From Clostridia bacterium (lineage in GTDB: Bacteria; Bacillota; Clostridia; Monoglobales; Monoglobaceae), in assembly GCA_017622215.1 (NCBI GenBank), contig JAGARO010000004.1:62001-126000 (forward strand): a stretch of 64,000 nucleotides of DNA, read 5' to 3'. The position numbers and the translations under genes were made by a program. Below, in pieces: positions 1-64,000 of this stretch. Every line of letters begins with the position of its first letter. Position 1 is the stretch's first letter. The notes beneath the pieces are model-generated. The model was not told where the DNA came from. It did not search any database and saw nothing but the letters and a program-made list of their open reading frames with translations.

Positions 1-939
1 TCCTTTAAGAGATTTTTCATCTGCGATTCTTTCAATATCCTCCATAGACAGGGTTGTTCTGTCCTCAAACTTTATAAAGTGTGCCTGTGAGGAGAGAATT
101 GCGGAAAGGGAGTCGGTGTTAAGACTGAAATCTGATGGAATTTCTCCCTTTAAGATTATCTTATAGAAGTGGTCTTGCTCAAGATACGGAGAAATCTTCT
201 GTGAAACCTCCTGAAGGCTTGATAAACCTGTAATGTCAACAGCAATTTCTCTGAATTCTCTGCCACAGATTTTCATAAATTCAAGGTTGCATTTCCCTAT
301 ATCAACAGTCCCGTGATATACGCCCTTTTCCCCTGTTTCGTCAAAGCCCTGTCCCTGTGGACAGCCAGGGTAGGCGTAGGAAGTATTGCCCTCTTTCAGA
401 ATATCACTACGCTTGTGGATGTGCCCCAGTGCCACATAGTCCATTTTTGATGAGGAAAGTGCACTCTGGGAAATAGGGTTGTATTCCCCTGAAACGCCAA
501 TATCGCCGTGGATTACGCAGATATTAATCATATCTTCTTCTGCTTCAGGTGAAAATAATGTTTCAGGCTCATAAATATTTGAAAAGCCTGCACCGTGAAT
601 ACAGGTATTTTTCTCACGAATGATGAATTTTTCCATAGCCCCTGTAAAAAGAATTACGTTTTCAGGCCATTTTGAATTGTAAGGCGACTGACCGCTGAAA
701 TAATCGTGGTTACCGCTGCATATAACAACTGTGGCGGGAGTTTCCGAAAGCTTTGCCTTGATGATTTCAACAGTTTCACGGTCTGCAACAGGGTTGTCGA
801 ATAAATCCCCTGAAACAAGGAGAAAATCATAGTTTTTGGATATATCAATTATACGCAAAAATGCGGATAAAACATCGTTTTTCATTTTCGGATTTGCGCC
901 GAGATGAACGTCGGCACAGTGGATTATTTTAACGCTCAT
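1..939 (-). CDS. SbcD/YhaO-type metallophosphoesterase (DNA repair exonuclease), 3' end outside window
   Basis: Open from an ATG at 939 to the left edge: 313 codons without a stop, C-terminus missing. The N-terminus carries the calcineurin-like metal-binding blocks in order: CADVHLGA, SGDLFDNP, CSGNHDYFS and GHIHKR. This is COG0420, the nuclease subunit that normally works with a large SMC-like ATPase (SbcC or YhaN) in trimming DNA ends. The start is fixed by GAGGTG 7 bases upstream. The expected ATPase partner would lie beyond the left edge. I cannot decide between SbcD and YhaO without the C-terminus. Transcribed divergently from the glycosyltransferase gene. Confidence 0.85.
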   Translation of the reverse strand, partial: MSVKIIHCADVHLGANPKMKNDVLSAFLRIIDISKNYDFLLVSGDLFDNPVADRETVEIIKAKLSETPATVVICSGNHDYFSGQSPYNSKWPENVILFTGAMEKFIIREKNTCIHGAGFSNIYEPETLFSPEAEEDMINICVIHGDIGVSGEYNPISQSALSSSKMDYVALGHIHKRSDILKEGNTSYAYPGCPQGQGFDETGEKGVYHGTVDIGKCNLEFMKICGREFREIAVDITGLSSLQEVSQKISPYLEQDHFYKIILKGEIPSDFSLNTDSLSAILSSQAHFIKFEDRTTLSMEDIERIADEKSLKG

Positions 940-957
940 ATTTTTCACCTCACTATT

Positions 958-985
958 ATTTTAACATTTTGATTAAAAAAATCAA
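958..985 (-). promoter_or_regulatory. Promoter of the SbcD/YhaO-like gene
   Basis: On the minus strand TTGATT (980-985), 16-base spacer, TAAAAT (958-963), ending 18 bases before the ATG. The spacer is AT-rich and contains a TTGATT/AATCAA inverted repeat. Confidence 0.5.
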
Positions 986-992
986 CAGGAAG

Positions 993-1021
993 TGGACAAT
1001 TTATTTTTTTTGTGATAAAAT
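993..1021 (+). promoter_or_regulatory. Promoter of the GT4-CsaB gene
   Basis: TGGACA (993-998), 17-base spacer, TAAAAT (1016-1021), followed by a short leader with a purine-rich ribosome binding site. Confidence 0.5.
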
Positions 1022-1046
1022 ATAGGAAGTATAAAGGAAAGGGGAA

Positions 1047-3311
1047 GTGGAAATGCGTGTACTTATGGCAACCATGCAGCTCGGTATCGGTGGAGCTGAA
1101 ACACATATAGTTGAACTTTCCAAGGCTCTTAAAAAGCGAGGGATAGAGGTTTTTGTAGCCTCCCAGGGGGGAGAATATGTAAGCGAGCTTGAAACTGCAG
1201 GAATAAAGCATTTTAAGCTTCCGCTTAACAAAAAGACAATCCCTGCCATGAGAAAATCTCTTAAGGGACTTAAGGAAATAATTGAAGAATATAAGATTGA
1301 CGTAGTTCACTCCCATGCGAGAATTCCGGGGTTTATTCTTGCGAATTTGAGAAAGAGTGTAAATTTCCGCCTTGTATCCACAGCCCATTGGGTTTTCAAG
1401 ACGGGTTTTCCATATAACTACCTGACAAACTGGGGCGACAGAAGCCTTTCTGTCAGCGACGATATAAAGAAATATCTTATGGATAATTATGGAATTGACG
1501 AAGAAAATATAAGAATAACCATAAACGGAATTGATACAGAAAAATTTTCAAAGGACACAGACTTTTCTGACATAAAAAATGAATTTGACCTTAAAGATGG
1601 AAAAAGAATTGTTTATGTAAGCCGAATGGATGAGGACAGAAGCCTTGCAGCGAAAAGACTTATTGAATGTGCAGGGGACATAAAAAAGGAATTCCCTGAT
1701 ATTGAAATAGTCATAGTCGGCGGAGGAAATGACCTTGAAAATGTCAGGGCTATGGCTGAAAAGGAAAACGCCAAGGCAGGAGAAAATTATATTAAAATAA
1801 CAGGCGGAAGAACTGACATAAATAAGTTTGTGGCGTCAGGGGATATTTTTGTGGGCGTAAGCCGAGCTGCCCTTGAGGCTATGGCAGCGGAAAAGCCTTG
1901 CATAATCGCAGGTAACGAGGGCTACATCGGAATTTTTGATGAGGACAAGCTTGAAATTTCAAGGCTCACAAATTTCTGTTGCCGAGGCTGCGAAGAAACT
2001 ACAGCTGAAAAACTTAAAGAGGATGTAATAAATCTCCTTAAGAACGAAGATAAAGAAGCTCTGGGCAGATACGGTAAGGCTGTTGTTGAAAAATATTATT
2101 CAATTGAAACAATGGCTGATGATGCTCTGAAAATGTATGTTTCAGTGATAAAGGGCACAAAAATCAATGAGGTTGCCCCTGAAGAATTTGCTGATATTGA
2201 TAAGTACACAGTAACCCATACAAAGAAAAAAGATGTACTTATTTCAGGCTATTACGGATATAAAAACAGTGGCGATGATTCTGTTCTTAAGGGAATTGTT
2301 GAGGGTCTTAAGAGAAACTATCCGGCAGTTAATATAACTGTTCTCTCCCGTGCACCAAAGGAAACCAGAGAAGTTTACGGAGTTGAGGCAATAAGCAGAT
2401 TTGATTTTGTTAAAATATATAAGGCAATGAAAAATACAAAACTGTTTATAAGCGGTGGCGGAAGCCTTCTTCAGGATGTAACAAGCCGAAAATCCCTTGC
2501 GTATTATGTTGCCCTTATAAATATGGCGAAGAAGTGCAAAACTAAAACAATGGTTTACGCTAACGGCATAGGTCCTGTGAATTATGAAAGCAGTAAGAAA
2601 AAGACAAAAGAGGCACTTAGAGGAGTGGATATAATTACACTTCGTGAAAATTCTTCTTTTGAGGAGCTTAAAAATTTGGGCATTGAAGATAAAAATGTAA
2701 CAGTTACAGCCGACCCGGTATTTCTTCTTGAACCAAGGGAGGATATAGATGAAAAGCTTAAATCTGTGGGACTTGAGGGTAAAAAATTCTTCTGTATTTC
2801 GGTGAGAAACTGGAAGAAGCTTCCTGATGATTTTGCAGACAGGATTGGCGGGTTTGCCAACAAAATTTCGGAGAGGTACGGGCTTGTGCCTGTGTTTATA
2901 CCAATGCAGATTTCTGTTGACGGAGAGCTTACAAAGGAAATTATGAGTAAAGTAAAGGGACAAAAGGCAGTTATACTGTCCTCCTGCGGACCTGAAATGC
3001 TTATGGGAATTTTGAAAAAAGCAGAGTTCGTTCTCGGTATGCGACTACATATTTTAATATACTCAGCTAAAGCGGGAACCCCTGTTATCGGCCTTGATTA
3101 TGACCCTAAGGTAAGGGCGACAATGGAATATCTTGGACAAGATTATATTGAAAATGTTGAAGAGACAAATGTTAAGAGGCTTGAACTTTTTGCGGAAAAG
3201 GTTATGGAAGATACAGCCGGCATAAGAGAAAACCTTATGGAAAACAGTGATAAATTTAAAAAACTGGCAGAGAAAAATGCTGAACTGGCAATAAAACTTT
3301 TAAGGGAGTAG
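1047..3311 (+). CDS. Fusion of a family 4 glycosyltransferase and a CsaB-type polysaccharide pyruvyl transferase
   Basis: 754 residues, about twice a single-domain enzyme. Residues 1-375 are a GT4 (GT-B fold) glycosyltransferase: N-terminal MQLGIGGAETH, the second Rossmann strand IVYVSRMDEDR, and an E-x7-E-like donor site around SRAALEAMAAEKP. Residues about 393-750 are a CsaB pyruvyl transferase: VLISGYYGYKNSGDDSVLKG at the start, SGGGSLLQD in the middle and GMRLHILIYSAKAGTP near the end. CsaB enzymes put ketal-pyruvate on secondary wall polysaccharide, the ligand of SLH domains; the fused GT probably acts on the same polymer (inference). The start is GTG 1047 or ATG 1053, both behind AAAGGAAAGGGG. 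Ends 5 bases before the COG0523 gene. Confidence 0.85.
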   Translation: MEMRVLMATMQLGIGGAETHIVELSKALKKRGIEVFVASQGGEYVSELETAGIKHFKLPLNKKTIPAMRKSLKGLKEIIEEYKIDVVHSHARIPGFILANLRKSVNFRLVSTAHWVFKTGFPYNYLTNWGDRSLSVSDDIKKYLMDNYGIDEENIRITINGIDTEKFSKDTDFSDIKNEFDLKDGKRIVYVSRMDEDRSLAAKRLIECAGDIKKEFPDIEIVIVGGGNDLENVRAMAEKENAKAGENYIKITGGRTDINKFVASGDIFVGVSRAALEAMAAEKPCIIAGNEGYIGIFDEDKLEISRLTNFCCRGCEETTAEKLKEDVINLLKNEDKEALGRYGKAVVEKYYSIETMADDALKMYVSVIKGTKINEVAPEEFADIDKYTVTHTKKKDVLISGYYGYKNSGDDSVLKGIVEGLKRNYPAVNITVLSRAPKETREVYGVEAISRFDFVKIYKAMKNTKLFISGGGSLLQDVTSRKSLAYYVALINMAKKCKTKTMVYANGIGPVNYESSKKKTKEALRGVDIITLRENSSFEELKNLGIEDKNVTVTADPVFLLEPREDIDEKLKSVGLEGKKFFCISVRNWKKLPDDFADRIGGFANKISERYGLVPVFIPMQISVDGELTKEIMSKVKGQKAVILSSCGPEMLMGILKKAEFVLGMRLHILIYSAKAGTPVIGLDYDPKVRATMEYLGQDYIENVEETNVKRLELFAEKVMEDTAGIRENLMENSDKFKKLAEKNAELAIKLLRE

Positions 3312-3316
3312 AGAAT

Positions 3317-4459
3317 ATGACAAAGATAAATATTATTTCAGGCTTTTTAGGAGCAGGCAAAACAACTTTTATTAAGAAACTTCTTAAAGAGGTTTATAAT
3401 GATGAACAGGTAGTTTTAATTGAAAATGAATTTGGGGAAATTGGAATTGACAGCGGTTTCTTAAAGGATGCGGGAATTGAAATCAAGGAAATGAACTCAG
3501 GCTGTATCTGTTGTTCTCTCGTTGGTGATTTCAGCAAGTCTTTAATGGAAATTCTTGAAAAGTTCAGTCCCGACAGAATTATTATTGAGCCAACAGGCGT
3601 AGGTAAGCTTTCCGATGTTGTAGAAGCTGTGAAGAATGTTGAAGCTGACCTTGAAATTGATACCTGTATAACAGTTTGCGATGCAACAAAGTGCAAGATG
3701 TATATGAAGAACTTCGGGGAGTTTTATAATAATCAGGTAAAGTCAGCAGGCTGTATTTTACTTAGCCGAATGGATAAAATTGATGAGGAAAAACTCCATA
3801 GCTGTATTGAAATGCTGAGAGAAGTTAACCCTGATTGTGCCATAATCACAACCCCTCTTGATAAGCTCACAAAGGCAGATATTTTAAGTGCCTTTGCCCA
3901 TGAGGATATTTTAGAGGGTCTTGAGCAAGATAGCCATGAGCATCACCATCGCCACCACGACCACGATTGCGACTGCGGATGCCACGACCATGAACATCAC
4001 CATCATCACCATGACGAAGATTGCGACTGCGGATGCCACGACCATGAACATCACCACCATCACCATGACGAAGATTGCGATTGTGGATGCCATGACCATG
4101 AACATCACCACCATCACCACGACCACGATTGCGATTGTGGATGCCATGACCATGACCATGAACATCATAACCATCATCACCATGCAGACGAAACCTTTAC
4201 TTCCTGGGGAGTGGAAACACCTGTGAAGTTTACAAAGGAGAAGCTTGAAACAATTCTTTCTGCAATCGGCAACGGTGATTATGGTACAATTCTCCGCGGA
4301 AAAGGTATGGTAGCAGGTTTAGACGGAGAATGGATTTATTTTGATATGGTACCTGAAGAATACGAAATCCGTGAGGGCAGTCCTCAGTACACAGGAAAAA
4401 TCTGCGTAATCGGTGCTGACCTTAAGGAAGACAAGCTTAAGGAATTATTCGGAGTATAA
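3317..4459 (+). CDS. COG0523 (CobW-like) GTPase with a His/Cys-rich metal-binding repeat
   Basis: 380 residues. The G-domain shows Walker A GFLGAGKTTF, the family's CxCC metal motif in SGCICCS, ENEFGEIGID, EPTGVGK and a SRMDKID base-recognition loop. This family uses GTP hydrolysis to load Zn, Co or Ni onto client proteins. Residues about 207-295 are an insert of four 18-residue repeats of His, Asp and a DCDCGC core, far richer in Cys than the usual His tract. The CobW C-terminal domain follows (TSWGVETPVKFTKEKLETIL). Start fixed by GGGAGTAGAGAATATG. The next gene is a second COG0523 member, so the two probably act together. The metal is not decidable from sequence; zinc is the usual guess. 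Confidence 0.88.
   Translation: MTKINIISGFLGAGKTTFIKKLLKEVYNDEQVVLIENEFGEIGIDSGFLKDAGIEIKEMNSGCICCSLVGDFSKSLMEILEKFSPDRIIIEPTGVGKLSDVVEAVKNVEADLEIDTCITVCDATKCKMYMKNFGEFYNNQVKSAGCILLSRMDKIDEEKLHSCIEMLREVNPDCAIITTPLDKLTKADILSAFAHEDILEGLEQDSHEHHHRHHDHDCDCGCHDHEHHHHHHDEDCDCGCHDHEHHHHHHDEDCDCGCHDHEHHHHHHDHDCDCGCHDHDHEHHNHHHHADETFTSWGVETPVKFTKEKLETILSAIGNGDYGTILRGKGMVAGLDGEWIYFDMVPEEYEIREGSPQYTGKICVIGADLKEDKLKELFGV
3938..4190 (+). repeat. 54-bp in-frame tandem repeat encoding a His/Cys metal-binding array
   Basis: The six codons for DCDCGC recur at 3965, 4019, 4073 and 4127, exactly 54 bp apart. Each is followed by HDHEHHHHHH-type residues. Consensus unit: HDEDCDCGCHDHEHHHHH. Copies two and three differ only by synonymous changes and single residues, which indicates recent expansion by slippage or unequal exchange. 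Confidence 0.95.
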
Positions 4460-4472
4460 GGAGGCGGACAAA

Positions 4473-5387
4473 ATGTTCGGAAAGAACCCTGTTCCCGTAT
4501 TTATAATAAACGGCTTTTTAGAGGCAGGAAAATCAACATTCATAAATGAAGCAATCCTCTCTGACCCTGATGTGCAGAAGTCAAAGACTCTGTGCCTTGT
4601 GTGTGAAGAGGGAGAGGTTGAATATAAGGAAGCTAAAAACTTAACAGTTATTTATGTTGAAAATAAAGAGGATATGACTGAAGAATTTTTAGCAGGTCTT
4701 AAGAAAAAGTATAACCCCGACAGAGTTATAATTGAATTTAACGGAATGTGGGGAATGGATACATTTTTCGATTTGAAAATCCCTGCACCATGGCGATATG
4801 CAGAGGCAATGACAATTATAGACGGCTCAACCTTTGATACCTACTATAATAATATGAGAAGTATATTTACAGATATGTTCAAAAGTTCTGTTTCTGTAAT
4901 GGTTAACCGCTGCAACAGAGAAAAAACAGCCTTTGCGGAAATAAGAAGAAACATCAGGGCTGTAAATCCAAGGATTGAGGTTATGTTCACCGACGAAAAG
5001 GGTATGATTGATATGATTTTCGAGGACGAACTGCCATACAGTCTTGATGACGAGGTTATCGAACTTAAAGAGGATAACGAATATCTTATCTGGTATATGG
5101 ATATGATGGATAACGCTGACAGATATAAGGGCAAGACAGTTATCTTTGAGGGTCTTGCTGCCAAGCCAAAGGGTTTCCGCCCAGACTATTTCGTTCCCGG
5201 CAGACAGATTATGACCTGCTGTGAGGACGATATGTCCTTCTTGGGTTATGTTTGTAACTGGGAGGGTGCAAGGGACTTAAAGGACTACGATAAAATTAAG
5301 GTAACAGCGAAAATTGACAACAGATTTTGCTCAGAATACGGAGAAAAAGGTCCTGTTCTTTACGCAGAAAAAGTTGAAAAGTTATAA
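4473..5387 (+). CDS. COG0523-like GTPase fused to a DUF1980 (YcgQ-like) C-terminal domain
   Basis: 304 residues from ATG 4473, chosen because AAGGAGG lies just upstream; an in-frame ATG at 4413 lies inside the previous gene and lacks a ribosome binding site. Residues 1-190 are a P-loop domain with Walker A NGFLEAGKSTF, but the family CxCC motif is replaced by a single Cys in LCLVCEEGE, and the switch region reads EFNGMWGMD. The last 85 residues (PGRQIMTCCEDDMSFLGYVC) resemble the MTCC block of TIGR03943/DUF1980 proteins, which accompany DUF318 permeases in metal-related loci. No permease is present here. It probably partners the upstream metallochaperone (inference). Confidence 0.75.
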   Translation: MFGKNPVPVFIINGFLEAGKSTFINEAILSDPDVQKSKTLCLVCEEGEVEYKEAKNLTVIYVENKEDMTEEFLAGLKKKYNPDRVIIEFNGMWGMDTFFDLKIPAPWRYAEAMTIIDGSTFDTYYNNMRSIFTDMFKSSVSVMVNRCNREKTAFAEIRRNIRAVNPRIEVMFTDEKGMIDMIFEDELPYSLDDEVIELKEDNEYLIWYMDMMDNADRYKGKTVIFEGLAAKPKGFRPDYFVPGRQIMTCCEDDMSFLGYVCNWEGARDLKDYDKIKVTAKIDNRFCSEYGEKGPVLYAEKVEKL

Positions 5388-5393
5388 AAATAA

Positions 5394-5426
5394 CCCGTAA
5401 TACGAAAAGTATTACGGGCTTTTTTT
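5394..5426. terminator. Bidirectional terminator between convergent genes
   Basis: CCCGTAATAC, loop GAAAA, GTATTACGGG, then CTTTTTTT. It ends the GTPase pair and, read on the other strand, overlaps the stop of the lipoprotein gene. Confidence 0.9.
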
Positions 5427-5871
5427 AATTTAATTTTGAACTGTGATTTGAGGCACGGTTAAGCTTGCCTTCAAATTTTTTGATTGTAACTGTGTAGCCG
5501 TCCTTTGTATAGTCAAAGTTTACGGAAATAATTTTCCCTGAATCCTTGCTTTCCATAGCAATTTCCGATGTGCCTTTTTCAGTATTTTCTAAAGCACGGG
5601 TAACAATTCCTCCACAGTTTTCAATAAGATAATTCATATATTCATAGATGTCTGTGTTGCCGTCTTCACTGCCTGAATAAACAAGAATTTTCTGGGTTGG
5701 ATTTTCTTCATTGTCCATTTCATAGGATTCCAAAGTTCTGTCCCCTACAACGTAAGTAATTGAGGGAAAGGAATCTGCTCCCATATCGTAGGTGTCAGGG
5801 GCTTTCTTCCCACAGCCTGTAAAGATAATGCAAAGGGATAATATTAAAGATAAAAATATAGTTTTTTTCAT
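5425..5871 (-). CDS. Small lipoprotein of unknown function
   Basis: 148 residues from ATG 5871, which has AAGGAGG 7 bases upstream; an upstream in-frame ATG at 5892 has no ribosome binding site. N-terminus MKK, a hydrophobic stretch and lipobox FTGC predict export and lipid attachment. The mature part is acidic, with no motif I recognise: a hydrophilic domain with YEMDNEENPTQKILVYSG and a C-terminal VNFDYTKDGYTVTIKKFEG strand pair. It stands alone between a terminator and the dCMP deaminase gene and may share its transcript, since no terminator separates them. Confidence 0.75.
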   Translation of the reverse strand: MKKTIFLSLILSLCIIFTGCGKKAPDTYDMGADSFPSITYVVGDRTLESYEMDNEENPTQKILVYSGSEDGNTDIYEYMNYLIENCGGIVTRALENTEKGTSEIAMESKDSGKIISVNFDYTKDGYTVTIKKFEGKLNRASNHSSKLN

Positions 5872-5919
5872 TGTAATTCCTCCTTGATACAATATATTCG
5901 GAGGAGATATAATTATGCT

Positions 5920-6408
5920 TTAATATCCGAGAGTGCCCTCTAAAGATTCGTCGTTTTCAATCCATTCTGACACATTAACAACAGTATATTTATCAGGAGT
6001 ATTGCGGATAATAACCTTTTCTATGCCTGCGTTTATAATCATACGCTTGCACATAGCACAGCTTGAAGCAGACTCCACTAGCTCCTTAGTTTTGGCATCA
6101 CGGCCAACAAGGTAGAGGGTTGAGCCAATCATATCACGGCGTGATGCTGAAATAATACAGTTAGCCTCTGCGTGAACTGAACGGCAGAGCTCGTAGCGTT
6201 CTCCGCGAGGGATGTTAAGCTTTTCACGAAGACAGAACCCAAGGTCGCTGCAGTTTTTTCTGCCTCTTGGCGCACCTGTATAGCCTGTGGAAACAATCTC
6301 GTCGTTTTTAACGATAATTGCCCCGAAATTCCGTCTTAAACAGGTTCCTCTTTCAATAACTGTTTCAGCAATATCAAGATAATAATTATTTTTATCTACT
6401 CTTTCCAT
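5920..6408 (-). CDS. Deoxycytidylate (dCMP) deaminase family protein
   Basis: 162 residues. A zinc-dependent deaminase of the ComEB/dCMP deaminase type converting dCMP to dUMP for thymidylate synthesis. The catalytic block is CRSVHAEANCI (His ligand and Glu proton shuttle) and the two Cys ligands are in SSCAMCKRMI; the usual Pro before the first Cys is Ser here. TGYTGAPRGRKNCSD matches the substrate-pocket region. Start at ATG 6408 behind GAGGTG; the longer frame from 6438 has no ribosome binding site. Divergent from tsaE. Confidence 0.88.
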   Translation of the reverse strand: MERVDKNNYYLDIAETVIERGTCLRRNFGAIIVKNDEIVSTGYTGAPRGRKNCSDLGFCLREKLNIPRGERYELCRSVHAEANCIISASRRDMIGSTLYLVGRDAKTKELVESASSCAMCKRMIINAGIEKVIIRNTPDKYTVVNVSEWIENDESLEGTLGY

Positions 6409-6463
6409 AATAATCACCTCATACAAAAAATATATCATAAAATAAATTTTTTTGCAATAGGAA

Positions 6464-6492
6464 TTGACTTTGAGAGCACGTAAAGTTACAAT
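6464..6492 (+). promoter_or_regulatory. Promoter of the tsaE-tsaB-dac operon
   Basis: TTGACT (6464-6469), 17-base spacer, TACAAT (6487-6492). The predicted leader is only about 12 bases, with GGAGGA ahead of the tsaE ATG. Confidence 0.6.
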
Positions 6493-6509
6493 ATAATTGG
6501 AGGAAGATT

Positions 6510-6929
6510 ATGAAGATTTATGATAGTTTTTCGGAAAATGATACAAGAGAAATAGCGAAAGAGTTATCGAAGCAACTGAAAGAGGGGGATGTTATTGCCC
6601 TTGCAGGAGAGCTCGGCGCAGGTAAAACAGCCTTTGTTAAGGGGCTTCACAGCGCTCTTGACTGCGACGGAGAGGTTACAAGCCCTACATTTACTCTGGT
6701 TAACCAGTATGACGGAGAAAAGACTCTTTATCACTTTGATGTATACCGTTTAGAGAATATAAGTATAGATGATTGCGACTGGATTGACGATTATATTTTC
6801 GGGGACGGAATCTGCATAATCGAATGGGCAGACAATATTAAAGATATTTTGCCTGAGGAACATATAAGAATTGAAATAAGAAAGGATTACTCAAAGGGAG
6901 AATCCTACAGGGAGATAAAAATATGTTAG
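6510..6929 (+). CDS. tsaE: tRNA threonylcarbamoyladenosine biosynthesis ATPase TsaE
   Basis: 139 residues, normal length. A P-loop protein with Walker A GELGAGKTAF, the conserved SPTFTLVNQY segment, YHFDVYRLE and IIEWADNI. TsaE is the ATPase that drives t6A formation at position 37 of ANN-decoding tRNAs together with TsaB and TsaD. It overlaps tsaB by 7 bases, implying translational coupling. TsaD and RimI, often next in this cluster, are absent; a carboxypeptidase gene follows instead. Confidence 0.95.
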   Translation: MKIYDSFSENDTREIAKELSKQLKEGDVIALAGELGAGKTAFVKGLHSALDCDGEVTSPTFTLVNQYDGEKTLYHFDVYRLENISIDDCDWIDDYIFGDGICIIEWADNIKDILPEEHIRIEIRKDYSKGESYREIKIC

Positions 6930-7606
6930 TTTTCGGAATTGATACCTGTTGTGCCTCGGCAACAGCAGGGGTGGTATCTGAAGAAAAAATGGTGCTTCAG
7001 ACTGTGGTGTGCAACAAGAAAACCCATTCCCAGAAAATGATGCCACAGATTGTGAATATGCTTGAAAACGGAAATATAGCTCTTGAGGAAATTGACGCCT
7101 TTGCAGCTGCCGTTGGCCCCGGCTCTTTTACGGGAGTTAGAATCGGCGTGGCTACTGTAAAGGGCTTTGCACAGGCTTTAAATAAGCCTTGCGTTGAAGT
7201 TTCAACTTTAGAGGCCCTTGCCCTTGGCTGTGCAAACTTCGACGGAATAATCTGTCCAATACTTGATGCAAGACGAGGTCAGGTCTATAACGCCAAGTTC
7301 AGAGGACGGGAAAGACTTTGCGAAGACAGAGCCCTCTCGATAGATGAACTCCTAGAAGAACTTAAGGGCGAAAAGGTTATCTTTATGGGGGACGGAGTTT
7401 TCGTCCACAGAGAAAAAATTGAGGAAGTTTTAGGAAATGATGCCCATTTCGCACCGAAAATCCTCCTTATGAATTTAGGGGGAGCTGTGGCGGAGATAGG
7501 CATGGAAAAGCTGTTAAAAGGCGAGACAACAGAGTATAAAGATTTAGTTCCAAGCTATGTAAGACTTTCACAGGCAGAACAGACTGCACAGGAGGAAAGC
7601 CTATGA
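6923..7606 (+). CDS. tsaB: tRNA threonylcarbamoyladenosine biosynthesis protein TsaB
   Basis: 227 residues, typical. ASKHA-fold N-terminal half with FGIDTCCASATAGV, KTHSQKMMPQI and the signature AVGPGSFTGVRIGVATVKG. TsaB is the non-catalytic scaffold that dimerises with TsaD and recruits TsaE in the t6A complex. The stop overlaps the next start (ATGA at 7603-7606), so the carboxypeptidase gene is probably translated from the same mRNA. Confidence 0.96.
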   Translation: MLVFGIDTCCASATAGVVSEEKMVLQTVVCNKKTHSQKMMPQIVNMLENGNIALEEIDAFAAAVGPGSFTGVRIGVATVKGFAQALNKPCVEVSTLEALALGCANFDGIICPILDARRGQVYNAKFRGRERLCEDRALSIDELLEELKGEKVIFMGDGVFVHREKIEEVLGNDAHFAPKILLMNLGGAVAEIGMEKLLKGETTEYKDLVPSYVRLSQAEQTAQEESL

Positions 7607-8913
7607 AAAGAATAATTTCTTTAATTTTAGTTTTTGTGATTGCTTTTTCAACAATAAGCGTTTTCGCAAGTCCAATTGAATACGGACAGGCTGGAATTTT
7701 AATTGATAAAAAGACAGGGAATATTCTCTGGGAAAAGAATTCCACAAAGAAAATGTACCCTGCAAGTACCACAAAGATTATGACTGCCACAGTGATTTTA
7801 GATGCTGTGGACACAGGGGAAATTACTTTGGATGATACTCTTACATATACCTATGAGCTTCAGGAAAGATTAGACCTTGACGGCACACATATTGAGCTTA
7901 AAGTCGGAGAAGAAATGACAGTTTTAAGGCTCCTTGAGGGATTGCTTATTGCGTCGGGAAATGACTGTGCAATGCTTTTATCTACAATTTTCAGCGGAAA
8001 TGAAGCAGAGTTCATTAAACGAATGAACGATAAGGCTGCCGCTTTAGGTCTTACAGGTACACATTTTACAAACCCATCGGGACTTCCTGATAAAAATCAT
8101 TATACAACAGCCCGTGATTTAGCGAAACTTGCATATCACGCGATGAAGAATAAAACCTTTGCAAAAATCGTGGGAATGCCTGAACTTTATATGGACCCGA
8201 CAAATAAGACTGAAAAGCAGAGATATTTTATAAATACAAATAATCTCATGTCCTATAAAAGATTTTCCCAGTATTATTACCCAAAGGCAACAGGTATTAA
8301 AACAGGCTACACAGATGACGCGGGAGCCTGCCTTGTGGCATCAGCCAAGGACGGAGACAGGGAGCTTATCGCTGTAATCTTAAAGGCGGGCCATTCGGGA
8401 GAATCCCACATTGACGCGAAAAACTTGCTTGAATACGGTTTTAATAACTATTCCTCAGTGAAAATTGCTTCTGAGGGTGAGGTTTTTGACGAGATAGCTT
8501 TGAGGTATGCAAGTGATGGCACAGACCACGTTATGGCTGTGGCAGAGAGCAATTTCTATGGTCTTTTGCCAAAGGGAATTGATGCAGGTAAGGTTGAAAA
8601 AACAGTTTCTTTTGATGCTGAATATATGAGAGCGCCAATAAAGGCGGGGGATAAGGTGGGAAGTGTAACCTTTACCTATAACGGAAATGTTTTGGGGAAA
8701 GTAAACCTTGTTTCCGACTCCACAGTCAAAGGAAAATTCTATCGTCATATTTTGATTGCAAGGGACTATATCTGGAGCTTTTTAATAGTGAAGATAATAG
8801 TTTATGGCGCACTTTTGTGGCTTGTTTTATACATAGCATATTTCATCTATGCAGTAAATCAGGCAATAAAACGCAAGAAAGAAAGAGAACGTCGCAGAAG
8901 ACGGGAAGAATAA
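7603..8913 (+). CDS. D-alanyl-D-alanine carboxypeptidase (DacF-like, class C low-molecular-weight PBP)
   Basis: 436 residues. Signal peptide in residues 1-23, then the penicillin-binding triad STTK (in YPASTTKIMTA), SGN (IASGNDCAM) and KTG (GIKTGYTDDAG). It trims the terminal D-Ala of peptidoglycan stem peptides outside the membrane. A PBP5-type C-terminal domain follows, then unusually a real transmembrane helix (FLIVKIIVYGALLWLVLYIA) and a strongly basic tail ending RRRRREE, in place of the usual amphipathic anchor. Last gene of the tsaE operon, closed by a strong hairpin. Confidence 0.92.
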   Translation: MKRIISLILVFVIAFSTISVFASPIEYGQAGILIDKKTGNILWEKNSTKKMYPASTTKIMTATVILDAVDTGEITLDDTLTYTYELQERLDLDGTHIELKVGEEMTVLRLLEGLLIASGNDCAMLLSTIFSGNEAEFIKRMNDKAAALGLTGTHFTNPSGLPDKNHYTTARDLAKLAYHAMKNKTFAKIVGMPELYMDPTNKTEKQRYFINTNNLMSYKRFSQYYYPKATGIKTGYTDDAGACLVASAKDGDRELIAVILKAGHSGESHIDAKNLLEYGFNNYSSVKIASEGEVFDEIALRYASDGTDHVMAVAESNFYGLLPKGIDAGKVEKTVSFDAEYMRAPIKAGDKVGSVTFTYNGNVLGKVNLVSDSTVKGKFYRHILIARDYIWSFLIVKIIVYGALLWLVLYIAYFIYAVNQAIKRKKERERRRRREE

Positions 8914-8937
8914 AAAACACCCCGCGGGGTGTTTTTT
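8912..8937. terminator. Perfect palindromic terminator after the dacF-like gene
   Basis: AAAAAACACCCC, GC, GGGGTGTTTTTT: a perfect 26-base palindrome usable in both directions, starting inside the stop codon. Confidence 0.9.
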
Positions 8938-8947
8938 ATTTTGTATC

Positions 8948-9016
8948 TGCCACAGGCAATATAACTGCGAAGCAATATCACTTGCCGAAGACGAATAAAA
9001 CTGTGGGGAATCCCAC
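8948..9016. repeat. Hairpin array 1 (short, partly degenerate)
   Basis: Hairpin TGCCacaGGCA, spacer ATATAAC, hairpin TGCgaaGCA, spacer ATATCAC, a decayed hairpin TTGCCGAAGACGAA, spacer-like ATAAAAC, hairpin GTGGGgaatCCCAC. Same design as the arrays at 36746 and 53153. It lies between two convergent DD-carboxypeptidase genes; the last hairpin abuts the stop codon of the leftward one. Confidence 0.75.
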
Positions 9017-10167
9017 TAAGTGCACCATATTTTAAACATCTTAAGAAACAGCGTTGAAAATCCAATCCTCGGCACATCTTCCCCTGCCACAAGATTCCGT
9101 CGTGCAAGCTCCTGACCGTCAAGAGAAAAGATAATTTCTCCGATTTCCTCCCCTTTTTTAAGGGGCGCGCCCAACTTTTCAGGCAGGGAAATTTCATACT
9201 GGATTTTATCCTGATTTCCTTTTTTTACAATAAAATTCATATCAGGTGCGGAAACTGTTACGGTAGCCGATTTTCCTCCCACAACCGGGATTTCAGGAAA
9301 GGTCAGCCCCAAGGTTTCAGCCGACACAATGGAATAGTTTGCAAAGCCGTAGTCTAAAAGACGGCTGGCAGAGTTAAAACGGTCTTTTGTGGTTGGCGCT
9401 CCAAGAACAACAGCCACAAGCTGCATATTATTTCGTTTTGCAGATGCCGACAGACAGTATTTTGCCGCGGAGGTTGACCCTGTTTTAAGGCCTGTTGCTC
9501 CGTCGTAGAAACGGATAAGCTTGTTGGTGTTGGAGAGACCGAACTCTCCGTTTCTGAGAGAGTCCATCCAGATTGTAGTGAACTTGGTTATGTCGGGATA
9601 CTTTAAAAGCTCGCAGGAAATAAGGGCAACGTCCCTTGCTGTGCTGTAATGCTCCTCAGTTTCGTCAAGACCGTTACAGTTTATAAAATGGGTGTTTTTT
9701 GCACCGATTGATAAGGCTTTCTCGTTCATTTTTTCAACGAATGCCGACTCTGTCCCTGAAATAAATTCAGCCATAGCTACCGAGGCGTCGTTCCCTGATG
9801 CAACGGCAATGGCTTTTAACATATCTTCAACGGTCATCTGTTCTCCTGTTTCCAAAAAGACCTGTGAACCGCCCATAGAAGAAGCGTATTCGGAGGTGGT
9901 TACCATATCGGTATATTTTATTTTCCCCTGTGCCAGAGCCTCCATTATAAGAAGAAGTGTCATGGTTTTTGTAACAGATGCAATGTGCATTTTTTCGTCA
10001 GCGTTAAGCTCGTAGAGTACCTGCCCGGAGGATTGCTCCATGAGGATTGCAGAGGGTGCAGACACAATCTCCGCCGACACGTCTGTATCAACCTGCATTG
10101 AGAGATTTGCAAAGCAAGTTCCCGAAAGTATAGAAAATATTAAAAAAAGACATAAAAATTTCCGCAT
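9016..10167 (-). CDS. D-alanyl-D-alanine carboxypeptidase (DacA/DacF family)
   Basis: 383 residues. Signal peptide 1-20 (FLIFSILSGTCFA), then catalytic SVTK in HIASVTKTMTLL, SGN in AVASGNDASVAM and KTG in GLKTGSTSAAK. It is a paralogue of the protein encoded at 7603, with a PBP5-like C-terminal beta domain but no clear terminal membrane helix, only a short FSTLFLKMFKIW amphipathic segment. The two genes converge on hairpin array 1. Last gene of the leftward cluster that includes luxS. Confidence 0.93.
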   Translation of the reverse strand: MRKFLCLFLIFSILSGTCFANLSMQVDTDVSAEIVSAPSAILMEQSSGQVLYELNADEKMHIASVTKTMTLLLIMEALAQGKIKYTDMVTTSEYASSMGGSQVFLETGEQMTVEDMLKAIAVASGNDASVAMAEFISGTESAFVEKMNEKALSIGAKNTHFINCNGLDETEEHYSTARDVALISCELLKYPDITKFTTIWMDSLRNGEFGLSNTNKLIRFYDGATGLKTGSTSAAKYCLSASAKRNNMQLVAVVLGAPTTKDRFNSASRLLDYGFANYSIVSAETLGLTFPEIPVVGGKSATVTVSAPDMNFIVKKGNQDKIQYEISLPEKLGAPLKKGEEIGEIIFSLDGQELARRNLVAGEDVPRIGFSTLFLKMFKIWCT

Positions 10168-10220
10168 AAAAAGACTCCTTTCATAAGGAATTTTTATGCG
10201 GAAAAACTTTGTCCTATTCT

Positions 10221-10388
10221 TTAATCTGTAAATTCAATGTTGTCAAGCTGTGCCTTAAGACTTGCACGGAAGTTCTTTATGTATTCCTCGCGGAGTGATT
10301 TCTGTTCAGCTTTTTCAGCCTCTGTAAGACCTTTTTCTCTTGCTTTTTTAGCGAGAAAATTTATTCTGTCAAGTTTACTTTGTTCCAT
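10221..10388 (-). CDS. UPF0291/DUF896 small protein (YnzC-like)
   Basis: 55 residues: begins MEQSKLDRINFLAKKAREKG and ends QLDNIEFTD. The helical hairpin and the EQ..LREEYIKNFRASLK core match the DUF896 family, known in Bacillus as YnzC and its SOS-linked paralogue YneB/SosA region protein; its function is not established. The start lies 13 bases inside the 3' end of luxS, so translation is probably coupled. Confidence 0.88.
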   Translation of the reverse strand: MEQSKLDRINFLAKKAREKGLTEAEKAEQKSLREEYIKNFRASLKAQLDNIEFTD

Positions 10389-10836
10389 ATTTTAAATCCT
10401 CTGTGGTGTTATTTTTGATTTTTTCAAGGTAAGTTTTTGCCTCGGTTTTAGCCAGGTCAACACTTAAATTTTTATAGTTGCCACATTCAATTTCGCTGTT
10501 GCCCGGCATTTCGCCGTTGTACTTTGAAATGTCAGAAAGTATCTTTTTTATAATTTCAAGAACGACCTCGTCGTCGGCATTTCTTATAAGAAGATAAAAG
10601 CCTGTCTGACAGCCCATAGGCCCGAAATAGATAACATCCTTTGAAATTTCGGAGTTTCTTACAAAGGTTGCAAAAAGATGCTCGAGAGAGTGCATAGTGG
10701 CGTTGTCCATAAGACAGTCTGTGTTTGGCTTTCTTGTGCGGAGGTCGTAGGTTGTGATGTCTCCGTCAATTCTGGAAATGTAAACCCCCTCGTTTATAAA
10801 GCGGTGGTCAACATTAAAGCTTGCAATCCTCTCCAT
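10375..10836 (-). CDS. luxS: S-ribosylhomocysteine lyase LuxS
   Basis: 153 residues, full length. Metal-binding HSLEHLFATF (HxxEH) and the GPMGCQTGFYLL segment, with its Cys, mark LuxS. It cleaves S-ribosylhomocysteine to homocysteine and DPD, the precursor of autoinducer 2, in the activated methyl cycle. Its start overlaps the last base of punA. No Pfs nucleosidase gene is adjacent. Confidence 0.96.
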   Translation of the reverse strand: MERIASFNVDHRFINEGVYISRIDGDITTYDLRTRKPNTDCLMDNATMHSLEHLFATFVRNSEISKDVIYFGPMGCQTGFYLLIRNADDEVVLEIIKKILSDISKYNGEMPGNSEIECGNYKNLSVDLAKTEAKTYLEKIKNNTTEDLKYGTK

Positions 10837-11660
10837 TATTCAATCCTTATCCTTTCGATAATTTCTTCTACAAGATAGTCGAATTTGTCTGCAATCATTT
10901 CCCCGATTTTGTTTACTTCGTTGTGGTCAATGGCCTCGTTGTCCACGCCCGCAGCCATATTTGTAATGCAGGAAATAGCAAGAACCTTCATGCCTGTGTA
11001 TGCCGCAACGATAACTTCGGGAACAGTTGACATGCCTACAAGGTCTGCTCCGACTTTGTAAAGCATACGGATTTCAGCAGGAGTTTCAAACTGTGGACCG
11101 CCCATAAAGGCGTAAACGCCCTCGTCTAAGGAAATGTCCATACCGAAAGCTACTTCCTTTGCAACTTCGATAAGCTCAGGGGTGTAGGCACGGCTCATAT
11201 CGTTAAAGCGTTCCCCGAATTCCGAGTCCAAAACCCCGCGGAGGGGACTGTCAAGGGACAGCTTTATGTGGTCAGTTATAACACAGAAATCTCCCGGAGA
11301 GAGTTCTTCGTTAATAGCCCCTGCAGCGTTTGTTAAAATAAGGTTTTTAATTCCCATAGCACGGAAAACCCAGATTGGAAAGGTAATTTCCTCCATTGAG
11401 TAGCCCTCGTAGTAGTGGAATCTGCCCTGCATAACCATAACATATTTCTCACGGAGCTTGCCGAAGACCAAAACGCTTTCGTGTCCCTCAACGGAACAGG
11501 TCGAAAACCCTGGGATTTCTGAGTAAGGAATTTCAATTTTCTCCTCAATTTTTTCTGCAAATGCCCCAAGTCCGCTGCCTAAAACAACGGCAATGCTTGG
11601 AATAACTTTAATCTGATTTGTGATATATTCCGCACTTTCGCGGATTTTTGTAAAGTCCAT
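10836..11660 (-). CDS. punA: Purine nucleoside phosphorylase (trimeric PunA type)
   Basis: 274 residues. Phosphate-binding VLGSGLGAF, MQGRFHYYEGY, the LTNAAGAIN block, and MGGPQFETPAEIRML with Glu and the later VGMSTVPEVI and TNMAAG motifs of trimeric PNPs. It phosphorolyses inosine and guanosine nucleosides to free base plus ribose-1-phosphate for purine salvage. One base separates it from the radical SAM gene. Confidence 0.94.
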   Translation of the reverse strand: MDFTKIRESAEYITNQIKVIPSIAVVLGSGLGAFAEKIEEKIEIPYSEIPGFSTCSVEGHESVLVFGKLREKYVMVMQGRFHYYEGYSMEEITFPIWVFRAMGIKNLILTNAAGAINEELSPGDFCVITDHIKLSLDSPLRGVLDSEFGERFNDMSRAYTPELIEVAKEVAFGMDISLDEGVYAFMGGPQFETPAEIRMLYKVGADLVGMSTVPEVIVAAYTGMKVLAISCITNMAAGVDNEAIDHNEVNKIGEMIADKFDYLVEEIIERIRIE

Positions 11661-11661
11661 A

Positions 11662-12624
11662 TTATCCTCCGATTTTTAATGTAATTCCATATTTTTCCTT
11701 GAAATATATGTAGTTGCACTTTTTATGTCCAATTACTTTTGAAACCTCCCTTGGACTGGAGTTTATAATAAGCTCACAATCCCTGAGGTTGGTCTTCATA
11801 ATGTTATTTTCAATTTTATTCCGCCAGATACGGTTTTCTGCAAGCTCTCCGAAAGCGGGGTGATAAGGCCCTGCAATAACTGTGTCCGAGTTTAGCCCCT
11901 CTTCGCTGTGAAGTCCGATTCTTAAAACGGTAATGTTATTTTCTCTGAATTTTGAAAGAATTGTGGCTGAAACCTCGACGGCAGTTTCCATATCGTAAGG
12001 TATATAATCTCCTGATAAATAAAACTTCTCAAGGGCAGTCCCCTTAAGCGTAAGTGTTGGGTAAATCCTTGTGGAGTCAGGCTTTAAAGCGATTATATCC
12101 TCTGCAGTTTTAACATCTTTTTCAGGGCTTGAGCCATACATTCCAACCATCATCTGAAGTCCAAGGCGAATTCCAAAGCTTTTGATAAGCCTTGAGGCTG
12201 AAATCGTGTGAGAAAAAAGATGCCCGCGGTTGTTGAGGTTTAAAACCGTATCATCGGAGCTTTGTGCTCCAAGCTCAATTTCTGTTACGTTGTATTTTTT
12301 AAGTAAAGCTAAAATTTCCTCGTTTATTGCGTCAGGCCTTGTTGAAACCCTTATTCCGCAGATTCTGTCTGAAAATTTTGCCGCAACCTTCAAAAAGTTT
12401 TCCTGAATTTCAAGAGGAATTGCAGTAAAACTGCCTCCAAAAAAGGCAATTTCCACCATAGAATCCTTGTCAGCAATTGTAGAAAAAAAGGTTTCTATGC
12501 GATTTTCAACATATTCAGGAGTAATTTCTGTGTCAACCCCAGTGATTTTACGCTGGTTACAGAATGCGCAATCGTGGGGACAGCCTAAATGGGGAATGAA
12601 AATGGGAAGATTATACTTTCTCAT
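11662..12624 (-). CDS. Radical SAM protein of the short Elp3-like family
   Basis: 320 residues. The [4Fe-4S]/SAM motif is CPHDCAFC (CxxxCxxC with one extra residue), followed by GGSFTAIPLEIQ, RISTRPD-like VSTRPDAI and ELGAQSSDD, the order seen in the Elp3 radical SAM core. No acetyltransferase domain is present, so it is not a full elongator Elp3. Genes of this type often sit next to rnc in Clostridia. The substrate is unknown; tRNA or another small modification target is possible. Overlaps rnc by 4 bases. Confidence 0.8.
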   Translation of the reverse strand: MRKYNLPIFIPHLGCPHDCAFCNQRKITGVDTEITPEYVENRIETFFSTIADKDSMVEIAFFGGSFTAIPLEIQENFLKVAAKFSDRICGIRVSTRPDAINEEILALLKKYNVTEIELGAQSSDDTVLNLNNRGHLFSHTISASRLIKSFGIRLGLQMMVGMYGSSPEKDVKTAEDIIALKPDSTRIYPTLTLKGTALEKFYLSGDYIPYDMETAVEVSATILSKFRENNITVLRIGLHSEEGLNSDTVIAGPYHPAFGELAENRIWRNKIENNIMKTNLRDCELIINSSPREVSKVIGHKKCNYIYFKEKYGITLKIGG

Positions 12625-13277
12625 CTTAAATCCTCGAGGGCGTGCTTTGCGGCGTCCTGTTCAGCTTTTTTAAGGCTTGTTCCTGTGCCTTTTGCGAGAG
12701 GGGTTTCGTTGTGCATAGCCTCTACCGTAAAGGTTGGAGCATGGTCAGGTCCGTCCTGGCTTACAAGACGATAGGTAACAGTTCCCCGCTCCTTTTCTCT
12801 TTTCTGGAAGTAGTCCTGAAGCTCGGATTTGTAGTCCATAAGGTCCTGATTTTTAACAGCTGTAAACTCATCGCCATATTGCTCTAAAATCCACTTTTTA
12901 GCACAGTCAAAACCGCCGTCTAAATATATTGCGCCAATAAGAGCCTCGAAACAGTCAGCTATAATTGAAGCCTTAAGGTTACCCTTACATTTCAGTTCTG
13001 TTTTTGCAAAGCGCATCTTGTTTCCAAGGTCAAGCTTTGTGCCAAGTCTGTGGAGAGACTTCTCGCAAACAAGGTACGCCCTCATTTTTGTAAGGTCGCC
13101 CTCGGCAAGCTCAGGATAAAGCTCAAAGAGTCTTTCTCCTACAATAAAATCCAAAAGCCCGTCGCCTATAAATTCAAGACGCTGATTGCTTTCAGCTCCC
13201 ATTTCCTTGGCATAGGAAATGTGGGTAAAAGCACAGTCATAAAGTTTCTTATTTTTAAAGTTGTAACCAATTTCCAT
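12621..13277 (-). CDS. rnc: Ribonuclease III
   Basis: 218 residues. The RNase III signature RLEFIGDGLLDF and downstream catalytic Asp/Glu in ADCFEALIGAIYLDGG, followed by a C-terminal double-stranded RNA-binding domain (DYKSELQDYFQ to KAEQDAAKHALEDL). Processes rRNA precursors and structured mRNAs. Lies just behind acpP, a common pairing in Firmicutes. Confidence 0.96.
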   Translation of the reverse strand: MEIGYNFKNKKLYDCAFTHISYAKEMGAESNQRLEFIGDGLLDFIVGERLFELYPELAEGDLTKMRAYLVCEKSLHRLGTKLDLGNKMRFAKTELKCKGNLKASIIADCFEALIGAIYLDGGFDCAKKWILEQYGDEFTAVKNQDLMDYKSELQDYFQKREKERGTVTYRLVSQDGPDHAPTFTVEAMHNETPLAKGTGTSLKKAEQDAAKHALEDLR

Positions 13278-13315
13278 AATATTCCTCGAAAAAAGAAAGA
13301 CGGAAAAAATCCGTC

Positions 13316-13558
13316 TTAGCCTTCAATAGCGTTTTCGATGTATTCTATTGCGTCTTTAACAGTCTTAATGTTTTCGCTTTCTTCTTCGTCGAGATCAATA
13401 CCAAATTCTTCTTCTAAAGCGATAAGAATTTCGAGAAGAGCAAGAGAGTCAGCGTGCAAATCAGTTGTAAAGTTAGATGTTTCAAGAATTGAATCCTCGT
13501 CAATGTCAAGTTGTTCAGCAACTGTTTTCTTGATTTTTTCAAAAATTTCGTTGTTCAT
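13316..13558 (-). CDS. acpP: Acyl carrier protein
   Basis: 80 residues, acidic. The phosphopantetheine serine is in DLHADSLALLE (DSL motif). Carries acyl chains for type II fatty acid synthesis. It has its own strong promoter and GGAGGT ribosome binding site, then reads into rnc. Confidence 0.96.
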   Translation of the reverse strand: MNNEIFEKIKKTVAEQLDIDEDSILETSNFTTDLHADSLALLEILIALEEEFGIDLDEEESENIKTVKDAIEYIENAIEG

Positions 13559-13594
13559 ATAAACCTCCGATGAAAATTTTATTTGACGCCTTAA

Positions 13595-13623
13595 ATCATA
13601 CCATATTGATACAATTTCGTCAA
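13595..13623 (-). promoter_or_regulatory. Promoter of acpP
   Basis: Minus strand TTGACG (13618-13623), 17-base spacer, TATGAT (13595-13600), upstream of a short leader. It gives acpP-rnc a start independent of the recA-pgsA stretch. Confidence 0.75.
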
Positions 13624-13627
13624 TAGT

Positions 13628-14182
13628 TTATTTAAAAGTAAGAAGGTCCCAGCTCTTAGCCACATAGTCGATTCCTGACACAAGAGTGAGAATTACGTTG
13701 AGGTATACAAGTATTTCCTCGAAAATCAAGATAAATGCGCTGTAAGCAAAGGAGGTTGGAAGAACTCTTATAAGTAGAAATAGGATAATTGTAACCATCT
13801 GGAGAATAGTTTTTGACTTTCCCCACCAGCTTGCAGCAATAACCTTATCATTTGTCAAAGCAAGCTGTCTTATACCTGTTATAATAAGTTCTCTTGAAAT
13901 AATTAAAATTACAGCCCATGCAGGGAAGTATGAAAGTTCGATAAAACAGATGAAAGCTGAAAGTGTAAGAATTTTGTCTGCAAGGGGATCCATAAGCTTT
14001 CCAAAGGTTGTAACTTCGTTGTTTTTTCTTGCAAGATAGCCGTCAAGCCAGTCTGTAGCTGATGCCACAACAAAGATTAAAAGAGCCATAATGCCTGAAA
14101 AAGTTCCCTCAAGCATAAGGAATGCAACAAAAAACGGTATTAAAATAACCCTGATAAGAGTAAGTTTATTAGGTGTGTTCAT
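13628..14182 (-). CDS. pgsA: CDP-diacylglycerol-glycerol-3-phosphate 3-phosphatidyltransferase
   Basis: 184 residues, integral membrane. The CDP-alcohol phosphotransferase motif D-G-x2-A-R-x8-G-x3-D-x3-D is visible as DWLDGYLARKNNEVTTFGKL followed by MDPLADK. Makes phosphatidylglycerophosphate, the first committed step to phosphatidylglycerol. Start shares one base with the end of rimO. Confidence 0.95.
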   Translation of the reverse strand: MNTPNKLTLIRVILIPFFVAFLMLEGTFSGIMALLIFVVASATDWLDGYLARKNNEVTTFGKLMDPLADKILTLSAFICFIELSYFPAWAVILIISRELIITGIRQLALTNDKVIAASWWGKSKTILQMVTIILFLLIRVLPTSFAYSAFILIFEEILVYLNVILTLVSGIDYVAKSWDLLTFK

Positions 14183-15498
14183 TATATTTCCTCCCCGAAT
14201 AAATCATATTCTAAACTTTCATTTATTAATACAGAAACAAGGTCTCCCTCGTTTAATTTGTTCTCAGACTTAAAGAAAACCTTTCCGTCAATGTCAATGG
14301 AGTCGCCGTAGGTTCTTCCGAAATAGCTTTTGATTATTTCATCCCTGCCCTCAACTAAAACCTCAAGGGTCTGTCCGATTTTCTTTCGGTTAAGCTCTTC
14401 GGAAATTTCCGCCTGAAGAAGCATAACCCCTTCCTGTCGGGCAATTTTTTCTTCATCGTCAACCTGATTGTCAAGCTTCGCAGCAGGTGTGCCCTCCTCC
14501 TGTGAGTAGGCAAAAACCCCAAGCCTGTCAAACTTTGCATATTTCACAAAGTCTAAAAGGTCCTCAAAATCCTCTTCAGTTTCCCCAGGGAAGCCTGTAA
14601 TTAAGGATGTACGGATAATTGCGTCAGGGATTTCAGTTCTTATAAGCTCAAGCATCTTAACAAGTTGCTCACGATTGGTTCTTCTGCCCATTCGCTTTAA
14701 GATTTTGTCGCTGGAGTGCTGAATAGGAATATCGAAGTAGTTACATATCTTTTCTTCTTCCTTGAATGTGCGGACAAGGTCCTCATCCACAAGCTCAGGA
14801 TAGCAGTAATGTACCCTTACCCACTTAAGCTTTTCAATTTTGCAAAGTTCACGGAGTAATTCTGAAAGTTTGTATTCTCCGTAAATGTCCATACCGTAGC
14901 GTGTTGTGTCCTGGGCAATAACGATAAGCTCTTTTGTTCCGTCCTCTGCAAGTTTTTCGGCCTCAGCCACAATATCCTCAATTTTACGGCTTCTGTACTT
15001 TCCGCGGATTGACGGAATTGCACAGTAGGTACACTTATTGTCGCAACCATCAGCAATTTTTATGTAGGCTGTGTAGGCAGGAGTTGTAACCATACGGGGA
15101 AGTCCCTCAATGTTTCTTTCCTCTCCGCTACAAAGCACAACCTTTTCCTCACAGAGATTTTCAATAACCTCTGCAATTTTATGGAAGTCGTTTGTGCCCA
15201 CAACAGCGTCAACCTCAGGGATTTCAGAGAGAATATCCTCCTTGTAGCGCTGTGCCATACAGCCTGTAACGATAAGCTTTTTATGGCTGTCCTTCTTTTT
15301 CTGGGAGATAAGCTCGAAAATACAGTCTAAAGACTCACGGATAGCTGACTCGATAAATGCACAGGTGTTAACCACCATAACATCAGCGTCCTCTTCGTTC
15401 TCCATAATTTCCCAACCTTTTTCGTTGATAATGCCAAGCATCTGCTCGGCGTCAACAAGGTTTTTGGAACAACCTAAAGATGCCAGTGAAATTTTCAA
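14182..15498 (-). CDS. rimO: Ribosomal protein S12 methylthiotransferase RimO
   Basis: 438 residues. Three domains: UPF0004 N-terminal domain with LGCSKNLVDAEQM and two further Cys (NTCAF, VTGCMAQRY), radical SAM CDNKCTYCAIPSIRGKYRSR, and a C-terminal TRAM domain. ADGCDNKC and SIRGKYRSR favour RimO over MiaB. It adds a methylthio group to Asp88 of S12. Overlaps recX by 4 bases. Confidence 0.93.
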   Translation of the reverse strand: MKISLASLGCSKNLVDAEQMLGIINEKGWEIMENEEDADVMVVNTCAFIESAIRESLDCIFELISQKKKDSHKKLIVTGCMAQRYKEDILSEIPEVDAVVGTNDFHKIAEVIENLCEEKVVLCSGEERNIEGLPRMVTTPAYTAYIKIADGCDNKCTYCAIPSIRGKYRSRKIEDIVAEAEKLAEDGTKELIVIAQDTTRYGMDIYGEYKLSELLRELCKIEKLKWVRVHYCYPELVDEDLVRTFKEEEKICNYFDIPIQHSSDKILKRMGRRTNREQLVKMLELIRTEIPDAIIRTSLITGFPGETEEDFEDLLDFVKYAKFDRLGVFAYSQEEGTPAAKLDNQVDDEEKIARQEGVMLLQAEISEELNRKKIGQTLEVLVEGRDEIIKSYFGRTYGDSIDIDGKVFFKSENKLNEGDLVSVLINESLEYDLFGEEI

Positions 15499-15977
15499 AA
15501 TTCCTCACTCCAGTTTGCCCTGATTTCAAGCTCTTCAAGGCATTTTTTTATTTCAGAGGCAGAGTAGCCTCTTCGTATAAGATGTGCCTTTACCTTTTCA
15601 AACTCCTTTGGAGAAAGGCTTTTGTTTTCTCCGAAACGGATTCTTGCGTATTCAAGAAGAGGGGAGGCTGTGTCAAAGTTATTTTCTGCTACAACCCTGT
15701 CCACAATATCCCCTTTTATTCCTTTTCGGATAAGCTCCTGCTTTACACGGAATAATCCCTTTGACTTTAAGGTAATATTGTCATGGAGATATGCAAAGGC
15801 ATAGTCATAGTCGTTTATAATTCCATTGTCTTCCATAGAACCTATTGCCTCAAGGATAATCTCTTCAGGATAGTTCTTGTTTTTAAGCTTATCCGAAAGC
15901 TCCTTTTTAGTATACATTCTGTTGGAAAGACAGTATAAAATATAATTCTTTGCAGAATTTAAGTCAAGGTTTTTCAT
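15495..15977 (-). CDS. recX: Regulatory protein RecX
   Basis: 160 residues, three helical repeats rich in basic residues, with YCLSNRMYTKKELSDKL, GIINDYDYAFAYLHD and LIRKGIKGDIVDRVV. RecX modulates RecA filaments. Its start codon overlaps the recA stop by one base, so the two should be co-translated. Confidence 0.93.
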   Translation of the reverse strand: MKNLDLNSAKNYILYCLSNRMYTKKELSDKLKNKNYPEEIILEAIGSMEDNGIINDYDYAFAYLHDNITLKSKGLFRVKQELIRKGIKGDIVDRVVAENNFDTASPLLEYARIRFGENKSLSPKEFEKVKAHLIRRGYSASEIKKCLEELEIRANWSEEF

Positions 15978-17026
15978 TATTTCTTCTTTGCAGGCTTAGG
16001 AATTGCATTTACGCCCTCATCCTCAGGCTTCTGCGGAATTGAAAGACCTGCAGTTTCCCTGATTTTGTTCTCGATTTCAAGACAAAGTTCTGTATTTTCG
16101 GCAAGAAGAGCCTTAACAGCCTCTCTGCCCTGACCCAACTTGTCGCCGTTGTAGGAGAACCATGCGCCAGATTTCTGGATAATGTCTAAATCTACGCCTA
16201 CGTCAATGATATTGCCTTCCTTTGAGATGCCTTCGCCGTACATAATATCGAATTCAGCTTCTTTGAAAGGAGGAGCAACCTTATTCTTAACAACCTTAAC
16301 TCTTGTGCGGTTACCTGTCATCTGTCCGTCGCTCTTTAAGGTTTCAATACGTCTTACATCAAGACGAACTGATGCATAGAACTTAAGAGCACGTCCACCA
16401 GGTGTAGTTTCAGGGTTGCCGAAAAGAACGCCAACCTTTTCACGAAGCTGGTTAATAAAGATTGCAGTTGTGTTTGATTTTGCGATAACACCTGCAAGCT
16501 TTCTGAGTGCCTGGGACATAAGTCTTGCCTGAAGACCTACGTGGGAGTCCCCCATAAGACCTTCAATTTCCTGCTTTGGAACGAGAGCTGCAACAGAGTC
16601 GATTACGATAACATCGATAGCGCCAGAACGAACAAGCTGTTCAGTAATTTCAAGGGCCTGTTCACCTGTGTCAGGCTGTGAAACGATAAGATTGTCGATA
16701 TCTACTCCAAGCTTTTCTGCGTAAACAGGGTCTAAAGCGTGTTCCGCGTCGATAAACGCAGCCTCTCCCCCAAGCTTCTGTACTTCAGCTGCCACGTGAA
16801 GAGCGACAGTTGTTTTACCTGAGGATTCAGGCCCGTAGATTTCAATTATTCTGCCTCTTGGAATACCGCCGATTCCGAGGGCAATGTCAAGGGACAAAGC
16901 GCCTGTAGGAATAGCCTCTACATCAACATGAGTTTTTTCGCCAAGTCGCATAACAGCCCCTGCGCCGTACTGTTTTTCAATCTGTCCGAATACGCTCTCA
17001 AGAGCCTTTCTTTTTTCATCATTCAT
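15977..17026 (-). CDS. recA: Recombinase RecA
   Basis: 349 residues. Walker [14 protein letters not shown], Walker [14 protein letters not shown], the L2-loop region [21 protein letters not shown] and the short Lys-rich tail. Forms filaments on single-stranded DNA, drives strand exchange and triggers LexA cleavage. Preceded by AGGAGGTAAC. I see no clear LexA box directly upstream; the upstream gene is only 19 bases away. Confidence 0.98.
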
Positions 17027-17045
17027 AAGAGTTACCTCCTTAAAT

Positions 17046-17528
17046 TTATCTGTTATTTACAATATCTACGGATTGCAGATATATTTCGTCCAATGCTTTT
17101 TGAACGGTTTTGCTCCGTATTTCATCTCTTGTGCCTGATAACATAAGCTTAATTGCTATATGGGTTCGTTTTGTTTTAATTCCAAGATATACAAGTCCCA
17201 CAGGCTTTTCTTCCGTGCCACCGCCCGGGCCTGCAATGCCTGTTATTGAAACTGCAATGTCGGATTTAAACTTTTTATATGCACCAAGGCACATTTCCAT
17301 AGCAGTTTCGGGAGAAACTGCGCCATATTTTCTAAGGGTTGAGCTTTTAACCTTTAATTCCCTGTGCTTTACAGAGTTTGCATAGGAAACTATGCTTCCG
17401 TCAAAGCAGGCAGAAGAGCCTGGCACGGCTGTAATTGTCGATGCCAAAAGTCCTCCTGTACAGCTTTCTGCACAGGTAACTGTAAGATGGTTTTCAATTA
17501 AATATGAAACTACTTCGTTGTTATTCAC
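17046..17528 (-). CDS. CinA C-terminal domain protein (nicotinamide-nucleotide amidohydrolase, PncC-like)
   Basis: 160 residues from GTG 17528, chosen for GAGG about 10 bases upstream; ATG 17543 is possible but has a weaker site. Signature [16 protein letters not shown], then [23 protein letters not shown]. Only the deamidase half of CinA is present; the N-terminal MocF-like domain is missing, as in standalone PncC. Deamidates nicotinamide mononucleotide for NAD recycling. Overlaps the end of thiI and precedes recA, the classic cinA-recA order. Confidence 0.9.
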
Positions 17529-18690
17529 AGACAACAACCTCATCTCTTGCTATTGCATCGTCAAGCATAGCCTCGATGTCGCCTAAAAGGAGCTCTGCCT
17601 CTTCAATTTCCGCAAGGGTAGGCTTTGTTTTAGGATGCTTTGGTACGAATATTGTGCAACAATCCTCAAATGGTTGGATTGAAGTTTCAAATGCACCGAT
17701 TTTCTTTGAAATTGTAACGATTTCTTCCTTGTCCATACCGATACAAGGACGGAAAACAGGGAGACTCACAGCGCTGTCGGTACAAACAAGACTTTCCATA
17801 GTCTGACTTGCAACCTGTCCGATGCTTTCCCCTGTAATAAGTGCCTGTGCATTATTTGCCACAGCAATTTTTTCTGCAATTCTCATCATAAGGCGTCTCA
17901 TAATAACTGTAAGGTAATTTTCAGGACATTTTTCAATAATTGCAAGCTGAATTTCGGTAAATGGCACAACGTGAACATTTATTCTGCCACAGTATTTTGC
18001 CATAATTCTTGCAAGGTCTAAAACCTTGTCCCTTGCTCTGTCGCTGGTGTATGGATGACTGTGGAAATGCACAGCCTCAAGGCATACCCCTCGTTTACAA
18101 ATCATCCAGCCTGCAACAGGGCTGTCAATACCGCCGGAGAGGAGAATGGCTGCCTTTCCGTTACTTCCAAGTGGCATACCTCCTGCTCCACGGATTTTTC
18201 TTGTGTAAACATATGCCTTGTCCCTTATTTCTACATTAACCATAATTTCAGGGTTGTGAACATCAACCTTTAAGTCGTTAATATTTTTAAGGATTCTTCC
18301 GCCCATTTCACGGGATAACTGCGGGGAGTTAAGAGGGAAGCTCTTATCTTCCCTCTTTGACTCAACCTTAAATGTTTTTTGTGTTGTACGATACTCTCTT
18401 ATAAGCTCTACGGCTGTTTTTTCAATTTCATCAAGATCCTTTTCGCATTTAACAACAGGACAGATATTTGCAATTCCGAATATCTTTGACAAAACTGAAA
18501 GAACTTCTTCTGTATCAATTTCGCAAAGAGGTTCAACGTAAATTGTAGACTGTGAACAGCGTACAGAGAAGTTGCCAAGCTTTGAAAGGCGTCGTTTAAT
18601 TGTGTTTAAGAGTTTTTTCTCAAAGGCTGGTTTGTTAAGACCCTTGAGAGCAAGCTCACCGTATTTTAATAAGAATAAATCAGTTTTCAT
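17521..18690 (-). CDS. thiI: tRNA 4-thiouridine sulfurtransferase ThiI
   Basis: 389 residues: ferredoxin-like domain and THUMP domain (residues 1-165, with FPLNSPQLSREMGGRI), then a PP-loop ATPase with ILLSGGIDSPVAGWMI. The C-terminal rhodanese domain of enteric ThiI is absent, as is usual in Firmicutes, where sulfur is taken directly from a dedicated cysteine desulfurase. The gene for such an enzyme lies immediately upstream. Confidence 0.95.
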   Translation of the reverse strand: MKTDLFLLKYGELALKGLNKPAFEKKLLNTIKRRLSKLGNFSVRCSQSTIYVEPLCEIDTEEVLSVLSKIFGIANICPVVKCEKDLDEIEKTAVELIREYRTTQKTFKVESKREDKSFPLNSPQLSREMGGRILKNINDLKVDVHNPEIMVNVEIRDKAYVYTRKIRGAGGMPLGSNGKAAILLSGGIDSPVAGWMICKRGVCLEAVHFHSHPYTSDRARDKVLDLARIMAKYCGRINVHVVPFTEIQLAIIEKCPENYLTVIMRRLMMRIAEKIAVANNAQALITGESIGQVASQTMESLVCTDSAVSLPVFRPCIGMDKEEIVTISKKIGAFETSIQPFEDCCTIFVPKHPKTKPTLAEIEEAELLLGDIEAMLDDAIARDEVVVCE

Positions 18691-18699
18691 AAGTGTCTC

Positions 18700-19848
18700 C
18701 TATTTGAATTTCATAAGCTTTCGAAGAGATGAAACAGCCACTTTAAGCCTGTCTAAAGTATAGTTGATTTCCTCTTCTGTGTTAAATTCCGAAAGGCTGA
18801 AGCGGAGTGTTCCGTCGATTAACTGCGGGTCAAGACCGATAGCAGTCATAACATAGCTTGGGCCTTTCTTGTGGCTTGAACAGGCACTTCCTGAGGATAC
18901 ATAAATTCCGTCATTTTCAAGGGTGTGAAGAAGAACCTCGGAGCGTGTGCCGCGGAATGAAACATTTAGAATATGGGGAGCGGAGTTTTCAGGTGTGTTA
19001 ACCGAAACATCCGAAATCTCTCTTAAAATTCCGTCTTTAAGGCTGTTTCTTAAAAAGCGTACCTTATTCATTTTTTCACAAAGGTTATCAGTCGCCATTT
19101 TGGTTGCAATTCCAAAACCATAGATTCCCTGCACATTTTCAGTTCCCGGACGGAGATTTTTCTGCTGTCCGCCTCCGAAAAGGATAGGGGAAATCCTTGT
19201 ACCTTTTCTTACATAGAGTCCACCAACGCCCTTTGGCCCGTGAATTTTGTGAGAACTAAAGGAAATCATATCAGCTCCCGTAGAGGAAACTGTAAATGGA
19301 ATTTTTCCCAGAGCCTGAACAGCGTCAATGTGAAACACGGCATTTGGATTAACAGATTTTAATAATCTGCACATTTCTTCTACTGGTTGAATTGAGCCTG
19401 TTTCGTTGTTTACAAGCATAGCTGTAACTAAGATTGTGTCGTTTCTTAAAAGCTTTTTATATCTTTCTATATCAACCTCACCGTTTTTATTAACAGGGGC
19501 ATATTCAATAATAAACCCGGAGTTCTTAAGACTTTCCAGAGTATTAAGCACAGCAGGGTGTTCCACCTGTGTACTTATTATATGTCTTCCGCGGTTAGCT
19601 GCCGCAGCACCTCTTAAAGCGAGGTTGTCGGACTCAGTTCCACCGGAGGTAAAGAAGATTTCTTCCGGGTCGGCTTTAATTGCCTCTGCCAAAGCAATTT
19701 GAGCAGATTTTATAAGCTTTTCAGCCTCAATGCCTTTTCTGTGAAGTGAGGAAGGGTTTCCGAAATTGTTATACATTGCGTCCGCCATAGCATCCACAAC
19801 TTCCTTGTAAGGACGGGTTGTAGAGCTGTTATCCAGATACACTTCCAT
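18700..19848 (-). CDS. Cysteine desulfurase (NifS/IscS-like, probable ThiI partner)
   Basis: 382 residues, PLP enzyme of fold type I. DNSSTTRPYKEVVDAM at the start, FTSGGTESDNLA, the PLP lysine in SFSSHKIHGPKGVGGLYV, and the active-site Cys in SSGSACSSHKKGP. The long SGSACSS loop is that of group I (NifS/IscS) enzymes. Only 9 bases upstream of thiI, so the likely role is sulfur donation for 4-thiouridine; in Bacillus this dedicated enzyme is NifZ. Confidence 0.93.
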   Translation of the reverse strand: MEVYLDNSSTTRPYKEVVDAMADAMYNNFGNPSSLHRKGIEAEKLIKSAQIALAEAIKADPEEIFFTSGGTESDNLALRGAAAANRGRHIISTQVEHPAVLNTLESLKNSGFIIEYAPVNKNGEVDIERYKKLLRNDTILVTAMLVNNETGSIQPVEEMCRLLKSVNPNAVFHIDAVQALGKIPFTVSSTGADMISFSSHKIHGPKGVGGLYVRKGTRISPILFGGGQQKNLRPGTENVQGIYGFGIATKMATDNLCEKMNKVRFLRNSLKDGILREISDVSVNTPENSAPHILNVSFRGTRSEVLLHTLENDGIYVSSGSACSSHKKGPSYVMTAIGLDPQLIDGTLRFSLSEFNTEEEINYTLDRLKVAVSSLRKLMKFK

Positions 19849-19882
19849 TGGGATTACCTCCTACTTATACATATACAAGTTT

Positions 19883-19911
19883 ATTATACTATAAAAATCT
19901 CCAGATTTCAA
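19883..19911 (-). promoter_or_regulatory. Promoter of the cysteine desulfurase-thiI-recA cluster
   Basis: Minus strand TTGAAA (19906-19911), 17-base spacer, TATAAT (19883-19888), followed by AGGAGG before the ATG at 19848. Confidence 0.7.
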
Positions 19912-19983
19912 TTAAAAAATATAATAAACCTAATATTATTTTATGAGAAATAATATGGAAAAGTTACGGAATTTTCAAAATAA

Positions 19984-20008
19984 AAAACGCATCGTAAAGA
20001 TGCGTTTT
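19984..20008 (-). terminator. Terminator of divIVA
   Basis: AAAACGCATC, loop GTAAA, GATGCGTTTT. A second unassigned hairpin (ATATTATTT, six-base loop, AAATAATAT) lies at 19933-19956 in the same gap. Confidence 0.8.
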
Positions 20009-20011
20009 AAA

Positions 20012-20623
20012 TTACTGTATTTTTCTTTCAGAGTTGTTTGTTCTTATTACCCTGATTGGAATTTTCTTGATAACTTCCTTGAAAGGCTCAACAGGTGAAG
20101 CTTTCTTGTTTTCTTCAATTGTAGAGTCCACGTAGGATGTTTCTCCTGAAAGCTGTGTTTCAAAGGATGAAAGATTTTCTTCAAACTTTTTAATAGCGTC
20201 TAAAGACTGCTTGCGGATAGCATAGATTTCCCCTCTTAGGTTGTTGATTTTTTGTGCTTCCTGTGCATAGTAGTTTCTTATTTCGCGACGCTTAATTTCG
20301 ATTTCCTTATTAGCTCTTGATTTAAGCTCCTCAATTTCTTCAGCAGCCTCAGCTCTCATTCTTGACGCATCCGATTTCGCATCGTTAACAATGCGATTAG
20401 CGGATTTCTGTGCATTTTCAAGGACATCGAGAATCATTTCGCGGTTAGCCTGAAGCTTGTCATGTTCAATAGTAATGTTACGGAGCTTTGTTTCTAAGTT
20501 TTCAATTTTCTCGTCTTTTTCCTGTAATTTTGCAGAAAATTCGCTGTCAAGTCTCTCGATATAGTTGTTTACGCCGGATTTTGAGTATCCGAATAAAGCT
20601 TTTCTGAATAACTTGCCACTCAT
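20012..20623 (-). CDS. DivIVA-domain coiled-coil protein
   Basis: 203 residues. The DivIVA N-terminus is visible in KALFGYSKSGVNNYIERLD, followed by an almost continuous charged coiled coil (residues 25-165: EKDEKIENLETKLRN, ANREMILDVLENAQKSA, SRANKEIEIKRREIRNYYAQ). Such proteins bind negatively curved membrane at poles and septa and recruit division, growth or sporulation partners. Which of the DivIVA, GpsB or SepIVA roles applies cannot be told. Monocistronic, with its own promoter and terminator. Confidence 0.85.
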   Translation of the reverse strand: MSGKLFRKALFGYSKSGVNNYIERLDSEFSAKLQEKDEKIENLETKLRNITIEHDKLQANREMILDVLENAQKSANRIVNDAKSDASRMRAEAAEEIEELKSRANKEIEIKRREIRNYYAQEAQKINNLRGEIYAIRKQSLDAIKKFEENLSSFETQLSGETSYVDSTIEENKKASPVEPFKEVIKKIPIRVIRTNNSERKIQ

Positions 20624-20659
20624 ATTGTAACCTCCGCTTAACAGAATTTTAACATAAAT

Positions 20660-20688
20660 ATAATATCATATTTTTAGGACACAGTCAA
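20660..20688 (-). promoter_or_regulatory. Promoter of divIVA-like gene
   Basis: Minus strand TTGACT (20683-20688), 17-base spacer, TATTAT (20660-20665), leading to GGAGG ahead of the ATG. Confidence 0.7.
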
Positions 20689-20705
20689 CATTTTTGTAAT
20701 TTTAT

Positions 20706-20734
20706 TTGAAAAAAGAAAAAAATTGTGGTAAAAT
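20706..20734 (+). promoter_or_regulatory. Promoter of the HD-domain gene
   Basis: TTGAAA (20706-20711), 17-base spacer, TAAAAT (20729-20734), then AAGGAGAG before the ATG at 20756. Back to back with the divIVA promoter. Confidence 0.65.
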
Positions 20735-20755
20735 GAGCACAAGGAGAGTGAAAAT

Positions 20756-21937
20756 ATGATTAAAAAATCTCTTATAGAATTTATTTTTGAAGCAAGCTCC
20801 ATTGAAAGATGGAATGACCATATAAGACCCTCAAGGGGTTTTACAGAGCTTGACAAACAGGCTCACAAGATGCAGTACGCCTATGTTCTCGGCAATTTGG
20901 CGGAGAATATTGATAAAAGAAAGCTGATTGAGGGAGGGATTTTTGAGCTTCTCCACAGACTTGTGCTGACAGATATTAAACCTCCTGTTTTTCATCAGCT
21001 TACCGAGGAAAAAGGTGCCCAGATAAATAAGTGGGTTTTAGATGTTGTTAAGAATGATATTGAGACTCTGCCGGGAGATTTTATGGGAAAATTCAGGGAA
21101 TATTTTATGAATCCTGAATATGCGAGGGAGGAGAAAAAAGTCCTTGAGGCAGCCCACTACCTTGCCACAAAATGGGAGTTTGACATAATTTACGGAATGT
21201 GCACAACATATTACGGAATTGAAGACACAAAGCTTGAAATTATGAGGAAGATTGACTCCTTTAAGGATTTCGACTTTTTCAAAAAATACAGGGACGATAA
21301 AAATCTTGAAGCCTTTACAAACCTTATCGGCGAGCTCCGATTTCAGCAGAGATGGTCAAGATGCCCGAGAATTCCTGCTACATCAGTTATGGGACATACA
21401 ATTATTGTTGCAATAATGGCATATTTTTGCTCCATTGAAATGGGTGCGGGAGATATAAGAACTGTAAACAACTTCTTTGGCGGACTTTTTCACGATATGC
21501 CTGAAGTTTTAACAAGGGATATTGTATCCCCTGTCAAAAGGTCGGTTGAGGGACTTGACGAACTTATTAAGGAAATTGAAGATAACCAGATGAAAAAAAC
21601 CATTTATCCGCTTTTACCTGCAAGCTGGCATAAGGATGTATATTATTATACGATTGATGAATTCAGGAGCAAAATCCGAATTGAGGGAAAAACAGAATTT
21701 ACTACAACTGAGGAAATTTCGGCAAAATATAACGCTGATAAATTTGATGCTATTGACGGAGAGATTTTAAAGGGATGTGATGAATTTGGTGCATATATCG
21801 AAACTTATTTTTCACATATTACAGGGATAACCTCCCATACCTTAAGAGATGCAAACCGCGATCTATACGAAAAATATAAGCATAAAATCATAGGCGGAAT
21901 TGATTTTGGTTTACTTTTTGACTATTTCAGAATATAA
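20756..21937 (+). CDS. HD-domain hydrolase (YfbR-like)
   Basis: 393 residues. The centre holds an HD phosphohydrolase core: SVMGHTIIVAIMAYF (first His), FFGGLFHDMPEVLTRDIVSP (the HD pair) and a later Asp in KFDAIDGEILKGCDEFGAYIE. This pattern is closest to YfbR-type 5'-deoxynucleotidases, but the protein is about twice their size, with an extra N-terminal helical region (residues 1-185). Substrate not decidable. Single gene between divIVA and a sporulation pair. Confidence 0.75.
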   Translation: MIKKSLIEFIFEASSIERWNDHIRPSRGFTELDKQAHKMQYAYVLGNLAENIDKRKLIEGGIFELLHRLVLTDIKPPVFHQLTEEKGAQINKWVLDVVKNDIETLPGDFMGKFREYFMNPEYAREEKKVLEAAHYLATKWEFDIIYGMCTTYYGIEDTKLEIMRKIDSFKDFDFFKKYRDDKNLEAFTNLIGELRFQQRWSRCPRIPATSVMGHTIIVAIMAYFCSIEMGAGDIRTVNNFFGGLFHDMPEVLTRDIVSPVKRSVEGLDELIKEIEDNQMKKTIYPLLPASWHKDVYYYTIDEFRSKIRIEGKTEFTTTEEISAKYNADKFDAIDGEILKGCDEFGAYIETYFSHITGITSHTLRDANRDLYEKYKHKIIGGIDFGLLFDYFRI

Positions 21938-21966
21938 AAAAAGAGAGGTAACAACCTCTCTTTTTT
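21936..21966. terminator. Bidirectional terminator between the HD gene and ytvI
   Basis: AGAGAGGT, loop AACA, ACCTCTCT, with A6 before and T6 after. Confidence 0.88.
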
Positions 21967-23041
21967 AGTTCCATAAATGAATTGTACCGCTTTTGTTCAG
22001 GGCAATTAAGATGTTTGTGAAAATCGGAAGGAGTATCATTCCGAAAACGCCCATCCATAAAAAGCCGATGTAGATTGCGATAAGTGTAACAACAGGGTGT
22101 TGTCCAAGCTGTGCGCCAACAATTCTTGGCTCGATAATCTGTCTTATCAAAAGCACTGCAACATAGATGATTGCAAGTCCGATTCCGCGGAATATGTTTC
22201 CCTGAATAAGTGAGATAATTGCCCAGGGGATAACAACCGTTCCCGTTCCCAGAATAGGGAAAATATCTATAAGCGCAATAAGAATTGCAAGAACGATTGC
22301 GTTGTTTATTCCAAGGATTGTAAAGCCGATAAACAGCTCGATTGAAGTAATAAGTATTAAAATTCCGTAGGCTCTTAAATATGAACCAACAGCGGAAATT
22401 ATGGTTAAGCGGATGTCGCTTATTGTTCCCCTGTACTTTTCAGGAACCTGTTTTTTAATAAAACCCTTTACCTTGTCATAATCAGATGAAATAAAGATTG
22501 ATGAAAGGATTGTGAATATAAAGGATATGAGGATTAAAGGGAGATTTGACGAAATCCCTGCAATTTTACCCACAGCTGTAGTTGAAATCTTAACAACATT
22601 TCCTCCAAGGGTAGAAATAAGGCTCTTTGACATATTTTCAATCTCCCCTAAAACTTCAGGAGAAATCTGTCTTGAAAGGTCAGTAAACCAGTTGACTATA
22701 TCCATAATAAGAGGATAAATGTTGAATTTATAGAAATCAGGAAGCCCTGAAAACAGTCCTATAAGCGAAGTGATAAGTTTTGCACCCAAAATCCAGATAA
22801 GGAAAAATAAAAGGGCATAAAACAGGAGCAAAACAAAAACAGAAACAATTTTTCTGTGTATTTTGCATTTTACAGATATAAAATCTACAACAGGCTTTAC
22901 AATTCTTGCAAAAGCAAAACCTAAGATGAAAGGTATAAGCCATTTAAAAGCATATTTAAAACCAAAAAAGGCAAGAGTTAAAATCAACGCAAAATAGAAT
23001 ATGTTGATAATAAACTTTCTTCTTGATTCAACCTTTTCCAT
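21965..23041 (-). CDS. AI-2E family membrane protein, sporulation YtvI-like
   Basis: 358 residues from ATG 23041, which has AAGGAAGTG just upstream; the frame extends to 23074 without a ribosome binding site. About eight hydrophobic segments, with the family block ALIDIFPILGTGTVVIPWAI and GAQLGQHPVVTLIAIYIGFLWMG written here as its key parts. Placement directly after spoIIR supports the YtvI sporulation subfamily over an autoinducer-2 exporter. YtvI-type proteins belong to the mother-cell programme in Bacillus. Confidence 0.82.
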   Translation of the reverse strand: MEKVESRRKFIINIFYFALILTLAFFGFKYAFKWLIPFILGFAFARIVKPVVDFISVKCKIHRKIVSVFVLLLFYALLFFLIWILGAKLITSLIGLFSGLPDFYKFNIYPLIMDIVNWFTDLSRQISPEVLGEIENMSKSLISTLGGNVVKISTTAVGKIAGISSNLPLILISFIFTILSSIFISSDYDKVKGFIKKQVPEKYRGTISDIRLTIISAVGSYLRAYGILILITSIELFIGFTILGINNAIVLAILIALIDIFPILGTGTVVIPWAIISLIQGNIFRGIGLAIIYVAVLLIRQIIEPRIVGAQLGQHPVVTLIAIYIGFLWMGVFGMILLPIFTNILIALNKSGTIHLWN

Positions 23042-23087
23042 ATAATCACTTCCTTTCCTTATAGTATCACACATTTGGCGAATTCTG

Positions 23088-23696
23088 TCAAGGAGTTATT
23101 TTTTCAATAAGTTCAAGGATTTTAAAACGAAATTCCACAGGCAAAGTGTCTTCGGATGCAATCAATTCATACTCAAAAGGGGAAAGGGAGGATTTTAGGG
23201 TTTCCTTTCCTGACCTGACAGTGGCCTCGTCCACAAAACACAAAGGGGGATACATAACGCACCACCAGTTTTTCCCTGCTCCCTCGCCGATTAGGATTTT
23301 GACTGCGTCATAGTCCCCTGCGGGAAGAACTATGTTTTGGTATCTTTTAACAGGAAATTTTTCCCTTTCTACAACAGCTTTCACAGGGTAGGAAAACCCG
23401 AGTCGGGCAATTTCTTTTTCTGCAATTTCTTCAATAGCTGAAAGATTTTCCTCTGCGATATCAAGGGTTTCCTGACGGGATTTTGCATCTTCAAAGAGGT
23501 GGGCACAGTCCCTTAAAACTGCATTACGGACAGAAATTTTAAGACTCTGGTCAGCTTCTGAATCGCTGTTTGCAATAATGTGTAGGCGGAGCAGGGAATT
23601 TTCGATACTTTTCTTTGCTGAAACGGAATATGTAAAGCAAGAAACAAATACTATAAAGATAAGGGTTAAAGCTAAAAAACGGGGTTTGTTAATCAT
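23088..23696 (-). CDS. spoIIR: Stage II sporulation protein R
   Basis: 202 residues. Signal peptide (LALTLIFIVFVSCFTYSVSA) and the family core LLRLHIIANSDSEADQSLK, VRNAVLRDC and NWWCVMYPPLCFVDE. SpoIIR is secreted from the forespore into the intermembrane space and activates SpoIIGA, which cleaves pro-sigma-E. It is strong evidence for an endospore former. Upstream on the minus strand GTATA followed 14 bases later by GTCTATAATC weakly resembles a sigma-F promoter, which would suit this gene. Confidence 0.94.
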   Translation of the reverse strand: MINKPRFLALTLIFIVFVSCFTYSVSAKKSIENSLLRLHIIANSDSEADQSLKISVRNAVLRDCAHLFEDAKSRQETLDIAEENLSAIEEIAEKEIARLGFSYPVKAVVEREKFPVKRYQNIVLPAGDYDAVKILIGEGAGKNWWCVMYPPLCFVDEATVRSGKETLKSSLSPFEYELIASEDTLPVEFRFKILELIEKITP

Positions 23697-23764
23697 AGTT
23701 TTACCTCACAGTTTAAATTTGTGTTACAAATTGATTATAGACAGAAAAAAATAGTTTATACATA

Positions 23765-23793
23765 TTGATTTTTCGCTTAAAAAGGAGTAAAAT
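23765..23793 (+). promoter_or_regulatory. Promoter of the ddl-murI operon
   Basis: TTGATT (23765-23770), 17-base spacer, TAAAAT (23788-23793). Transcription should begin near 23800, which rules out the ATG at 23797 and points to ATG 23836 as the ddl start. Confidence 0.65.
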
Positions 23794-23835
23794 ATAATGG
23801 ATAAAGTGGGTAATTATGTTTTGGAGGTGAACAGA

Positions 23836-24891
23836 ATGGATAAACTTAAGGTTTGCGTTATTTTCGGAGGAGCTTCTTCCGAGCATGATGTATCAAGGGT
23901 ATCTGTTAAAACTGTTCTTAATAATATAGACAGAGAAAAGTACGATGTGATTACAATCGGAATTACAAAGGACGGACAGTGGCTTCTTTATGAGGGGGAT
24001 ATTGAAACAATCTCCGAAGATAACTGGCTTGACTTTGCAAAGACACAGGCTATTGTTTCTCCTGACAGAAACGATAAGGCAATAATTGTTTTGGGCGAAA
24101 AAACTGAAAAAATAAAGATTGATGTTGCATACCCTGTTCTTCACGGCAAGAACGGAGAGGACGGTACAATTCAGGGACTTTTTGCTTTGGCTGGTATCCC
24201 TTGTGCAGGTGGCGGAGTTATCGGCTCTGCAGTTTGTATGGATAAATGTATGGCAAAAATCCTCTTTGAAAAAGCAGGAATTCCACAGGCAGACTGGGTT
24301 GAAGTCAAGTGCTGTGATGAGCCTGACTTTGAGCTTATGGAGAAAAAGCTCGGCTATCCTATGTTTGTAAAACCGTCGTCGGCAGGCTCATCTGTTGGCG
24401 TTACAAAGGCAAATAACAGAGAAGAATTAAAGAGCGGTATTGCACTTGCACTCCAGCACGACTATAAGGTGCTTGTTGAGGAATGTGTAAACTGCCGTGA
24501 GATTGAAAGCGCAGTTATGGGCAATCACAACCCTGTTGTGTCTGAAAACTTGGGTGAAATTATGCCTGCAAAGGAATTTTACGATTTTGATGCAAAATAT
24601 AATGACGAAAATTCAAAGACAAAAATCCCTGCAGACTTGCCAACAGAAACAGTTGAAAAAATAAAGGAATATGCGAAGAAGGCATATAAGATTACAGAGT
24701 GCAGAGGCTACTCAAGAGTTGACTTTTTTGTTGACAGGGAAACAGGTGAAATTAAATTAAATGAAATAAATACAATTCCCGGCTATACACCAATAAGTAT
24801 GTATCCAAAGCTTTGGATGGACTGCGGTGTAGATATAAAAGAACAGATAAATAAACATATTGAATATGCTTTGGAGGAGTCAAATGGATAA
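23836..24891 (+). CDS. ddl: D-alanine-D-alanine ligase
   Basis: 351 residues from ATG 23836 (GGAGGTG upstream). ATP-grasp enzyme: VIFGGASSEHDVSRVS at the N-terminus, HGKNGEDGTIQGLFAL, VKPSSAGSSVGVTKA for nucleotide binding, and the metal-binding end GEIKLNEINTIPGYTPISMYP. Joins two D-Ala for the peptidoglycan pentapeptide. The substrate-loop region KEFYDFDAKYNDE has the Tyr and Phe typical of ligases that make D-Ala-D-Ala rather than D-Ala-D-Lac. Overlaps murI by 8 bases. Confidence 0.95.
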   Translation: MDKLKVCVIFGGASSEHDVSRVSVKTVLNNIDREKYDVITIGITKDGQWLLYEGDIETISEDNWLDFAKTQAIVSPDRNDKAIIVLGEKTEKIKIDVAYPVLHGKNGEDGTIQGLFALAGIPCAGGGVIGSAVCMDKCMAKILFEKAGIPQADWVEVKCCDEPDFELMEKKLGYPMFVKPSSAGSSVGVTKANNREELKSGIALALQHDYKVLVEECVNCREIESAVMGNHNPVVSENLGEIMPAKEFYDFDAKYNDENSKTKIPADLPTETVEKIKEYAKKAYKITECRGYSRVDFFVDRETGEIKLNEINTIPGYTPISMYPKLWMDCGVDIKEQINKHIEYALEESNG

Positions 24892-25693
24892 TCGTCCTAT
24901 CGGAATATTTGATTCAGGCCTAGGCGGACTGACCTGTGTTAAAGAGGTTATGAAGATTATGCCAAATGAGGATATAATCTACTTTGGGGACACAGGAAGA
25001 GTTCCATACGGAACACGAAGCCGTGATACTGTGATTAAATATGTAAAACAAGATATAAATTTTCTTGAAACCTTCGACATAAAATACATAATTATTGCCT
25101 GTGGAACAGCCAGCAGCGCTGCTCTCCCATTTATTGAGGAGGAGTATGATGCAAAGATTTCAGGGGTGCTTTACCCTGCTGCAAGAGGGGCTGTCAGGGC
25201 AACAAAAAATAAAAAAATCGGCGTAATCGGAACTTCGGGAACAGTAAAATCCGGCAAGTACATCGAGGCAATCCACGAGCTTTTGCCTGACGCACAGGTT
25301 TTCCAGAAAGCTTGTCCTCTTTTTGTGCCCCTTGTTGAAAACGGAATGACAGAGGGTGAGGCTACAAGGCTTATTGCCGAGGGATATTTAAAGGAGCTCC
25401 GTGATGCAGAGGTTGATACAATAATTTTGGGCTGTACCCACTATCCACTTTTGACTGATGTTATAAGAGAAATTGTGGGAGAGGGCGTGGCTTTAATCGA
25501 CAGCGGTGCTGCTGCTGCGGACTTTGCAAGAGAGGATATGGAAAGACTTGGTCTCCTTTCAGACAAAAACGAAAAGGGAACGGCGAAATTTTTTGTAAGC
25601 GACAGCACGGAGAACTTTTCAGAGCTTGGAAGTATGTTCCTCCAGAAAGAAATTGACGGAGACGTGTTTTTTACAGATATAGAAAAATATTGA
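24884..25693 (+). CDS. murI: Glutamate racemase
   Basis: 269 residues from ATG 24884 behind TTGGAGGAG; the frame is open upstream inside ddl. IGIFDSGLGGLTCVKEV, ACGTASSAALPF with the first catalytic Cys (the usual Asn replaced by Gly-Thr-Ala) and LGCTHYPLL with the second. Supplies D-Glu for peptidoglycan. Pairs functionally with ddl just upstream. Confidence 0.93.
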   Translation: MDNRPIGIFDSGLGGLTCVKEVMKIMPNEDIIYFGDTGRVPYGTRSRDTVIKYVKQDINFLETFDIKYIIIACGTASSAALPFIEEEYDAKISGVLYPAARGAVRATKNKKIGVIGTSGTVKSGKYIEAIHELLPDAQVFQKACPLFVPLVENGMTEGEATRLIAEGYLKELRDAEVDTIILGCTHYPLLTDVIREIVGEGVALIDSGAAAADFAREDMERLGLLSDKNEKGTAKFFVSDSTENFSELGSMFLQKEIDGDVFFTDIEKY

Positions 25694-25703
25694 GGTGGAG
25701 CCT

Positions 25704-26123
25704 TTGAAGGCAATGATAAACATAACGACCATACAGGAGCTTGACGGACGGCAGGAAAAAATGGAGCTTGAGTCTGTTGGAACCTACGGTTTTTTGAATA
25801 ACGCATATCATATTATATATAAGGAAACTGAAATGACAGGCTTCCCTGATACAACAACCACGATAAAGGCTGAGGCGGACAAGGTTACTGTAAAGAGAAA
25901 AGGTAAATTTTCTTCCACAATGGAATTTATTCTGGGAGAAAAAAGGCTTTGTAATTATCCGACGCCCTTTGGCAGTTTCCCTGTGGCTGTTTATCCCACA
26001 AAAATTGAAAAAAGGCTTACCGATAAAGGCGGAGAGCTTGAAATAGATTATATTTTAGACATTGACAACGAAGAATTTGCGAGAAATGTTTTAAGACTTA
26101 AAATTAGTGAAGCGAGAGGTTAG
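25704..26123 (+). CDS. DUF1934 (YwiB-like) beta-barrel protein
   Basis: 139 residues from TTG 25704 (GAGGTGG upstream); GTG 25695 and ATG 25713 are other options. A small calycin-like domain: INITTIQELDGRQEKMELES at the start, YKETEMTGFPDTTTTIKAE, LCNYPTPFGSFPVAVYPTKI and a C-terminal ELEIDYILDIDNEEFARN strand pair. YwiB sits next to argS in Bacillus as it does here, ending 3 bases before argS. Function unknown. Confidence 0.85.
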   Translation: MKAMINITTIQELDGRQEKMELESVGTYGFLNNAYHIIYKETEMTGFPDTTTTIKAEADKVTVKRKGKFSSTMEFILGEKRLCNYPTPFGSFPVAVYPTKIEKRLTDKGGELEIDYILDIDNEEFARNVLRLKISEARG

Positions 26124-26126
26124 AAA

Positions 26127-27824
26127 ATGAGCATTATTGAGAACTTAAAGAAAGAAATCGGACAGGCAGTTGAAAATGCCGTAAATACTGCAATGAAAAA
26201 GGGTGAACTCCCTGAAACTGAGGTAAATGTAAAGGAACTTATGCACCTTGAAGTGCCAAAGGACCAGACACACGGGGACTTTGCCTGCAATATAGCTATG
26301 CTTCTTGCAAAGGCTATGAGGTCAAATCCAAGAAATATTGCAGTTGCAATCGAAAGCAACCTTGAAAAGCTTGATATTATTGAAAAAACAGAGGTTGCAG
26401 GTGCAGGCTTTATAAACTTCTATCTTTCTGATAACTGGCTCTATCCTGTGCTTAAGGAAATTGAGGAACAGGGCGAAAGCTATGGTAAAATTGACCTGGG
26501 CAAGGGCAAAAAGGCTATGATTGAGTTTGTATCTGCAAACCCAACAGGCCCTATGCATATGGGAAATGCCCGTGGCGGAGCTCTTGGCGACTGCCTTGCA
26601 TCAGTTTTAGAGTATGCAGGCTACGACGTTACAAGAGAATTTTATATTAACGATGCGGGAAACCAGATTGAAAAGTTTGGTAAGTCCTTAAATGCCAGAT
26701 TTATTCAGAAAGTTAAGGGCGAGGACGCAATTGAGTTCCCTGAAGACGGTTATCAGGGCGAAGATATTAAGGACAGAGTAAATGAATTTATTGAACTTAA
26801 CGGCACAGATTTAATTGATGCTGACGAGGATACAAGAAAGAAAGAGCTTATCGCTTATGCCCTTGAGAAGAATGTAGATGGACTTAAAACTGACCTTGGA
26901 ACATATAGAATTTTCTATGATATCTGGTTCAGGGAAAGTGAACTCCATAATTCAGGTGCAGTAGCAAAGACAATAGAAAGACTTACAGAAAACGGCTATA
27001 CCTATGAAGAAGAGGGTGCTCTGTGGCTTAACTGTGAGAAGATGGGACTTGAAAAGAATGAGGTTTTAATCCGTGCAAACGGTATCCCAACTTATTTTGC
27101 AGCAGATATTGCTTATCATATTAATAAAATTGAAACAAGAGGTTATGACCTTGTTATAAATGTCTGGGGCGCAGACCACCACGGCCACGTAGCAAGAATG
27201 AAGAGAGCTATGGAGGCTGTTGGTCTTGACTCGGACAAGCTTGAAGTAGTTTTAATGCAGCTCGTTCGTCTTATGCAGGACGGAGAGGTTGTAAGAATGT
27301 CCAAGAGAACAGGGAAAGCAATTACTCTTAAGGACCTTTTGGAAGATGTTTCTATTGATGTAGCAAGATTTTTCTTTAATATGAGAGCTGCGGGAAGCCA
27401 TCTTGACTTTGACCTTGACTTAGCTGTTGAACAGAGCAACGATAACCCTGTTTATTATGTGCAGTACGCTCACGCAAGAATCTGCAGTATTATTAAGCTC
27501 CTTAAGGATGAAGGAATTGAAGTTCCGAAGTTTGAGGATATGAAGCCTGAATTACTTAAAGAAGAAGCTGAAATTGCACTTCTTAAGAAGCTTTGCGAAT
27601 TCCCGGAAGAAATCAGGGCGGCTGCAATTTCAAGAGAGCCTTCCAAGATTACAAGATACGTAATCGACCTTGCCACAGCCTTCCATTCATTCTATAATGC
27701 TTGTCATGTAAGAGTTGAGGATAAGGAGCTCCAGGGTGCAAGACTTAAGCTTATCGACAGCGTAAGACAGGTTATAAGCGGAATCTTAAAGATGCTTAAG
27801 ATTGATGCTCCTGAAAAAATGTAA
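26127..27824 (+). CDS. argS: Arginyl-tRNA synthetase
   Basis: 565 residues, class I synthetase. N-terminal Add-1 domain, the HIGH-equivalent PMHMGNARGG (after VSANPTG), and KMSKS-equivalent VRMSKRTGKA near residue 393; C-terminal DALR anticodon-binding domain with YVQYAHARICSI. Charges tRNA-Arg. Joined to the DUF1934 gene in one operon. Confidence 0.97.
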   Translation: MSIIENLKKEIGQAVENAVNTAMKKGELPETEVNVKELMHLEVPKDQTHGDFACNIAMLLAKAMRSNPRNIAVAIESNLEKLDIIEKTEVAGAGFINFYLSDNWLYPVLKEIEEQGESYGKIDLGKGKKAMIEFVSANPTGPMHMGNARGGALGDCLASVLEYAGYDVTREFYINDAGNQIEKFGKSLNARFIQKVKGEDAIEFPEDGYQGEDIKDRVNEFIELNGTDLIDADEDTRKKELIAYALEKNVDGLKTDLGTYRIFYDIWFRESELHNSGAVAKTIERLTENGYTYEEEGALWLNCEKMGLEKNEVLIRANGIPTYFAADIAYHINKIETRGYDLVINVWGADHHGHVARMKRAMEAVGLDSDKLEVVLMQLVRLMQDGEVVRMSKRTGKAITLKDLLEDVSIDVARFFFNMRAAGSHLDFDLDLAVEQSNDNPVYYVQYAHARICSIIKLLKDEGIEVPKFEDMKPELLKEEAEIALLKKLCEFPEEIRAAAISREPSKITRYVIDLATAFHSFYNACHVRVEDKELQGARLKLIDSVRQVISGILKMLKIDAPEKM

Positions 27825-27836
27825 GAGGGGATAAAA

Positions 27837-28220
27837 TTGAAAAGGATAATTTCGATTTTAATAACAATAATAATATTGACGGTGCAGGGCTTTGCATTCT
27901 CTGAAAGAGATTTTATAGTGGATTTGTGCTGGGCTGAGGGAGAGGTTTATATAACTAATCCAAACGCCGGTACAGTTGTCCTTAAAAACCTTAAAACCAC
28001 AGAGTTTGGCCAGACCCACGAGCTTGCCGTAAAAAGCTGTGAATACACAGAGGTGAGAGCGGCAGGAGGCGTTGCCTTTGACGAAAGCAGGAATATGATT
28101 TCTTTGGATAAAGTTAATGAAAACCTGCTTGATAAAAAGGTGAGAGTGTTGATAAGCCGTTCCTTAAATGGTTATAATATAATTTATATGCGTTTTTTAC
28201 CTGAGGAGGTTAAGGAATGA
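27837..28220 (+). CDS. Small secreted protein of unknown function
   Basis: 127 residues from a TTG start with GAGGGG upstream. Signal peptide in residues 1-21 (IISILITIIILTVQGFAF). The mature part looks like a small beta domain: VDLCWAEGEVYITNPNAGTV and VRVLISRSLNGYNIIYMRF. No family recognised. It overlaps the protease gene by 4 bases (ATGA), so it is probably made in step with that enzyme and may work in the same extracytoplasmic space. Confidence 0.7.
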   Translation: MKRIISILITIIILTVQGFAFSERDFIVDLCWAEGEVYITNPNAGTVVLKNLKTTEFGQTHELAVKSCEYTEVRAAGGVAFDESRNMISLDKVNENLLDKKVRVLISRSLNGYNIIYMRFLPEEVKE

Positions 28221-29641
28221 AGAGAATAATAGGCTTAGCTATTGCTTTTTGTATATTGCTGACAAATGTATATGCTCTTGAGGTGAACACTTCCCAGCAG
28301 GCACAGGTGTTCTTTGAAGCAGTAGAAGCTAATATAAAGCAAAATGTAAGATATGAGGACTTGACCTCTGAAGAAATGTACAAAGGGGCAATCCTTAAGG
28401 TTCTGGAAGAAAATCCACAGATGTATAAGACTGTGCTATCGGGAATGCTTGAGTCAATTGACGAATATTCAAACTATTTTGATGTGGCACAGTCCGAAAC
28501 CTTTTTCACAACCCTTGAAGATACAACCTTAGTGGGAATAGGCATTCAGTTCGTTATGATGAACGGCTGTGCAACAGTAGAAATGGTTCTTGAAAATTCT
28601 CCTGCAGAAAAATGTGGGGTTAAGCCTGGGGATATTATTCGTTTTGTAGACGGAAAAGATATAACAGGGATGGATATTGAGGCTGTTTCTTCACTTATCA
28701 AGGGAGTAAAGGGAACAACTGTTACTCTTAAGGTAAGCCGTTCGGGATTCAGTAACTTTATTGAAATTCCGATTGTCCGTGATGTTGTTTCCACAAGTTC
28801 TGTTTCCTATGAGATTATGGAGAATGAAAAGGGTGTCAAGGTTGGATATGTAAGAATTTCACAGTTTACAGACACCTCTGCACAGAAAACAGCAGAAGTT
28901 CTTGAAAAGGTTGAAAAGGAAACTAAAAATATAATTATTGACTTAAGAGGTAATACAGGCGGTTATCTTGACCAGGCGATTGCTATGAGTGAAATCTTCC
29001 TTAGGGGAGGAAAGCTTATTGTTTCCGAGGACTATAAGGGTAAGGAGTTTGATATAAATTATTATGCAACAGGTGAGGGCAAGGATTATAAGCCTGTTAT
29101 TCTGGTTAATAAGTCAAGTGCCAGTGCTTCTGAGGTGTTTACGGCAGCCCTTAAGGAAAACAATATGACAAAGGCTGTGGTGGGAGAGAAAACCTACGGC
29201 AAGGGCACAGTGCAAAGTGCTTTCCAGCTTTTAGACGGCGGAACAATCAAATATACTGTGGCATTTTACCTGACCCCGAAAGGCAATAATCTTGAAAAGA
29301 ACGGTATTAAGCCTGATGTTGAAGTATTTAACCACTACGAAAAGTTTACAGACCGCTATACAGAGGACTTTTCCTATTCGAGAAAGTATAAGCTTGGAGA
29401 TGTGGGAAGAGATGTAAGACTTGCGAAAAAATATCTTGAGTATCTTGGAATTTTCTATGGAGAAATCAATGAGATTTACGATGAAAATTTAAAGAATGCA
29501 GTCTATATGTTCCAGAAATCTGCGGGACTTTACCCTTATGGTGAGTTTGATGTAACAACCCAGCTTGAGCTTCTTAAGGTGCTTTTAGACACCGAGGAGC
29601 TTGTGGATGTTCAGCTTGAAACAGCTTTGGAATTATTTTAA
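28217..29641 (+). CDS. Carboxy-terminal processing protease (S41) with a peptidoglycan-binding domain
   Basis: 474 residues. Signal peptide 1-20; PDZ domain at about 95-185 (IGIQFVMMNGCATVEMVLEN, GVKPGDIIRFVDG); S41 core with LRGNTGGYLDQAI, catalytic Ser in NKSSASASEVFTAAL and catalytic Lys in GEKTYGKGTVQS; C-terminal PG_binding_1 repeat (KLGDVGRDVRLAKKYLEYLG, FQKSAGLYPYGEFD). Resembles CtpA/CtpB-type proteases, which act on secreted regulators; CtpB acts in sporulation signalling. The wall-binding tail should hold it at the cell wall. Confidence 0.92.
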   Translation: MKRIIGLAIAFCILLTNVYALEVNTSQQAQVFFEAVEANIKQNVRYEDLTSEEMYKGAILKVLEENPQMYKTVLSGMLESIDEYSNYFDVAQSETFFTTLEDTTLVGIGIQFVMMNGCATVEMVLENSPAEKCGVKPGDIIRFVDGKDITGMDIEAVSSLIKGVKGTTVTLKVSRSGFSNFIEIPIVRDVVSTSSVSYEIMENEKGVKVGYVRISQFTDTSAQKTAEVLEKVEKETKNIIIDLRGNTGGYLDQAIAMSEIFLRGGKLIVSEDYKGKEFDINYYATGEGKDYKPVILVNKSSASASEVFTAALKENNMTKAVVGEKTYGKGTVQSAFQLLDGGTIKYTVAFYLTPKGNNLEKNGIKPDVEVFNHYEKFTDRYTEDFSYSRKYKLGDVGRDVRLAKKYLEYLGIFYGEINEIYDENLKNAVYMFQKSAGLYPYGEFDVTTQLELLKVLLDTEELVDVQLETALELF

Positions 29642-29646
29642 AACAT

Positions 29647-29678
29647 AAAAAGACCGTAACTTTTGTTACGGTCTTTTT
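29647..29678. terminator. Bidirectional terminator between the S41 protease gene and pheT
   Basis: AAAAAGACCGTAAC, loop TTTT, GTTACGGTCTTTTT. Confidence 0.9.
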
Positions 29679-29687
29679 TAATGCAAA

Positions 29688-32048
29688 TTATTTCTTTAAG
29701 AAAATGTTTTTCTTCTCAAGGCGAGCGATAATGCTGTCCACATTCACCATAACTTCATCCTTTGTAAGAGTGCGTTCAGGGTGTGAGAAGAGGATTTTAA
29801 CTGTAATTGACTTTCCGTTTTCGTCAAAGTAAGTGTCGGAAAGCTTAAGTCCCTTGATAAGCGGTGAGTTTTCTTCGTTGACAGCCTCTCTGATTGGAGC
29901 AAATGTGTCAGAAACGAAAGTTACGTCAATATCAATTTCAGGGAACTTTGATGGTTCAGCGTATGAAATGCTGTCGTTTGTGAGGTTTGCAAAAGTGTTA
30001 ATGTCAATTTCAGCAAATACTATGTTTGCCTTTTTGTCAATCTTCTTTGAAACCACAGGGTGAACTACGCCGATTTCCCCAAGCTCTACGCCGTCGCAGA
30101 AAATCTTGTTAAGATTCTTCGGATGCTTGTAGGAGTGAACTGCTTCAGTCTTTACAAAGCTGAGCTCCTTGTGCTTTATATCGTCAGCAATAACAGAGAG
30201 AATGTCGCGGAGTGCGAAATAAATCTCTTCACAGGACTTTGTCTTTGAGTAAACTGTGATTGCGAGCTTCTTCTTTTCGTCGCAGAGCCCGTCAGCCTTA
30301 AGTCCGTCAACAATGCGTCCCACTTCAAATACAGCCATATCGGAAAAGGCTGATGTATTTGTCTTAATCTGACAAAGCTGAGTCGGGATAATTGACTTTC
30401 TTATTGTTTCGATGTTAGGGTTTGTAGCGTTAACAAGCTTAATGTTGTCTTCGATTTCGATGCCAAGGTTCTTGTATTCGTCATAATACTGCCAAATATA
30501 AGAATGGAGCTCATGCATTGAATATCTCTTAACAAGAATGTCCTTAATCTTGTCTTCCACGCTCTTTTCGATACCTGCACGAACAGGGTAAAGCGGAGCG
30601 AGAGCAGTGTTAATATCAAAGTTGTCATAGCCGTATATTCTTGTGATTTCTTCTACGATATCAGCCTTAATTGTAACGTCCTTTGTAGCTCTCCAGCTTG
30701 GAACCTGAACCTTAAAATCGTCAACCTTGTTTTCAACACCGAACCCAAGGGCAGTAAGAGTTTTAACAATTGTTTCGTTGGAAATTTCAATACCTGTGTA
30801 ACGGTTGATGAAATCCTTGTTAAATTCAAGGTTAACTGTGTCATAGTGGAATGCGTATTCGTCTGTGAGAGAAGAAATTACCTCTGCACCACAGTCGAAA
30901 TCCTGCATAAGCTTTACAAATCTTGCTATAGCAGGAACTGTCAATTCAGGGTCAAGACACTTTTCGTATCTCATTGAAGCGTCAGTTCTGTGAGCTAAAC
31001 GAACAGTTGACTTTCTGATTGAAACAGCGTCAAAAGTAGCCGATTCAAGAGTAAGACAGGTTGTATCATCAACAATTTCGGAGTCAAGACCGCCCATAAT
31101 ACCTGCGATTGCAACAGGAGTATTGTCGTTGCAAATCATAAGTGTATTTTCGTCAATGTCTCTGTCAATTCCGTCAAGAGTTTTGAAAGTAAATGGCTTG
31201 TCGAAACGCTTGATACGGATTTTTTCAATCTTTCTTGAGTCGAAAGCGTGCATAGGCTGTCCCATTTCAAGCATTAAATAGTTTGTAAGGTCAGCGAGAA
31301 AGTTAATTGCTCTCATACCACAGTAGTAAAGACGGATTCTCATATTAACAGGAGAAACCTTTCTTGTGATATTCTTAACCTGGAGACAGGAATATCTCTG
31401 ACAAAGAGGGTCTTCAATCTTCATATCAATTGAAGGGAGTGAGGCATATTTCATAAGGTCAGCTGTTTCAAGAGCCTTAAGAGGTCTGCCGGCGAGAGCA
31501 GCAAATTCTCTTGCGATGCCGTAATGACTCCAAAGGTCAGGTCTGTTTGTTAAGGACTTGTTGTCAACCTCGAAAATAATATCGTCGATTGAGTAAATTT
31601 CCTTAAGGTCAGTACCGTTTGGAACATCATCTGTGATTTCCATAATACCTTCGTGGCTGTCAGAAATTCCGAGTTCCTTTTCTGAACAACACATACCGTA
31701 GGATGTAAAGCCTGCCAAATCTCTTGGAGTAATGTCAATTTCGCCAATTTTTGCTCCAACCTTAGCAAAGGCAGTTTTCATACCAACTCTGACGTTTGGC
31801 GCACCGCAGACAACATCTGTGAGACCGCCGTCCCCTGCATCAACCTTAAGAAGATGGAGCTTTTTAGACTCTGGGTGGTCATTTACTTCTTTAATTTCAG
31901 CAACAACGATGTTCTTGAGGTCGATTCCTTTAAAGAAAATGTCGTTTTCAACCTCCGCTGTGGAGAGTGAGAACTGATTTATAAGTTTAACTTTATCCAG
32001 ACCGCTTAAATCAACAAAGTCTGAAATCCAATTCATAGATAAAAACAT
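29688..32048 (-). CDS. pheT: Phenylalanyl-tRNA synthetase beta subunit
   Basis: 786 residues, full length. tRNA-binding EMAP-like domain (residues 40-150, LHLLKVDAGDG, VCGAPNVRVGMKTAFA), B3/4 editing region, B5 domain, catalytic-like core (RKSIIPTQLCQIKTNTS) and a C-terminal ferredoxin-fold anticodon-binding domain (PSKFPEIDIDVTFV). Works with PheS as an alpha2-beta2 enzyme; the beta subunit edits Tyr-tRNA-Phe. Co-transcribed with pheS, 15 bases apart. Confidence 0.97.
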   Translation of the reverse strand: MFLSMNWISDFVDLSGLDKVKLINQFSLSTAEVENDIFFKGIDLKNIVVAEIKEVNDHPESKKLHLLKVDAGDGGLTDVVCGAPNVRVGMKTAFAKVGAKIGEIDITPRDLAGFTSYGMCCSEKELGISDSHEGIMEITDDVPNGTDLKEIYSIDDIIFEVDNKSLTNRPDLWSHYGIAREFAALAGRPLKALETADLMKYASLPSIDMKIEDPLCQRYSCLQVKNITRKVSPVNMRIRLYYCGMRAINFLADLTNYLMLEMGQPMHAFDSRKIEKIRIKRFDKPFTFKTLDGIDRDIDENTLMICNDNTPVAIAGIMGGLDSEIVDDTTCLTLESATFDAVSIRKSTVRLAHRTDASMRYEKCLDPELTVPAIARFVKLMQDFDCGAEVISSLTDEYAFHYDTVNLEFNKDFINRYTGIEISNETIVKTLTALGFGVENKVDDFKVQVPSWRATKDVTIKADIVEEITRIYGYDNFDINTALAPLYPVRAGIEKSVEDKIKDILVKRYSMHELHSYIWQYYDEYKNLGIEIEDNIKLVNATNPNIETIRKSIIPTQLCQIKTNTSAFSDMAVFEVGRIVDGLKADGLCDEKKKLAITVYSKTKSCEEIYFALRDILSVIADDIKHKELSFVKTEAVHSYKHPKNLNKIFCDGVELGEIGVVHPVVSKKIDKKANIVFAEIDINTFANLTNDSISYAEPSKFPEIDIDVTFVSDTFAPIREAVNEENSPLIKGLKLSDTYFDENGKSITVKILFSHPERTLTKDEVMVNVDSIIARLEKKNIFLKK

Positions 32049-32063
32049 ATTTTCGCACCTCCA

Positions 32064-33116
32064 TTATTCGTCGTCTGTGAACTGGGAAAGACTCTTTAAG
32101 TTTCCGCTGTTCAAATCACGAATATCCTTTACGCCGTATTTCATCATAGCAAGTCTTGTAAGGCCGAGACCGAAGGCAAAGCCTGTGTATTCCTCAGGGT
32201 CGATTTCTCCTGCTTTTAATACTTCAGGGTGAATCATACCGCAAGGACAAAGCTCGAGCCAACCGCTGTGCTTACAGGACGGACAGCCTTCACCACCACA
32301 GATAAGACAGCTTATGTCAAGTTCGAAACCTGGTTCTACGAATGGGAAGAAGCCGGGACGGAGACGAACCTTAATGTCCTTCTGGAAAACTTCAGAAAGC
32401 ATTGTCTTCATAAAAAAGATAAGGTTTGAAATAGAGATGTTCTTGTCAACCATAACACCTTCCATCTGGAAGAATGTATTTTCGTGGCAGGCGTCTGTAG
32501 CTTCGTTTCTGAAACATCTTCCAGGGAAGATTGCCTTGATTGGAACACCGTTATTTATAAGGTTATCCTTGTATTTTTTGTAAATTGCATTCTGTGCAGC
32601 AGATGTCTGAGACTTTAAAAGCTGACCGTTTTCAAGATAGTATGTATCCTGCATATCACGGGCAGGGTGATGTTTTGGAATGTTAAGAGATTCAAAGCAT
32701 TCATAGTCAGTAACAACTTCGCTGTATTCCTCCACAGTAAAGCCCATGGACTTAAAGATTGTTTCACACTGTCTCTGTACGAGAGTGATAGGGTGATAAG
32801 AACCCCTTTCTGTGTTGGCAGGAGTAGAAATGTCAAAATCCTGCATCTTGTTGATTTCTTCGAGAATAGCCCGTGTTTTAAGCTCCTCAGTTTTTTCTCC
32901 GATAATTTCGGAAACTTCGTTTTTGAGGACATTTACAGCCTGTCCAAAGGATTTTTTCTCCTCAGGTGTGAGGGATTTCATATCCTTCATAAGTTCTGTA
33001 ATAAGACCGTTCTTTCCTAAATACTTAACTTTAATGGCTTCAAGCTCTGAGATTTCGTTAACAGTGCTAAGCTCTGCCATAAAACTCTGCTTGATTTCTG
33101 ATGTTTTATCAGCCAC
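32064..33116 (-). CDS. pheS: Phenylalanyl-tRNA synthetase alpha subunit
   Basis: 350 residues from GTG 33116. The ribosome binding site AAAGGA is about 9 bases upstream of this GTG; the longer frame would run through the T-box terminator. Class II motifs: HPARDMQDTYY, FRNEATDACHENTFFQMEG (motif 2) and GFAFGLGLTRLAMMKYG (motif 3). An unusual CxxC-x2-CxxC-like Cys cluster (CLICGGEGCPSCKHSGWLELCPCG) lies between motifs 2 and 3, seen in part of this family. Confidence 0.96.
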   Translation of the reverse strand: MADKTSEIKQSFMAELSTVNEISELEAIKVKYLGKNGLITELMKDMKSLTPEEKKSFGQAVNVLKNEVSEIIGEKTEELKTRAILEEINKMQDFDISTPANTERGSYHPITLVQRQCETIFKSMGFTVEEYSEVVTDYECFESLNIPKHHPARDMQDTYYLENGQLLKSQTSAAQNAIYKKYKDNLINNGVPIKAIFPGRCFRNEATDACHENTFFQMEGVMVDKNISISNLIFFMKTMLSEVFQKDIKVRLRPGFFPFVEPGFELDISCLICGGEGCPSCKHSGWLELCPCGMIHPEVLKAGEIDPEEYTGFAFGLGLTRLAMMKYGVKDIRDLNSGNLKSLSQFTDDE

Positions 33117-33141
33117 AAAAATCAATCCTTTCATATAAAAT

Positions 33142-33395
33142 AAAAAACCCGTCCCTAATCTAGGGACGAGCATAGTTTACTAAACCCGCGGTACCACCCG
33201 ACTTCAGAGGGAAAATCCTCTGCACTTAAAACAAGAATTGCGCCCTTGTACGCCCGACTTAATCCAGGTTTTCGTCGGATACTCCAATGCTGAAATTCAC
33301 GAAAAGGTTCTTATGGTTGCTCCCAGCCGTCGACAACCACTCTCTTTAAGAATTGGCTTTACGCTACTTACACATCTTCACAGTATGCAAAATGA
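33142..33395 (-). ncRNA. T-box leader (phenylalanine) upstream of pheS
   Basis: Reading the minus strand: an AGAGAGTGG stem I start, a specifier region containing GAATTTCA with the Phe codon TTC followed by TTGGAGT, the antiterminator T-box GGGTGGTACCGCGG (33187-33200) and a terminator CGTCCCTA GAT TAGGGACG followed by T6 (33142-33171). Uncharged tRNA-Phe would pair with TTC and the T-box bulge, disrupt the terminator and allow pheST transcription. Confidence 0.94.
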
Positions 33396-33424
33396 ATTAT
33401 ATAACATTTTATAAATTTTGTCAA
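33396..33424 (-). promoter_or_regulatory. Consensus promoter of the pheST T-box transcript
   Basis: Minus strand TTGACA (33419-33424), 17-base spacer, TATAAT (33396-33401): both boxes match the sigma-A consensus exactly. Confidence 0.9.
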
Positions 33425-33430
33425 CACCCA

Positions 33431-34183
33431 TTACAGAAGGTCTGCAAAGTGAGGGCGTGTCTTTTTAAATAAATACTTTCCTATAAATAATAAAACAAGT
33501 GTAATTGCCCAGAAGTAAATTAAAAGATGCCATCTTTCCCAGAAATAAATTCCGAAAGCAAAAGTGTCGCGGTAGCCCTGAACAACATAGAATATAGGGT
33601 TAAGTTTAAAGATTATCGTAAGGCTCTGTGGAATATCTGAGATGTTCCAGAAAATCGGTGTAATCCAGAATCCCATCTGTACGATAACTCCGACAATGTT
33701 GGCTGTGTCCTTTAAGAATGCGTTAAGCACAGCACAAATCTGTCCTAAGGCATAGGAAATTGCAAAGGCACAGACCATATAATACAGAATCTGTATGTGA
33801 ATGAAGTGAGGGAAAACCCCACAGGCAATACTTACTATAAATGTAAGAAGAACGAAGAAAAGATGCACTCCGAAAGCAGAGATAATTCTCACCATAGGCA
33901 GAATTTCCACAGGGAACACAACCTTTTTAACAAGGTAGGAATAGTCTGTGAGCACCCCTGTTGCACCGCCCCAGGACTCTGAAATAAAGAACCATGGGAT
34001 AATTCCTGACACAAGCCAGAGAACATATGGCACATTTCCAACGTCGCCGTTGCCGAAAGCAACCTGAAATACAAACCAGTAGATTAAAACTGTAATCACA
34101 GGGTTAATAAATGCCCAGATTGTGCCAAGGGCTGAACCTGCGTATTTTGCCTTAAAATCGTTTTTTGCAAGTGATAAAAGCAT
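33431..34183 (-). CDS. ABC-2 type polysaccharide export permease (Wzm/TagG-like)
   Basis: 250 residues with six hydrophobic segments. The N-terminal FKAKYAGSALGTIWAFINPV and VVQGYRDTFAFG are characteristic of polysaccharide and teichoic acid exporters. Its ATPase partner is expected to be the protein encoded at 37382, on the other strand and 3.2 kb away. It forms a leftward unit with ttcA and rdgB. Moves an undecaprenyl-linked glycan across the membrane (family knowledge). Confidence 0.88.
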   Translation of the reverse strand: MLLSLAKNDFKAKYAGSALGTIWAFINPVITVLIYWFVFQVAFGNGDVGNVPYVLWLVSGIIPWFFISESWGGATGVLTDYSYLVKKVVFPVEILPMVRIISAFGVHLFFVLLTFIVSIACGVFPHFIHIQILYYMVCAFAISYALGQICAVLNAFLKDTANIVGVIVQMGFWITPIFWNISDIPQSLTIIFKLNPIFYVVQGYRDTFAFGIYFWERWHLLIYFWAITLVLLFIGKYLFKKTRPHFADLL

Positions 34184-34186
34184 AAT

Positions 34187-34900
34187 TTATTCCTCCAAAA
34201 GCTTCCAGTCCTCAAGTCCTGTCTGGATAGCGTTCATCATACGGCTTTTGAAAAATTTGTCGTCCTTTGATTTTTCGTTAATAAAATCCTTCATATCCTG
34301 TCTTTTTGAAACTCCGTCCATAGGACAGAGGTTTTTGACTACGGGAAGCTCGCTCCGTCTTGCATAGCCTCTTATGTCAGCCTCCTCCACATAAATAAAT
34401 GGACGGATTACATAAAGGTCAGCACGGGAGAGATATGTAACAGGGGAAAAACTGCTTAATCTTCCCTCATAGAATAATGAAAGAAAAAATGTTTCTATAA
34501 CATCTTCGTTGTGATGCCCCAGGGCAACACGACTGCACCCAAGTTCTTTTGCCAGGTCGTTAAGAGCTCCTCTTCTCATCCTTGCACAAAGGGAACAAGG
34601 GTTCTTTTCTTCCCTTATTTTGAGAATTTCCGATATTTCAGTTTTCTTTATATGATATTCGACGCCGATTTCTTCGCAAAGCTTCTTGACAGGGCCAAAA
34701 TCCATTCCCTCAAAGCCCATATCAATAGTGATTCCTATGATGTCAAAGCTTACATCGGAAAATTTTCTGTAATTTGCAAGAGCACAGAGCAGTGCAAGGG
34801 AATCCTTGCCTCCTGATATGCCCACAGCAATTTTATCTCCCTCTGCAATCATATTGTAGTCCTGAACTCCGCGTCTCATAGCACTGAGAATTTTTTTCAT
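34187..34900 (-). CDS. TtcA-like tRNA thiolation enzyme (PP-loop)
   Basis: 237 residues. PP-loop AVGISGGKDSLALLCAL, the CxxC pair in NPCSLCARMRRGAL and the GHHNEDVIETFFLSLFYEGR block with a later Cys in NLCPMDG. Matches TtcA, which makes 2-thiocytidine at position 32 with a [4Fe-4S] cluster; the three Cys needed are present. Other short members of this PP-loop family exist in Firmicutes, so the exact target is less sure. Overlaps rdgB by 4 bases. Confidence 0.82.
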   Translation of the reverse strand: MKKILSAMRRGVQDYNMIAEGDKIAVGISGGKDSLALLCALANYRKFSDVSFDIIGITIDMGFEGMDFGPVKKLCEEIGVEYHIKKTEISEILKIREEKNPCSLCARMRRGALNDLAKELGCSRVALGHHNEDVIETFFLSLFYEGRLSSFSPVTYLSRADLYVIRPFIYVEEADIRGYARRSELPVVKNLCPMDGVSKRQDMKDFINEKSKDDKFFKSRMMNAIQTGLEDWKLLEE

Positions 34901-35481
34901 AGAGAAAGCTCCTCTGCCATTTTCTTAAGAGCATTAAAGCGGTGGCTTAAGGAGTTTTTGATTTCTCCGTCAAGCTCAGCCATAGTGGCATTATGTTCTT
35001 CGATAAAGAATACAGGGTCATATCCAAAACCGTTGGCACCCTGTCTTTCTGTGAGGATTCTGCCCTTTACTTCTCCGCGAAATTTTTTAACAGTTCCCTC
35101 AGGAAAAGCTACTGCTATAACAGCCACAAAGGTTGCGCCTCTTTTTTCGGAAGGTACGCCCTGAAGATTTGCTAAAAGCTTGTCAATATTTTCGTCGTTT
35201 GTGGCATTTTCCCCTGCATAGCGGGCTGTGTAGATACCGGGTGCACCGCCAAGAGCGTCAACGCAAAGACCGCTGTCGTCAGCGATAGTAGGAAGCCCTG
35301 TGATTTTCATAATTTCAACGGCTTTCTTTTCGGCATTTTCTTCGAAAGTTGTGCCGTCCTCGATGACCTCGTGGCCTTTTGCTACAGTATCATTCATAGA
35401 TATAATTTCAAATGAATTTCCAAGTATATTTCGAATTTCGGAAAGCTTGTGAGCATTTCCGCTTGCGAGAACAAATTTCAT
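34897..35481 (-). CDS. rdgB: dITP/XTP pyrophosphatase (RdgB/HAM1)
   Basis: 194 residues from ATG 35481, behind GGAGTG; an upstream in-frame ATG at 35517 has no ribosome binding site. VLASGNAHKLSEIRNIL, TFEENAEKKAVEI, ADDSGLCVDALGGAPGIYTARYAG and the C-terminal SHRFNALKKM. Removes deaminated purine triphosphates (dITP, XTP) from the nucleotide pool. Confidence 0.95.
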   Translation of the reverse strand: MKFVLASGNAHKLSEIRNILGNSFEIISMNDTVAKGHEVIEDGTTFEENAEKKAVEIMKITGLPTIADDSGLCVDALGGAPGIYTARYAGENATNDENIDKLLANLQGVPSEKRGATFVAVIAVAFPEGTVKKFRGEVKGRILTERQGANGFGYDPVFFIEEHNATMAELDGEIKNSLSHRFNALKKMAEELSL

Positions 35482-35614
35482 AGATTTCACTCCTCTATAC
35501 CTATTTTTATAACACAAAAAGGGGAAAAAGTAAATATTTTATTGCAAAATATACAAATGGATATAAAAATATGGGCATTTTCAGTTAAATTTTTAACAAA
35601 ATGAAAGAAAAGAC

Positions 35615-35643
35615 TTGTATATTTTTCCAAAATGGTGTAGAAT
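35615..35643 (+). promoter_or_regulatory. Promoter of gap
   Basis: TTGTAT (35615-35620), 17-base spacer, TAGAAT (35638-35643), with an AT-rich upstream stretch that could act as an UP element, and TTGGAGGT ahead of the ATG. Confidence 0.6.
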
Positions 35644-35689
35644 AAGGAAGATAAAATAAAAATATAAAAATATTTGGAGGTAAATTATT

Positions 35690-36703
35690 ATGGCAGTTAA
35701 AGTTGCTATCAATGGTTTCGGCCGTATCGGTCGTCTCGCATTCAGACAGATGTTCGGTGCAGAAGGATATGAGGTTGTTGCAATCAACGACTTAACAGAT
35801 CCAAAGATGCTCGCTCACCTTTTAAAGTATGACTCATCACAGGGTAGATATGATGGTCACACAGTTGTTGCAGGTGCAGACAGCATTACTGTAGACGGAA
35901 AAGAAATTAAGATTTATGCAATCAAGGACGCTAAGGAATGTCCTTGGGGTGAACTCGGCGTAGATGTTGTACTCGAATGTACAGGTTTCTACTGCTCAAA
36001 GGAAAAGTCACAGGCTCATATTGATGCAGGTGCAAAGAAGGTTGTTATTTCTGCTCCAGCAGGCAATGACTTAAAGACAATCGTATTCTCAGTAAACGAA
36101 AACACATTAACAGCTGAAGATACAATCATCTCTGCTGCTTCATGTACAACAAACTGTCTTGCTCCTATGGCAAAGGCTCTTAACGATTTTGCTCCTATCC
36201 AGTCAGGTATCATGGCTACAATCCATGCTTACACAGGCGACCAGATGATTCTCGATGGTCCACACAGAAAGGGCGACTTAAGAAGAGCTAGAGCTGGTGC
36301 GGTTAACATCGTTCCTAACTCAACAGGTGCTGCAAAGGCTATCGGTCTTGTAATTCCTGAACTCAACGGCAAGCTCATCGGTGCTGCACAGAGAGTTCCT
36401 GTTCCAACAGGTTCAACAACAATCCTTACAGCTGTTGTTAAGGGCAAGGATATCACAAAGGAAGGCATCAATGCTGCAATGAAGGCTGCTTCTTCTGCAT
36501 CATTCGGTTACAACGAAGATGAAATCGTATCTTCAGATATCGTTGGTATCACATATGGTTCACTCTTCGATGCTACACAGACAATGGTAGCTCCTATCGC
36601 TGATGACCTTTACGAAGTACAGGTTGTTTCATGGTATGATAACGAAAACTCATACACAAGCCAGATGGTAAGAACAATCAAGTATTTCGCAGAATTAGGT
36701 TAA
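35690..36703 (+). CDS. gap: Glyceraldehyde-3-phosphate dehydrogenase
   Basis: 337 residues. NAD-binding [15 protein letters not shown], catalytic Cys in [48 protein letters not shown] and the C-terminal [16 protein letters not shown]. Glycolytic enzyme. Codon use differs from most neighbours (many GTT, GCT, ACA, CTC and AAC codons), as in the ABC binding protein at 53725 and the giant protein at 56650; this fits high expression. Monocistronic, followed by a terminator. Confidence 0.98.
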
Positions 36704-36708
36704 TATTA

Positions 36709-36743
36709 TGGCGTAGTGTCCTGATGGACGCTACGCCAGTTTT
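36709..36743 (+). terminator. Terminator of gap
   Basis: TGGCGTAG-T-GTCC, loop TGAT, GGAC-G-CTACGCCA, then GTTTT. It is followed at once by hairpin array 2. Confidence 0.8.
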
Positions 36744-36745
36744 AT

Positions 36746-36907
36746 TCGCTTTACAAGCGAGTTATATTGCTTCGCAGTGATATTTGCTATGCAAGTGGTA
36801 TTGTGCTTCGCACAGTTTATTGCGAATAAAATACCACTAAAACGATAGTTTTAATATCACTTTTGATTTATCAAAAATATCACTCTGTACGAAGTACAGA
36901 ATATCAC
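36746..36907. repeat. Hairpin array 2: eight hairpins with GTGATAT/ATATCAC spacers that flip at the centre
   Basis: In order: TCGCTTtacAAGCGA, spacer GTTATAT; TGCttcGCA, GTGATAT; TTGCtatGCAA, GTGGTAT; TGTGCttcGCACA, G; central TTTATTgcgAATAAA, ATACCAC; TAAAACgataGTTTTA, ATATCAC; TTTTGATttATCAAAA, ATATCAC; TCTGTACgaaGTACAGA, ATATCAC. Spacers left of the centre are reverse complements of those on the right; the variant GTGGTAT is matched by ATACCAC around the centre. The array lies between gap and the four-helix-bundle gene. Confidence 0.92.
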
Positions 36908-36939
36908 TTAAAAAGTCGTAATGATTAAAGAGGTATAAT

Positions 36940-37290
36940 ATGGCTGACAGTGTTTTAAGAAATAGTTCGAAAACATTTGCCAGAGAAATGGTTTTTTTAT
37001 GTAGAGAGATTAAAGCTAACTACAAAGAAGCGGTGCTGGTAAATCAACTGCTTCGTTCTGCAACTTCAATAGGTGCAAATATCCATGAGGCGCAATATGC
37101 TCAAAGTAAAAAAGATTTCATATCAAAACTTGAAATTGCACAAAAAGAGTGTTATGAAACAGAATATTGGTTGGAATTGCTTTTTGAAACAGATTGTATC
37201 GAAGAAGAAAAATATAAGAAAATGCAAAATGAATGCGGAGCTATTCGCAGGATGCTGATTTCATCGCTGAAAACAATTAAATCTAAATAA
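36940..37290 (+). CDS. Four-helix-bundle protein (23S rRNA intervening-sequence protein family, TIGR02436/S23)
   Basis: 116 residues, all helical. LVNQLLRSATSIGANIHEA is the family signature, followed by KKDFISKLEIAQKECYETEYWLELL. The family was first seen in proteins encoded by 23S rRNA intervening sequences and shares its fold with Avd accessory proteins of diversity-generating retroelements. Function unknown. No rRNA or reverse transcriptase gene is nearby. It directly follows hairpin array 2 (32 bases from the last spacer to the ATG) and has its own terminator, so array and gene form a compact unit. Confidence 0.93.
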   Translation: MADSVLRNSSKTFAREMVFLCREIKANYKEAVLVNQLLRSATSIGANIHEAQYAQSKKDFISKLEIAQKECYETEYWLELLFETDCIEEEKYKKMQNECGAIRRMLISSLKTIKSK

Positions 37291-37291
37291 T

Positions 37292-37327
37292 AAAAGCCTG
37301 AAACATATATTATTGTTTTAGGCTTTT
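37292..37327 (+). terminator. Terminator of the four-helix-bundle gene
   Basis: AAAAGCCT-G-AAAC, AT-rich loop, GTTT-T-AGGCTTTT. Confidence 0.8.
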
Positions 37328-37335
37328 ATTATATA

Positions 37336-37364
37336 TTGATTTTTGGAAATCGGTATGGTAAAAT
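37336..37364 (+). promoter_or_regulatory. Promoter of the ABC ATPase-GT2 operon
   Basis: TTGATT (37336-37341), 17-base spacer, TAAAAT (37359-37364). The predicted transcript start near 37371 argues for the GTG at 37382 rather than the ATG at 37370. Confidence 0.6.
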
Positions 37365-37381
37365 AAAAGATGGTGATATAT

Positions 37382-38623
37382 GTGAAAAATATTGTCGAAG
37401 TAAGAGATATTAACAAAGTTTATAAACTGTATGACAAGCCGTCAGACAGGCTTAAGGAAGCTGTCTTTTCCAAAAGCAAGAAGAAGCACTCCATGGAGTT
37501 TTATGCTCTTGACGGGGTTTCTTTTGGTATAAAAAAGGGAGAGGCTGTAGGAATTATAGGAAAGAATGGTTCAGGCAAATCCACACTTCTTAAAATTCTT
37601 GCAGGAGTAGTAACTCCAACCAAGGGTGAAGTGGTTGTTGACGGCAGAGTTTCTGCCCTTTTAGAGCTGGGCGCAGGGTTTAACCCTGAATACACAGGCA
37701 TAGAAAATATTTACTTAAACGGTACAATTATGGGGATTCCCCAGGAAAAAATAAAGGAAAATATTGATACAATTGTAGAGTTTGCAGACATCGGCGACTT
37801 TATAAACCAGCCTGTTAAAACCTACTCAAGCGGTATGTTTGTGCGACTTGCCTTTGCAGTTGCAATAAATGTGGACCCTGATGTGCTTATTGTTGACGAG
37901 GCGCTGGCTGTTGGGGACTACAGGTTCCAGTCCAAGTGCTATGCAAAGTTTGACGAACTTAAAAATATGGGAAAAACAATTCTTTTTGTAACCCATGATG
38001 TTGACGCTGTAAGACGATTCTGCACAAGGGCTATATGGATAAATGAGGGAAAGCTCATTCTTGACGCAGATGTAAATACTGTTACATCAAAGTATATGGA
38101 ATTTATCACAAACGGAGAGGTTATCCGTCCTGAAAATAACCCGGATAGAACAAGAGTAACAGAAAACGTTGAGGAAGAACCGATTAACCGTTTCGGTATG
38201 AAGGTTGGGACAATCAAATCCGCTGACCTTTATGACGAAAACGGAGAGGTTAAGCACTGTTTTGAAATTGGAGAAGAGGTTGTGCTGAAGATGACAGCAG
38301 ACATTCCTGAGGATGCTGACCTTGACAATGTGGGACTTGCAGTTTCAATGAAGGATAAACGAGGTCTTGACCTGTTTGTAATTTGCTCCTTTGATAAGGA
38401 TATGAAGTTTGAAAAAACAGGGGAGACCCATATAGAAGTAAGGTTTAAGAATTATCTTAACTGTGGCGAATATTCTCTTAGTGTAGCAATCGAGGACAGA
38501 AGCACCCACCCAATCGGTTATTACGACTATATTGAGGGTGCAGTTTATGTTAAGGTTATGACTGACAGAGAATATTTCGGACTTATGCAGATACCTGGAG
38601 AAATTAAGATTACACAGGAGTAA
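37382..38623 (+). CDS. Polysaccharide ABC exporter ATPase with Wzt-type C-terminal domain (TagH/Wzt-like)
   Basis: 413 residues from GTG 37382 (ATG 37370 is an alternative but lies at the transcript start). Walker A GIIGKNGSGKSTLLKIL, signature TYSSGMFVRLAFAVA, Walker B VLIVDEALAVGD, H-loop VTHDVDAV. Residues about 270-410 form a beta-rich domain like Wzt-C, which recognises the modified end of the exported glycan. It probably pairs with the permease encoded at 33431. First gene of an operon with two glycosyltransferases 6 bases downstream, so export and synthesis are linked. Confidence 0.9.
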   Translation: MKNIVEVRDINKVYKLYDKPSDRLKEAVFSKSKKKHSMEFYALDGVSFGIKKGEAVGIIGKNGSGKSTLLKILAGVVTPTKGEVVVDGRVSALLELGAGFNPEYTGIENIYLNGTIMGIPQEKIKENIDTIVEFADIGDFINQPVKTYSSGMFVRLAFAVAINVDPDVLIVDEALAVGDYRFQSKCYAKFDELKNMGKTILFVTHDVDAVRRFCTRAIWINEGKLILDADVNTVTSKYMEFITNGEVIRPENNPDRTRVTENVEEEPINRFGMKVGTIKSADLYDENGEVKHCFEIGEEVVLKMTADIPEDADLDNVGLAVSMKDKRGLDLFVICSFDKDMKFEKTGETHIEVRFKNYLNCGEYSLSVAIEDRSTHPIGYYDYIEGAVYVKVMTDREYFGLMQIPGEIKITQE

Positions 38624-38629
38624 AAGGCT

Positions 38630-41140
38630 ATGGAAAATTCCTTTGAAACCCTTGAAGAGAAAGTTTTAAGACTTGAGAAAGAAATCAAGGAACGTAACGA
38701 AAAAATTGAAGAGGATAAAAACGCCATAAGACAGATACAGTTTGAGGCAAACCAGAATAAGCTGGCTACTCTTGACGCCAAGGAAACTTATGTCTGGAGA
38801 ACAGGTCTTAAAATGGAAAAGCTTATGCAGAAAACGGGAATTGCATTTTTGCGTTCTCTTCTTGAGCTGTCCGATTTTAAGAAGATTGGACTCTGGCTTG
38901 CACTCCGCAAGGGCTTTAATGAGCTTTTAAATAAGGATAATTTCGAAAAAAGCAAGAAGCTTAAGCTGAAGCTCTGCAGAAAGAAATTCAGACGCTTTAA
39001 GGATGCCAGAGAAAAGATGGCAAGCCTTAACTTAAGCGAGATTTCTGCACCCTTTGAAAAGGATTTGGTGTCAGTAATTCTCCCTGTTTATAACGGAGAA
39101 AACAGAATCCGCCAGGCAATAGACAGTATCCTTAAACAGACCTACAAAAACTTTGAGCTTATTATTGTAAACGACGGTTCTGCAGACGGAACAAGGGAAA
39201 TTGTTGAAAGCTATACTGATAAGAGAATTAAAATCATAAATCAGGAAAATAAAAAGCTCCCAAGGGCTCTCTCCGAGGGCTTCAGACAGGCAAAAGGCGA
39301 GTTTTACACCTGGACCTCCGATGACAATATCTTAATGGAAAACTGTCTTGAGGTGCTTGTAAATGAACTTAAGGCAAAGCCTGATACAGCTATGGTTTAC
39401 GGCAATTTAAGACTTATAAACGGCAAGGGGAAGATTAAAAGAGGACAGTGGTGGTTTGAAAAACCTCTTTTAAGCGGAAATGTAATTCTCCCTGAGGATG
39501 CAGAGGCTATAAATACTTATGCTAATAACACTATTGGCGCAGCCTTTATGTACCGTGCCACAGCAGGTCAAATTTTAGGGGATTATTCTGCTTATAAGAA
39601 TACTTTAGAGGATTATGACTACTGGATGCGAATGAATTCTCTCTTTAAGATTCAGCATACAGAGGAGAAAAAACCGATTTATTATTACAGATTCCATAAG
39701 GATTCCTTAACTGCCCACGATAAAGAGCTTGGAATCACAAGAAATCGTTATAAACTTATGGTTTTAGACGATTACAGACGCGATTATTATCTCTCATCTC
39801 TTATATGGGTTGCAGAAACTGATGATGAAAACAACGAGGTTTATAGAGCGTTTAAGGAAAAAGCCCTTGATGCAGGACAGTATTTCTATACTCTTGATGA
39901 GCTTGATAAAATCAACACGGCAGAAGTTTATTCAGGAATAAATTATATTTATTTCGGAGAAAACTTTGACAAAGAACGTGTTGCAAAATTAAAGGAAAAG
40001 TATAAAACAGTTCTTGTCTGCGACGGAGTGAATAAAGAAAAGGAAAGTCTTTTCGATTTATGTATAACAACCAAAAACGAAAAACTTGAGAAACTTGATG
40101 ATTACAGAGGCTGGTTCTATGCAAAAACGGGAGAAGCTGTTTTTGCACTTTGCGATACAAAGATAAAGAACGCAGTCCTTTATGAAAGCGAGGGCATGAT
40201 TGAATCTGCCCCTGAATATAAGAAAAAGTTGTCGGTAATTATCTGTACCTATAAGAGAGGGGAAAAGCTGATTGACGCTCTCTGGTCGGTATTCAGACAG
40301 TCCTTTAATAAAAAGGAATATGAAATTATTGTAGTGGATAATGACCCATTCAATTCGGATATTGAGAACCAGCTCAAAAAGTTCCAGGAAAGATTTTCCG
40401 AATTTGATGGATTTATAAGATATATCGCAGTTCCCCAGAAAGGTCTCTCCTACGCAAGGAATGCGGGAATGTGGAATGCAACAGGAAAATATTTGCTTTT
40501 CCTTGATGATGACGTTTTGGCGGACTATTATTTAATTGAAGAAATTTTTACAGCCTTTATGTATCACCCTGACCTTGGGGTTTTAGGGGGACAGATTATT
40601 TTAGATGTGCCGTTCCCGAGACCGAATGTGGTGAGAAAGGGCTGGGAAAATTTATGGAGTCAGTTTAAAATTTCAGACTCCACCTTCCGTTACGCCTCCC
40701 AGCAGTTTGAAATTCCTTATGGTGCAAACTACGCTGTAAGCCGTGAGGCTGTGTGGCGAGTTGGTGGCTTTGCAATGAGCTACGGAAGAGTTGGAAACGA
40801 CTTTGCAGGGGGAGAGGAAATTGCTCTGGCGCTCCGCCTTATGCAGATAGGTTATGCTATGGGACTTCAGCCTGCGGCAAAGGTGCTTCATAGAGTTGAC
40901 CACGACAGATTCTCTAAAGAGCACGTCAGAAAGACAATCAAAGCGGGAATTGTAACCTCTCAGAGATTTTACGATGACCTGTACCTGCCAATCGGCTGGA
41001 CTAAGAAATATGTTAAGAAACAGATTGATATAACTGAAAAAGAAATTAAGCGTTTTGTAAGGCGCGGAGAGGACAGAATGGAAATTTTCAATAAGAAATG
41101 TACTCTTGATGCCTGGAGGGAGATGCTGGACAATGTTTAA
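38630..41140 (+). CDS. Tandem-domain family 2 glycosyltransferase (836 residues)
   Basis: Residues 1-45 form a charged coiled coil (LEEKVLRLEKEIKERNEKIE). First GT2 domain at about 143-370: VSVILPVYNGENRIRQAID, DXD-like WTSDDN. Middle region 370-525 has no recognised domain. Second GT2 domain at about 530-790: LSVIICTYKRGEKLIDALW, DXD-like FLDDDV, and a GGEEIALALRLMQ acceptor-side block. Two donor sites suggest a bifunctional polymerase adding two sugars in turn (inference). Paralogous with the next gene, whose start overlaps its stop. Confidence 0.87.
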   Translation: MENSFETLEEKVLRLEKEIKERNEKIEEDKNAIRQIQFEANQNKLATLDAKETYVWRTGLKMEKLMQKTGIAFLRSLLELSDFKKIGLWLALRKGFNELLNKDNFEKSKKLKLKLCRKKFRRFKDAREKMASLNLSEISAPFEKDLVSVILPVYNGENRIRQAIDSILKQTYKNFELIIVNDGSADGTREIVESYTDKRIKIINQENKKLPRALSEGFRQAKGEFYTWTSDDNILMENCLEVLVNELKAKPDTAMVYGNLRLINGKGKIKRGQWWFEKPLLSGNVILPEDAEAINTYANNTIGAAFMYRATAGQILGDYSAYKNTLEDYDYWMRMNSLFKIQHTEEKKPIYYYRFHKDSLTAHDKELGITRNRYKLMVLDDYRRDYYLSSLIWVAETDDENNEVYRAFKEKALDAGQYFYTLDELDKINTAEVYSGINYIYFGENFDKERVAKLKEKYKTVLVCDGVNKEKESLFDLCITTKNEKLEKLDDYRGWFYAKTGEAVFALCDTKIKNAVLYESEGMIESAPEYKKKLSVIICTYKRGEKLIDALWSVFRQSFNKKEYEIIVVDNDPFNSDIENQLKKFQERFSEFDGFIRYIAVPQKGLSYARNAGMWNATGKYLLFLDDDVLADYYLIEEIFTAFMYHPDLGVLGGQIILDVPFPRPNVVRKGWENLWSQFKISDSTFRYASQQFEIPYGANYAVSREAVWRVGGFAMSYGRVGNDFAGGEEIALALRLMQIGYAMGLQPAAKVLHRVDHDRFSKEHVRKTIKAGIVTSQRFYDDLYLPIGWTKKYVKKQIDITEKEIKRFVRRGEDRMEIFNKKCTLDAWREMLDNV

Positions 41141-43292
41141 GTGGTTTAAGAAAGACAAAAAAGAGGTAATGAACCTATACCAGTATAAGTTTGTAAGATA
41201 TAAAAGGGAAAGGGACGGGAAATTTCCTCTTGATTTAGGTAAAGTCCATGCACCTTTTGAAAAAGACCTTGTAACAGTAATTCTCCCTGTGTATAACGGT
41301 GCAGATGTTATAAGGGAATCCATTGAATCGGTTTTAAGACAAACCTATGCGAACTTTGAGTTTATAATTATAAATGACGGCTCAAAGGATAATACTCTTG
41401 AAATTGTGCAGGAATATGCAAAGAAAGATGCAAGAATAGTTGTTGTTGACCAGGAAAACAGGAAGATTCCAAGAACTCTTTCAAGGGGTTTTGCCATGGC
41501 AAAGGGTGAATTTTATACCTGGACATCGGCTGATAATATTATGACTGACAGCTACCTTGAAAAGATGGTTAATGACCTTAAGAAATCCGAAAAAACAGGT
41601 ATGATTGTGGGAAATATGAGGCTCATTAATGAAAAGGGCAAAATATACAAGAATCACTATTGGTTTGAAAAACCTGTGGGTTCAGGAAATGTAATTTTCC
41701 CAGAGCATACAAGAGAACTTAATACTTACCCTAACAATACAGTAGGCGCAGCCTTTATGTATAGAGCGAAAACTGTATCTGTTCTTGATTGTTATTCTTC
41801 ATATAAGCATACTTTAGAGGATTATGACTACTGGATGAGAATGAATAATCTCTTTGAAATTAAACATACAGAATTCAAAGAGCCTGTTTATTATTATCGC
41901 TGGCACAGCGGTTCTTTAACAGCCAAAGATGCTGAGCTTGGAATTACAAAAAACCGTTATAAGCTTATGGTTTTGGATGATTTCAGACGCGATTTTAACC
42001 TTACAAGCCTTGTATGGATTGTTGACGGAGAAAATGAAGAATGGATGAACTGCCTTAGTAAAGCAGGGCAGATTGTTATTGATAAGGAGGATTTGGCAGA
42101 CCTTTCTTTAGGCAAGGAAAGCGTAAATCTTTGTTATATCAATTTCGGAGAGGATGTTGAAATCAGCCTCCCTGAAAGCGCAGTCAAGATTTTCTGCGGA
42201 AATAAGGAAAATGCCCCTGATGGCTATGATTTCTACATAGGAGACACAGCTGAAATTATTGGAGACAGAAAATGGTTTGCCTTTGACGATACAGAAACAA
42301 TGTTCGGCTACACAGACGCATTCTGCAGAAATAAGCTCCTTTATCATCTTGAGGGAATTATTGAGGGGGAGAAGAATTATAATAAGAAACTTTCTGTAAT
42401 TCTCTGCACAAATAAGAACGGAGAAACAGTTGATAAAGCTGTGGAGTCACTTCTTAATCAGACTGCAGATAAAGAGGACTATGAGATAATCCTTGTAAAT
42501 AATAACTATAAAAATAAGGAACTTAGAGAAAAGTACGGCAAGAGAGAGGATGTAAAATATCTCACAGCGGTAGTATCAGGCCTTTCCCATGCAAGAAACT
42601 ACGGTCTGTGGAATGCAGAGGGCGAGTTTGTGCTTTATGTGGATGACGATGCTGTTGCAGATGAAAATCTTGCTTGCGAAACAATAAAGGCCTTTGAAGA
42701 AAATGAGGACTTTGGTGTAATCGGCGGAAATGTAATTTTAAGAGCCGGCGAACACGATGTTTTATGCGAAGAAACAAGACCTCTCTGGAGTGAGCTTGTT
42801 ATAAATTCGAAGAAATTTAAAGAAAGCAAGGACTACGGAGAGTTCCCTTATGGCGCAAACTTCGGCGTAAGAAAGAGCGCCCTTATGCAGATTGGCGGTT
42901 TCCGTGCAAGCTACGGCAGAGTGGGAGAAAACTTCGCAGGAGGAGAAGAAACCCTTGTTTGCTTTATGATGAGTGATTTGAGCCTTAAGGTTGGACTTAA
43001 CCCGAAAGCCACAGTTTACCATGAGGTTGACGAAAGCAGATTTACAAAGGAGCACATTTCAAGAACAGCCTACGAGGGTATTATCGCACAGTACAGATTA
43101 AGACGAGATTTATATGCTCCACAGGACTGGACAGATTTTTATGTAAACGAAAGGGCGAAAAAGGAAAAGACAATTGCTCTTAAATTCCCTGAAAACAGCC
43201 CTGAAAGACTTTATCACGAGGCACTTCAGCGTGGATTTGAGGACGTACTTAAATTCAGGCAGAGAGATTATGAAGAATTGAAATTGAACTAA
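41133..43292 (+). CDS. Tandem-domain family 2 glycosyltransferase (719 residues), paralogue of the preceding gene
   Basis: Start ATG 41133 overlaps the previous stop by 8 bases (GGGAGATG upstream). It has the same layout without the coiled coil: first GT2 domain at about 47-270 (VTVILPVYNGADVIRESIE, WTSADN), a middle region and a second GT2 domain at about 430-660 (LSVILCTNKNGETVDKAVE, YVDDDA, GGEETLVCFMMSD). Shared blocks such as TLEDYDYWMRMN and NRYKLMVLDD show it arose by duplication of its neighbour. Likely makes the glycan exported by the Wzt/Wzm-like pair. Confidence 0.87.
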   Translation: MFKWFKKDKKEVMNLYQYKFVRYKRERDGKFPLDLGKVHAPFEKDLVTVILPVYNGADVIRESIESVLRQTYANFEFIIINDGSKDNTLEIVQEYAKKDARIVVVDQENRKIPRTLSRGFAMAKGEFYTWTSADNIMTDSYLEKMVNDLKKSEKTGMIVGNMRLINEKGKIYKNHYWFEKPVGSGNVIFPEHTRELNTYPNNTVGAAFMYRAKTVSVLDCYSSYKHTLEDYDYWMRMNNLFEIKHTEFKEPVYYYRWHSGSLTAKDAELGITKNRYKLMVLDDFRRDFNLTSLVWIVDGENEEWMNCLSKAGQIVIDKEDLADLSLGKESVNLCYINFGEDVEISLPESAVKIFCGNKENAPDGYDFYIGDTAEIIGDRKWFAFDDTETMFGYTDAFCRNKLLYHLEGIIEGEKNYNKKLSVILCTNKNGETVDKAVESLLNQTADKEDYEIILVNNNYKNKELREKYGKREDVKYLTAVVSGLSHARNYGLWNAEGEFVLYVDDDAVADENLACETIKAFEENEDFGVIGGNVILRAGEHDVLCEETRPLWSELVINSKKFKESKDYGEFPYGANFGVRKSALMQIGGFRASYGRVGENFAGGEETLVCFMMSDLSLKVGLNPKATVYHEVDESRFTKEHISRTAYEGIIAQYRLRRDLYAPQDWTDFYVNERAKKEKTIALKFPENSPERLYHEALQRGFEDVLKFRQRDYEELKLN

Positions 43293-43310
43293 GGAAAGGA
43301 GAGAGGATAG

Positions 43311-45071
43311 ATGTTCCGAAGATTACAATGGAAACTTGTGGCAATGTTTGCCGCCGCTGTAATGATAATAATGACAGTTGTAGGGACATTTATGCTCGGC
43401 TCTGTAATTTCCAATAACCAGGACTCCTTTCTCGACAGAATGGAAAGGGTTGTGGCGGGAGACTTTTCCGATACATTAAAGGACACTCTTGTGTCTGGAA
43501 CGGCAACCCCGCAGGAGCTTGGAAAAATAATTGATGTATATTCAGGTCAGCTTGGCCTTGGCACAGACAGAAAGTGTTATATTCTGTCGGCGGAGGGAAA
43601 GGTTGTTTCTGCTGAAAATGTAGGAGTTGAAAAAACGCCTAATATTATTTCAGCCATGAGCGGACAGACAGGAACAAAGTTCCAGATAAATGCAGGATAT
43701 ATGGATTATGCCTATCTTCTCAATGTAGGTAACAGAAAATATATTATTTATATAAGGGATTCGGGAAGAGCTTTAAATGAGCTTGTAAGAAGTATGGTGG
43801 ATATTGTACTTAAAGCAATCCTTTTTGCAATCCTTGCTTCAATCTTCCTTTGTTATTTCCTTGCAAGAACAATAACTTCACCCCTTTCAGTGCTGACTGA
43901 AAAAGCAGAGGATTTTGCGTCAGGTAAGTTTGATTCAAACCTTGAGCATACTTCCGACGATGAAATCGGCACTCTTATTGAAACCTTTAATTATATGGGT
44001 GGAGTAATGAGAAATGCCCTGAGTGAAATTGAGGGCGAAAAGCATAAAATTGAGGTTATTCTTGAACAGGTTTCAAGCGGTATTGTTGCCTTTAACGATG
44101 AACAGAAGATTATTCATATAAACAGGGCAGGAAAGAACCTGCTGAAGATAAGAGATACAGAAAAGGTGTCCTTTGACGAGTTCTTTAAGAAGCTTGGCCT
44201 TGACGTTACAATGGCAGAGTTTATGTACCTTAAGAAGAACAGAACTGAACACAGGGAGCTTGAACTGAATAAGAAAAAGCTGAATTTAACCTTTGCGCCA
44301 TTTAGGATTGATGAAGAAAAGGTAAAGGGCGTAGTCTGTGTCCTTGAAGACAGAACGGAAGAATTCCGCCTTGAAGAATCAAGAAGAAAGTTTGTTGCGG
44401 AGGTTTCCCATGAGCTTAAAACTCCGCTTACAACAATTTCTACTTATACAGAAACAATCCTTGACGGCGACGACGATATGGATACGGTAAAGAGCCTTGT
44501 GGGCACAGTCCATAAGGAAGCTGAGAAGATGACAAACCTTGTTAAAAATCTTCTTACCCTTTCTAAATATGATGCGAAGGCTGTAGATTTGGAACTTGAA
44601 TTGTTCTATCTTGACGAGCTTGCAAGGGACGTTGTAAAGACATATAAAATTGAGGCAGAAAAGAAAAATATTGATATAATCTTTAATCTTACCTCCGATA
44701 GCCCAAGGGTGAACGCTGACCGCTTTATGATTGAGCGAGTTATAAGGAATATTATTTCAAATGCTGTAAAATACACAAACGAGGGCGGTACAATCAAGGT
44801 TTACGCAGGTTATATCTATAACGAGGCGTACATTAAGGTAGAGGATAACGGAATCGGTATTCCTGAGGAAGATGTAAAGCATATTTTCGACAGGTTTTAC
44901 CGTGTTGATAAGGCAAGGTCAAGAGCCCTTGGCGGAACAGGGCTCGGTCTTTCTATTGCAAAGGAAATTATGGAACGCCACGGCGGAAGCATAACAGCGG
45001 AAAGTAAAGTGGGCGAATTTACAAGAATGACAATAAAAATTCCTATGAATATAGAGGGAAAAGAAGAATAA
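43311..45071 (+). CDS. Membrane sensor histidine kinase (WalK/PhoR-like)
   Basis: 586 residues. Two membrane helices (about 8-30 and 165-185) bracket an extracytoplasmic sensor domain; then HAMP (TITSPLSVLTEKAEDFASGK), a PAS domain (about 245-350), HisKA with the phospho-acceptor His in FVAEVSHELKTPLTTIS, and HATPase motifs NIISNAVKYT, DNGIGIPEEDV and GGTGLGLSIAKEI. The arrangement is like WalK and PhoR. No response regulator gene adjoins it; it follows the glycosyltransferases by 18 bases and probably belongs to their operon, so it may sense wall or surface glycan status (inference). Confidence 0.93.
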   Translation: MFRRLQWKLVAMFAAAVMIIMTVVGTFMLGSVISNNQDSFLDRMERVVAGDFSDTLKDTLVSGTATPQELGKIIDVYSGQLGLGTDRKCYILSAEGKVVSAENVGVEKTPNIISAMSGQTGTKFQINAGYMDYAYLLNVGNRKYIIYIRDSGRALNELVRSMVDIVLKAILFAILASIFLCYFLARTITSPLSVLTEKAEDFASGKFDSNLEHTSDDEIGTLIETFNYMGGVMRNALSEIEGEKHKIEVILEQVSSGIVAFNDEQKIIHINRAGKNLLKIRDTEKVSFDEFFKKLGLDVTMAEFMYLKKNRTEHRELELNKKKLNLTFAPFRIDEEKVKGVVCVLEDRTEEFRLEESRRKFVAEVSHELKTPLTTISTYTETILDGDDDMDTVKSLVGTVHKEAEKMTNLVKNLLTLSKYDAKAVDLELELFYLDELARDVVKTYKIEAEKKNIDIIFNLTSDSPRVNADRFMIERVIRNIISNAVKYTNEGGTIKVYAGYIYNEAYIKVEDNGIGIPEEDVKHIFDRFYRVDKARSRALGGTGLGLSIAKEIMERHGGSITAESKVGEFTRMTIKIPMNIEGKEE

Positions 45072-45087
45072 AATCTCATAAAAATGG

Positions 45088-45117
45088 AAAAACTCTCCTT
45101 GAGAAAGGGGAGTTTTT
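45088..45117 (+). terminator. Terminator-like hairpin that contains the ribosome binding site of the next gene
   Basis: AAAAACTCTCCTT, loop GAG, AAAGGGGAGTTTTT (one G-U pair, one unpaired A). The 3' arm AAAGGGGAG is also the only ribosome binding site for the ATG at 45119. Confidence 0.8.
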
Positions 45118-45118
45118 T

Positions 45119-45544
45119 ATGTTTGGAATAATAATGAGCGCGGTAGCGGGAGCCTCAATGAGCGTCCAGGGAGTGCTTAATACAAGACTTGGCGAAAAAA
45201 TCGGCATATTTGAATCCAATGTGCTGTGTCAGGGAATAGCTTTTTTTCTTGCAGTAATAGTTATGCTGTTTTTCGGCAAAGGAAATTTAGGGGGACTTAC
45301 GGAGGTAAATAAAACATATCTTTTAGGCGGAGTTTTAGGGATTATAATAACAGTTACAGTTATGCTTGGCATAAATAAATTAAGCCCTACCTATGCGATA
45401 TCGGTGATTTTAATAACCCAGCTTCTTGTTGCAGCCCTAATCGATTTTTTCGGACTGTTCGGCACGGAAAAGGTTGCCTTCGGAATAACAAAAGTTGCAG
45501 GTCTTGCCCTTATGATTGGCGGAATACTCTTAATAAAAAAATAA
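45119..45544 (+). CDS. DMT-superfamily membrane protein (YdcZ/DUF606 family)
   Basis: 141 residues with five hydrophobic helices. SVQGVLNTRLGEKIGIFESN and a repeated GLFGTEKVAFGITKVAGLAL-type half correspond to the DUF606 family, small EamA-like transporters often found as pairs. Substrate unknown. Its ribosome binding site is inside the hairpin described at 45088, so translation should be low unless that stem opens. Confidence 0.83.
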   Translation: MFGIIMSAVAGASMSVQGVLNTRLGEKIGIFESNVLCQGIAFFLAVIVMLFFGKGNLGGLTEVNKTYLLGGVLGIIITVTVMLGINKLSPTYAISVILITQLLVAALIDFFGLFGTEKVAFGITKVAGLALMIGGILLIKK

Positions 45545-45567
45545 AAGATGCCTTGTGGCATCTTTTT
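45543..45567. terminator. Bidirectional terminator between two small transporter genes
   Basis: AAAAGATGCC, loop TTGT, GGCATCTTTT; overlaps the stop codon of the leftward gene. Confidence 0.85.
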
Positions 45568-46018
45568 ATTTTAACTTGTTTTTTGTAAATCTATAGACAA
45601 CTAATGAAACAATTACGCTGGACAGAACCTGAACGAAAGAGGTGAGAATTGAGAAAAGCCCTGCTTCAATGCTGAAATATATGCTTTCAAATATGAAATA
45701 GCCTGTAATAACAATCAAAATCCCCAAAGGCATAGATATGTATTTGTTTTTAATTTTACCTATAGCGTATCCGAACAGCCCTTTTATAAGTAAAGTTGGA
45801 ATAGCGTAAATTGCATAGACTGAAATTATGTCAGCCATGGCGTGGCCGATTCCGCCGACCAGCATAGCATCAACAGGTCCGAGAAAAAAGGCGGAAAGAA
45901 TAATAATTGAATCCCCTAAATGAATGTAGCCTGTGGGGGTGAGAATTTTCGGGAAAAATGTAAGGGCAATGGACATTGCCATAAATATAGAAATCTTTGT
46001 AATTCTTTTTGTATCCAA
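45566..46018 (-). CDS. ECF transporter S component
   Basis: 150 residues, five to six helices. ISIFMAMSIALTF at the N-terminus and PTGYIHLGDSIIILSAFFLG, typical of S components that capture a vitamin for an energy-coupling-factor transporter. The ligand cannot be assigned; no riboswitch is recognisable in the short leader (about 45 bases). The EcfA/A'/T module is not in this window, so it would use a shared one. Confidence 0.82.
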   Translation of the reverse strand: MDTKRITKISIFMAMSIALTFFPKILTPTGYIHLGDSIIILSAFFLGPVDAMLVGGIGHAMADIISVYAIYAIPTLLIKGLFGYAIGKIKNKYISMPLGILIVITGYFIFESIYFSIEAGLFSILTSFVQVLSSVIVSLVVYRFTKNKLK

Positions 46019-46072
46019 ATTTCTCGCCTTCCTGTTGCAAAATTTTTTGTTAAGTGTTAAAATGTTATTAAG

Positions 46073-46100
46073 AGTATAACACAGTGAAAAAATTTGTCAA
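46073..46100 (-). promoter_or_regulatory. Promoter of the ECF S-component gene
   Basis: Minus strand TTGACA (46095-46100), 16-base spacer, TATACT (46073-46078). Confidence 0.65.
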
Positions 46101-46118
46101 GTTTTTTATGGTGAGGAT

Positions 46119-46793
46119 ATGAATTCAGAGATAGAAAAAATACTTTTTTCAATGGGAGAGGAAAAGTACAGGGATTTTAGCACAAAGCTGATGCCTACAG
46201 TAGATAAAAATACAGTAATCGGAATTCGTACGCCTCTATTAAGAAAATATGCAAAGAGTATTGAAAATTATGAGGAGTTTTTAAGGGAACTGCCCCATAA
46301 ATATTTTGAAGAAAATAATCTCCATGCTTTTTTGATTGAAAGAGAAAAGGATTTTAACAGATGCATAGAAAAGCTTGATGAATTTTTACCTTATGTAGAT
46401 AACTGGGCGACTTGTGATAGTATGAAACCAAAGGTGCTGAAAAAAGAGCCTGAAAAGCTTTTGAGGCATATAAAAAGGTGGATTAAATCGGGGAATACAT
46501 ATGCCGTAAGATATGGAATAAACCTGCTTATGAGCTTTTACCTTGAGGAATACTTTGATGAAAAGCACCTTGAAATTGTTGCTAAGATAAAATCAAAGGA
46601 GTATTATATAAATATGATGAGAGCCTGGTATTTCGCCACAGCTCTCGCCAAACAGTACGAAAAAACTGTGGTTTTATTAGAGAAAAATGTCCTTGATGAG
46701 TGGACCCATAATAAAACAATCCAGAAAGCTGTTGAGAGCTTTAGGATTACAAAAGAGCAGAAAGAATATTTAAGAACATTGAAAAGGAAATAG
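46119..46793 (+). CDS. AlkD-like DNA alkylation repair protein (HEAT-repeat glycosylase)
   Basis: 224 residues. Helical repeats with GIRTPLLRKYAKSI, ENNLHAFLIEREKDFNR, VDNWATCDSMKPK and MMRAWYFATALAKQY. AlkD proteins remove positively charged alkylated bases using HEAT-like repeats; the DNW..CD block carries the Trp and Asp used for catalysis in that family. Three bases upstream of ruvC, so a small DNA repair operon. Confidence 0.9.
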   Translation: MNSEIEKILFSMGEEKYRDFSTKLMPTVDKNTVIGIRTPLLRKYAKSIENYEEFLRELPHKYFEENNLHAFLIEREKDFNRCIEKLDEFLPYVDNWATCDSMKPKVLKKEPEKLLRHIKRWIKSGNTYAVRYGINLLMSFYLEEYFDEKHLEIVAKIKSKEYYINMMRAWYFATALAKQYEKTVVLLEKNVLDEWTHNKTIQKAVESFRITKEQKEYLRTLKRK

Positions 46794-46796
46794 AAT

Positions 46797-47291
46797 ATGA
46801 TAGTTTTAGGAATTGACCCGGGATTTGCGATAGTAGGCTACGGGTTTGTGGAATACAAGGGAAATAAGTTTACTCCTCTGGAGTACGGTGCAATCACAAC
46901 GGAAGCCCATACGCCCATGATGGAGAGGTTTAAGAAGCTTTACGACGGAATGTGCGAGATTTTAGACAGAATCCGCCCTGACGCAGTGGCAATCGAAGAG
47001 CTGTTTTTTAATAGTAACCAAAAAACAGCAATCGCTGTTGCACAGGCAAGAGGTATTTTGCTTATTGCAGCCATAAATAAGGGAATTCCTGTTTATGAAT
47101 ACACGCCTCTGCAGGTAAAACAGGCTGTGGTAGGCTACGGCAGAGCCGAAAAGGTACAGATTCAGCAGATGGTTAAGATTATGTTAAACCTTGAAAAAGT
47201 TCCAAAGCCTGACGATACAGCCGATGCCCTTGCAATTGCAATCTGCCACGCCCACAGTAACCACGGAAATAAATTGCTTGGATTACAGTAA
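46797..47291 (+). CDS. ruvC: Holliday junction resolvase RuvC
   Basis: 164 residues. RNase H-like nuclease with catalytic acids in [31 protein letters not shown] and [15 protein letters not shown]. Cuts four-way junctions with RuvAB. The ruvA and ruvB genes that commonly follow are not here; an inverted-repeat element starts at the stop codon. Confidence 0.95.
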
Positions 47292-47558
47292 AAAACCTCC
47301 CGAAAGGCATCTTCGTTTAGGGATTAGCCAACTTGAAACCTTGCATTTATGGCGTTGTACTACGGAAAAAGCCTCGTTAATCCATACAGGATTAACTTCG
47401 TTTTTTGCCTTGTCCACCATCCAAAATGCTTTGTTTCAAGCAATAAATTGTTTGGATAAATAATAAAACCCTTACAATACTTAGTATTGTAAGGGTTTTT
47501 GTAATATTGAAATCCAAATTGACTTCTCCCTAAGCGAAGACGCCTAAGGGAGGTTTTA
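47291..47558. mobile_element. MITE-like element with imperfect terminal inverted repeats
   Basis: About 268 bp without a coding gene. The left end reads AAACCTCCCGAAAGGCATCT then TCGTTTAGGGA; the right end, reverse complemented, reads AAACCTCCCTTAGGCGTCTT then CGCTTAGGGA, about 30 bases with few mismatches and one indel. Inside are a hairpin GTTAATCC ATACA GGATTAAC (47376-47396) flanked by A5 and T6, and a strong terminator at 47466. The right end supplies the stop codon of the leftward gene. No target duplication is clear and no transposase is present. Confidence 0.5.
47466..47498. terminator. Strong bidirectional terminator inside the inverted-repeat element
   Basis: AAACCCTTACAATAC, loop TTA, GTATTGTAAGGGTTT, followed by TT: a perfect 15-bp stem. 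Confidence 0.88.
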
Positions 47559-48662
47559 TTTTATATTTTTTCTTATAAGTGAAACTAAATCGTAGGTGGC
47601 ATTAGGCTTTCCGAGGAGCTGAACAGACTGTCTTATAAGAGATGGCTTTTTTGAATCGTGGAAGAACTGGGAAACAGCCTCCTCCACAGGAAAAGTCTTG
47701 CTGACTTTCATTCCGACACCGTTGTTTACAAGGAATTCTACGTTCCTTTCCTCGTGCCCCGGTATTGGCTTTGTAAAAATCATAGGAAGTCCCTTTGCCA
47801 GAGCCTCACTTGTGGTAAGTCCACCCGGTTTTGTAATAATACAGTCCGAGGCGTCCATCATAATATCAATGTTGTCTGCAAACCCAAAAAGATGCACTTT
47901 TTTATTAAAATCAGCTTTAGACAACTTTTTGTAAAGACGCTTGTTGTTACCGCAGACAATAATCATCTGAAAATCTGTGTCAAGCTCGTCAAGGGCAAGA
48001 ATAGTTTTTTCCATTTTCCCATAGCCCATACTTCCGCCCATAATAAGGAGAGTTCTTGTATCAGGAATATTTAAGATGTGTCTTGCAGATGTAGGGTGGT
48101 GCTTAACGGCAAACTGTGTGCGAATTGGAATGCCGATAGGATAGATTTTATCCTCAGGAATTCCCTTTTTGACAATTTGGCTTGTTAAAAGCTCGTGTGG
48201 AGTAATGTATGCGTCAATATCAGTAAATTCCCAAAAAGGGTGCAAGGTAAAGTCTGTTACAATTCCCGCTGTAAAGATGTTATGGTCAAAGCTTGTTTTA
48301 AGCTGTGTTAAAAACAGCGCAGGAAAAACGTGAGTACAGATTATAGCGTCAGGCTGTTCTTTTTCGATACAGGAAATAAAGGCTTTTGCCATAAGATATT
48401 TTGAAATGGAGAGGAAAATCCCCTCTTTTTGCTCGGCATAGTTTTTATCAAGTCTGCCATATACTTTTCCGTAAAGCTTTGGAAGATGCTTTGTGGATAA
48501 AAGGTAGCCTTTATCTACAGTTTTACTGATAATCGGGTCTATATATTCAAGTGTGTCAATAACTTTGGACTCAAAACCGTTATTTGATAAAATTTCTCCA
48601 AGGGCGCTGGCCACCTGATTGTGGCCCTGGCCTGCAGATACGGTTAAAATTAAAACTTTCAT
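47556..48662 (-). CDS. MGDG synthase/UgtP-like diacylglycerol glycosyltransferase
   Basis: 368 residues, GT28 family. N-terminal ILTVSAGQGHNQVASALGE matches the MGDG-synthase domain, and the C-terminal half carries LIMGGSMGYGKME and TKPGGLTTSEALAKGLPMIF plus PIPGHEERNVEFLV. Transfers glucose or galactose to diacylglycerol to make glycolipids, which also anchor lipoteichoic acid. Ten bases downstream of addA, so part of a leftward unit starting at the pseudouridine synthase gene. Confidence 0.9.
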   Translation of the reverse strand: MKVLILTVSAGQGHNQVASALGEILSNNGFESKVIDTLEYIDPIISKTVDKGYLLSTKHLPKLYGKVYGRLDKNYAEQKEGIFLSISKYLMAKAFISCIEKEQPDAIICTHVFPALFLTQLKTSFDHNIFTAGIVTDFTLHPFWEFTDIDAYITPHELLTSQIVKKGIPEDKIYPIGIPIRTQFAVKHHPTSARHILNIPDTRTLLIMGGSMGYGKMEKTILALDELDTDFQMIIVCGNNKRLYKKLSKADFNKKVHLFGFADNIDIMMDASDCIITKPGGLTTSEALAKGLPMIFTKPIPGHEERNVEFLVNNGVGMKVSKTFPVEEAVSQFFHDSKKPSLIRQSVQLLGKPNATYDLVSLIRKNIK

Positions 48663-48672
48663 AAAAATCTCC

Positions 48673-51600
48673 TTATATTTCTACGAATTCATCACAGTTT
48701 AAGAAGTAGATATATCTTTCGCTGACTATCTTGCTCAAGATAACTGAAAGAGCGTCAGAATAGCAGTCGAGCTGTACTTTATAGCTCTTTGCTTTCTCCT
48801 TTGCATCCTCTTTTTTGATGTTGTCAGTCTTAAAATCTATTAAAACTATCTTATCGTTTTCCATAAAGAAACAGTCCACAGTTCCCATTGTAAGAATTTT
48901 TTTGCCCTGAGCCTCAGGGTTTACAATTGAAGCGTCAATTTCGGCGTGGAAGTTAAATTCCCGTTTTACAAATGAGGATGCGAGAAGTCTTTTGCCGATT
49001 TCTGATGTAAAGAAAGAGTGAATTTTTTCAGGGATTATAACCTCTGCCTGTTTCTCGGTTATAACTTTATTTATCACCATATTTTCAATCTGCCTTTTGA
49101 TTTCTGCAGGCGTACCAACGTTTTTCAGGTCAAGGGCCTGAAGAACAAAGTGGGTGATTGTTCCCTTGTCGGCAGAGCTGATTGGCGAAAGCCCAAGAAA
49201 ATGCATGCTGTCAATTCCTGAAAGGGATGGTATATATTCCTGCTCCTCAATCCGTCCTTTTATTTCCGTAACGGAAAGCTTTGCAGGAAGATTTTTAGAT
49301 ATTTTGTCCGGATATTCGTAATTTAATACAGAGATGATATCCTCGGAAACGGAAATTTCATCTGTTTTTTTTGTATCTTGCTCAAGATAGGAAAAAATTT
49401 CCTCGTTGCCTATCTTATAGTCTCGGACTATAAGAGAAAAGTCCTCGCTGAAAACAGTTTCCGACCCTGACAGACTTCTTAAAAGGTCGGCGTCCTTGTG
49501 GCACATAAGGGCGGAAACTATCCAGTTTCTGTAGGTTTTATGTGCATTCAGGAATGACGGAGAAACAGCTTTACCCTTGTACACAGGGATGTGGAATGCA
49601 GTCTGGCTTGAACCCACCTTATATGGACAGGTGATAATAAGTTTCTCTTTTGCTCTTGTAAGAGCAACATAAAGAAGTCTCATAAGCTCCGAATTTGTTT
49701 TCTCAGAAAGCGTATTTTTAATAAGTGTGTGAGGGAGTGATGGACAAATAATCCTTTCCTCAGTTTTCACGTGCTTTATGCCAATTCCAAGACTATAATC
49801 CCAGAGGATTTTTTCGCTCTGGTCCCTGTCGGTAAGTGGTGCGTTTGTATCCCCTAAAATAACAATCGGGAATTCAAGCCCCTTTGATTTGTGAATAGAC
49901 ATAATTCTTACGACATTTTCGTTTTCCCCGAAGATTTTAGCAGGGTCAAGGTCCTTTTCGGAATTCACAAGAGAATTTATGTAGTTCACAAAACTGAAAA
50001 GTCCGCTCATATTTGTTTTTTCAAAGTCCGTAGCGTGCTCAAAGAACAGTCGTAGGTTTGCTCTTACAAGCTCGGCGTTTGAACCCTTGCAGGCAAGGGC
50101 CTCATAGTGAAAATCAGTATAAATTTTTTGTATGAGGGAGTCAACTCCCATATATTCTGCACAGCCTCTTAGGGCTTTCAGCTCCCGAATAAACTCTATA
50201 CAGTGCGGGTCTTCGGAGGCAGAAACTGCATCGTAAAAACAGCCCTTTTTGCTGTTCACTCTTATTTTTGCAAGCTCATCGGAGGTAAAACCGAAAAGGG
50301 GTGAACGCATAACAGCGATAAGAGGAATGTCCTGTTTTGGGTTGTCAATAATGGTTAAAAATGCGAGAATAGTCTGTATTTCCTTTGAAAGAAGATACTT
50401 CTTTCCAAAAGGAGAATAGAGAGGAATGCCAACCATACTAAAGGCATCTTCGTAATAGATACTTTTATTTCTTGGAGTTCGAAGAAGAATTACAATATCC
50501 TTGTACATAACAGGTCGCATAAGCCCTGTTTCCTTATCTTTGACAAGCATACCCGATGCCATAAGCTCCCTGACTTTTTGTGCTATAACTAAAGCGTCGT
50601 GCTCTGCAGATTCGAGAGGGGAGTTGCTTCGGTCATATAAAAGGAGCTCTGTAACATTATCAGGCAGGTCAGGTTCATAGTCTGCACTTTGAACCAGTTT
50701 TTCGTCCCCTGTATAGTCCACGTCGCCAAGGGTTGGGGACATAGTTTTTTCGAATACAGCGTTAATTGTATCTACGACAGTGGCTCTGCTTCGGAAATTG
50801 TTGGAAAGGGATATGAGAGTTCCGCCATTTTCCTCTTTGTAGAGGGAATAGTAGCCTCTGAACAGGTCAGGAGCAGCGTTTCTGAAACGGTAGATACTCT
50901 GCTTAAGGTCGCCAACCATAAAAAGATTTCCGCCATCTGAAATAAGCTCAAAAATTTTATCCTGAATATAGCTTGTATCCTGATATTCATCAATTAAAAT
51001 TTCCTTAAATTTATTTTTATAGCCCTCTGCAATATCGGGATTTTCTAAAAGCAATAACGCATCTTGCTCAAGATCCGAAAAGTCAAGATAATTATTTTCC
51101 AGTTTAAGCTTTCTGTAGGTTCTGTCAAGAGTTAAAATGATGTTTTTTAGTGTTCGGAGAACAGAGTATGAGTCTTTACACTGTGGAATAAGCCTGTCTT
51201 TAAGTGTATAAAATCCCTGTATTTCCAATACAATTTCTTTTGCAAGACCTCGACAGGTCTTAATTCTTTCCTGTACAGGAGGATTTTTAAGAGCTCCTCT
51301 TTCGGCAGGAAGATTTTGAAATTTCATTTCATAAAGATTAGTCTTTATGTCTTCATATTCAGCTCTTAAAAAGCCCACATACTTGTGTGCAGGGTCAAGC
51401 TCTTCGCATATTTCAAAGATTGAGGAATATAAAGATTCAACCTCTGAAACTTTTGAATTTACAAGGGAAGAAAGGCTGTTTTCCCACTCTTTAAATTCAA
51501 CAGAATTCACATCATATTTTCTTACGGCCCTGTTTATCCATTCTGATGGATAAGGCAGACTGCGATAGAAATTGTAAAGGGAAAGAATTATATTGCGTAG

Positions 51601-52113
51601 GTCGGCATCATCCTTAACTCCGCCGTAGTCTGAAACAAGGGTATAAAAAGCGGGATGAATGTCGATGTAGCTGTAATATTTCTCTAACACAGAGCTGAGG
51701 GCGCTATCCATCATCATTTTGCCCTCGTTTTCGCTTATAATCGAGAATCCTACGGGGATATCGGTAAGATGCTGATTTTCGCGGATTAAATGCATACAAA
51801 ATGCGTGGATTGTGGAGATGTTGGCGGAGTGAATGAGGAGTTTCTGCTTGCGTAGATGCTGGTTGTCAGGGAAATCTGCAATTTTATTTTCGATTGCATC
51901 TGCAATTTTTTTCTTCATCTCCGCTGCTGCCGCCTCTGTAAAGGTCAAAACAAGAAGTTCATTTATGTTTACGGGATTTTTTTCGTCTAAAATTTTATTT
52001 ATGACACGCTGAACCAACACAGCAGTTTTTCCTGAACCTGCTGCGGCAGAGAGAAGCACATTTTTTGGCTCTGAATATTCAAATGCACGTTGTTGGTTAG
52101 GTGTCCAGTTCAT
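48673..52113 (-). CDS. addA: ATP-dependent helicase/nuclease subunit A
   Basis: 1146 residues. UvrD-type helicase with Walker A NVLLSAAAGSGKTAVLVQ, LLVLTFTEAAAAEMK, ILIDEYQDTSYIQDKIF, GDLKQSIYRFRNA, VRIMSIHKSKGLEFPIV and LLYVALTRAKEKL; the C-terminal PD-(D/E)xK nuclease has GTVDCFFMENDKIVLIDFKT. AddAB resects double-strand breaks to Chi-like sites before RecA loading. The addB gene normally sits next to addA but is absent on both sides here. Confidence 0.95.
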   Translation of the reverse strand: MNWTPNQQRAFEYSEPKNVLLSAAAGSGKTAVLVQRVINKILDEKNPVNINELLVLTFTEAAAAEMKKKIADAIENKIADFPDNQHLRKQKLLIHSANISTIHAFCMHLIRENQHLTDIPVGFSIISENEGKMMMDSALSSVLEKYYSYIDIHPAFYTLVSDYGGVKDDADLRNIILSLYNFYRSLPYPSEWINRAVRKYDVNSVEFKEWENSLSSLVNSKVSEVESLYSSIFEICEELDPAHKYVGFLRAEYEDIKTNLYEMKFQNLPAERGALKNPPVQERIKTCRGLAKEIVLEIQGFYTLKDRLIPQCKDSYSVLRTLKNIILTLDRTYRKLKLENNYLDFSDLEQDALLLLENPDIAEGYKNKFKEILIDEYQDTSYIQDKIFELISDGGNLFMVGDLKQSIYRFRNAAPDLFRGYYSLYKEENGGTLISLSNNFRSRATVVDTINAVFEKTMSPTLGDVDYTGDEKLVQSADYEPDLPDNVTELLLYDRSNSPLESAEHDALVIAQKVRELMASGMLVKDKETGLMRPVMYKDIVILLRTPRNKSIYYEDAFSMVGIPLYSPFGKKYLLSKEIQTILAFLTIIDNPKQDIPLIAVMRSPLFGFTSDELAKIRVNSKKGCFYDAVSASEDPHCIEFIRELKALRGCAEYMGVDSLIQKIYTDFHYEALACKGSNAELVRANLRLFFEHATDFEKTNMSGLFSFVNYINSLVNSEKDLDPAKIFGENENVVRIMSIHKSKGLEFPIVILGDTNAPLTDRDQSEKILWDYSLGIGIKHVKTEERIICPSLPHTLIKNTLSEKTNSELMRLLYVALTRAKEKLIITCPYKVGSSQTAFHIPVYKGKAVSPSFLNAHKTYRNWIVSALMCHKDADLLRSLSGSETVFSEDFSLIVRDYKIGNEEIFSYLEQDTKKTDEISVSEDIISVLNYEYPDKISKNLPAKLSVTEIKGRIEEQEYIPSLSGIDSMHFLGLSPISSADKGTITHFVLQALDLKNVGTPAEIKRQIENMVINKVITEKQAEVIIPEKIHSFFTSEIGKRLLASSFVKREFNFHAEIDASIVNPEAQGKKILTMGTVDCFFMENDKIVLIDFKTDNIKKEDAKEKAKSYKVQLDCYSDALSVILSKIVSERYIYFLNCDEFVEI

Positions 52114-52116
52114 AAA

Positions 52117-53019
52117 TTATCCTTTCTTTACAGGCAATTCGATGGTTTTTCCTGCAAGATTGTCGATTACAGTTCCGTCAGGCTCAAAATCAAAGTGAAT
52201 TTTGTATGAAATAAGGTCCTGGAAACTGTTTTTGTTATTTTTCTTTGCGCCGTATTTTACGTCTCCCACAAGCGGATGCCCGATTTTTGCAAAGGATGCA
52301 CGAATCTGGTGGGTTCTGCCTGTAATAAGTTCAGCCTCAATATAGCCATTTCCTAAAACCCGATAAAAAGTTATGGCTTCCTTTGCTCCGTCAGCATCAG
52401 GACTGCAGAAATAAACCTTGTTTTCCTGCTCATTTTTTCTAATGTAGCCCTTGATTTCGCCTTGTTTAGGAGATATTTCTCCCTCTGCACGAAGAAGATA
52501 GAATTTTCTGATTTTGCCCTCGCTTATTTTTTCGTTAACAGCTCTCAGTCCCTTTGCAGTTTTGCCGATTATAACAAGTCCCGAGGTGTTTCTGTCAATA
52601 CGGTTGCAAAGTGCAGGCGAAAAAGAATTTTCCGACAGCGGATTATATGCACCGCTTTTTATAAGGTAGCTTTTTGCCCTGTCGATAAGGGTGTCGGAGT
52701 TTTTTCCTCCGCTGTGGCAGGATAGTCCTGACGGTTTGTTGACAATAAGAATGTTGTCGTCCTCATAGACTATGTCAATGTCAGAATTTCCTGTAATAAC
52801 AGGAGTTTTCTCCTGGAAAAATTCGTCGTTGATGTAAAGGTCAAGCTTGTCATTTTCCCGAAGAATGTAGTCAATAGGAACGTGTTTTCCGTTGACACGG
52901 ACACGTTTTTTCCTGAGCCATTTGTGGATTGTTCCCTGGGGGATGCCTTTAAAATATTTAATTAAAAACTTGTCAAGTCTCTGCCCTGCGTCGTTGACGC
53001 CGGAGAAAACAGTTTTCAT
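52117..53019 (-). CDS. RluA/RluC/RluD-type 23S rRNA pseudouridine synthase
   Basis: 300 residues. S4 RNA-binding domain (RLDKFLIKYFKGIPQGTIHK), then the RluA-family catalytic block NRIDRNTSGLVIIGKTAKG with the conserved Asp, and GRTHQIRASFAKIGHPLVGD. Converts uridine to pseudouridine in 23S rRNA; the exact site cannot be assigned. Three bases upstream of addA and co-transcribed with it. Confidence 0.9.
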   Translation of the reverse strand: MKTVFSGVNDAGQRLDKFLIKYFKGIPQGTIHKWLRKKRVRVNGKHVPIDYILRENDKLDLYINDEFFQEKTPVITGNSDIDIVYEDDNILIVNKPSGLSCHSGGKNSDTLIDRAKSYLIKSGAYNPLSENSFSPALCNRIDRNTSGLVIIGKTAKGLRAVNEKISEGKIRKFYLLRAEGEISPKQGEIKGYIRKNEQENKVYFCSPDADGAKEAITFYRVLGNGYIEAELITGRTHQIRASFAKIGHPLVGDVKYGAKKNNKNSFQDLISYKIHFDFEPDGTVIDNLAGKTIELPVKKG

Positions 53020-53088
53020 ATAATCACCTTAAAAATTTTCTTACATATATTATAGGTTTAAAAAATTCATTTGTCAATTTGAAATAAA

Positions 53089-53117
53089 AAAAGCACCTGC
53101 AAAATGCAAGTGCTTTT
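53089..53117. terminator. Terminator-like hairpin upstream of the pseudouridine synthase gene
   Basis: AAAAGCAC-C-TGCA, loop AAA, TGCA-A-GTGCTTTT. It is flanked by A-rich and T-rich runs and lies upstream of the leftward gene, between it and array 3, so it may stop transcription coming from tRNA-Pro and the array. Confidence 0.7.
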
Positions 53118-53152
53118 CTGGTCAAATTAAACCACAAAGGTTTTTAATTTAA

Positions 53153-53323
53153 GTAATATTCCATCTTTGATGGAGTGATATTTTTGATAAATCAAAAGTG
53201 ATATTGAAACCTAACGGTTTCAGTGATATTATATTTGTCTTTGAACTGTGCAAAGCACAATATCACTCAGCACAAGCTGAATATAACTGCGTTGCAATAT
53301 AACTTGCTGTAGGCAAATATAAC
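53153..53323. repeat. Hairpin array 3: seven hairpins with GTGATAT/ATATCAC spacers that flip at the centre
   Basis: GTAATAT; TCCATCtttGATGGA, GTGATAT; TTTTGATaaATCAAAA, GTGATAT; TGAAACCtaacGGTTTCA, GTGATAT; unpaired hinge 53230-53246; TGTGCaaaGCACA, ATATCAC; TCAGCacaaGCTGA, ATATAAC; TGCgttGCA, ATATAAC; TTGCtgtagGCAA, ATATAAC. A longer imperfect hairpin AAATTAAACC/GGTTTTTAATTT (53124-53150) precedes it. The segment 53175-53204 is the reverse complement of 36854-36883 without mismatch. It lies between the rluD-like gene and tRNA-Pro. Confidence 0.92.
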
Positions 53324-53325
53324 TG

Positions 53326-53357
53326 AAAAACGACTTGCTTCAGCAAGTCGTTTTTTC
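53326..53357 (-). terminator. Terminator of tRNA-Pro
   Basis: AAAAACGACTTGC, loop, GCAAGTCGTTTTT; on the minus strand it follows the CCA end of the tRNA directly. Its stem sequence resembles the last array hairpin (TTGC/GCAA). Confidence 0.85.
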
Positions 53358-53434
53358 TGGTCGAGGTTACAGGATTCGAACCTGTGGCACCCTGGTCCCA
53401 AACCAGGTGCGCTACCAAACTGCGCTAAACCTCG
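53358..53434 (-). tRNA. tRNA-Pro(UGG)
   Basis: Minus strand, 77 bases including an encoded CCA. Acceptor arms CGAGGTT/AACCTCG, D arm GCGCAGTTTGGTAGCGC, anticodon stem CCTGG/CCAGG around the loop TTTGGGA (anticodon TGG), T arm ACAGGTTCGAATCCTGT. It reads all CCN codons by wobble. Confidence 0.97.
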
Positions 53435-53461
53435 AAATGTTTTGTCCCTTAAGACCTGCTT

Positions 53462-53490
53462 ATTATAGTTGAAAAAAACAGTTTTGTCAA
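53462..53490 (-). promoter_or_regulatory. Consensus promoter of tRNA-Pro
   Basis: Minus strand TTGACA (53485-53490), 17-base spacer, TATAAT (53462-53467): exact sigma-A boxes about 28 bases before the mature tRNA. Confidence 0.85.
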
Positions 53491-53655
53491 CCCTTTTTTG
53501 AAAATTTCTCAAAAAAGTAGAAAAACCCTGTGAAATACAGCAAAAGTAATAGGGGAATCAAAAAAGTTTTGGTGGAATTATACATATTTTATATAAAAAA
53601 ATTATATGGAATTGACAAAAGTACAAATTAAATATGGAAAAATTGCGTAAAACTC

Positions 53656-53683
53656 TTGAAAAACTGAAAAAAGGGTGTATAAT
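53656..53683 (+). promoter_or_regulatory. Promoter of the amino acid ABC transporter operon
   Basis: TTGAAA (53656-53661), 16-base spacer, TATAAT (53678-53683), followed by AGGAGG before ATG 53725. A TTGACA at 53612 lacks a good -10 box. The remaining 53491-53655 region is AT-rich with nothing else recognised. Confidence 0.65.
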
Positions 53684-53724
53684 GTGTAACATAAAAGAAA
53701 TTTTTAAATCAGGAGGAGATATAA

Positions 53725-54504
53725 ATGAAGAAGATTATTGCTTTAGTTCTTGTTGCTGTATTAACAGTATGCTGCCTCGCAGGCTGCGGAAACAAGACAG
53801 AAAACAAACAGCCTAAGGAATTCCAGACAAAGGAACTCGTTATGGCAACAAACGCTACATTCCCACCATACGAATACTACGAAAATGATAAAATCGTAGG
53901 TATCGATGCTGAAATTGCACAGGCAATTGCTGACAAGCTCGGCTACACACTTAAGATTGAAGATATGGAATTTGATTCAATCCTCGCTGCTGTTCAGTCA
54001 GGCAAGGTTACAATGGGTATGGCTGGTATGACAGTAACAGAAGACAGAAAAGCTATCGTTGACTTCTCAAATACATACGCTACAGCTGTTCAGTCAGTAA
54101 TCGTTAAGGCTGACGGAGACATCAAGACTCTTGATGATGTAGCTGGCAAGAAGATTGGTGTTCAGACATCTACAACAGGTGATATCTACGCAACTGACGA
54201 TTACGGCGAAGAAAATATTGAACGTTACTCAAAGGGCACAGACGCTGTTGCAGCTCTCGTTGCAGGCAAGATTGACTGTGTAATTATTGATAATGAACCT
54301 GCAAAGGCTTATGTTGCTGCAAACGAAGGACTTACAATTCTTGATACAGCTTATGCTGAAGAACAGTATGCAATCGCATTTGCAAAGACAAATCCGCTTG
54401 TTAAGGATGCTGTAAACGGCGCTCTCGTTGAACTTATCAACGACGGAACTATCAAGAAGATTATTGAAAAGTACATTCCTGCTGAGGAAGTACCTGCAGA
54501 ATAA
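53725..54504 (+). CDS. Polar amino acid ABC transporter substrate-binding lipoprotein
   Basis: 259 residues. Lipobox LAGC after a signal peptide, then a type 2 periplasmic-binding fold: LVMATNATFPPYEYYENDKI, GIDAEIAQAIADKLGY, GMAGMTVTEDRKAIVDFS and GKKIGVQTSTTGDIYA. Family SBP_bac_3, which captures glutamine, arginine, cystine or similar; the ligand is not decidable from sequence. Codon use is that of a highly expressed gene. An internal terminator separates it from the permease gene, allowing excess production of binding protein. Confidence 0.93.
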   Translation: MKKIIALVLVAVLTVCCLAGCGNKTENKQPKEFQTKELVMATNATFPPYEYYENDKIVGIDAEIAQAIADKLGYTLKIEDMEFDSILAAVQSGKVTMGMAGMTVTEDRKAIVDFSNTYATAVQSVIVKADGDIKTLDDVAGKKIGVQTSTTGDIYATDDYGEENIERYSKGTDAVAALVAGKIDCVIIDNEPAKAYVAANEGLTILDTAYAEEQYAIAFAKTNPLVKDAVNGALVELINDGTIKKIIEKYIPAEEVPAE

Positions 54505-54524
54505 TTTCAGACAATAGCTTAATT

Positions 54525-54550
54525 AAGGGCATGGTCTTCCATGCCCTTTT
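54525..54550 (+). terminator. Internal partial terminator in the ABC transporter operon
   Basis: AAGGGCATGG, loop TCTT, CCATGCCCTT, TT, with a short U-run. Lies between the binding protein gene and the permease gene; it probably sets the expression ratio. Confidence 0.75.
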
Positions 54551-54573
54551 AGGATTTTAGAGGGGGTAATACT

Positions 54574-55302
54574 ATGCAGGAATGGATGACTTCCATGAAA
54601 GCAAGGTTTTTCCTTAATTTAGTTAAGGATAACAGGTGGAAATACCTGGCAGACGGCCTTGTTGTTACATTGAAGGTTACATTTTTTGCAGTTTTGCTTG
54701 GAATTTTAATAGGTATGGTTGTGGCGTCAATCAGAGCCACAAGGGATAAGACAAAGGAAACAATGCGTCCGGGAATTGGCAAGGCTATTCTTGCGTTTCT
54801 GGACTGGCTCTGCCGTGCTTATCTTACAGTAATCCGCGGAACACCGGTTGTTGTTCAGCTTATGATTTCCTATTATCTTATTTTTGCGTCCTCAAATAAT
54901 AAGGTGCTTATTGCAATTTTGTCCTTTGGTATAAATTCAGGTGCTTATGTTGCTGAAATTATGCGTTCGGGAATTATGTCTATTGACGAAGGTCAGACCG
55001 AGGCAGGCCGTTCTTTAGGGCTTAACTATGTTCAGACAATGGTATTTATTGTTCTGCCACAGGCTTTCAAGAATATTCTCCCTGCTCTTGCAAATGAGTT
55101 TATTGTTTTACTTAAGGAAACATCGGTATCAGGCTATGTTGCCCTGCAGGATTTAACAAAGGGCGGAGATATTATACGAGGCAGAACCTATGATGCCTTT
55201 TTCCCGCTTCTTGCAGTTGCGGCAATCTACCTTGTGCTAGTAATGTTCTTTTCGTGGCTTGTAAGTCTGCTTGAGAGGAGGCTGCGTAAGAGTGAAAGAT
55301 AA
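54574..55302 (+). CDS. Polar amino acid ABC transporter permease (HisM/GlnP type)
   Basis: 242 residues, about five helices. N-terminal [38 protein letters not shown] and the EAA loop [22 protein letters not shown], which contacts the ATPase. Belongs to the family whose subunits dimerise in the membrane. Overlaps the ATPase gene by 11 bases. A GGGGG-rich ribosome binding site precedes ATG 54574. Confidence 0.94.
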
Positions 55303-56035
55303 TGTTATTATTGAAACAAAAGACCTTTGTAAATATTACCTTGGCGGAAAGCTTAAGGCTCTGGACGGCGTTAATGCAACAATTGACAAAGGCGAGGTTG
55401 TAGTTGTAATCGGCCCGTCGGGTTCGGGTAAATCTACATTCTTAAGGTCTCTTAATATGCTTGAAATCCCTACAAAGGGTGCAATTTACTATAATGGAAA
55501 TCAGGTTAACAGCAAGAAAACCAATATAAATCTTCACAGACAGAAGATGGGAATGGTTTTTCAGCATTTTAATCTCTTCCCGCATATGACAATCTTGAGG
55601 AATATGACAATTGGTCCCATGAAGCTTCTTAAGAAGTCAAAGGCTGAGGCTGAAGCTAAAGCTATGGAACTCCTTGAAAGAGTAGGCCTTGCTGACCGTG
55701 CAAACGCTTATCCATCACAGCTTTCGGGCGGTCAGAAACAGAGAGTTGCCATAGTCCGTGCGCTTTGTATGGAGCCTGAAGTAATGCTTTTTGACGAACC
55801 TACATCTGCTCTCGACCCTGAAATGGTAGGAGAAGTTCTTGATGTAATGAAAACCCTTGCGAAAGAGGGTATGACAATGGTTTGTGTAACTCACGAAATG
55901 GGTTTTGCAAAGGAAGTTGCAGACAGAATTATCTTTATGGCTGACGGACAGATTGTTGAGGAGGGAACACCTGAAAAGATGTTTGAAGCTCCTGAAAATC
56001 CAAGAACAAAACAGTTCTTGCAGTGCATATTATAA
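55292..56035 (+). CDS. Polar amino acid ABC transporter ATPase (GlnQ/HisP type)
   Basis: 247 residues from GTG 55292 (GGAGG 10 bases upstream); a TTG at 55271 is less likely. Walker [19 protein letters not shown]-loop [11 protein letters not shown], signature [15 protein letters not shown], Walker [21 protein letters not shown]-loop CVTHEMGFA. Powers uptake through the permease encoded just upstream. Last gene of the operon, followed by a long terminator hairpin. Confidence 0.95.
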
Positions 56036-56047
56036 AAGGAATAATTT

Positions 56048-56093
56048 GAGCCCCGGGGGGCGTGTTGTTAAAGCACGCTTCGGGGCTCTTTTT
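56048..56093 (+). terminator. Terminator of the ABC transporter operon
   Basis: GAGCCCCG, inner stem GCGTG/CACGC, CGGGGCTC followed by TTTTT. Confidence 0.88.
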
Positions 56094-56472
56094 ATATGCA
56101 AAAATAGTCCGTTATGTTAAAGTTGTGTTACAAAAACGTTAAAAATGGGTAATTTTAGCCCGAAAACACTTGATAAGAAGAAAAAAAGACAAAAAACCTT
56201 GTTTTTGTTGAATATGAATAAAAAACAGCCCAAATATGAGTAAATAAGACAAGGGAAATATATGTGAAAAAGGAACATATTGAAATACAGAAAAGCCTTG
56301 ATAATAAAGGAGAAGCGGGTTATGTAAACTATTAAAAAACGCTAAAAAACAGCGCTAAAAAGGGGACGTGATTTTTTGTGCAACTTTACCATAGCGAGGG
56401 GTACTAATAGATATTTTTAAATCGCCAACCACAATATTTAGTGGTGGACAAAACAGAATGCACAAAAATGCA
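56094..56472. other. Intergenic region upstream of the giant secreted protein gene
   Basis: AT-rich, no supportable gene. Visible features: AAAGGAG followed by ATG TAA (56323-56328), a start directly followed by a stop; a hairpin CGCT/AGCG at 56340-56354; ACCAC/GTGGT around 56428-56445; and a GGTACTAATAGA string at 56400 that also occurs near the 3' end of bacterial 23S rRNA but has no further rRNA context here. Confidence 0.4.
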
Positions 56473-56498
56473 AAAAAGTCCAATTCTGTGGGCTTTTT
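56446..56498 (+). promoter_or_regulatory. Possible attenuator: terminator-like hairpin with competing upstream pairings
   Basis: Hairpin AAAAAGTCC, loop AATTCTGT, GGGCTTTTT (56473-56498). Upstream GGAC (56446) can pair with GTCC of its 5' arm, and ACAGAAT (56453-56459) with ATTCTGT (56483-56489) in its loop, in the interleaved order of a pseudoknot. It lies just before the main promoter, so it would act only on transcripts started further upstream. Confidence 0.35.
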
Positions 56499-56501
56499 CC
56501 G

Positions 56502-56530
56502 TTGACTTTGTCCCCCTCTGATGCTATAAT
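56502..56530 (+). promoter_or_regulatory. Promoter of the giant secreted protein gene
   Basis: TTGACT (56502-56507), 17-base spacer, TATAAT (56525-56530). Confidence 0.8.
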
Positions 56531-56542
56531 TATTATGCTAAG

Positions 56543-56571
56543 GTAGAGTGGGATTAGTCTGCCCATTCTAC
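56543..56571 (+). promoter_or_regulatory. 5' leader hairpin of the giant secreted protein mRNA
   Basis: GTAGAGTGGG, loop, CCCATTCTAC: a 10-bp stem (one G-U pair) starting a few bases after the predicted transcript start. A stem at the extreme 5' end commonly stabilises long-lived mRNA, which would suit an abundant surface protein (inference). The leader then runs about 70 AT-rich bases to AAAAGGAGG. Confidence 0.6.
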
Positions 56572-56649
56572 ATTTTGCATACATTTTTTAATTTTTTTAG
56601 TAAAAAAAATAAAATAAATAAATATTTTTCTTAAAAGGAGGAAAAAAGT

Positions 56650-59600
56650 ATGATGAAAACAAAGTTTTCGTCACGTGTAATTGCACTTATTCTTACACTT
56701 GGAATGTTGATTACTTGCTTCCCAACATTCACATTTGCTGAAGATGCAGTTGCACAGACAGATAGTGGAGTCTCACCTGATGTAGATGTTACTATCGAGA
56801 AGATTGCTGACCTTGAACAGTATCTTATTGACTGGTCAAAACAGCTTTATATCGATATTAAGACTACTTCGTTGGCTCCTAATTCTGATACGGTTAACGA
56901 AAGTCAGAACCGTGTGAATGCATACAATGCATACAGCAAGTATGGTATCTTCCAGACTACAACAAGACCAAATCGAGTTGTACTTGATGATGAGAACCAG
57001 ATGGTTGCTTTCGATGAAACCGGATTACAGGCATATCTTGACAATGTAGCTGGTTACAGCGCATACAAGATGCGTTCCGAATTATCCAACTACGGTGAAC
57101 TGTACAATGACTTCGTAGTAGACACGGGGACATGGCTTAACAGTTCAAGAAAGCTTATGGGATGGGAGACATCTCTCTATTTCGGATCTATTGCCGAACA
57201 GGAGAAGATCATTCCTGTTTGGCCTGAAACCTATTCAATGGTTACATATAACCCATTCGTTAAGGAAGGTCTTAGTGTAATCTGTCAGACAGAATCCAAT
57301 TCACTCACAAGATGGACAGGATTCTCGTACCAGGCAAAAATGATAGATCCTAGTGATAGTATGGATAATATAGGTCTCAACTATCATTATCCTCTTGCAA
57401 AGTATCCTGCAGGAACAACTTCAGGTGATTTCAGAGATTCTGTAACAGAACCTATTGTTGTTGAATATCTCTTCTATACAAAGACAGACGATTTCGGCGC
57501 TCAGGTTATATCTAACATTGGTTTTGACGCATATGAATATAACGAATCTACAGGAGATATTGACTATGTCGGCGAAGAATACCGTGCACATTATGTAAGA
57601 GGCGGTTACAGACTTGAGGATGTAGTACCTCGTCCTGAACTTAACTTAAGCATAAACGGTGTTGAAGACTTCTATTACAATTCAAGCGATAATGAATTCG
57701 CTACAAACGGTTGGTATCCACCAAGAACATCATATGAATTCTTTGATGCAAACGGTGAATCCATTGTTTGGGGCGAGGTAAGAGACGGATATAAGCTTAC
57801 AGGAAATTATCCTGCTTCCGTAGCTCCTACATCTGCAATGCTTGAAGATGAAGAATATACATACACCTTCAAGGGCTGGGTAGCTGCTGATAACTATAAA
57901 TATGATGCATCTTTTGCGGCAGCTAATCTTATTAATGGCCCGGTTGTAGATTTTGGTAAATTCGAATTTATAGCAGATTCCTATGCATTCGTATTCTACC
58001 CAACATTTACAAAGCAGAAGAAAGCTTCAGGCGACCTCGGCGACGATACAAAGCCTGAAACACAGTCTAACATTGAAACATTTGAAAACGGAATTTACGG
58101 TATTGTAGACGGCGTAATTGAATATGCTCCTGAGGGCTTTACATCCGCTACAATTACTGCAACAGATATGAATAAGTACAACCAGTACACAGCAGGTGTA
58201 AACAACAATGCTTATGCTGAACTCGCTGGCGCTGGTAATAACGCATTTACAATTGCAAAGGGAATGGAAGCAAGCTTTGACTTTGCATCAAAATCTGTTG
58301 TAAATAACGATATTGTTAAATTCTCATTTGACTACTACTACCCAGGTGGCAATATGGCCAACGCGGTAGAAGCAGACATTTTCAAGATTTACAATAAGGA
58401 AACAGGTAAGGTTGCTGCCAGACTTTACGCTTCAAGGGGCGCAAACAAGGCAAACTTCCTTATGATTGCTGATGGCTTAAACTATGATGATGACTATACT
58501 GCAAACGAAGTTACTAACGAGAGAGCAATGGGCTTCCCATTCAATACTCAGGGTACACAGACTGCAAACTATAAGGCATCATACTACATCAGAAATTCTG
58601 CCGGTAACTATACAAACTTCGGTATTGACCGTGCTAACATCACAGGATGGAGAATGGATCAGGCGAAGTGGCAGCATTTCGATATCTACCTCGACACAAT
58701 AAACGGTGTTTATTATGTAATGGTAGACGGAAAGCTTTTAGCTAAGGCTAACTTTGTTGATGCTGACGTAAATAGCGTTGATGCTATCAATATGGCTGCA
58801 GGTACAGTTTATGAATCTGCTGCATACGATAACATTGCTATTTCTGAACTCGGCTATCACACAGCTTTCCCAACTTCAGATATTACAGTTAAAGACGCTG
58901 CAACAGGCGACACACTCGTTACTGTTCAGGACGCTGAATTCGGAAGAATTGTAGCTCTCCCTGAAATCAACGGCGAAGGACGTCTTACAGGCGTTTATAA
59001 GGATGCAGAAGCTTCAGCTTATGCAGACCGTGCATACAATAAGAATGGTAATAACTCATACTACGGCGGATACATTGTAGAACCTGTAGTAGGTGATGTT
59101 ACACTTTATGCAACATTTGATAATACAGTATCTTCTGATGCTGAATATACACTTGATGCATCAGGCGATGCAGTTATCACTCGTAACAAGATTACAAGTG
59201 GTACAAACATGAACTATATCAGATCAGGTAACCCACAGGGTATCAACTTTGCTGACCGTAACTGGTCATACACAGCTACAGGCGATGAAATCGGTGGCTT
59301 TGCTAAGATTTCAGGTTCATGGGAAGCTGGTACAGTAGACCTTAGTTTGGAAGCTTACGCTGATGCTAATAATATCGGTGCACCTGACGAAAACAACGAA
59401 GCTAAGTTCCCACTTATCAGTGCAACTGATGCAGCAGATAAGGCACATAGCTTTGTATACTTCCTCAACCCAATCACAGAAAACAGAAACGCTAACGACT
59501 TAGTTCTCGAAATGGCTGACACAGCTACACTCGGTGCTGGTAATAAGATTAGAATGTCTTATGACGTTAAGCTTGGTTACCTTGCTGAAGCTACTTACTC

Positions 59601-62600
59601 AGATGTTCCTGCAACAGTTAAGTTCGGTTCTGTAATGGGTGCAGTTGCTAAGAATGCACAGGGAACAACTCTTGAACAGAATATCCCTGTACTTTCAATG
59701 ACTGCTGATGAAAGATTCGGTCTTGCTGTATATGACGGAAGCGGTTTCAAACCTCTTGTTGCTGCAAACGCTGTAACAGGCAAGTGGCTCACAATCGTTT
59801 ACGATTTTGATACAGTATTAAAGAAGACAGTTATTACTGTTAAGGAAGGCGCTACAGTTCTCGCAACACAGACTGTAAACTTCCTCGATAATAACGGTAA
59901 ACAGGCTGACAGAATCACATCATTCGTATGGGGTGCTAACAACAGCACTCATGTCTCAACTGCATACCTTGATAACTTCAAGGTTGAAGAAAACCCAGTA
60001 GACAATGCTGCTGCAGTTGTAGAACCTACATATCTTAATAAGGTTATTTTCCACCACAACGGTAATAACTTGAATGACTGGTCTGTAAGATACGTTGCTG
60101 ACGGTGCAACAGCTACAACTGTTGGCATGACAGCAAACCCAACAAAGAACCCAGATACAAACTACTCATATAACTTCCAGGGTTGGAGCACTGGTGAAGA
60201 AGACCAGGCTGATGCTTATTACACAGGTATTACTAATGTAACTAAGGATTTAGAAGTTGCTCCAATGTGGGAAAAGAGTACACAGAAGTACACAGTTACT
60301 ATTGTAGATAGTGCAGAACAGACTCTCTCAACACAGGAAGTTCAGGCATATACTGCCCCAACATATCCTGGTGATCAGACAAAGGCTGCTACAGCTACAA
60401 CTGAATATGTATTCAAGGGCTGGTTTGCAAAGGCTGGTTCCCATATCGGAAACAAGCTCTTAAATGCAGACGGCACAACACTCTTTGTTGATTTCACAGA
60501 TGCTACTGAAGAAGAATTAGCTACTATCGGTACAACTGTTGAAGTTAACAACATTAAGTACACAATTGCTGACTTTGCTGCAATGCAGGTAACAGGTGAT
60601 TCTACACTTAAGCCATTGTTCGAAGAAACATATGCAGATGCTATCACAGTTAACTTCTATAACGAAGCTGGTACACAGGTATATGCTACAAGAACAACAG
60701 GCCGTGGAATGACAATCCTCAATATGCCTGCTAACCCAACAAAGGCTAACAATAACGATGGTACATTCACATGGGCTAACACATTCGATGGCTGGTACAC
60801 AGGTACATATCCAAACGGTGAAAAGGTTACCCCAACAGACGTTAATGACGCAACAAAGTATTTCACAGAAAATGAAGTAAGTCTCTATCCACACTTCTCA
60901 CAGACAAAGACTGCTGTAAGAGTTATACTTTACAATGATGATAATACAAAGCTCTTCGATGGTTATGTAGGTGCTGGTAACAAGCCAAACTACACAGCTA
61001 TCCCTAAGAAGACTTCTACATCAGACGAAGCATACACATTCAACGGCTGGAAGGCTTGTGATGTTGACGGTGTTGTTGCAGGAGATGCTACATTATATGA
61101 ATATGCAGCTCCAATGACAAAGTCTAACGAAGCTCTCCCTGCTACAGTTGTTGCTACAGCTGAAAATGTATATTACTATAAGGCAAGCTACGCAAGTGGC
61201 GAAAAGCAGTATGTAATTACATTCTATGACAATGCAGGCGCAGTACTCGGTACATCAACAGTTGCATACGGCGATATCGCTGGTGTAGCAGTTCCTGAAG
61301 TTCCAACTGCAGCTGCAAATGCACAGTACACATACTCAGACGGTGCTTGGCCATACGTGGCAAACAATGCACTTGTTCCTGAAGAAGTTGCTGCTGCAAA
61401 GGCATACATCAACGCTGAAGGTAACTTCGTAGTTGATATCTATGCTGAATACGTAAAGACACCGGTTGCAAATATTCCAGATACAATGGAAACATTTGAA
61501 GATGTTGAAATTACACTTCTTCCAAATACAAACATTTTTGCAATCAACAATTCTAAGCTTATCACAAAGCTTGGTAACAACGGTAACACAGCTACATACG
61601 CTAGAAACCAGGGCGATGGCCTTGCTCATAACGTATTTGGTATCGTTGGAGAACCTGGCAATGCTACAAATAATGTAGTAAAGATTTACAATGCTAAGAC
61701 AAACCAGGGCGTTGGCACAGTATTCTACTTTGACCCTGCTACTGCTGACTCAATCAATGGTGCAACAGTAACATATAAGTTCAAGGTTAAGAATGTATAT
61801 GAAACTGGATTCCCTACAAGATTCGCTCTTGGTCTCCAGGGTCAGACAACTGCTGGTGCTAACAGAACAATTACAAATATTGCTACAGACGGTACAACAG
61901 GTAACCTCGTTCTTACAAATGGTGCAGGCGTTCCTAAGTATATGGATAACCCATCAATCGGTTATAGCGTAGATACTATGGAATCTGCTGGTAAGAACAC
62001 ATGGTTTGACGTTGCCTTCACATTCAATTTTGCTACAAACTCATATAAGCTTGCTATCGGCGAAGTTGAATCTGAATGGATTACAGCTGCTGAAACTGTA
62101 ACAAATATTGATAGACTTGTTGTAACAACAGGTACATCAGCACAGAACTTAGATTACACAATGTATATCGATGACCTTGCAATCGAAGGTCTTAAGGAAA
62201 CATCTAAGTCACAGTTCACAGTTTCTTACCTCTCAGACGATGGTAACGCTAATTCTCCTGTAAGAGGCACAGAAGTTGTAGCTATGGGCGAAGACGCTCC
62301 TACACTTATCGATTACGATAGATCAAGTAAGGGTTACAGACTTAACGGTTGGACACTTGACGGTGAAACAGTTCACACAAAGGCTAACCCAATCACTAAT
62401 GTAACTGCAAACCTCAACCCATACGCTGTATGGTCAACACTCAAGTCATACGAAGTTAACTTCTATGAAAAGGGTGCGCTTCTTGCATCACTCCCTGAAG
62501 TTTACGGTGGATACTCCATCAACTCAAAGTGGAGCTCAAGCGTTCCTGCAACACCTGTTCGTGAAAATATCTCAAGAACAGTTACACTCACAGACGAATA

Positions 62601-64000
62601 TGCTGAATCTGATGAGTTCTACGGCTTCGAAGCTGGTACAGTAATTCCACAGAGACAGATATTCAAGGGCTGGGCTATTACTGAAGACGGTGAAAACCCA
62701 CTCCTCGACGGAGAAGGAAATGTACAGATTCTCGACCTCGATGAAGACCTCGTTGAAGGTAACTTAAAGCTTATGGCATACTTCGATGTAGAAGATGTTA
62801 CATATAGCGTTAAGTACACACTTTCAAACGGTGATCTTTACGAAGAAAGAATCGTATATCCTGGTTACACTGTAACAGTAGGCTATGGCGACATCCCTGC
62901 TGGTCCTGCAAGAGCTAACGATGCTCTCTTCGCTTACACATTCGATAAGTGGAGCACAGACCTCACAGGCGTAGCTATCAATGAAGATATGGTTGTATAC
63001 CCAGAATACTCAAGAGAATTCTTCGCAGGTACACCATATGTATATGAAGACTTTACAAATGCTAAGGGTGATTACATCACATATATTGATGCAAACGGCA
63101 ACGAAAAGAACGCAAACTTTGCAAATGTACAGTCATCATTCATTACTAAGTCCTACGGTAAGGTTGTAGAAGACTATAAGGCTCCTGCAAACGACCCATA
63201 TAATAAGATTGGTACAAACAATAACTACTGGTTTGAACCACTCGATATGTCTAAGGCTGAAAACCAGAATATCAAGATTCAGGTTAAGGTTAGAGCAAGA
63301 GAAAACCTCTCTAACTGGAACGCATCTGATATTAAGATTAAGTATGAAGGCCTTGGCGCAGGTTCAAGAGCCGACTTTACACTCGGTAAGACAATCGAAA
63401 CAAGACCACAGGTATTCGATTGGATTACATACCTCGCTGAACTCAACTATGCTGACAGAACTTATGTTCTTTATGCAGACGGCGTTGAAATCGCAACAGG
63501 CGAACTCCCTGATATGAAGGCTATCCACGGTGTTAACATCGGCGGTAACTTCAATAACTGGGGACAGATTTATATTGAAGAACTCATTGTTACAAGACCA
63601 AATGCAACTGAATTAGAACTCGACGAAAGAGAATACACAGTTACATATATGGATGCTGACGGCGTACTCTTAAATGTTGTTAAGGTTCCTTACGGCGGAA
63701 CAACTCCAGAATACACAGGTATCACACCTGGTTATAAGGCTGGCGTTGAATTCACAGGCTGGAGACTTGGCAGAGAAGAAATCGCTAAGGACGGCATCGT
63801 ATCTGGCGTAACAAAGAACATTACTCTTGTTGCTAAGTATGCTGAAAAGGCAGACGGTGAATTTGTTCAGGTTAATACAAACATCTCAGGCTGGACAGCT
63901 AACACACTTGAAAATCACCAGATTAACAGAACATACTACGTAGGTCAGGAAGTTAACGTTCCAAGACTTAACGTAAAACAGTACGGTGTAAGCTACACAC
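56650..64000 (+). CDS. Giant secreted multidomain surface protein, 5' part (3' end outside window)
   Basis: Open frame from ATG 56650 (AAAAGGAGG upstream) to the right edge: 2450 codons with no stop. Residues 1-30 are a signal peptide ending TFTFA. After a unique region (31-470), lectin-like beta-sandwich domains alternate with Listeria-Bacteroides/InlB B-type (Flg_new) repeats. Sandwich regions lie at about 478-736 (WQHFDIYLDTINGVYYVMVD), 960-1117, 1611-1848 and 2130-2320; Flg_new-like repeats at about 1130-1600, 1855-2125 and from 2325, each ending in FKGW, FNGW, FTGW or similar. Very few Cys. Codon use resembles gap, suggesting high expression. Likely an adhesin or S-layer-like protein; an anchor domain is expected beyond the window. 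Confidence 0.9.
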   Translation, partial: MMKTKFSSRVIALILTLGMLITCFPTFTFAEDAVAQTDSGVSPDVDVTIEKIADLEQYLIDWSKQLYIDIKTTSLAPNSDTVNESQNRVNAYNAYSKYGIFQTTTRPNRVVLDDENQMVAFDETGLQAYLDNVAGYSAYKMRSELSNYGELYNDFVVDTGTWLNSSRKLMGWETSLYFGSIAEQEKIIPVWPETYSMVTYNPFVKEGLSVICQTESNSLTRWTGFSYQAKMIDPSDSMDNIGLNYHYPLAKYPAGTTSGDFRDSVTEPIVVEYLFYTKTDDFGAQVISNIGFDAYEYNESTGDIDYVGEEYRAHYVRGGYRLEDVVPRPELNLSINGVEDFYYNSSDNEFATNGWYPPRTSYEFFDANGESIVWGEVRDGYKLTGNYPASVAPTSAMLEDEEYTYTFKGWVAADNYKYDASFAAANLINGPVVDFGKFEFIADSYAFVFYPTFTKQKKASGDLGDDTKPETQSNIETFENGIYGIVDGVIEYAPEGFTSATITATDMNKYNQYTAGVNNNAYAELAGAGNNAFTIAKGMEASFDFASKSVVNNDIVKFSFDYYYPGGNMANAVEADIFKIYNKETGKVAARLYASRGANKANFLMIADGLNYDDDYTANEVTNERAMGFPFNTQGTQTANYKASYYIRNSAGNYTNFGIDRANITGWRMDQAKWQHFDIYLDTINGVYYVMVDGKLLAKANFVDADVNSVDAINMAAGTVYESAAYDNIAISELGYHTAFPTSDITVKDAATGDTLVTVQDAEFGRIVALPEINGEGRLTGVYKDAEASAYADRAYNKNGNNSYYGGYIVEPVVGDVTLYATFDNTVSSDAEYTLDASGDAVITRNKITSGTNMNYIRSGNPQGINFADRNWSYTATGDEIGGFAKISGSWEAGTVDLSLEAYADANNIGAPDENNEAKFPLISATDAADKAHSFVYFLNPITENRNANDLVLEMADTATLGAGNKIRMSYDVKLGYLAEATYSDVPATVKFGSVMGAVAKNAQGTTLEQNIPVLSMTADERFGLAVYDGSGFKPLVAANAVTGKWLTIVYDFDTVLKKTVITVKEGATVLATQTVNFLDNNGKQADRITSFVWGANNSTHVSTAYLDNFKVEENPVDNAAAVVEPTYLNKVIFHHNGNNLNDWSVRYVADGATATTVGMTANPTKNPDTNYSYNFQGWSTGEEDQADAYYTGITNVTKDLEVAPMWEKSTQKYTVTIVDSAEQTLSTQEVQAYTAPTYPGDQTKAATATTEYVFKGWFAKAGSHIGNKLLNADGTTLFVDFTDATEEELATIGTTVEVNNIKYTIADFAAMQVTGDSTLKPLFEETYADAITVNFYNEAGTQVYATRTTGRGMTILNMPANPTKANNNDGTFTWANTFDGWYTGTYPNGEKVTPTDVNDATKYFTENEVSLYPHFSQTKTAVRVILYNDDNTKLFDGYVGAGNKPNYTAIPKKTSTSDEAYTFNGWKACDVDGVVAGDATLYEYAAPMTKSNEALPATVVATAENVYYYKASYASGEKQYVITFYDNAGAVLGTSTVAYGDIAGVAVPEVPTAAANAQYTYSDGAWPYVANNALVPEEVAAAKAYINAEGNFVVDIYAEYVKTPVANIPDTMETFEDVEITLLPNTNIFAINNSKLITKLGNNGNTATYARNQGDGLAHNVFGIVGEPGNATNNVVKIYNAKTNQGVGTVFYFDPATADSINGATVTYKFKVKNVYETGFPTRFALGLQGQTTAGANRTITNIATDGTTGNLVLTNGAGVPKYMDNPSIGYSVDTMESAGKNTWFDVAFTFNFATNSYKLAIGEVESEWITAAETVTNIDRLVVTTGTSAQNLDYTMYIDDLAIEGLKETSKSQFTVSYLSDDGNANSPVRGTEVVAMGEDAPTLIDYDRSSKGYRLNGWTLDGETVHTKANPITNVTANLNPYAVWSTLKSYEVNFYEKGALLASLPEVYGGYSINSKWSSSVPATPVRENISRTVTLTDEYAESDEFYGFEAGTVIPQRQIFKGWAITEDGENPLLDGEGNVQILDLDEDLVEGNLKLMAYFDVEDVTYSVKYTLSNGDLYEERIVYPGYTVTVGYGDIPAGPARANDALFAYTFDKWSTDLTGVAINEDMVVYPEYSREFFAGTPYVYEDFTNAKGDYITYIDANGNEKNANFANVQSSFITKSYGKVVEDYKAPANDPYNKIGTNNNYWFEPLDMSKAENQNIKIQVKVRARENLSNWNASDIKIKYEGLGAGSRADFTLGKTIETRPQVFDWITYLAELNYADRTYVLYADGVEIATGELPDMKAIHGVNIGGNFNNWGQIYIEELIVTRPNATELELDEREYTVTYMDADGVLLNVVKVPYGGTTPEYTGITPGYKAGVEFTGWRLGREEIAKDGIVSGVTKNITLVAKYAEKADGEFVQVNTNISGWTANTLENHQINRTYYVGQEVNVPRLNVKQYGVSYT

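What the first reader, a model, noticed from the sequence alone, without database searches (positions are those of the whole stretch)
36746..36907. Array of eight different hairpins with a constant spacer that reverses at the centre
Eight consecutive short palindromes with unrelated stems are separated by a 7-base spacer: GTGATAT-type to the left, its reverse complement ATATCAC-type to the right. Stems vary while self-complementarity is kept, so folding or cruciform formation seems to be selected. The spacer variant GTGGTAT on one side of the centre is matched by ATACCAC on the other, which looks like compensatory change and suggests that the two halves also pair with each other. Known REP/BIME elements have conserved stems; here the spacer is conserved and the stems are not. 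I do not recognise a described element of this design.
Basis: seen in the sequence. Interest (0 to 1): 0.78.

Follow-up and report, generated by a model that had tools for sequence, protein, structure and literature searches.

The report
Mobile hairpin arrays paired with IVP proteins
The odd row of DNA hairpins is the signature of a family of small jumping elements, common in gut Clostridia, each tied to its own version of a small protein (the 23S rRNA intervening-sequence protein) whose role has been unknown for decades.

Summary
The array is real and is not chance. It has 4 copies of a 9-nt linker (AGTKDTATT), a centre, and 4 inverted copies, with different palindromes between them. The same design recurs about seven times in this 1.18-Mb genome and in many relatives. 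In 91 of 94 Clostridial IVP loci the upstream DNA carries an inverted repeated word above the test threshold (7 of 94 after shuffling); the linker sequence follows the IVP clade. Stems covary but their sequence is free; loops follow the DNA mini-hairpin rule C(GNA)G/C(GNNA)G on the reverse-linker strand of both halves. Solo copies lacking IVP sit after tRNA and tmRNA genes, many with a shared 3' tail. A same-genus genome (96-97% identical at this locus) lacks such arrays at all six sites that could be examined, the window's included. Mobility is therefore strongly indicated; IVP binding to the linkers and the chemistry of movement are inferred. Half of the array resembles Rfam's orphan Gut-1 RNA. 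I read it as a REPtron-like mobile element without a known transposase.

The parts
36710..36737 (+). H0: 28-nt palindrome GGCGTAGTGTCCTGATGGACGCTACGCC abutting the first linker; own 5' hairpin (terminator-like) of the element
   Evidence: equivalent hairpins in L045, L063, L064
36738..36802 (+). Left half: linkers L1 36738-36746, L2 36760-36768, L3 36776-36784, L4 36794-36802 with hairpins H1 36747-36759, H2 36769-36775, H3 36785-36793
   Evidence: Rfam Gut-1 match 36737-36806, 45.2 bits, just under the gathering score of 50
36803..36829 (+). Hairpin H4 (36803-36813) and centre; 36822-36831 GCGAATAAAA is the reverse complement of the array's 5' start TTTTATTCGC (36740-36749)
36830..36908 (+). 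Right half: inverted linkers 36830-36838, 36853-36861, 36876-36884, 36900-36908 with hairpins H5 36839-36852, H6 36862-36875, H7 36885-36899
   Evidence: Gut-1-like on the minus strand 36849-36923, 30.3 bits
36940..37290 (+). IVP gene: 116-aa four-helix-bundle protein (TIGR02436 E=1.3e-31; PF05635 23S_rRNA_IVP E=1.4e-27)
   Evidence: nearest solved structures 2RLD and 2GSC, five chains each
37292..37327 (+). Intrinsic terminator-like hairpin after the IVP gene
36705..37326 (.). Segment absent from the syntenic gap-tagH locus of a same-genus genome (G001, 96-97% identical in the flanks), replaced there by 765 bp of unrelated DNA

Best explanation
It is the DNA part of a small mobile element: H0 hairpin + 4+4 inverted hairpin array + IVP gene, with deleted (solo array) copies elsewhere. 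The most likely mechanism: the pentameric, Avd-like IVP protein recognises units made of its cognate linker plus a GNA/GNNA-capped DNA hairpin. It assembles on the symmetric array when this is single-stranded or extruded as cruciforms, and promotes copying or insertion of the element next to terminator hairpins, above all at tRNA 3' ends. Because the stems are read only as hairpins their sequence drifts, while the linker is fixed by the protein. Shown here: the architecture, the link to IVP, the clade-specific linkers, stem covariation, loop type, solo copies, insertion sites and presence/absence between close genomes. Inferred: that IVP binds the linker, that the acting form is DNA, and how strands are cut and joined (no catalytic domain is known for IVP; a host or retro-enzyme may do it).
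For: Linkage: of 94 Clostridial IVP genes, 91 have an upstream inverted-word score of at least 6 (7 of 94 after shuffling); 29 have exactly four direct and four inverted linkers by strict pattern; upstream hairpins average 5.9 against 2.2 downstream and 1.8 in shuffles. Linker class needs only 10 changes on the IVP tree (classed rows), 16 including unclassed rows against 55 shuffled. Arrays and IVP co-occur across 51 genomes: 12 of 14 array genomes have IVP against 9 of 37 others, p=1e-4. Mobility: the window's element is absent from the syntenic locus in G001; the arrays at tRNA-Pro, tRNA-Glu, tmRNA and the partial array L062 are also absent there, and the tRNA-Arg site holds a different repeat class. 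At tRNA-Cys one genome has the plain terminator and another has hairpin + array + tail between the tRNA and that same displaced terminator. Solo copies share a 3' tail across linker classes; in L002 and L040 a like tail lies after the IVP gene. DNA form: 227 of 437 loops are GNA or GNNA on the reverse-linker strand, in both halves, none of the mirror type; 209 of the 227 are closed by C-G; 43 of 97 such tetraloops are GNYA, which the RNA GNRA rule would not allow. GNA/GNNA with any N is the published rule for extraordinarily stable DNA mini-hairpins (PMC4686876).
Against: No known nuclease, transposase or RT domain in IVP. No binding or transposition data. The array and IVP are physically linked, so co-descent alone could give the linker-clade match. 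Two array genomes lack a detected IVP (G029, G036; drafts, 83-88% complete). Some CGATAT copies have a promoter-like TATAAT right before H0, which suggests an RNA. Direct repeats at insertion ends (CCAGAAAA-like) were seen by eye, not tested statistically. No clear tail was found after the window's IVP gene. Only one close genome was available for most comparisons, so gain and loss cannot be told apart for each site.
Confidence: 0.6

Rival explanations
1. A structured RNA: the array is transcribed as a small RNA or 5' leader that binds IVP and regulates it (or sequesters it in trans, as Rfam's 'Gut-1 sRNA'). The repeats spread for another reason.
For: Rfam Gut-1 is typed as an sRNA and matches the half arrays; Weinberg et al. 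[quoted passage not shown] CGATAT copies have TATAAT just before H0, and in IVP copies the array sits upstream of the gene. RNAalifold finds a consensus with 15 doubly changed pairs.
Against: Loop type follows the linker, not the transcript strand: in one RNA half of the hairpins would carry GNA/GNNA and half the mirror loops. Near half of the tetraloops are GNYA rather than GNRA. Many copies lie after a terminator with no evident promoter. Presence/absence turnover is that of a mobile element.
Confidence: 0.22
2. Host REP-like structural or terminator elements: hairpin clusters that insulate transcription or bind nucleoid proteins, kept for that function, with IVP as a chromosomal organiser.
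For: Position between terminators and mostly outside genes.
Against: All six examinable sites differ between two genomes whose flanking pieces are 91-100% identical, several element classes occupy the same tRNA-Cys site in one genus, and clade-specific linkers are not expected of a general structural function.
Confidence: 0.08
3. Retrohoming element: IVP acts, like its homologue Avd in diversity-generating retroelements, as RNA-binding partner of a reverse transcriptase encoded elsewhere, which copies the array RNA into tRNA 3' ends.
For: IVP-Avd homology is documented (PMC10053308); shared 3' tail as in SINE-type retroposons.
Against: No reverse transcriptase lies beside the element; presence of RT genes in carrier genomes was not tested; loop evidence points to DNA.
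Confidence: 0.07
4. A relative of type III toxin-antitoxin systems: a repeat RNA antitoxin upstream of a small protein toxin.
For: General layout of repeats followed by a small gene.
Against: IVP belongs to the four-helix-bundle family, not an RNase fold; the units are different palindromes in two inverted halves, not identical tandem repeats; most copies have no protein gene.
Confidence: 0.03

Closest known systems
REP/BIME elements with RAYT (TnpA-REP), 'REPtrons'
   Same: Short palindromes tagged by a conserved short motif, arranged in opposite orientations, dispersed in intergenic DNA as non-autonomous copies, with a cognate protein gene next to some of them; motif and protein co-evolve (PMC8266576, PMC3733652).
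   Different: Tag is a 6-9 nt linker that differs by IVP clade, not GTAG/CGTC; stems are almost free; fixed 4+4 architecture with a centre complementary to the 5' end; the protein is IVP, not a HuH transposase; target is the tRNA 3' end/terminator.
Gut-1 RNA (Rfam RF01706)
   Same: Each half of the AGTGATATT-type array is a Gut-1-like sequence; L073 (66 bits) and L201 (73.9 and 57.7 bits) exceed the gathering score.
   Different: The Rfam model covers one half only and does not include the inverted second half, the IVP gene, other linker classes or mobility. The window itself scores 45.2, below 50.
23S rRNA intervening sequences (IVS) with S23/IVP ORF
   Same: IVP protein family; called a selfish element; the Coxiella IVS has tandem heptamers (GACAGAT) just before the ORF (PMC4990558).
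   Different: Not in 23S rRNA; here the repeats alternate with hairpins in two inverted halves and exist as solo copies.
Avd of diversity-generating retroelements
   Same: Homologous four-helix-bundle protein (PMC10053308).
   Different: No RT or template/variable repeat next to the gene.
Enterobacterial RU and other MITE-type intergenic repeats
   Same: Short dispersed non-coding elements (PMC2759123, abstract).
   Different: Those are families of conserved sequence; here the stems are variable and only the linkers are constant (difference partly from general knowledge).

Membership tests
IVP / four helix bundle protein (TIGR02436, PF05635) | profile match above curated cut-off | tested here: met
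   109 bits vs 24; 96.5 vs 33.8
Gut-1 RNA RF01706 | covariance-model score at or above 50 bits in the window | tested here: not met
   45.2 bits; close relatives pass, so kinship but not formal membership
REP/RAYT REPtron | GTAG or CGTC tag at palindrome foot | tested here: not met
   linkers are AGTKDTATT, CGATAT, GCTAAAT, RTGAAAT and others
REP/RAYT REPtron | Y1/HuH transposase gene associated | tested here: not met
   no such gene adjacent in the window: neighbours are GAPDH, IVP and an ABC exporter ATPase; elsewhere in the genome not tested
REP/RAYT REPtron | dispersed copies without the protein gene | tested here: met
   six or more solo arrays in G000, over ten array sites in G022
23S rRNA IVS | location inside a 23S rRNA helix | tested here: not met
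   lies between gapA and a tagH-like gene
Mobile genetic element | presence/absence at orthologous sites in close genomes | tested here: met
Mobile genetic element | target-site duplication | tested here: inconclusive
   CCAGAAAA-like direct repeats at most of six tRNA sites compared by eye; not tested statistically
Mobile genetic element | movement observed or catalytic enzyme identified | not testable with these tools
   needs experiment
Type III toxin-antitoxin | tandem near-identical RNA repeats plus RNase-fold toxin | tested here: not met
   units differ and invert; gene is IVP
Diversity-generating retroelement | adjacent reverse transcriptase | tested here: not met
   neighbours identified; genome-wide RT search not done

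The most novel reading that the evidence does not exclude
A new class of bacterial mobile element in which a non-enzymatic pentameric four-helix-bundle protein (IVP) reads a clade-specific linker code on an array of sequence-free DNA hairpins and directs insertion at tRNA 3' ends, with tandem-repeat versions in other phyla (TTAGTGA in Bernardetia, AATTCGT in Nostoc, GTAAATC in Planktothrix, GAAAGGT in Treponema). This would give the IVP/S23 family its function and explain the 23S rRNA intervening sequences as one of its insertion types.
Probability: 0.4. Interest if true: 0.92.

Novelty: new variant of a known kind. Interest (0 to 1): 0.8.

Why it matters
IVP/S23 proteins are widespread, have solved structures and a known homologue (Avd), yet no function after some 30 years; Gut-1 RNA has been an orphan since 2010. 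The results tie the two together, give a testable recognition code (IVP clade and linker), and point to a mobile element family with no recognisable transposase that keeps hitting tRNA 3' ends in gut Clostridia. It also warns that stem covariation, the usual proof of an RNA, can come from a DNA element.

Tried and rejected
Rfam at E<=1 gave only Gut-1 as a sensible match; ohsC, HOTAIR, mir and SQ1002 matches are chance level. A viral-contig search with the IVP protein found no relatives. The CRISPR-like reading was dropped: the 'spacers' are palindromes and no cas genes are adjacent; IVP genes do turn up near cas loci in the literature (PMC3936711, PMC10910872) but I found no array of this kind in the passages read there. 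A strict spine of four linker-linker duplexes between the halves, suggested by RNAalifold, was tested on 24 arrays of the window's class: only the innermost pair L4-L5' is clearly above expectation and mutual information is weak elsewhere, so I do not claim it. Orientation of solo arrays cannot be read from linkers alone (the array is its own mirror), so a few solo copies were misoriented; this works against the effect found. Paper searches for Gut-1, IVP/TIGR02436/PF05635 and IVP with palindromes found no description of the association, but subscription papers and preprints are not in that library.

Full report
1. The observation. The sequence reads H0 (36710-36737), then AGTTTTATT-H1-AGTTATATT-H2-AGTGATATT-H3-AGTGGTATT-H4, a centre, then AATACCACT-H5-AATATCACT-H6-AATATCACT-H7-AATATCACT. 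The conserved spacer is 9 nt. There are seven linker-bounded palindromes plus a central one that is palindromic only in some copies. Folding energy is about 8 standard deviations below dinucleotide shuffles as RNA and as DNA. The stretch is the most hairpin-dense in the window.

2. The gene starting 31 nt downstream encodes a 116-aa four-helix-bundle protein, TIGR02436/PF05635, the '23S rRNA intervening sequence protein'. Its solved relatives are 2RLD and 2GSC, each with five chains; the literature describes a homopentamer (PMC4990558) and homology to Avd of diversity-generating retroelements (PMC10053308).

3. The pattern is genome-wide and family-wide. AGTKDTATT pairs occur 29 times in the genome against 0 for the mirrored control, falling into about seven arrays. 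The second IVP gene of the genome (L002) has an array of the same design with another linker, CGATAT. In 51 genomes of the order, CGATAT triples give 112 hits and no control hits; AGTKDTATT pairs give 85 hits in the 14 array-bearing genomes and 28 control hits in all 51 genomes. Arrays are found mostly where IVP is found (12 of 14 against 9 of 37, p = 1e-4).

4. IVP genes and arrays go together. I took the 80 best loci from species genomes and others from the family. Of 94 usable upstream regions, 91 reach an inverted-word score of 6 or more, against 7 of 94 shuffled. Nine linker classes appear; 29 loci have exactly four direct and four inverted copies. On a tree of the proteins the classes are strongly clustered: 10 changes for classed rows, 16 with unclassed rows included, against 55 in shuffles. 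Because array and gene are adjacent this shows co-descent; recognition of the linker by IVP is the simplest reason for it but is inferred.

5. Stems covary, loops are constrained. On 20 CGATAT arrays, 24 of 39 pairs carry changes on both sides and 84% of cells pair, against 27-46% for slid partners. Over 508 linker-bounded segments the mean perfect stem is 4.4 against 2.0 for shuffled letters. Read on the strand that carries the reverse linker, 130 loops are GNA and 97 are GNNA out of 437, 209 of these 227 closed by C-G, in both halves; no loop is of the mirror type. The third base of the tetraloops is free (54 GNRA, 43 GNYA). That matches the published rule for very stable single-stranded DNA mini-hairpins, GNA or GNNA with any N (PMC4686876), better than RNA GNRA loops, and its polarity flips with the linker at the centre, which a single RNA could not use evenly. 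I therefore favour DNA as the acting form (inference).

6. A long-range pairing. The first linker plus the 5' arm of H1 is complementary to the centre. Summed over 85 arrays, cognate complementarity is 804 against 653 +/- 15 for centres swapped within class. A full ladder of linker pairs is not supported.

7. Solo copies, sites and ends. Most copies in this genome have no IVP, and five of them start right after the terminator hairpin of a tRNA or the tmRNA, in the same orientation. In the genus of G026, copies sit either after tRNAs or behind a TATAAT followed by H0. Copies of different linker class share a 3' tail such as GGCATCTAAATCGTACACTAATT or AAATATCTCTATGGTTCTGC; in L002 and L040 a like tail lies beyond the IVP gene. 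So the full unit appears to be H0, array, IVP with or without further genes, tail; solo arrays are internally deleted copies (inference).

8. Empty and filled sites. At tRNA-Cys, G030 has tRNA, terminator, rubrerythrin-like gene. G026 has tRNA, a new terminator hairpin, an RTGAAAT-type array, a tail, then the same old terminator and gene. Other genomes of that genus have a CGATAT array (G022), a different IVP element (G024), or nothing (G027, G028) at this tRNA. For the window's own element, the genome G001 is 96-97% identical in gap and tagH but has unrelated DNA in place of 36705-37326. The flanks of the tRNA-Pro copy and of the partial array L062 are joined without array in G001; tRNA-Glu and tmRNA have plain terminators there; tRNA-Arg has a different repeat class. 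That is six of six examinable sites. Direct repeats such as GACCAGAAAA flank the tRNA-Pro copy, suggestive of target duplication.

9. Mechanism. Best reading: an IVP-dependent mobile element whose array is the recognition platform. A non-enzymatic IVP would need a cutting or copying partner; I could not identify one. Rivals (RNA element, host structure, retrohoming with a separate RT, toxin-antitoxin) are listed with their tests.

10. Known or new. Half of the array is Gut-1-like, an orphan motif listed in 2010 as found only in human gut samples (PMC2864571). In behaviour it is closest to REP/RAYT systems, but the tag, the protein and the architecture differ, so it is not filed there. IVS elements in 23S rRNA share the protein and, in Coxiella, short tandem repeats before the ORF (PMC4990558). 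In plasmids of other phyla the IVP gene is preceded by plain tandem heptamer-like repeats in several cases. I found no paper joining these facts in the open library, which does not hold subscription papers or preprints.

Noticed in passing
L002:1849-2202, and loci L067, L068, L069, L074, L086, L117, L131, L140 downstream of IVP: The IVP gene is often followed closely by a different small ORF (membrane protein, channel-like, methyltransferase-like, HTH and others, by eye), as if the element carries exchangeable cargo.
   Followed up: no
L176, L177, L178 (plasmids of Monoglobus, Planktothrix, Chlorohelix): IVP genes sit inside restriction-modification or DISARM-like operons, between the enzyme genes.
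   Followed up: no
L040, L047, L049, L050, L263, L356: A second IVP lineage is preceded by inverted blocks of TTACTTATTAC/TTCACTATTC-like tandem 7-mers without hairpins, also right after tRNA genes; G001 has this class at the tRNA-Arg where G000 has the AGTGATATT array.
   Followed up: partly
L325 (G001 gap-tagH locus): At the window's locus G001 instead has a small antisense ORF and an HTH-like gene flanked by two copies of the same terminator (AAAAAGCTGAACGATTTTCGTTCAGC).
   Followed up: no
L102, L109, L119: Some IVP genes are preceded by one-directional tandem arrays (GTGATGTAYCC..., GGCTAAATCC + long hairpins, AGTGATGAGTGATG) rather than inverted halves.
   Followed up: no
L254, L237, L240: CGATAT arrays followed by an unrelated ORF and then the shared tail, or by an endonuclease-like ORF: possible cargo in copies without IVP.
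   Followed up: no
L173-L175, L177: In Bacteroidota, Spirochaetota and Cyanobacteria the IVP gene follows tandem heptamer-like repeats (TTAGTGA, GAAAGGT, AATTCGT, GTAAATC).
   Followed up: partly
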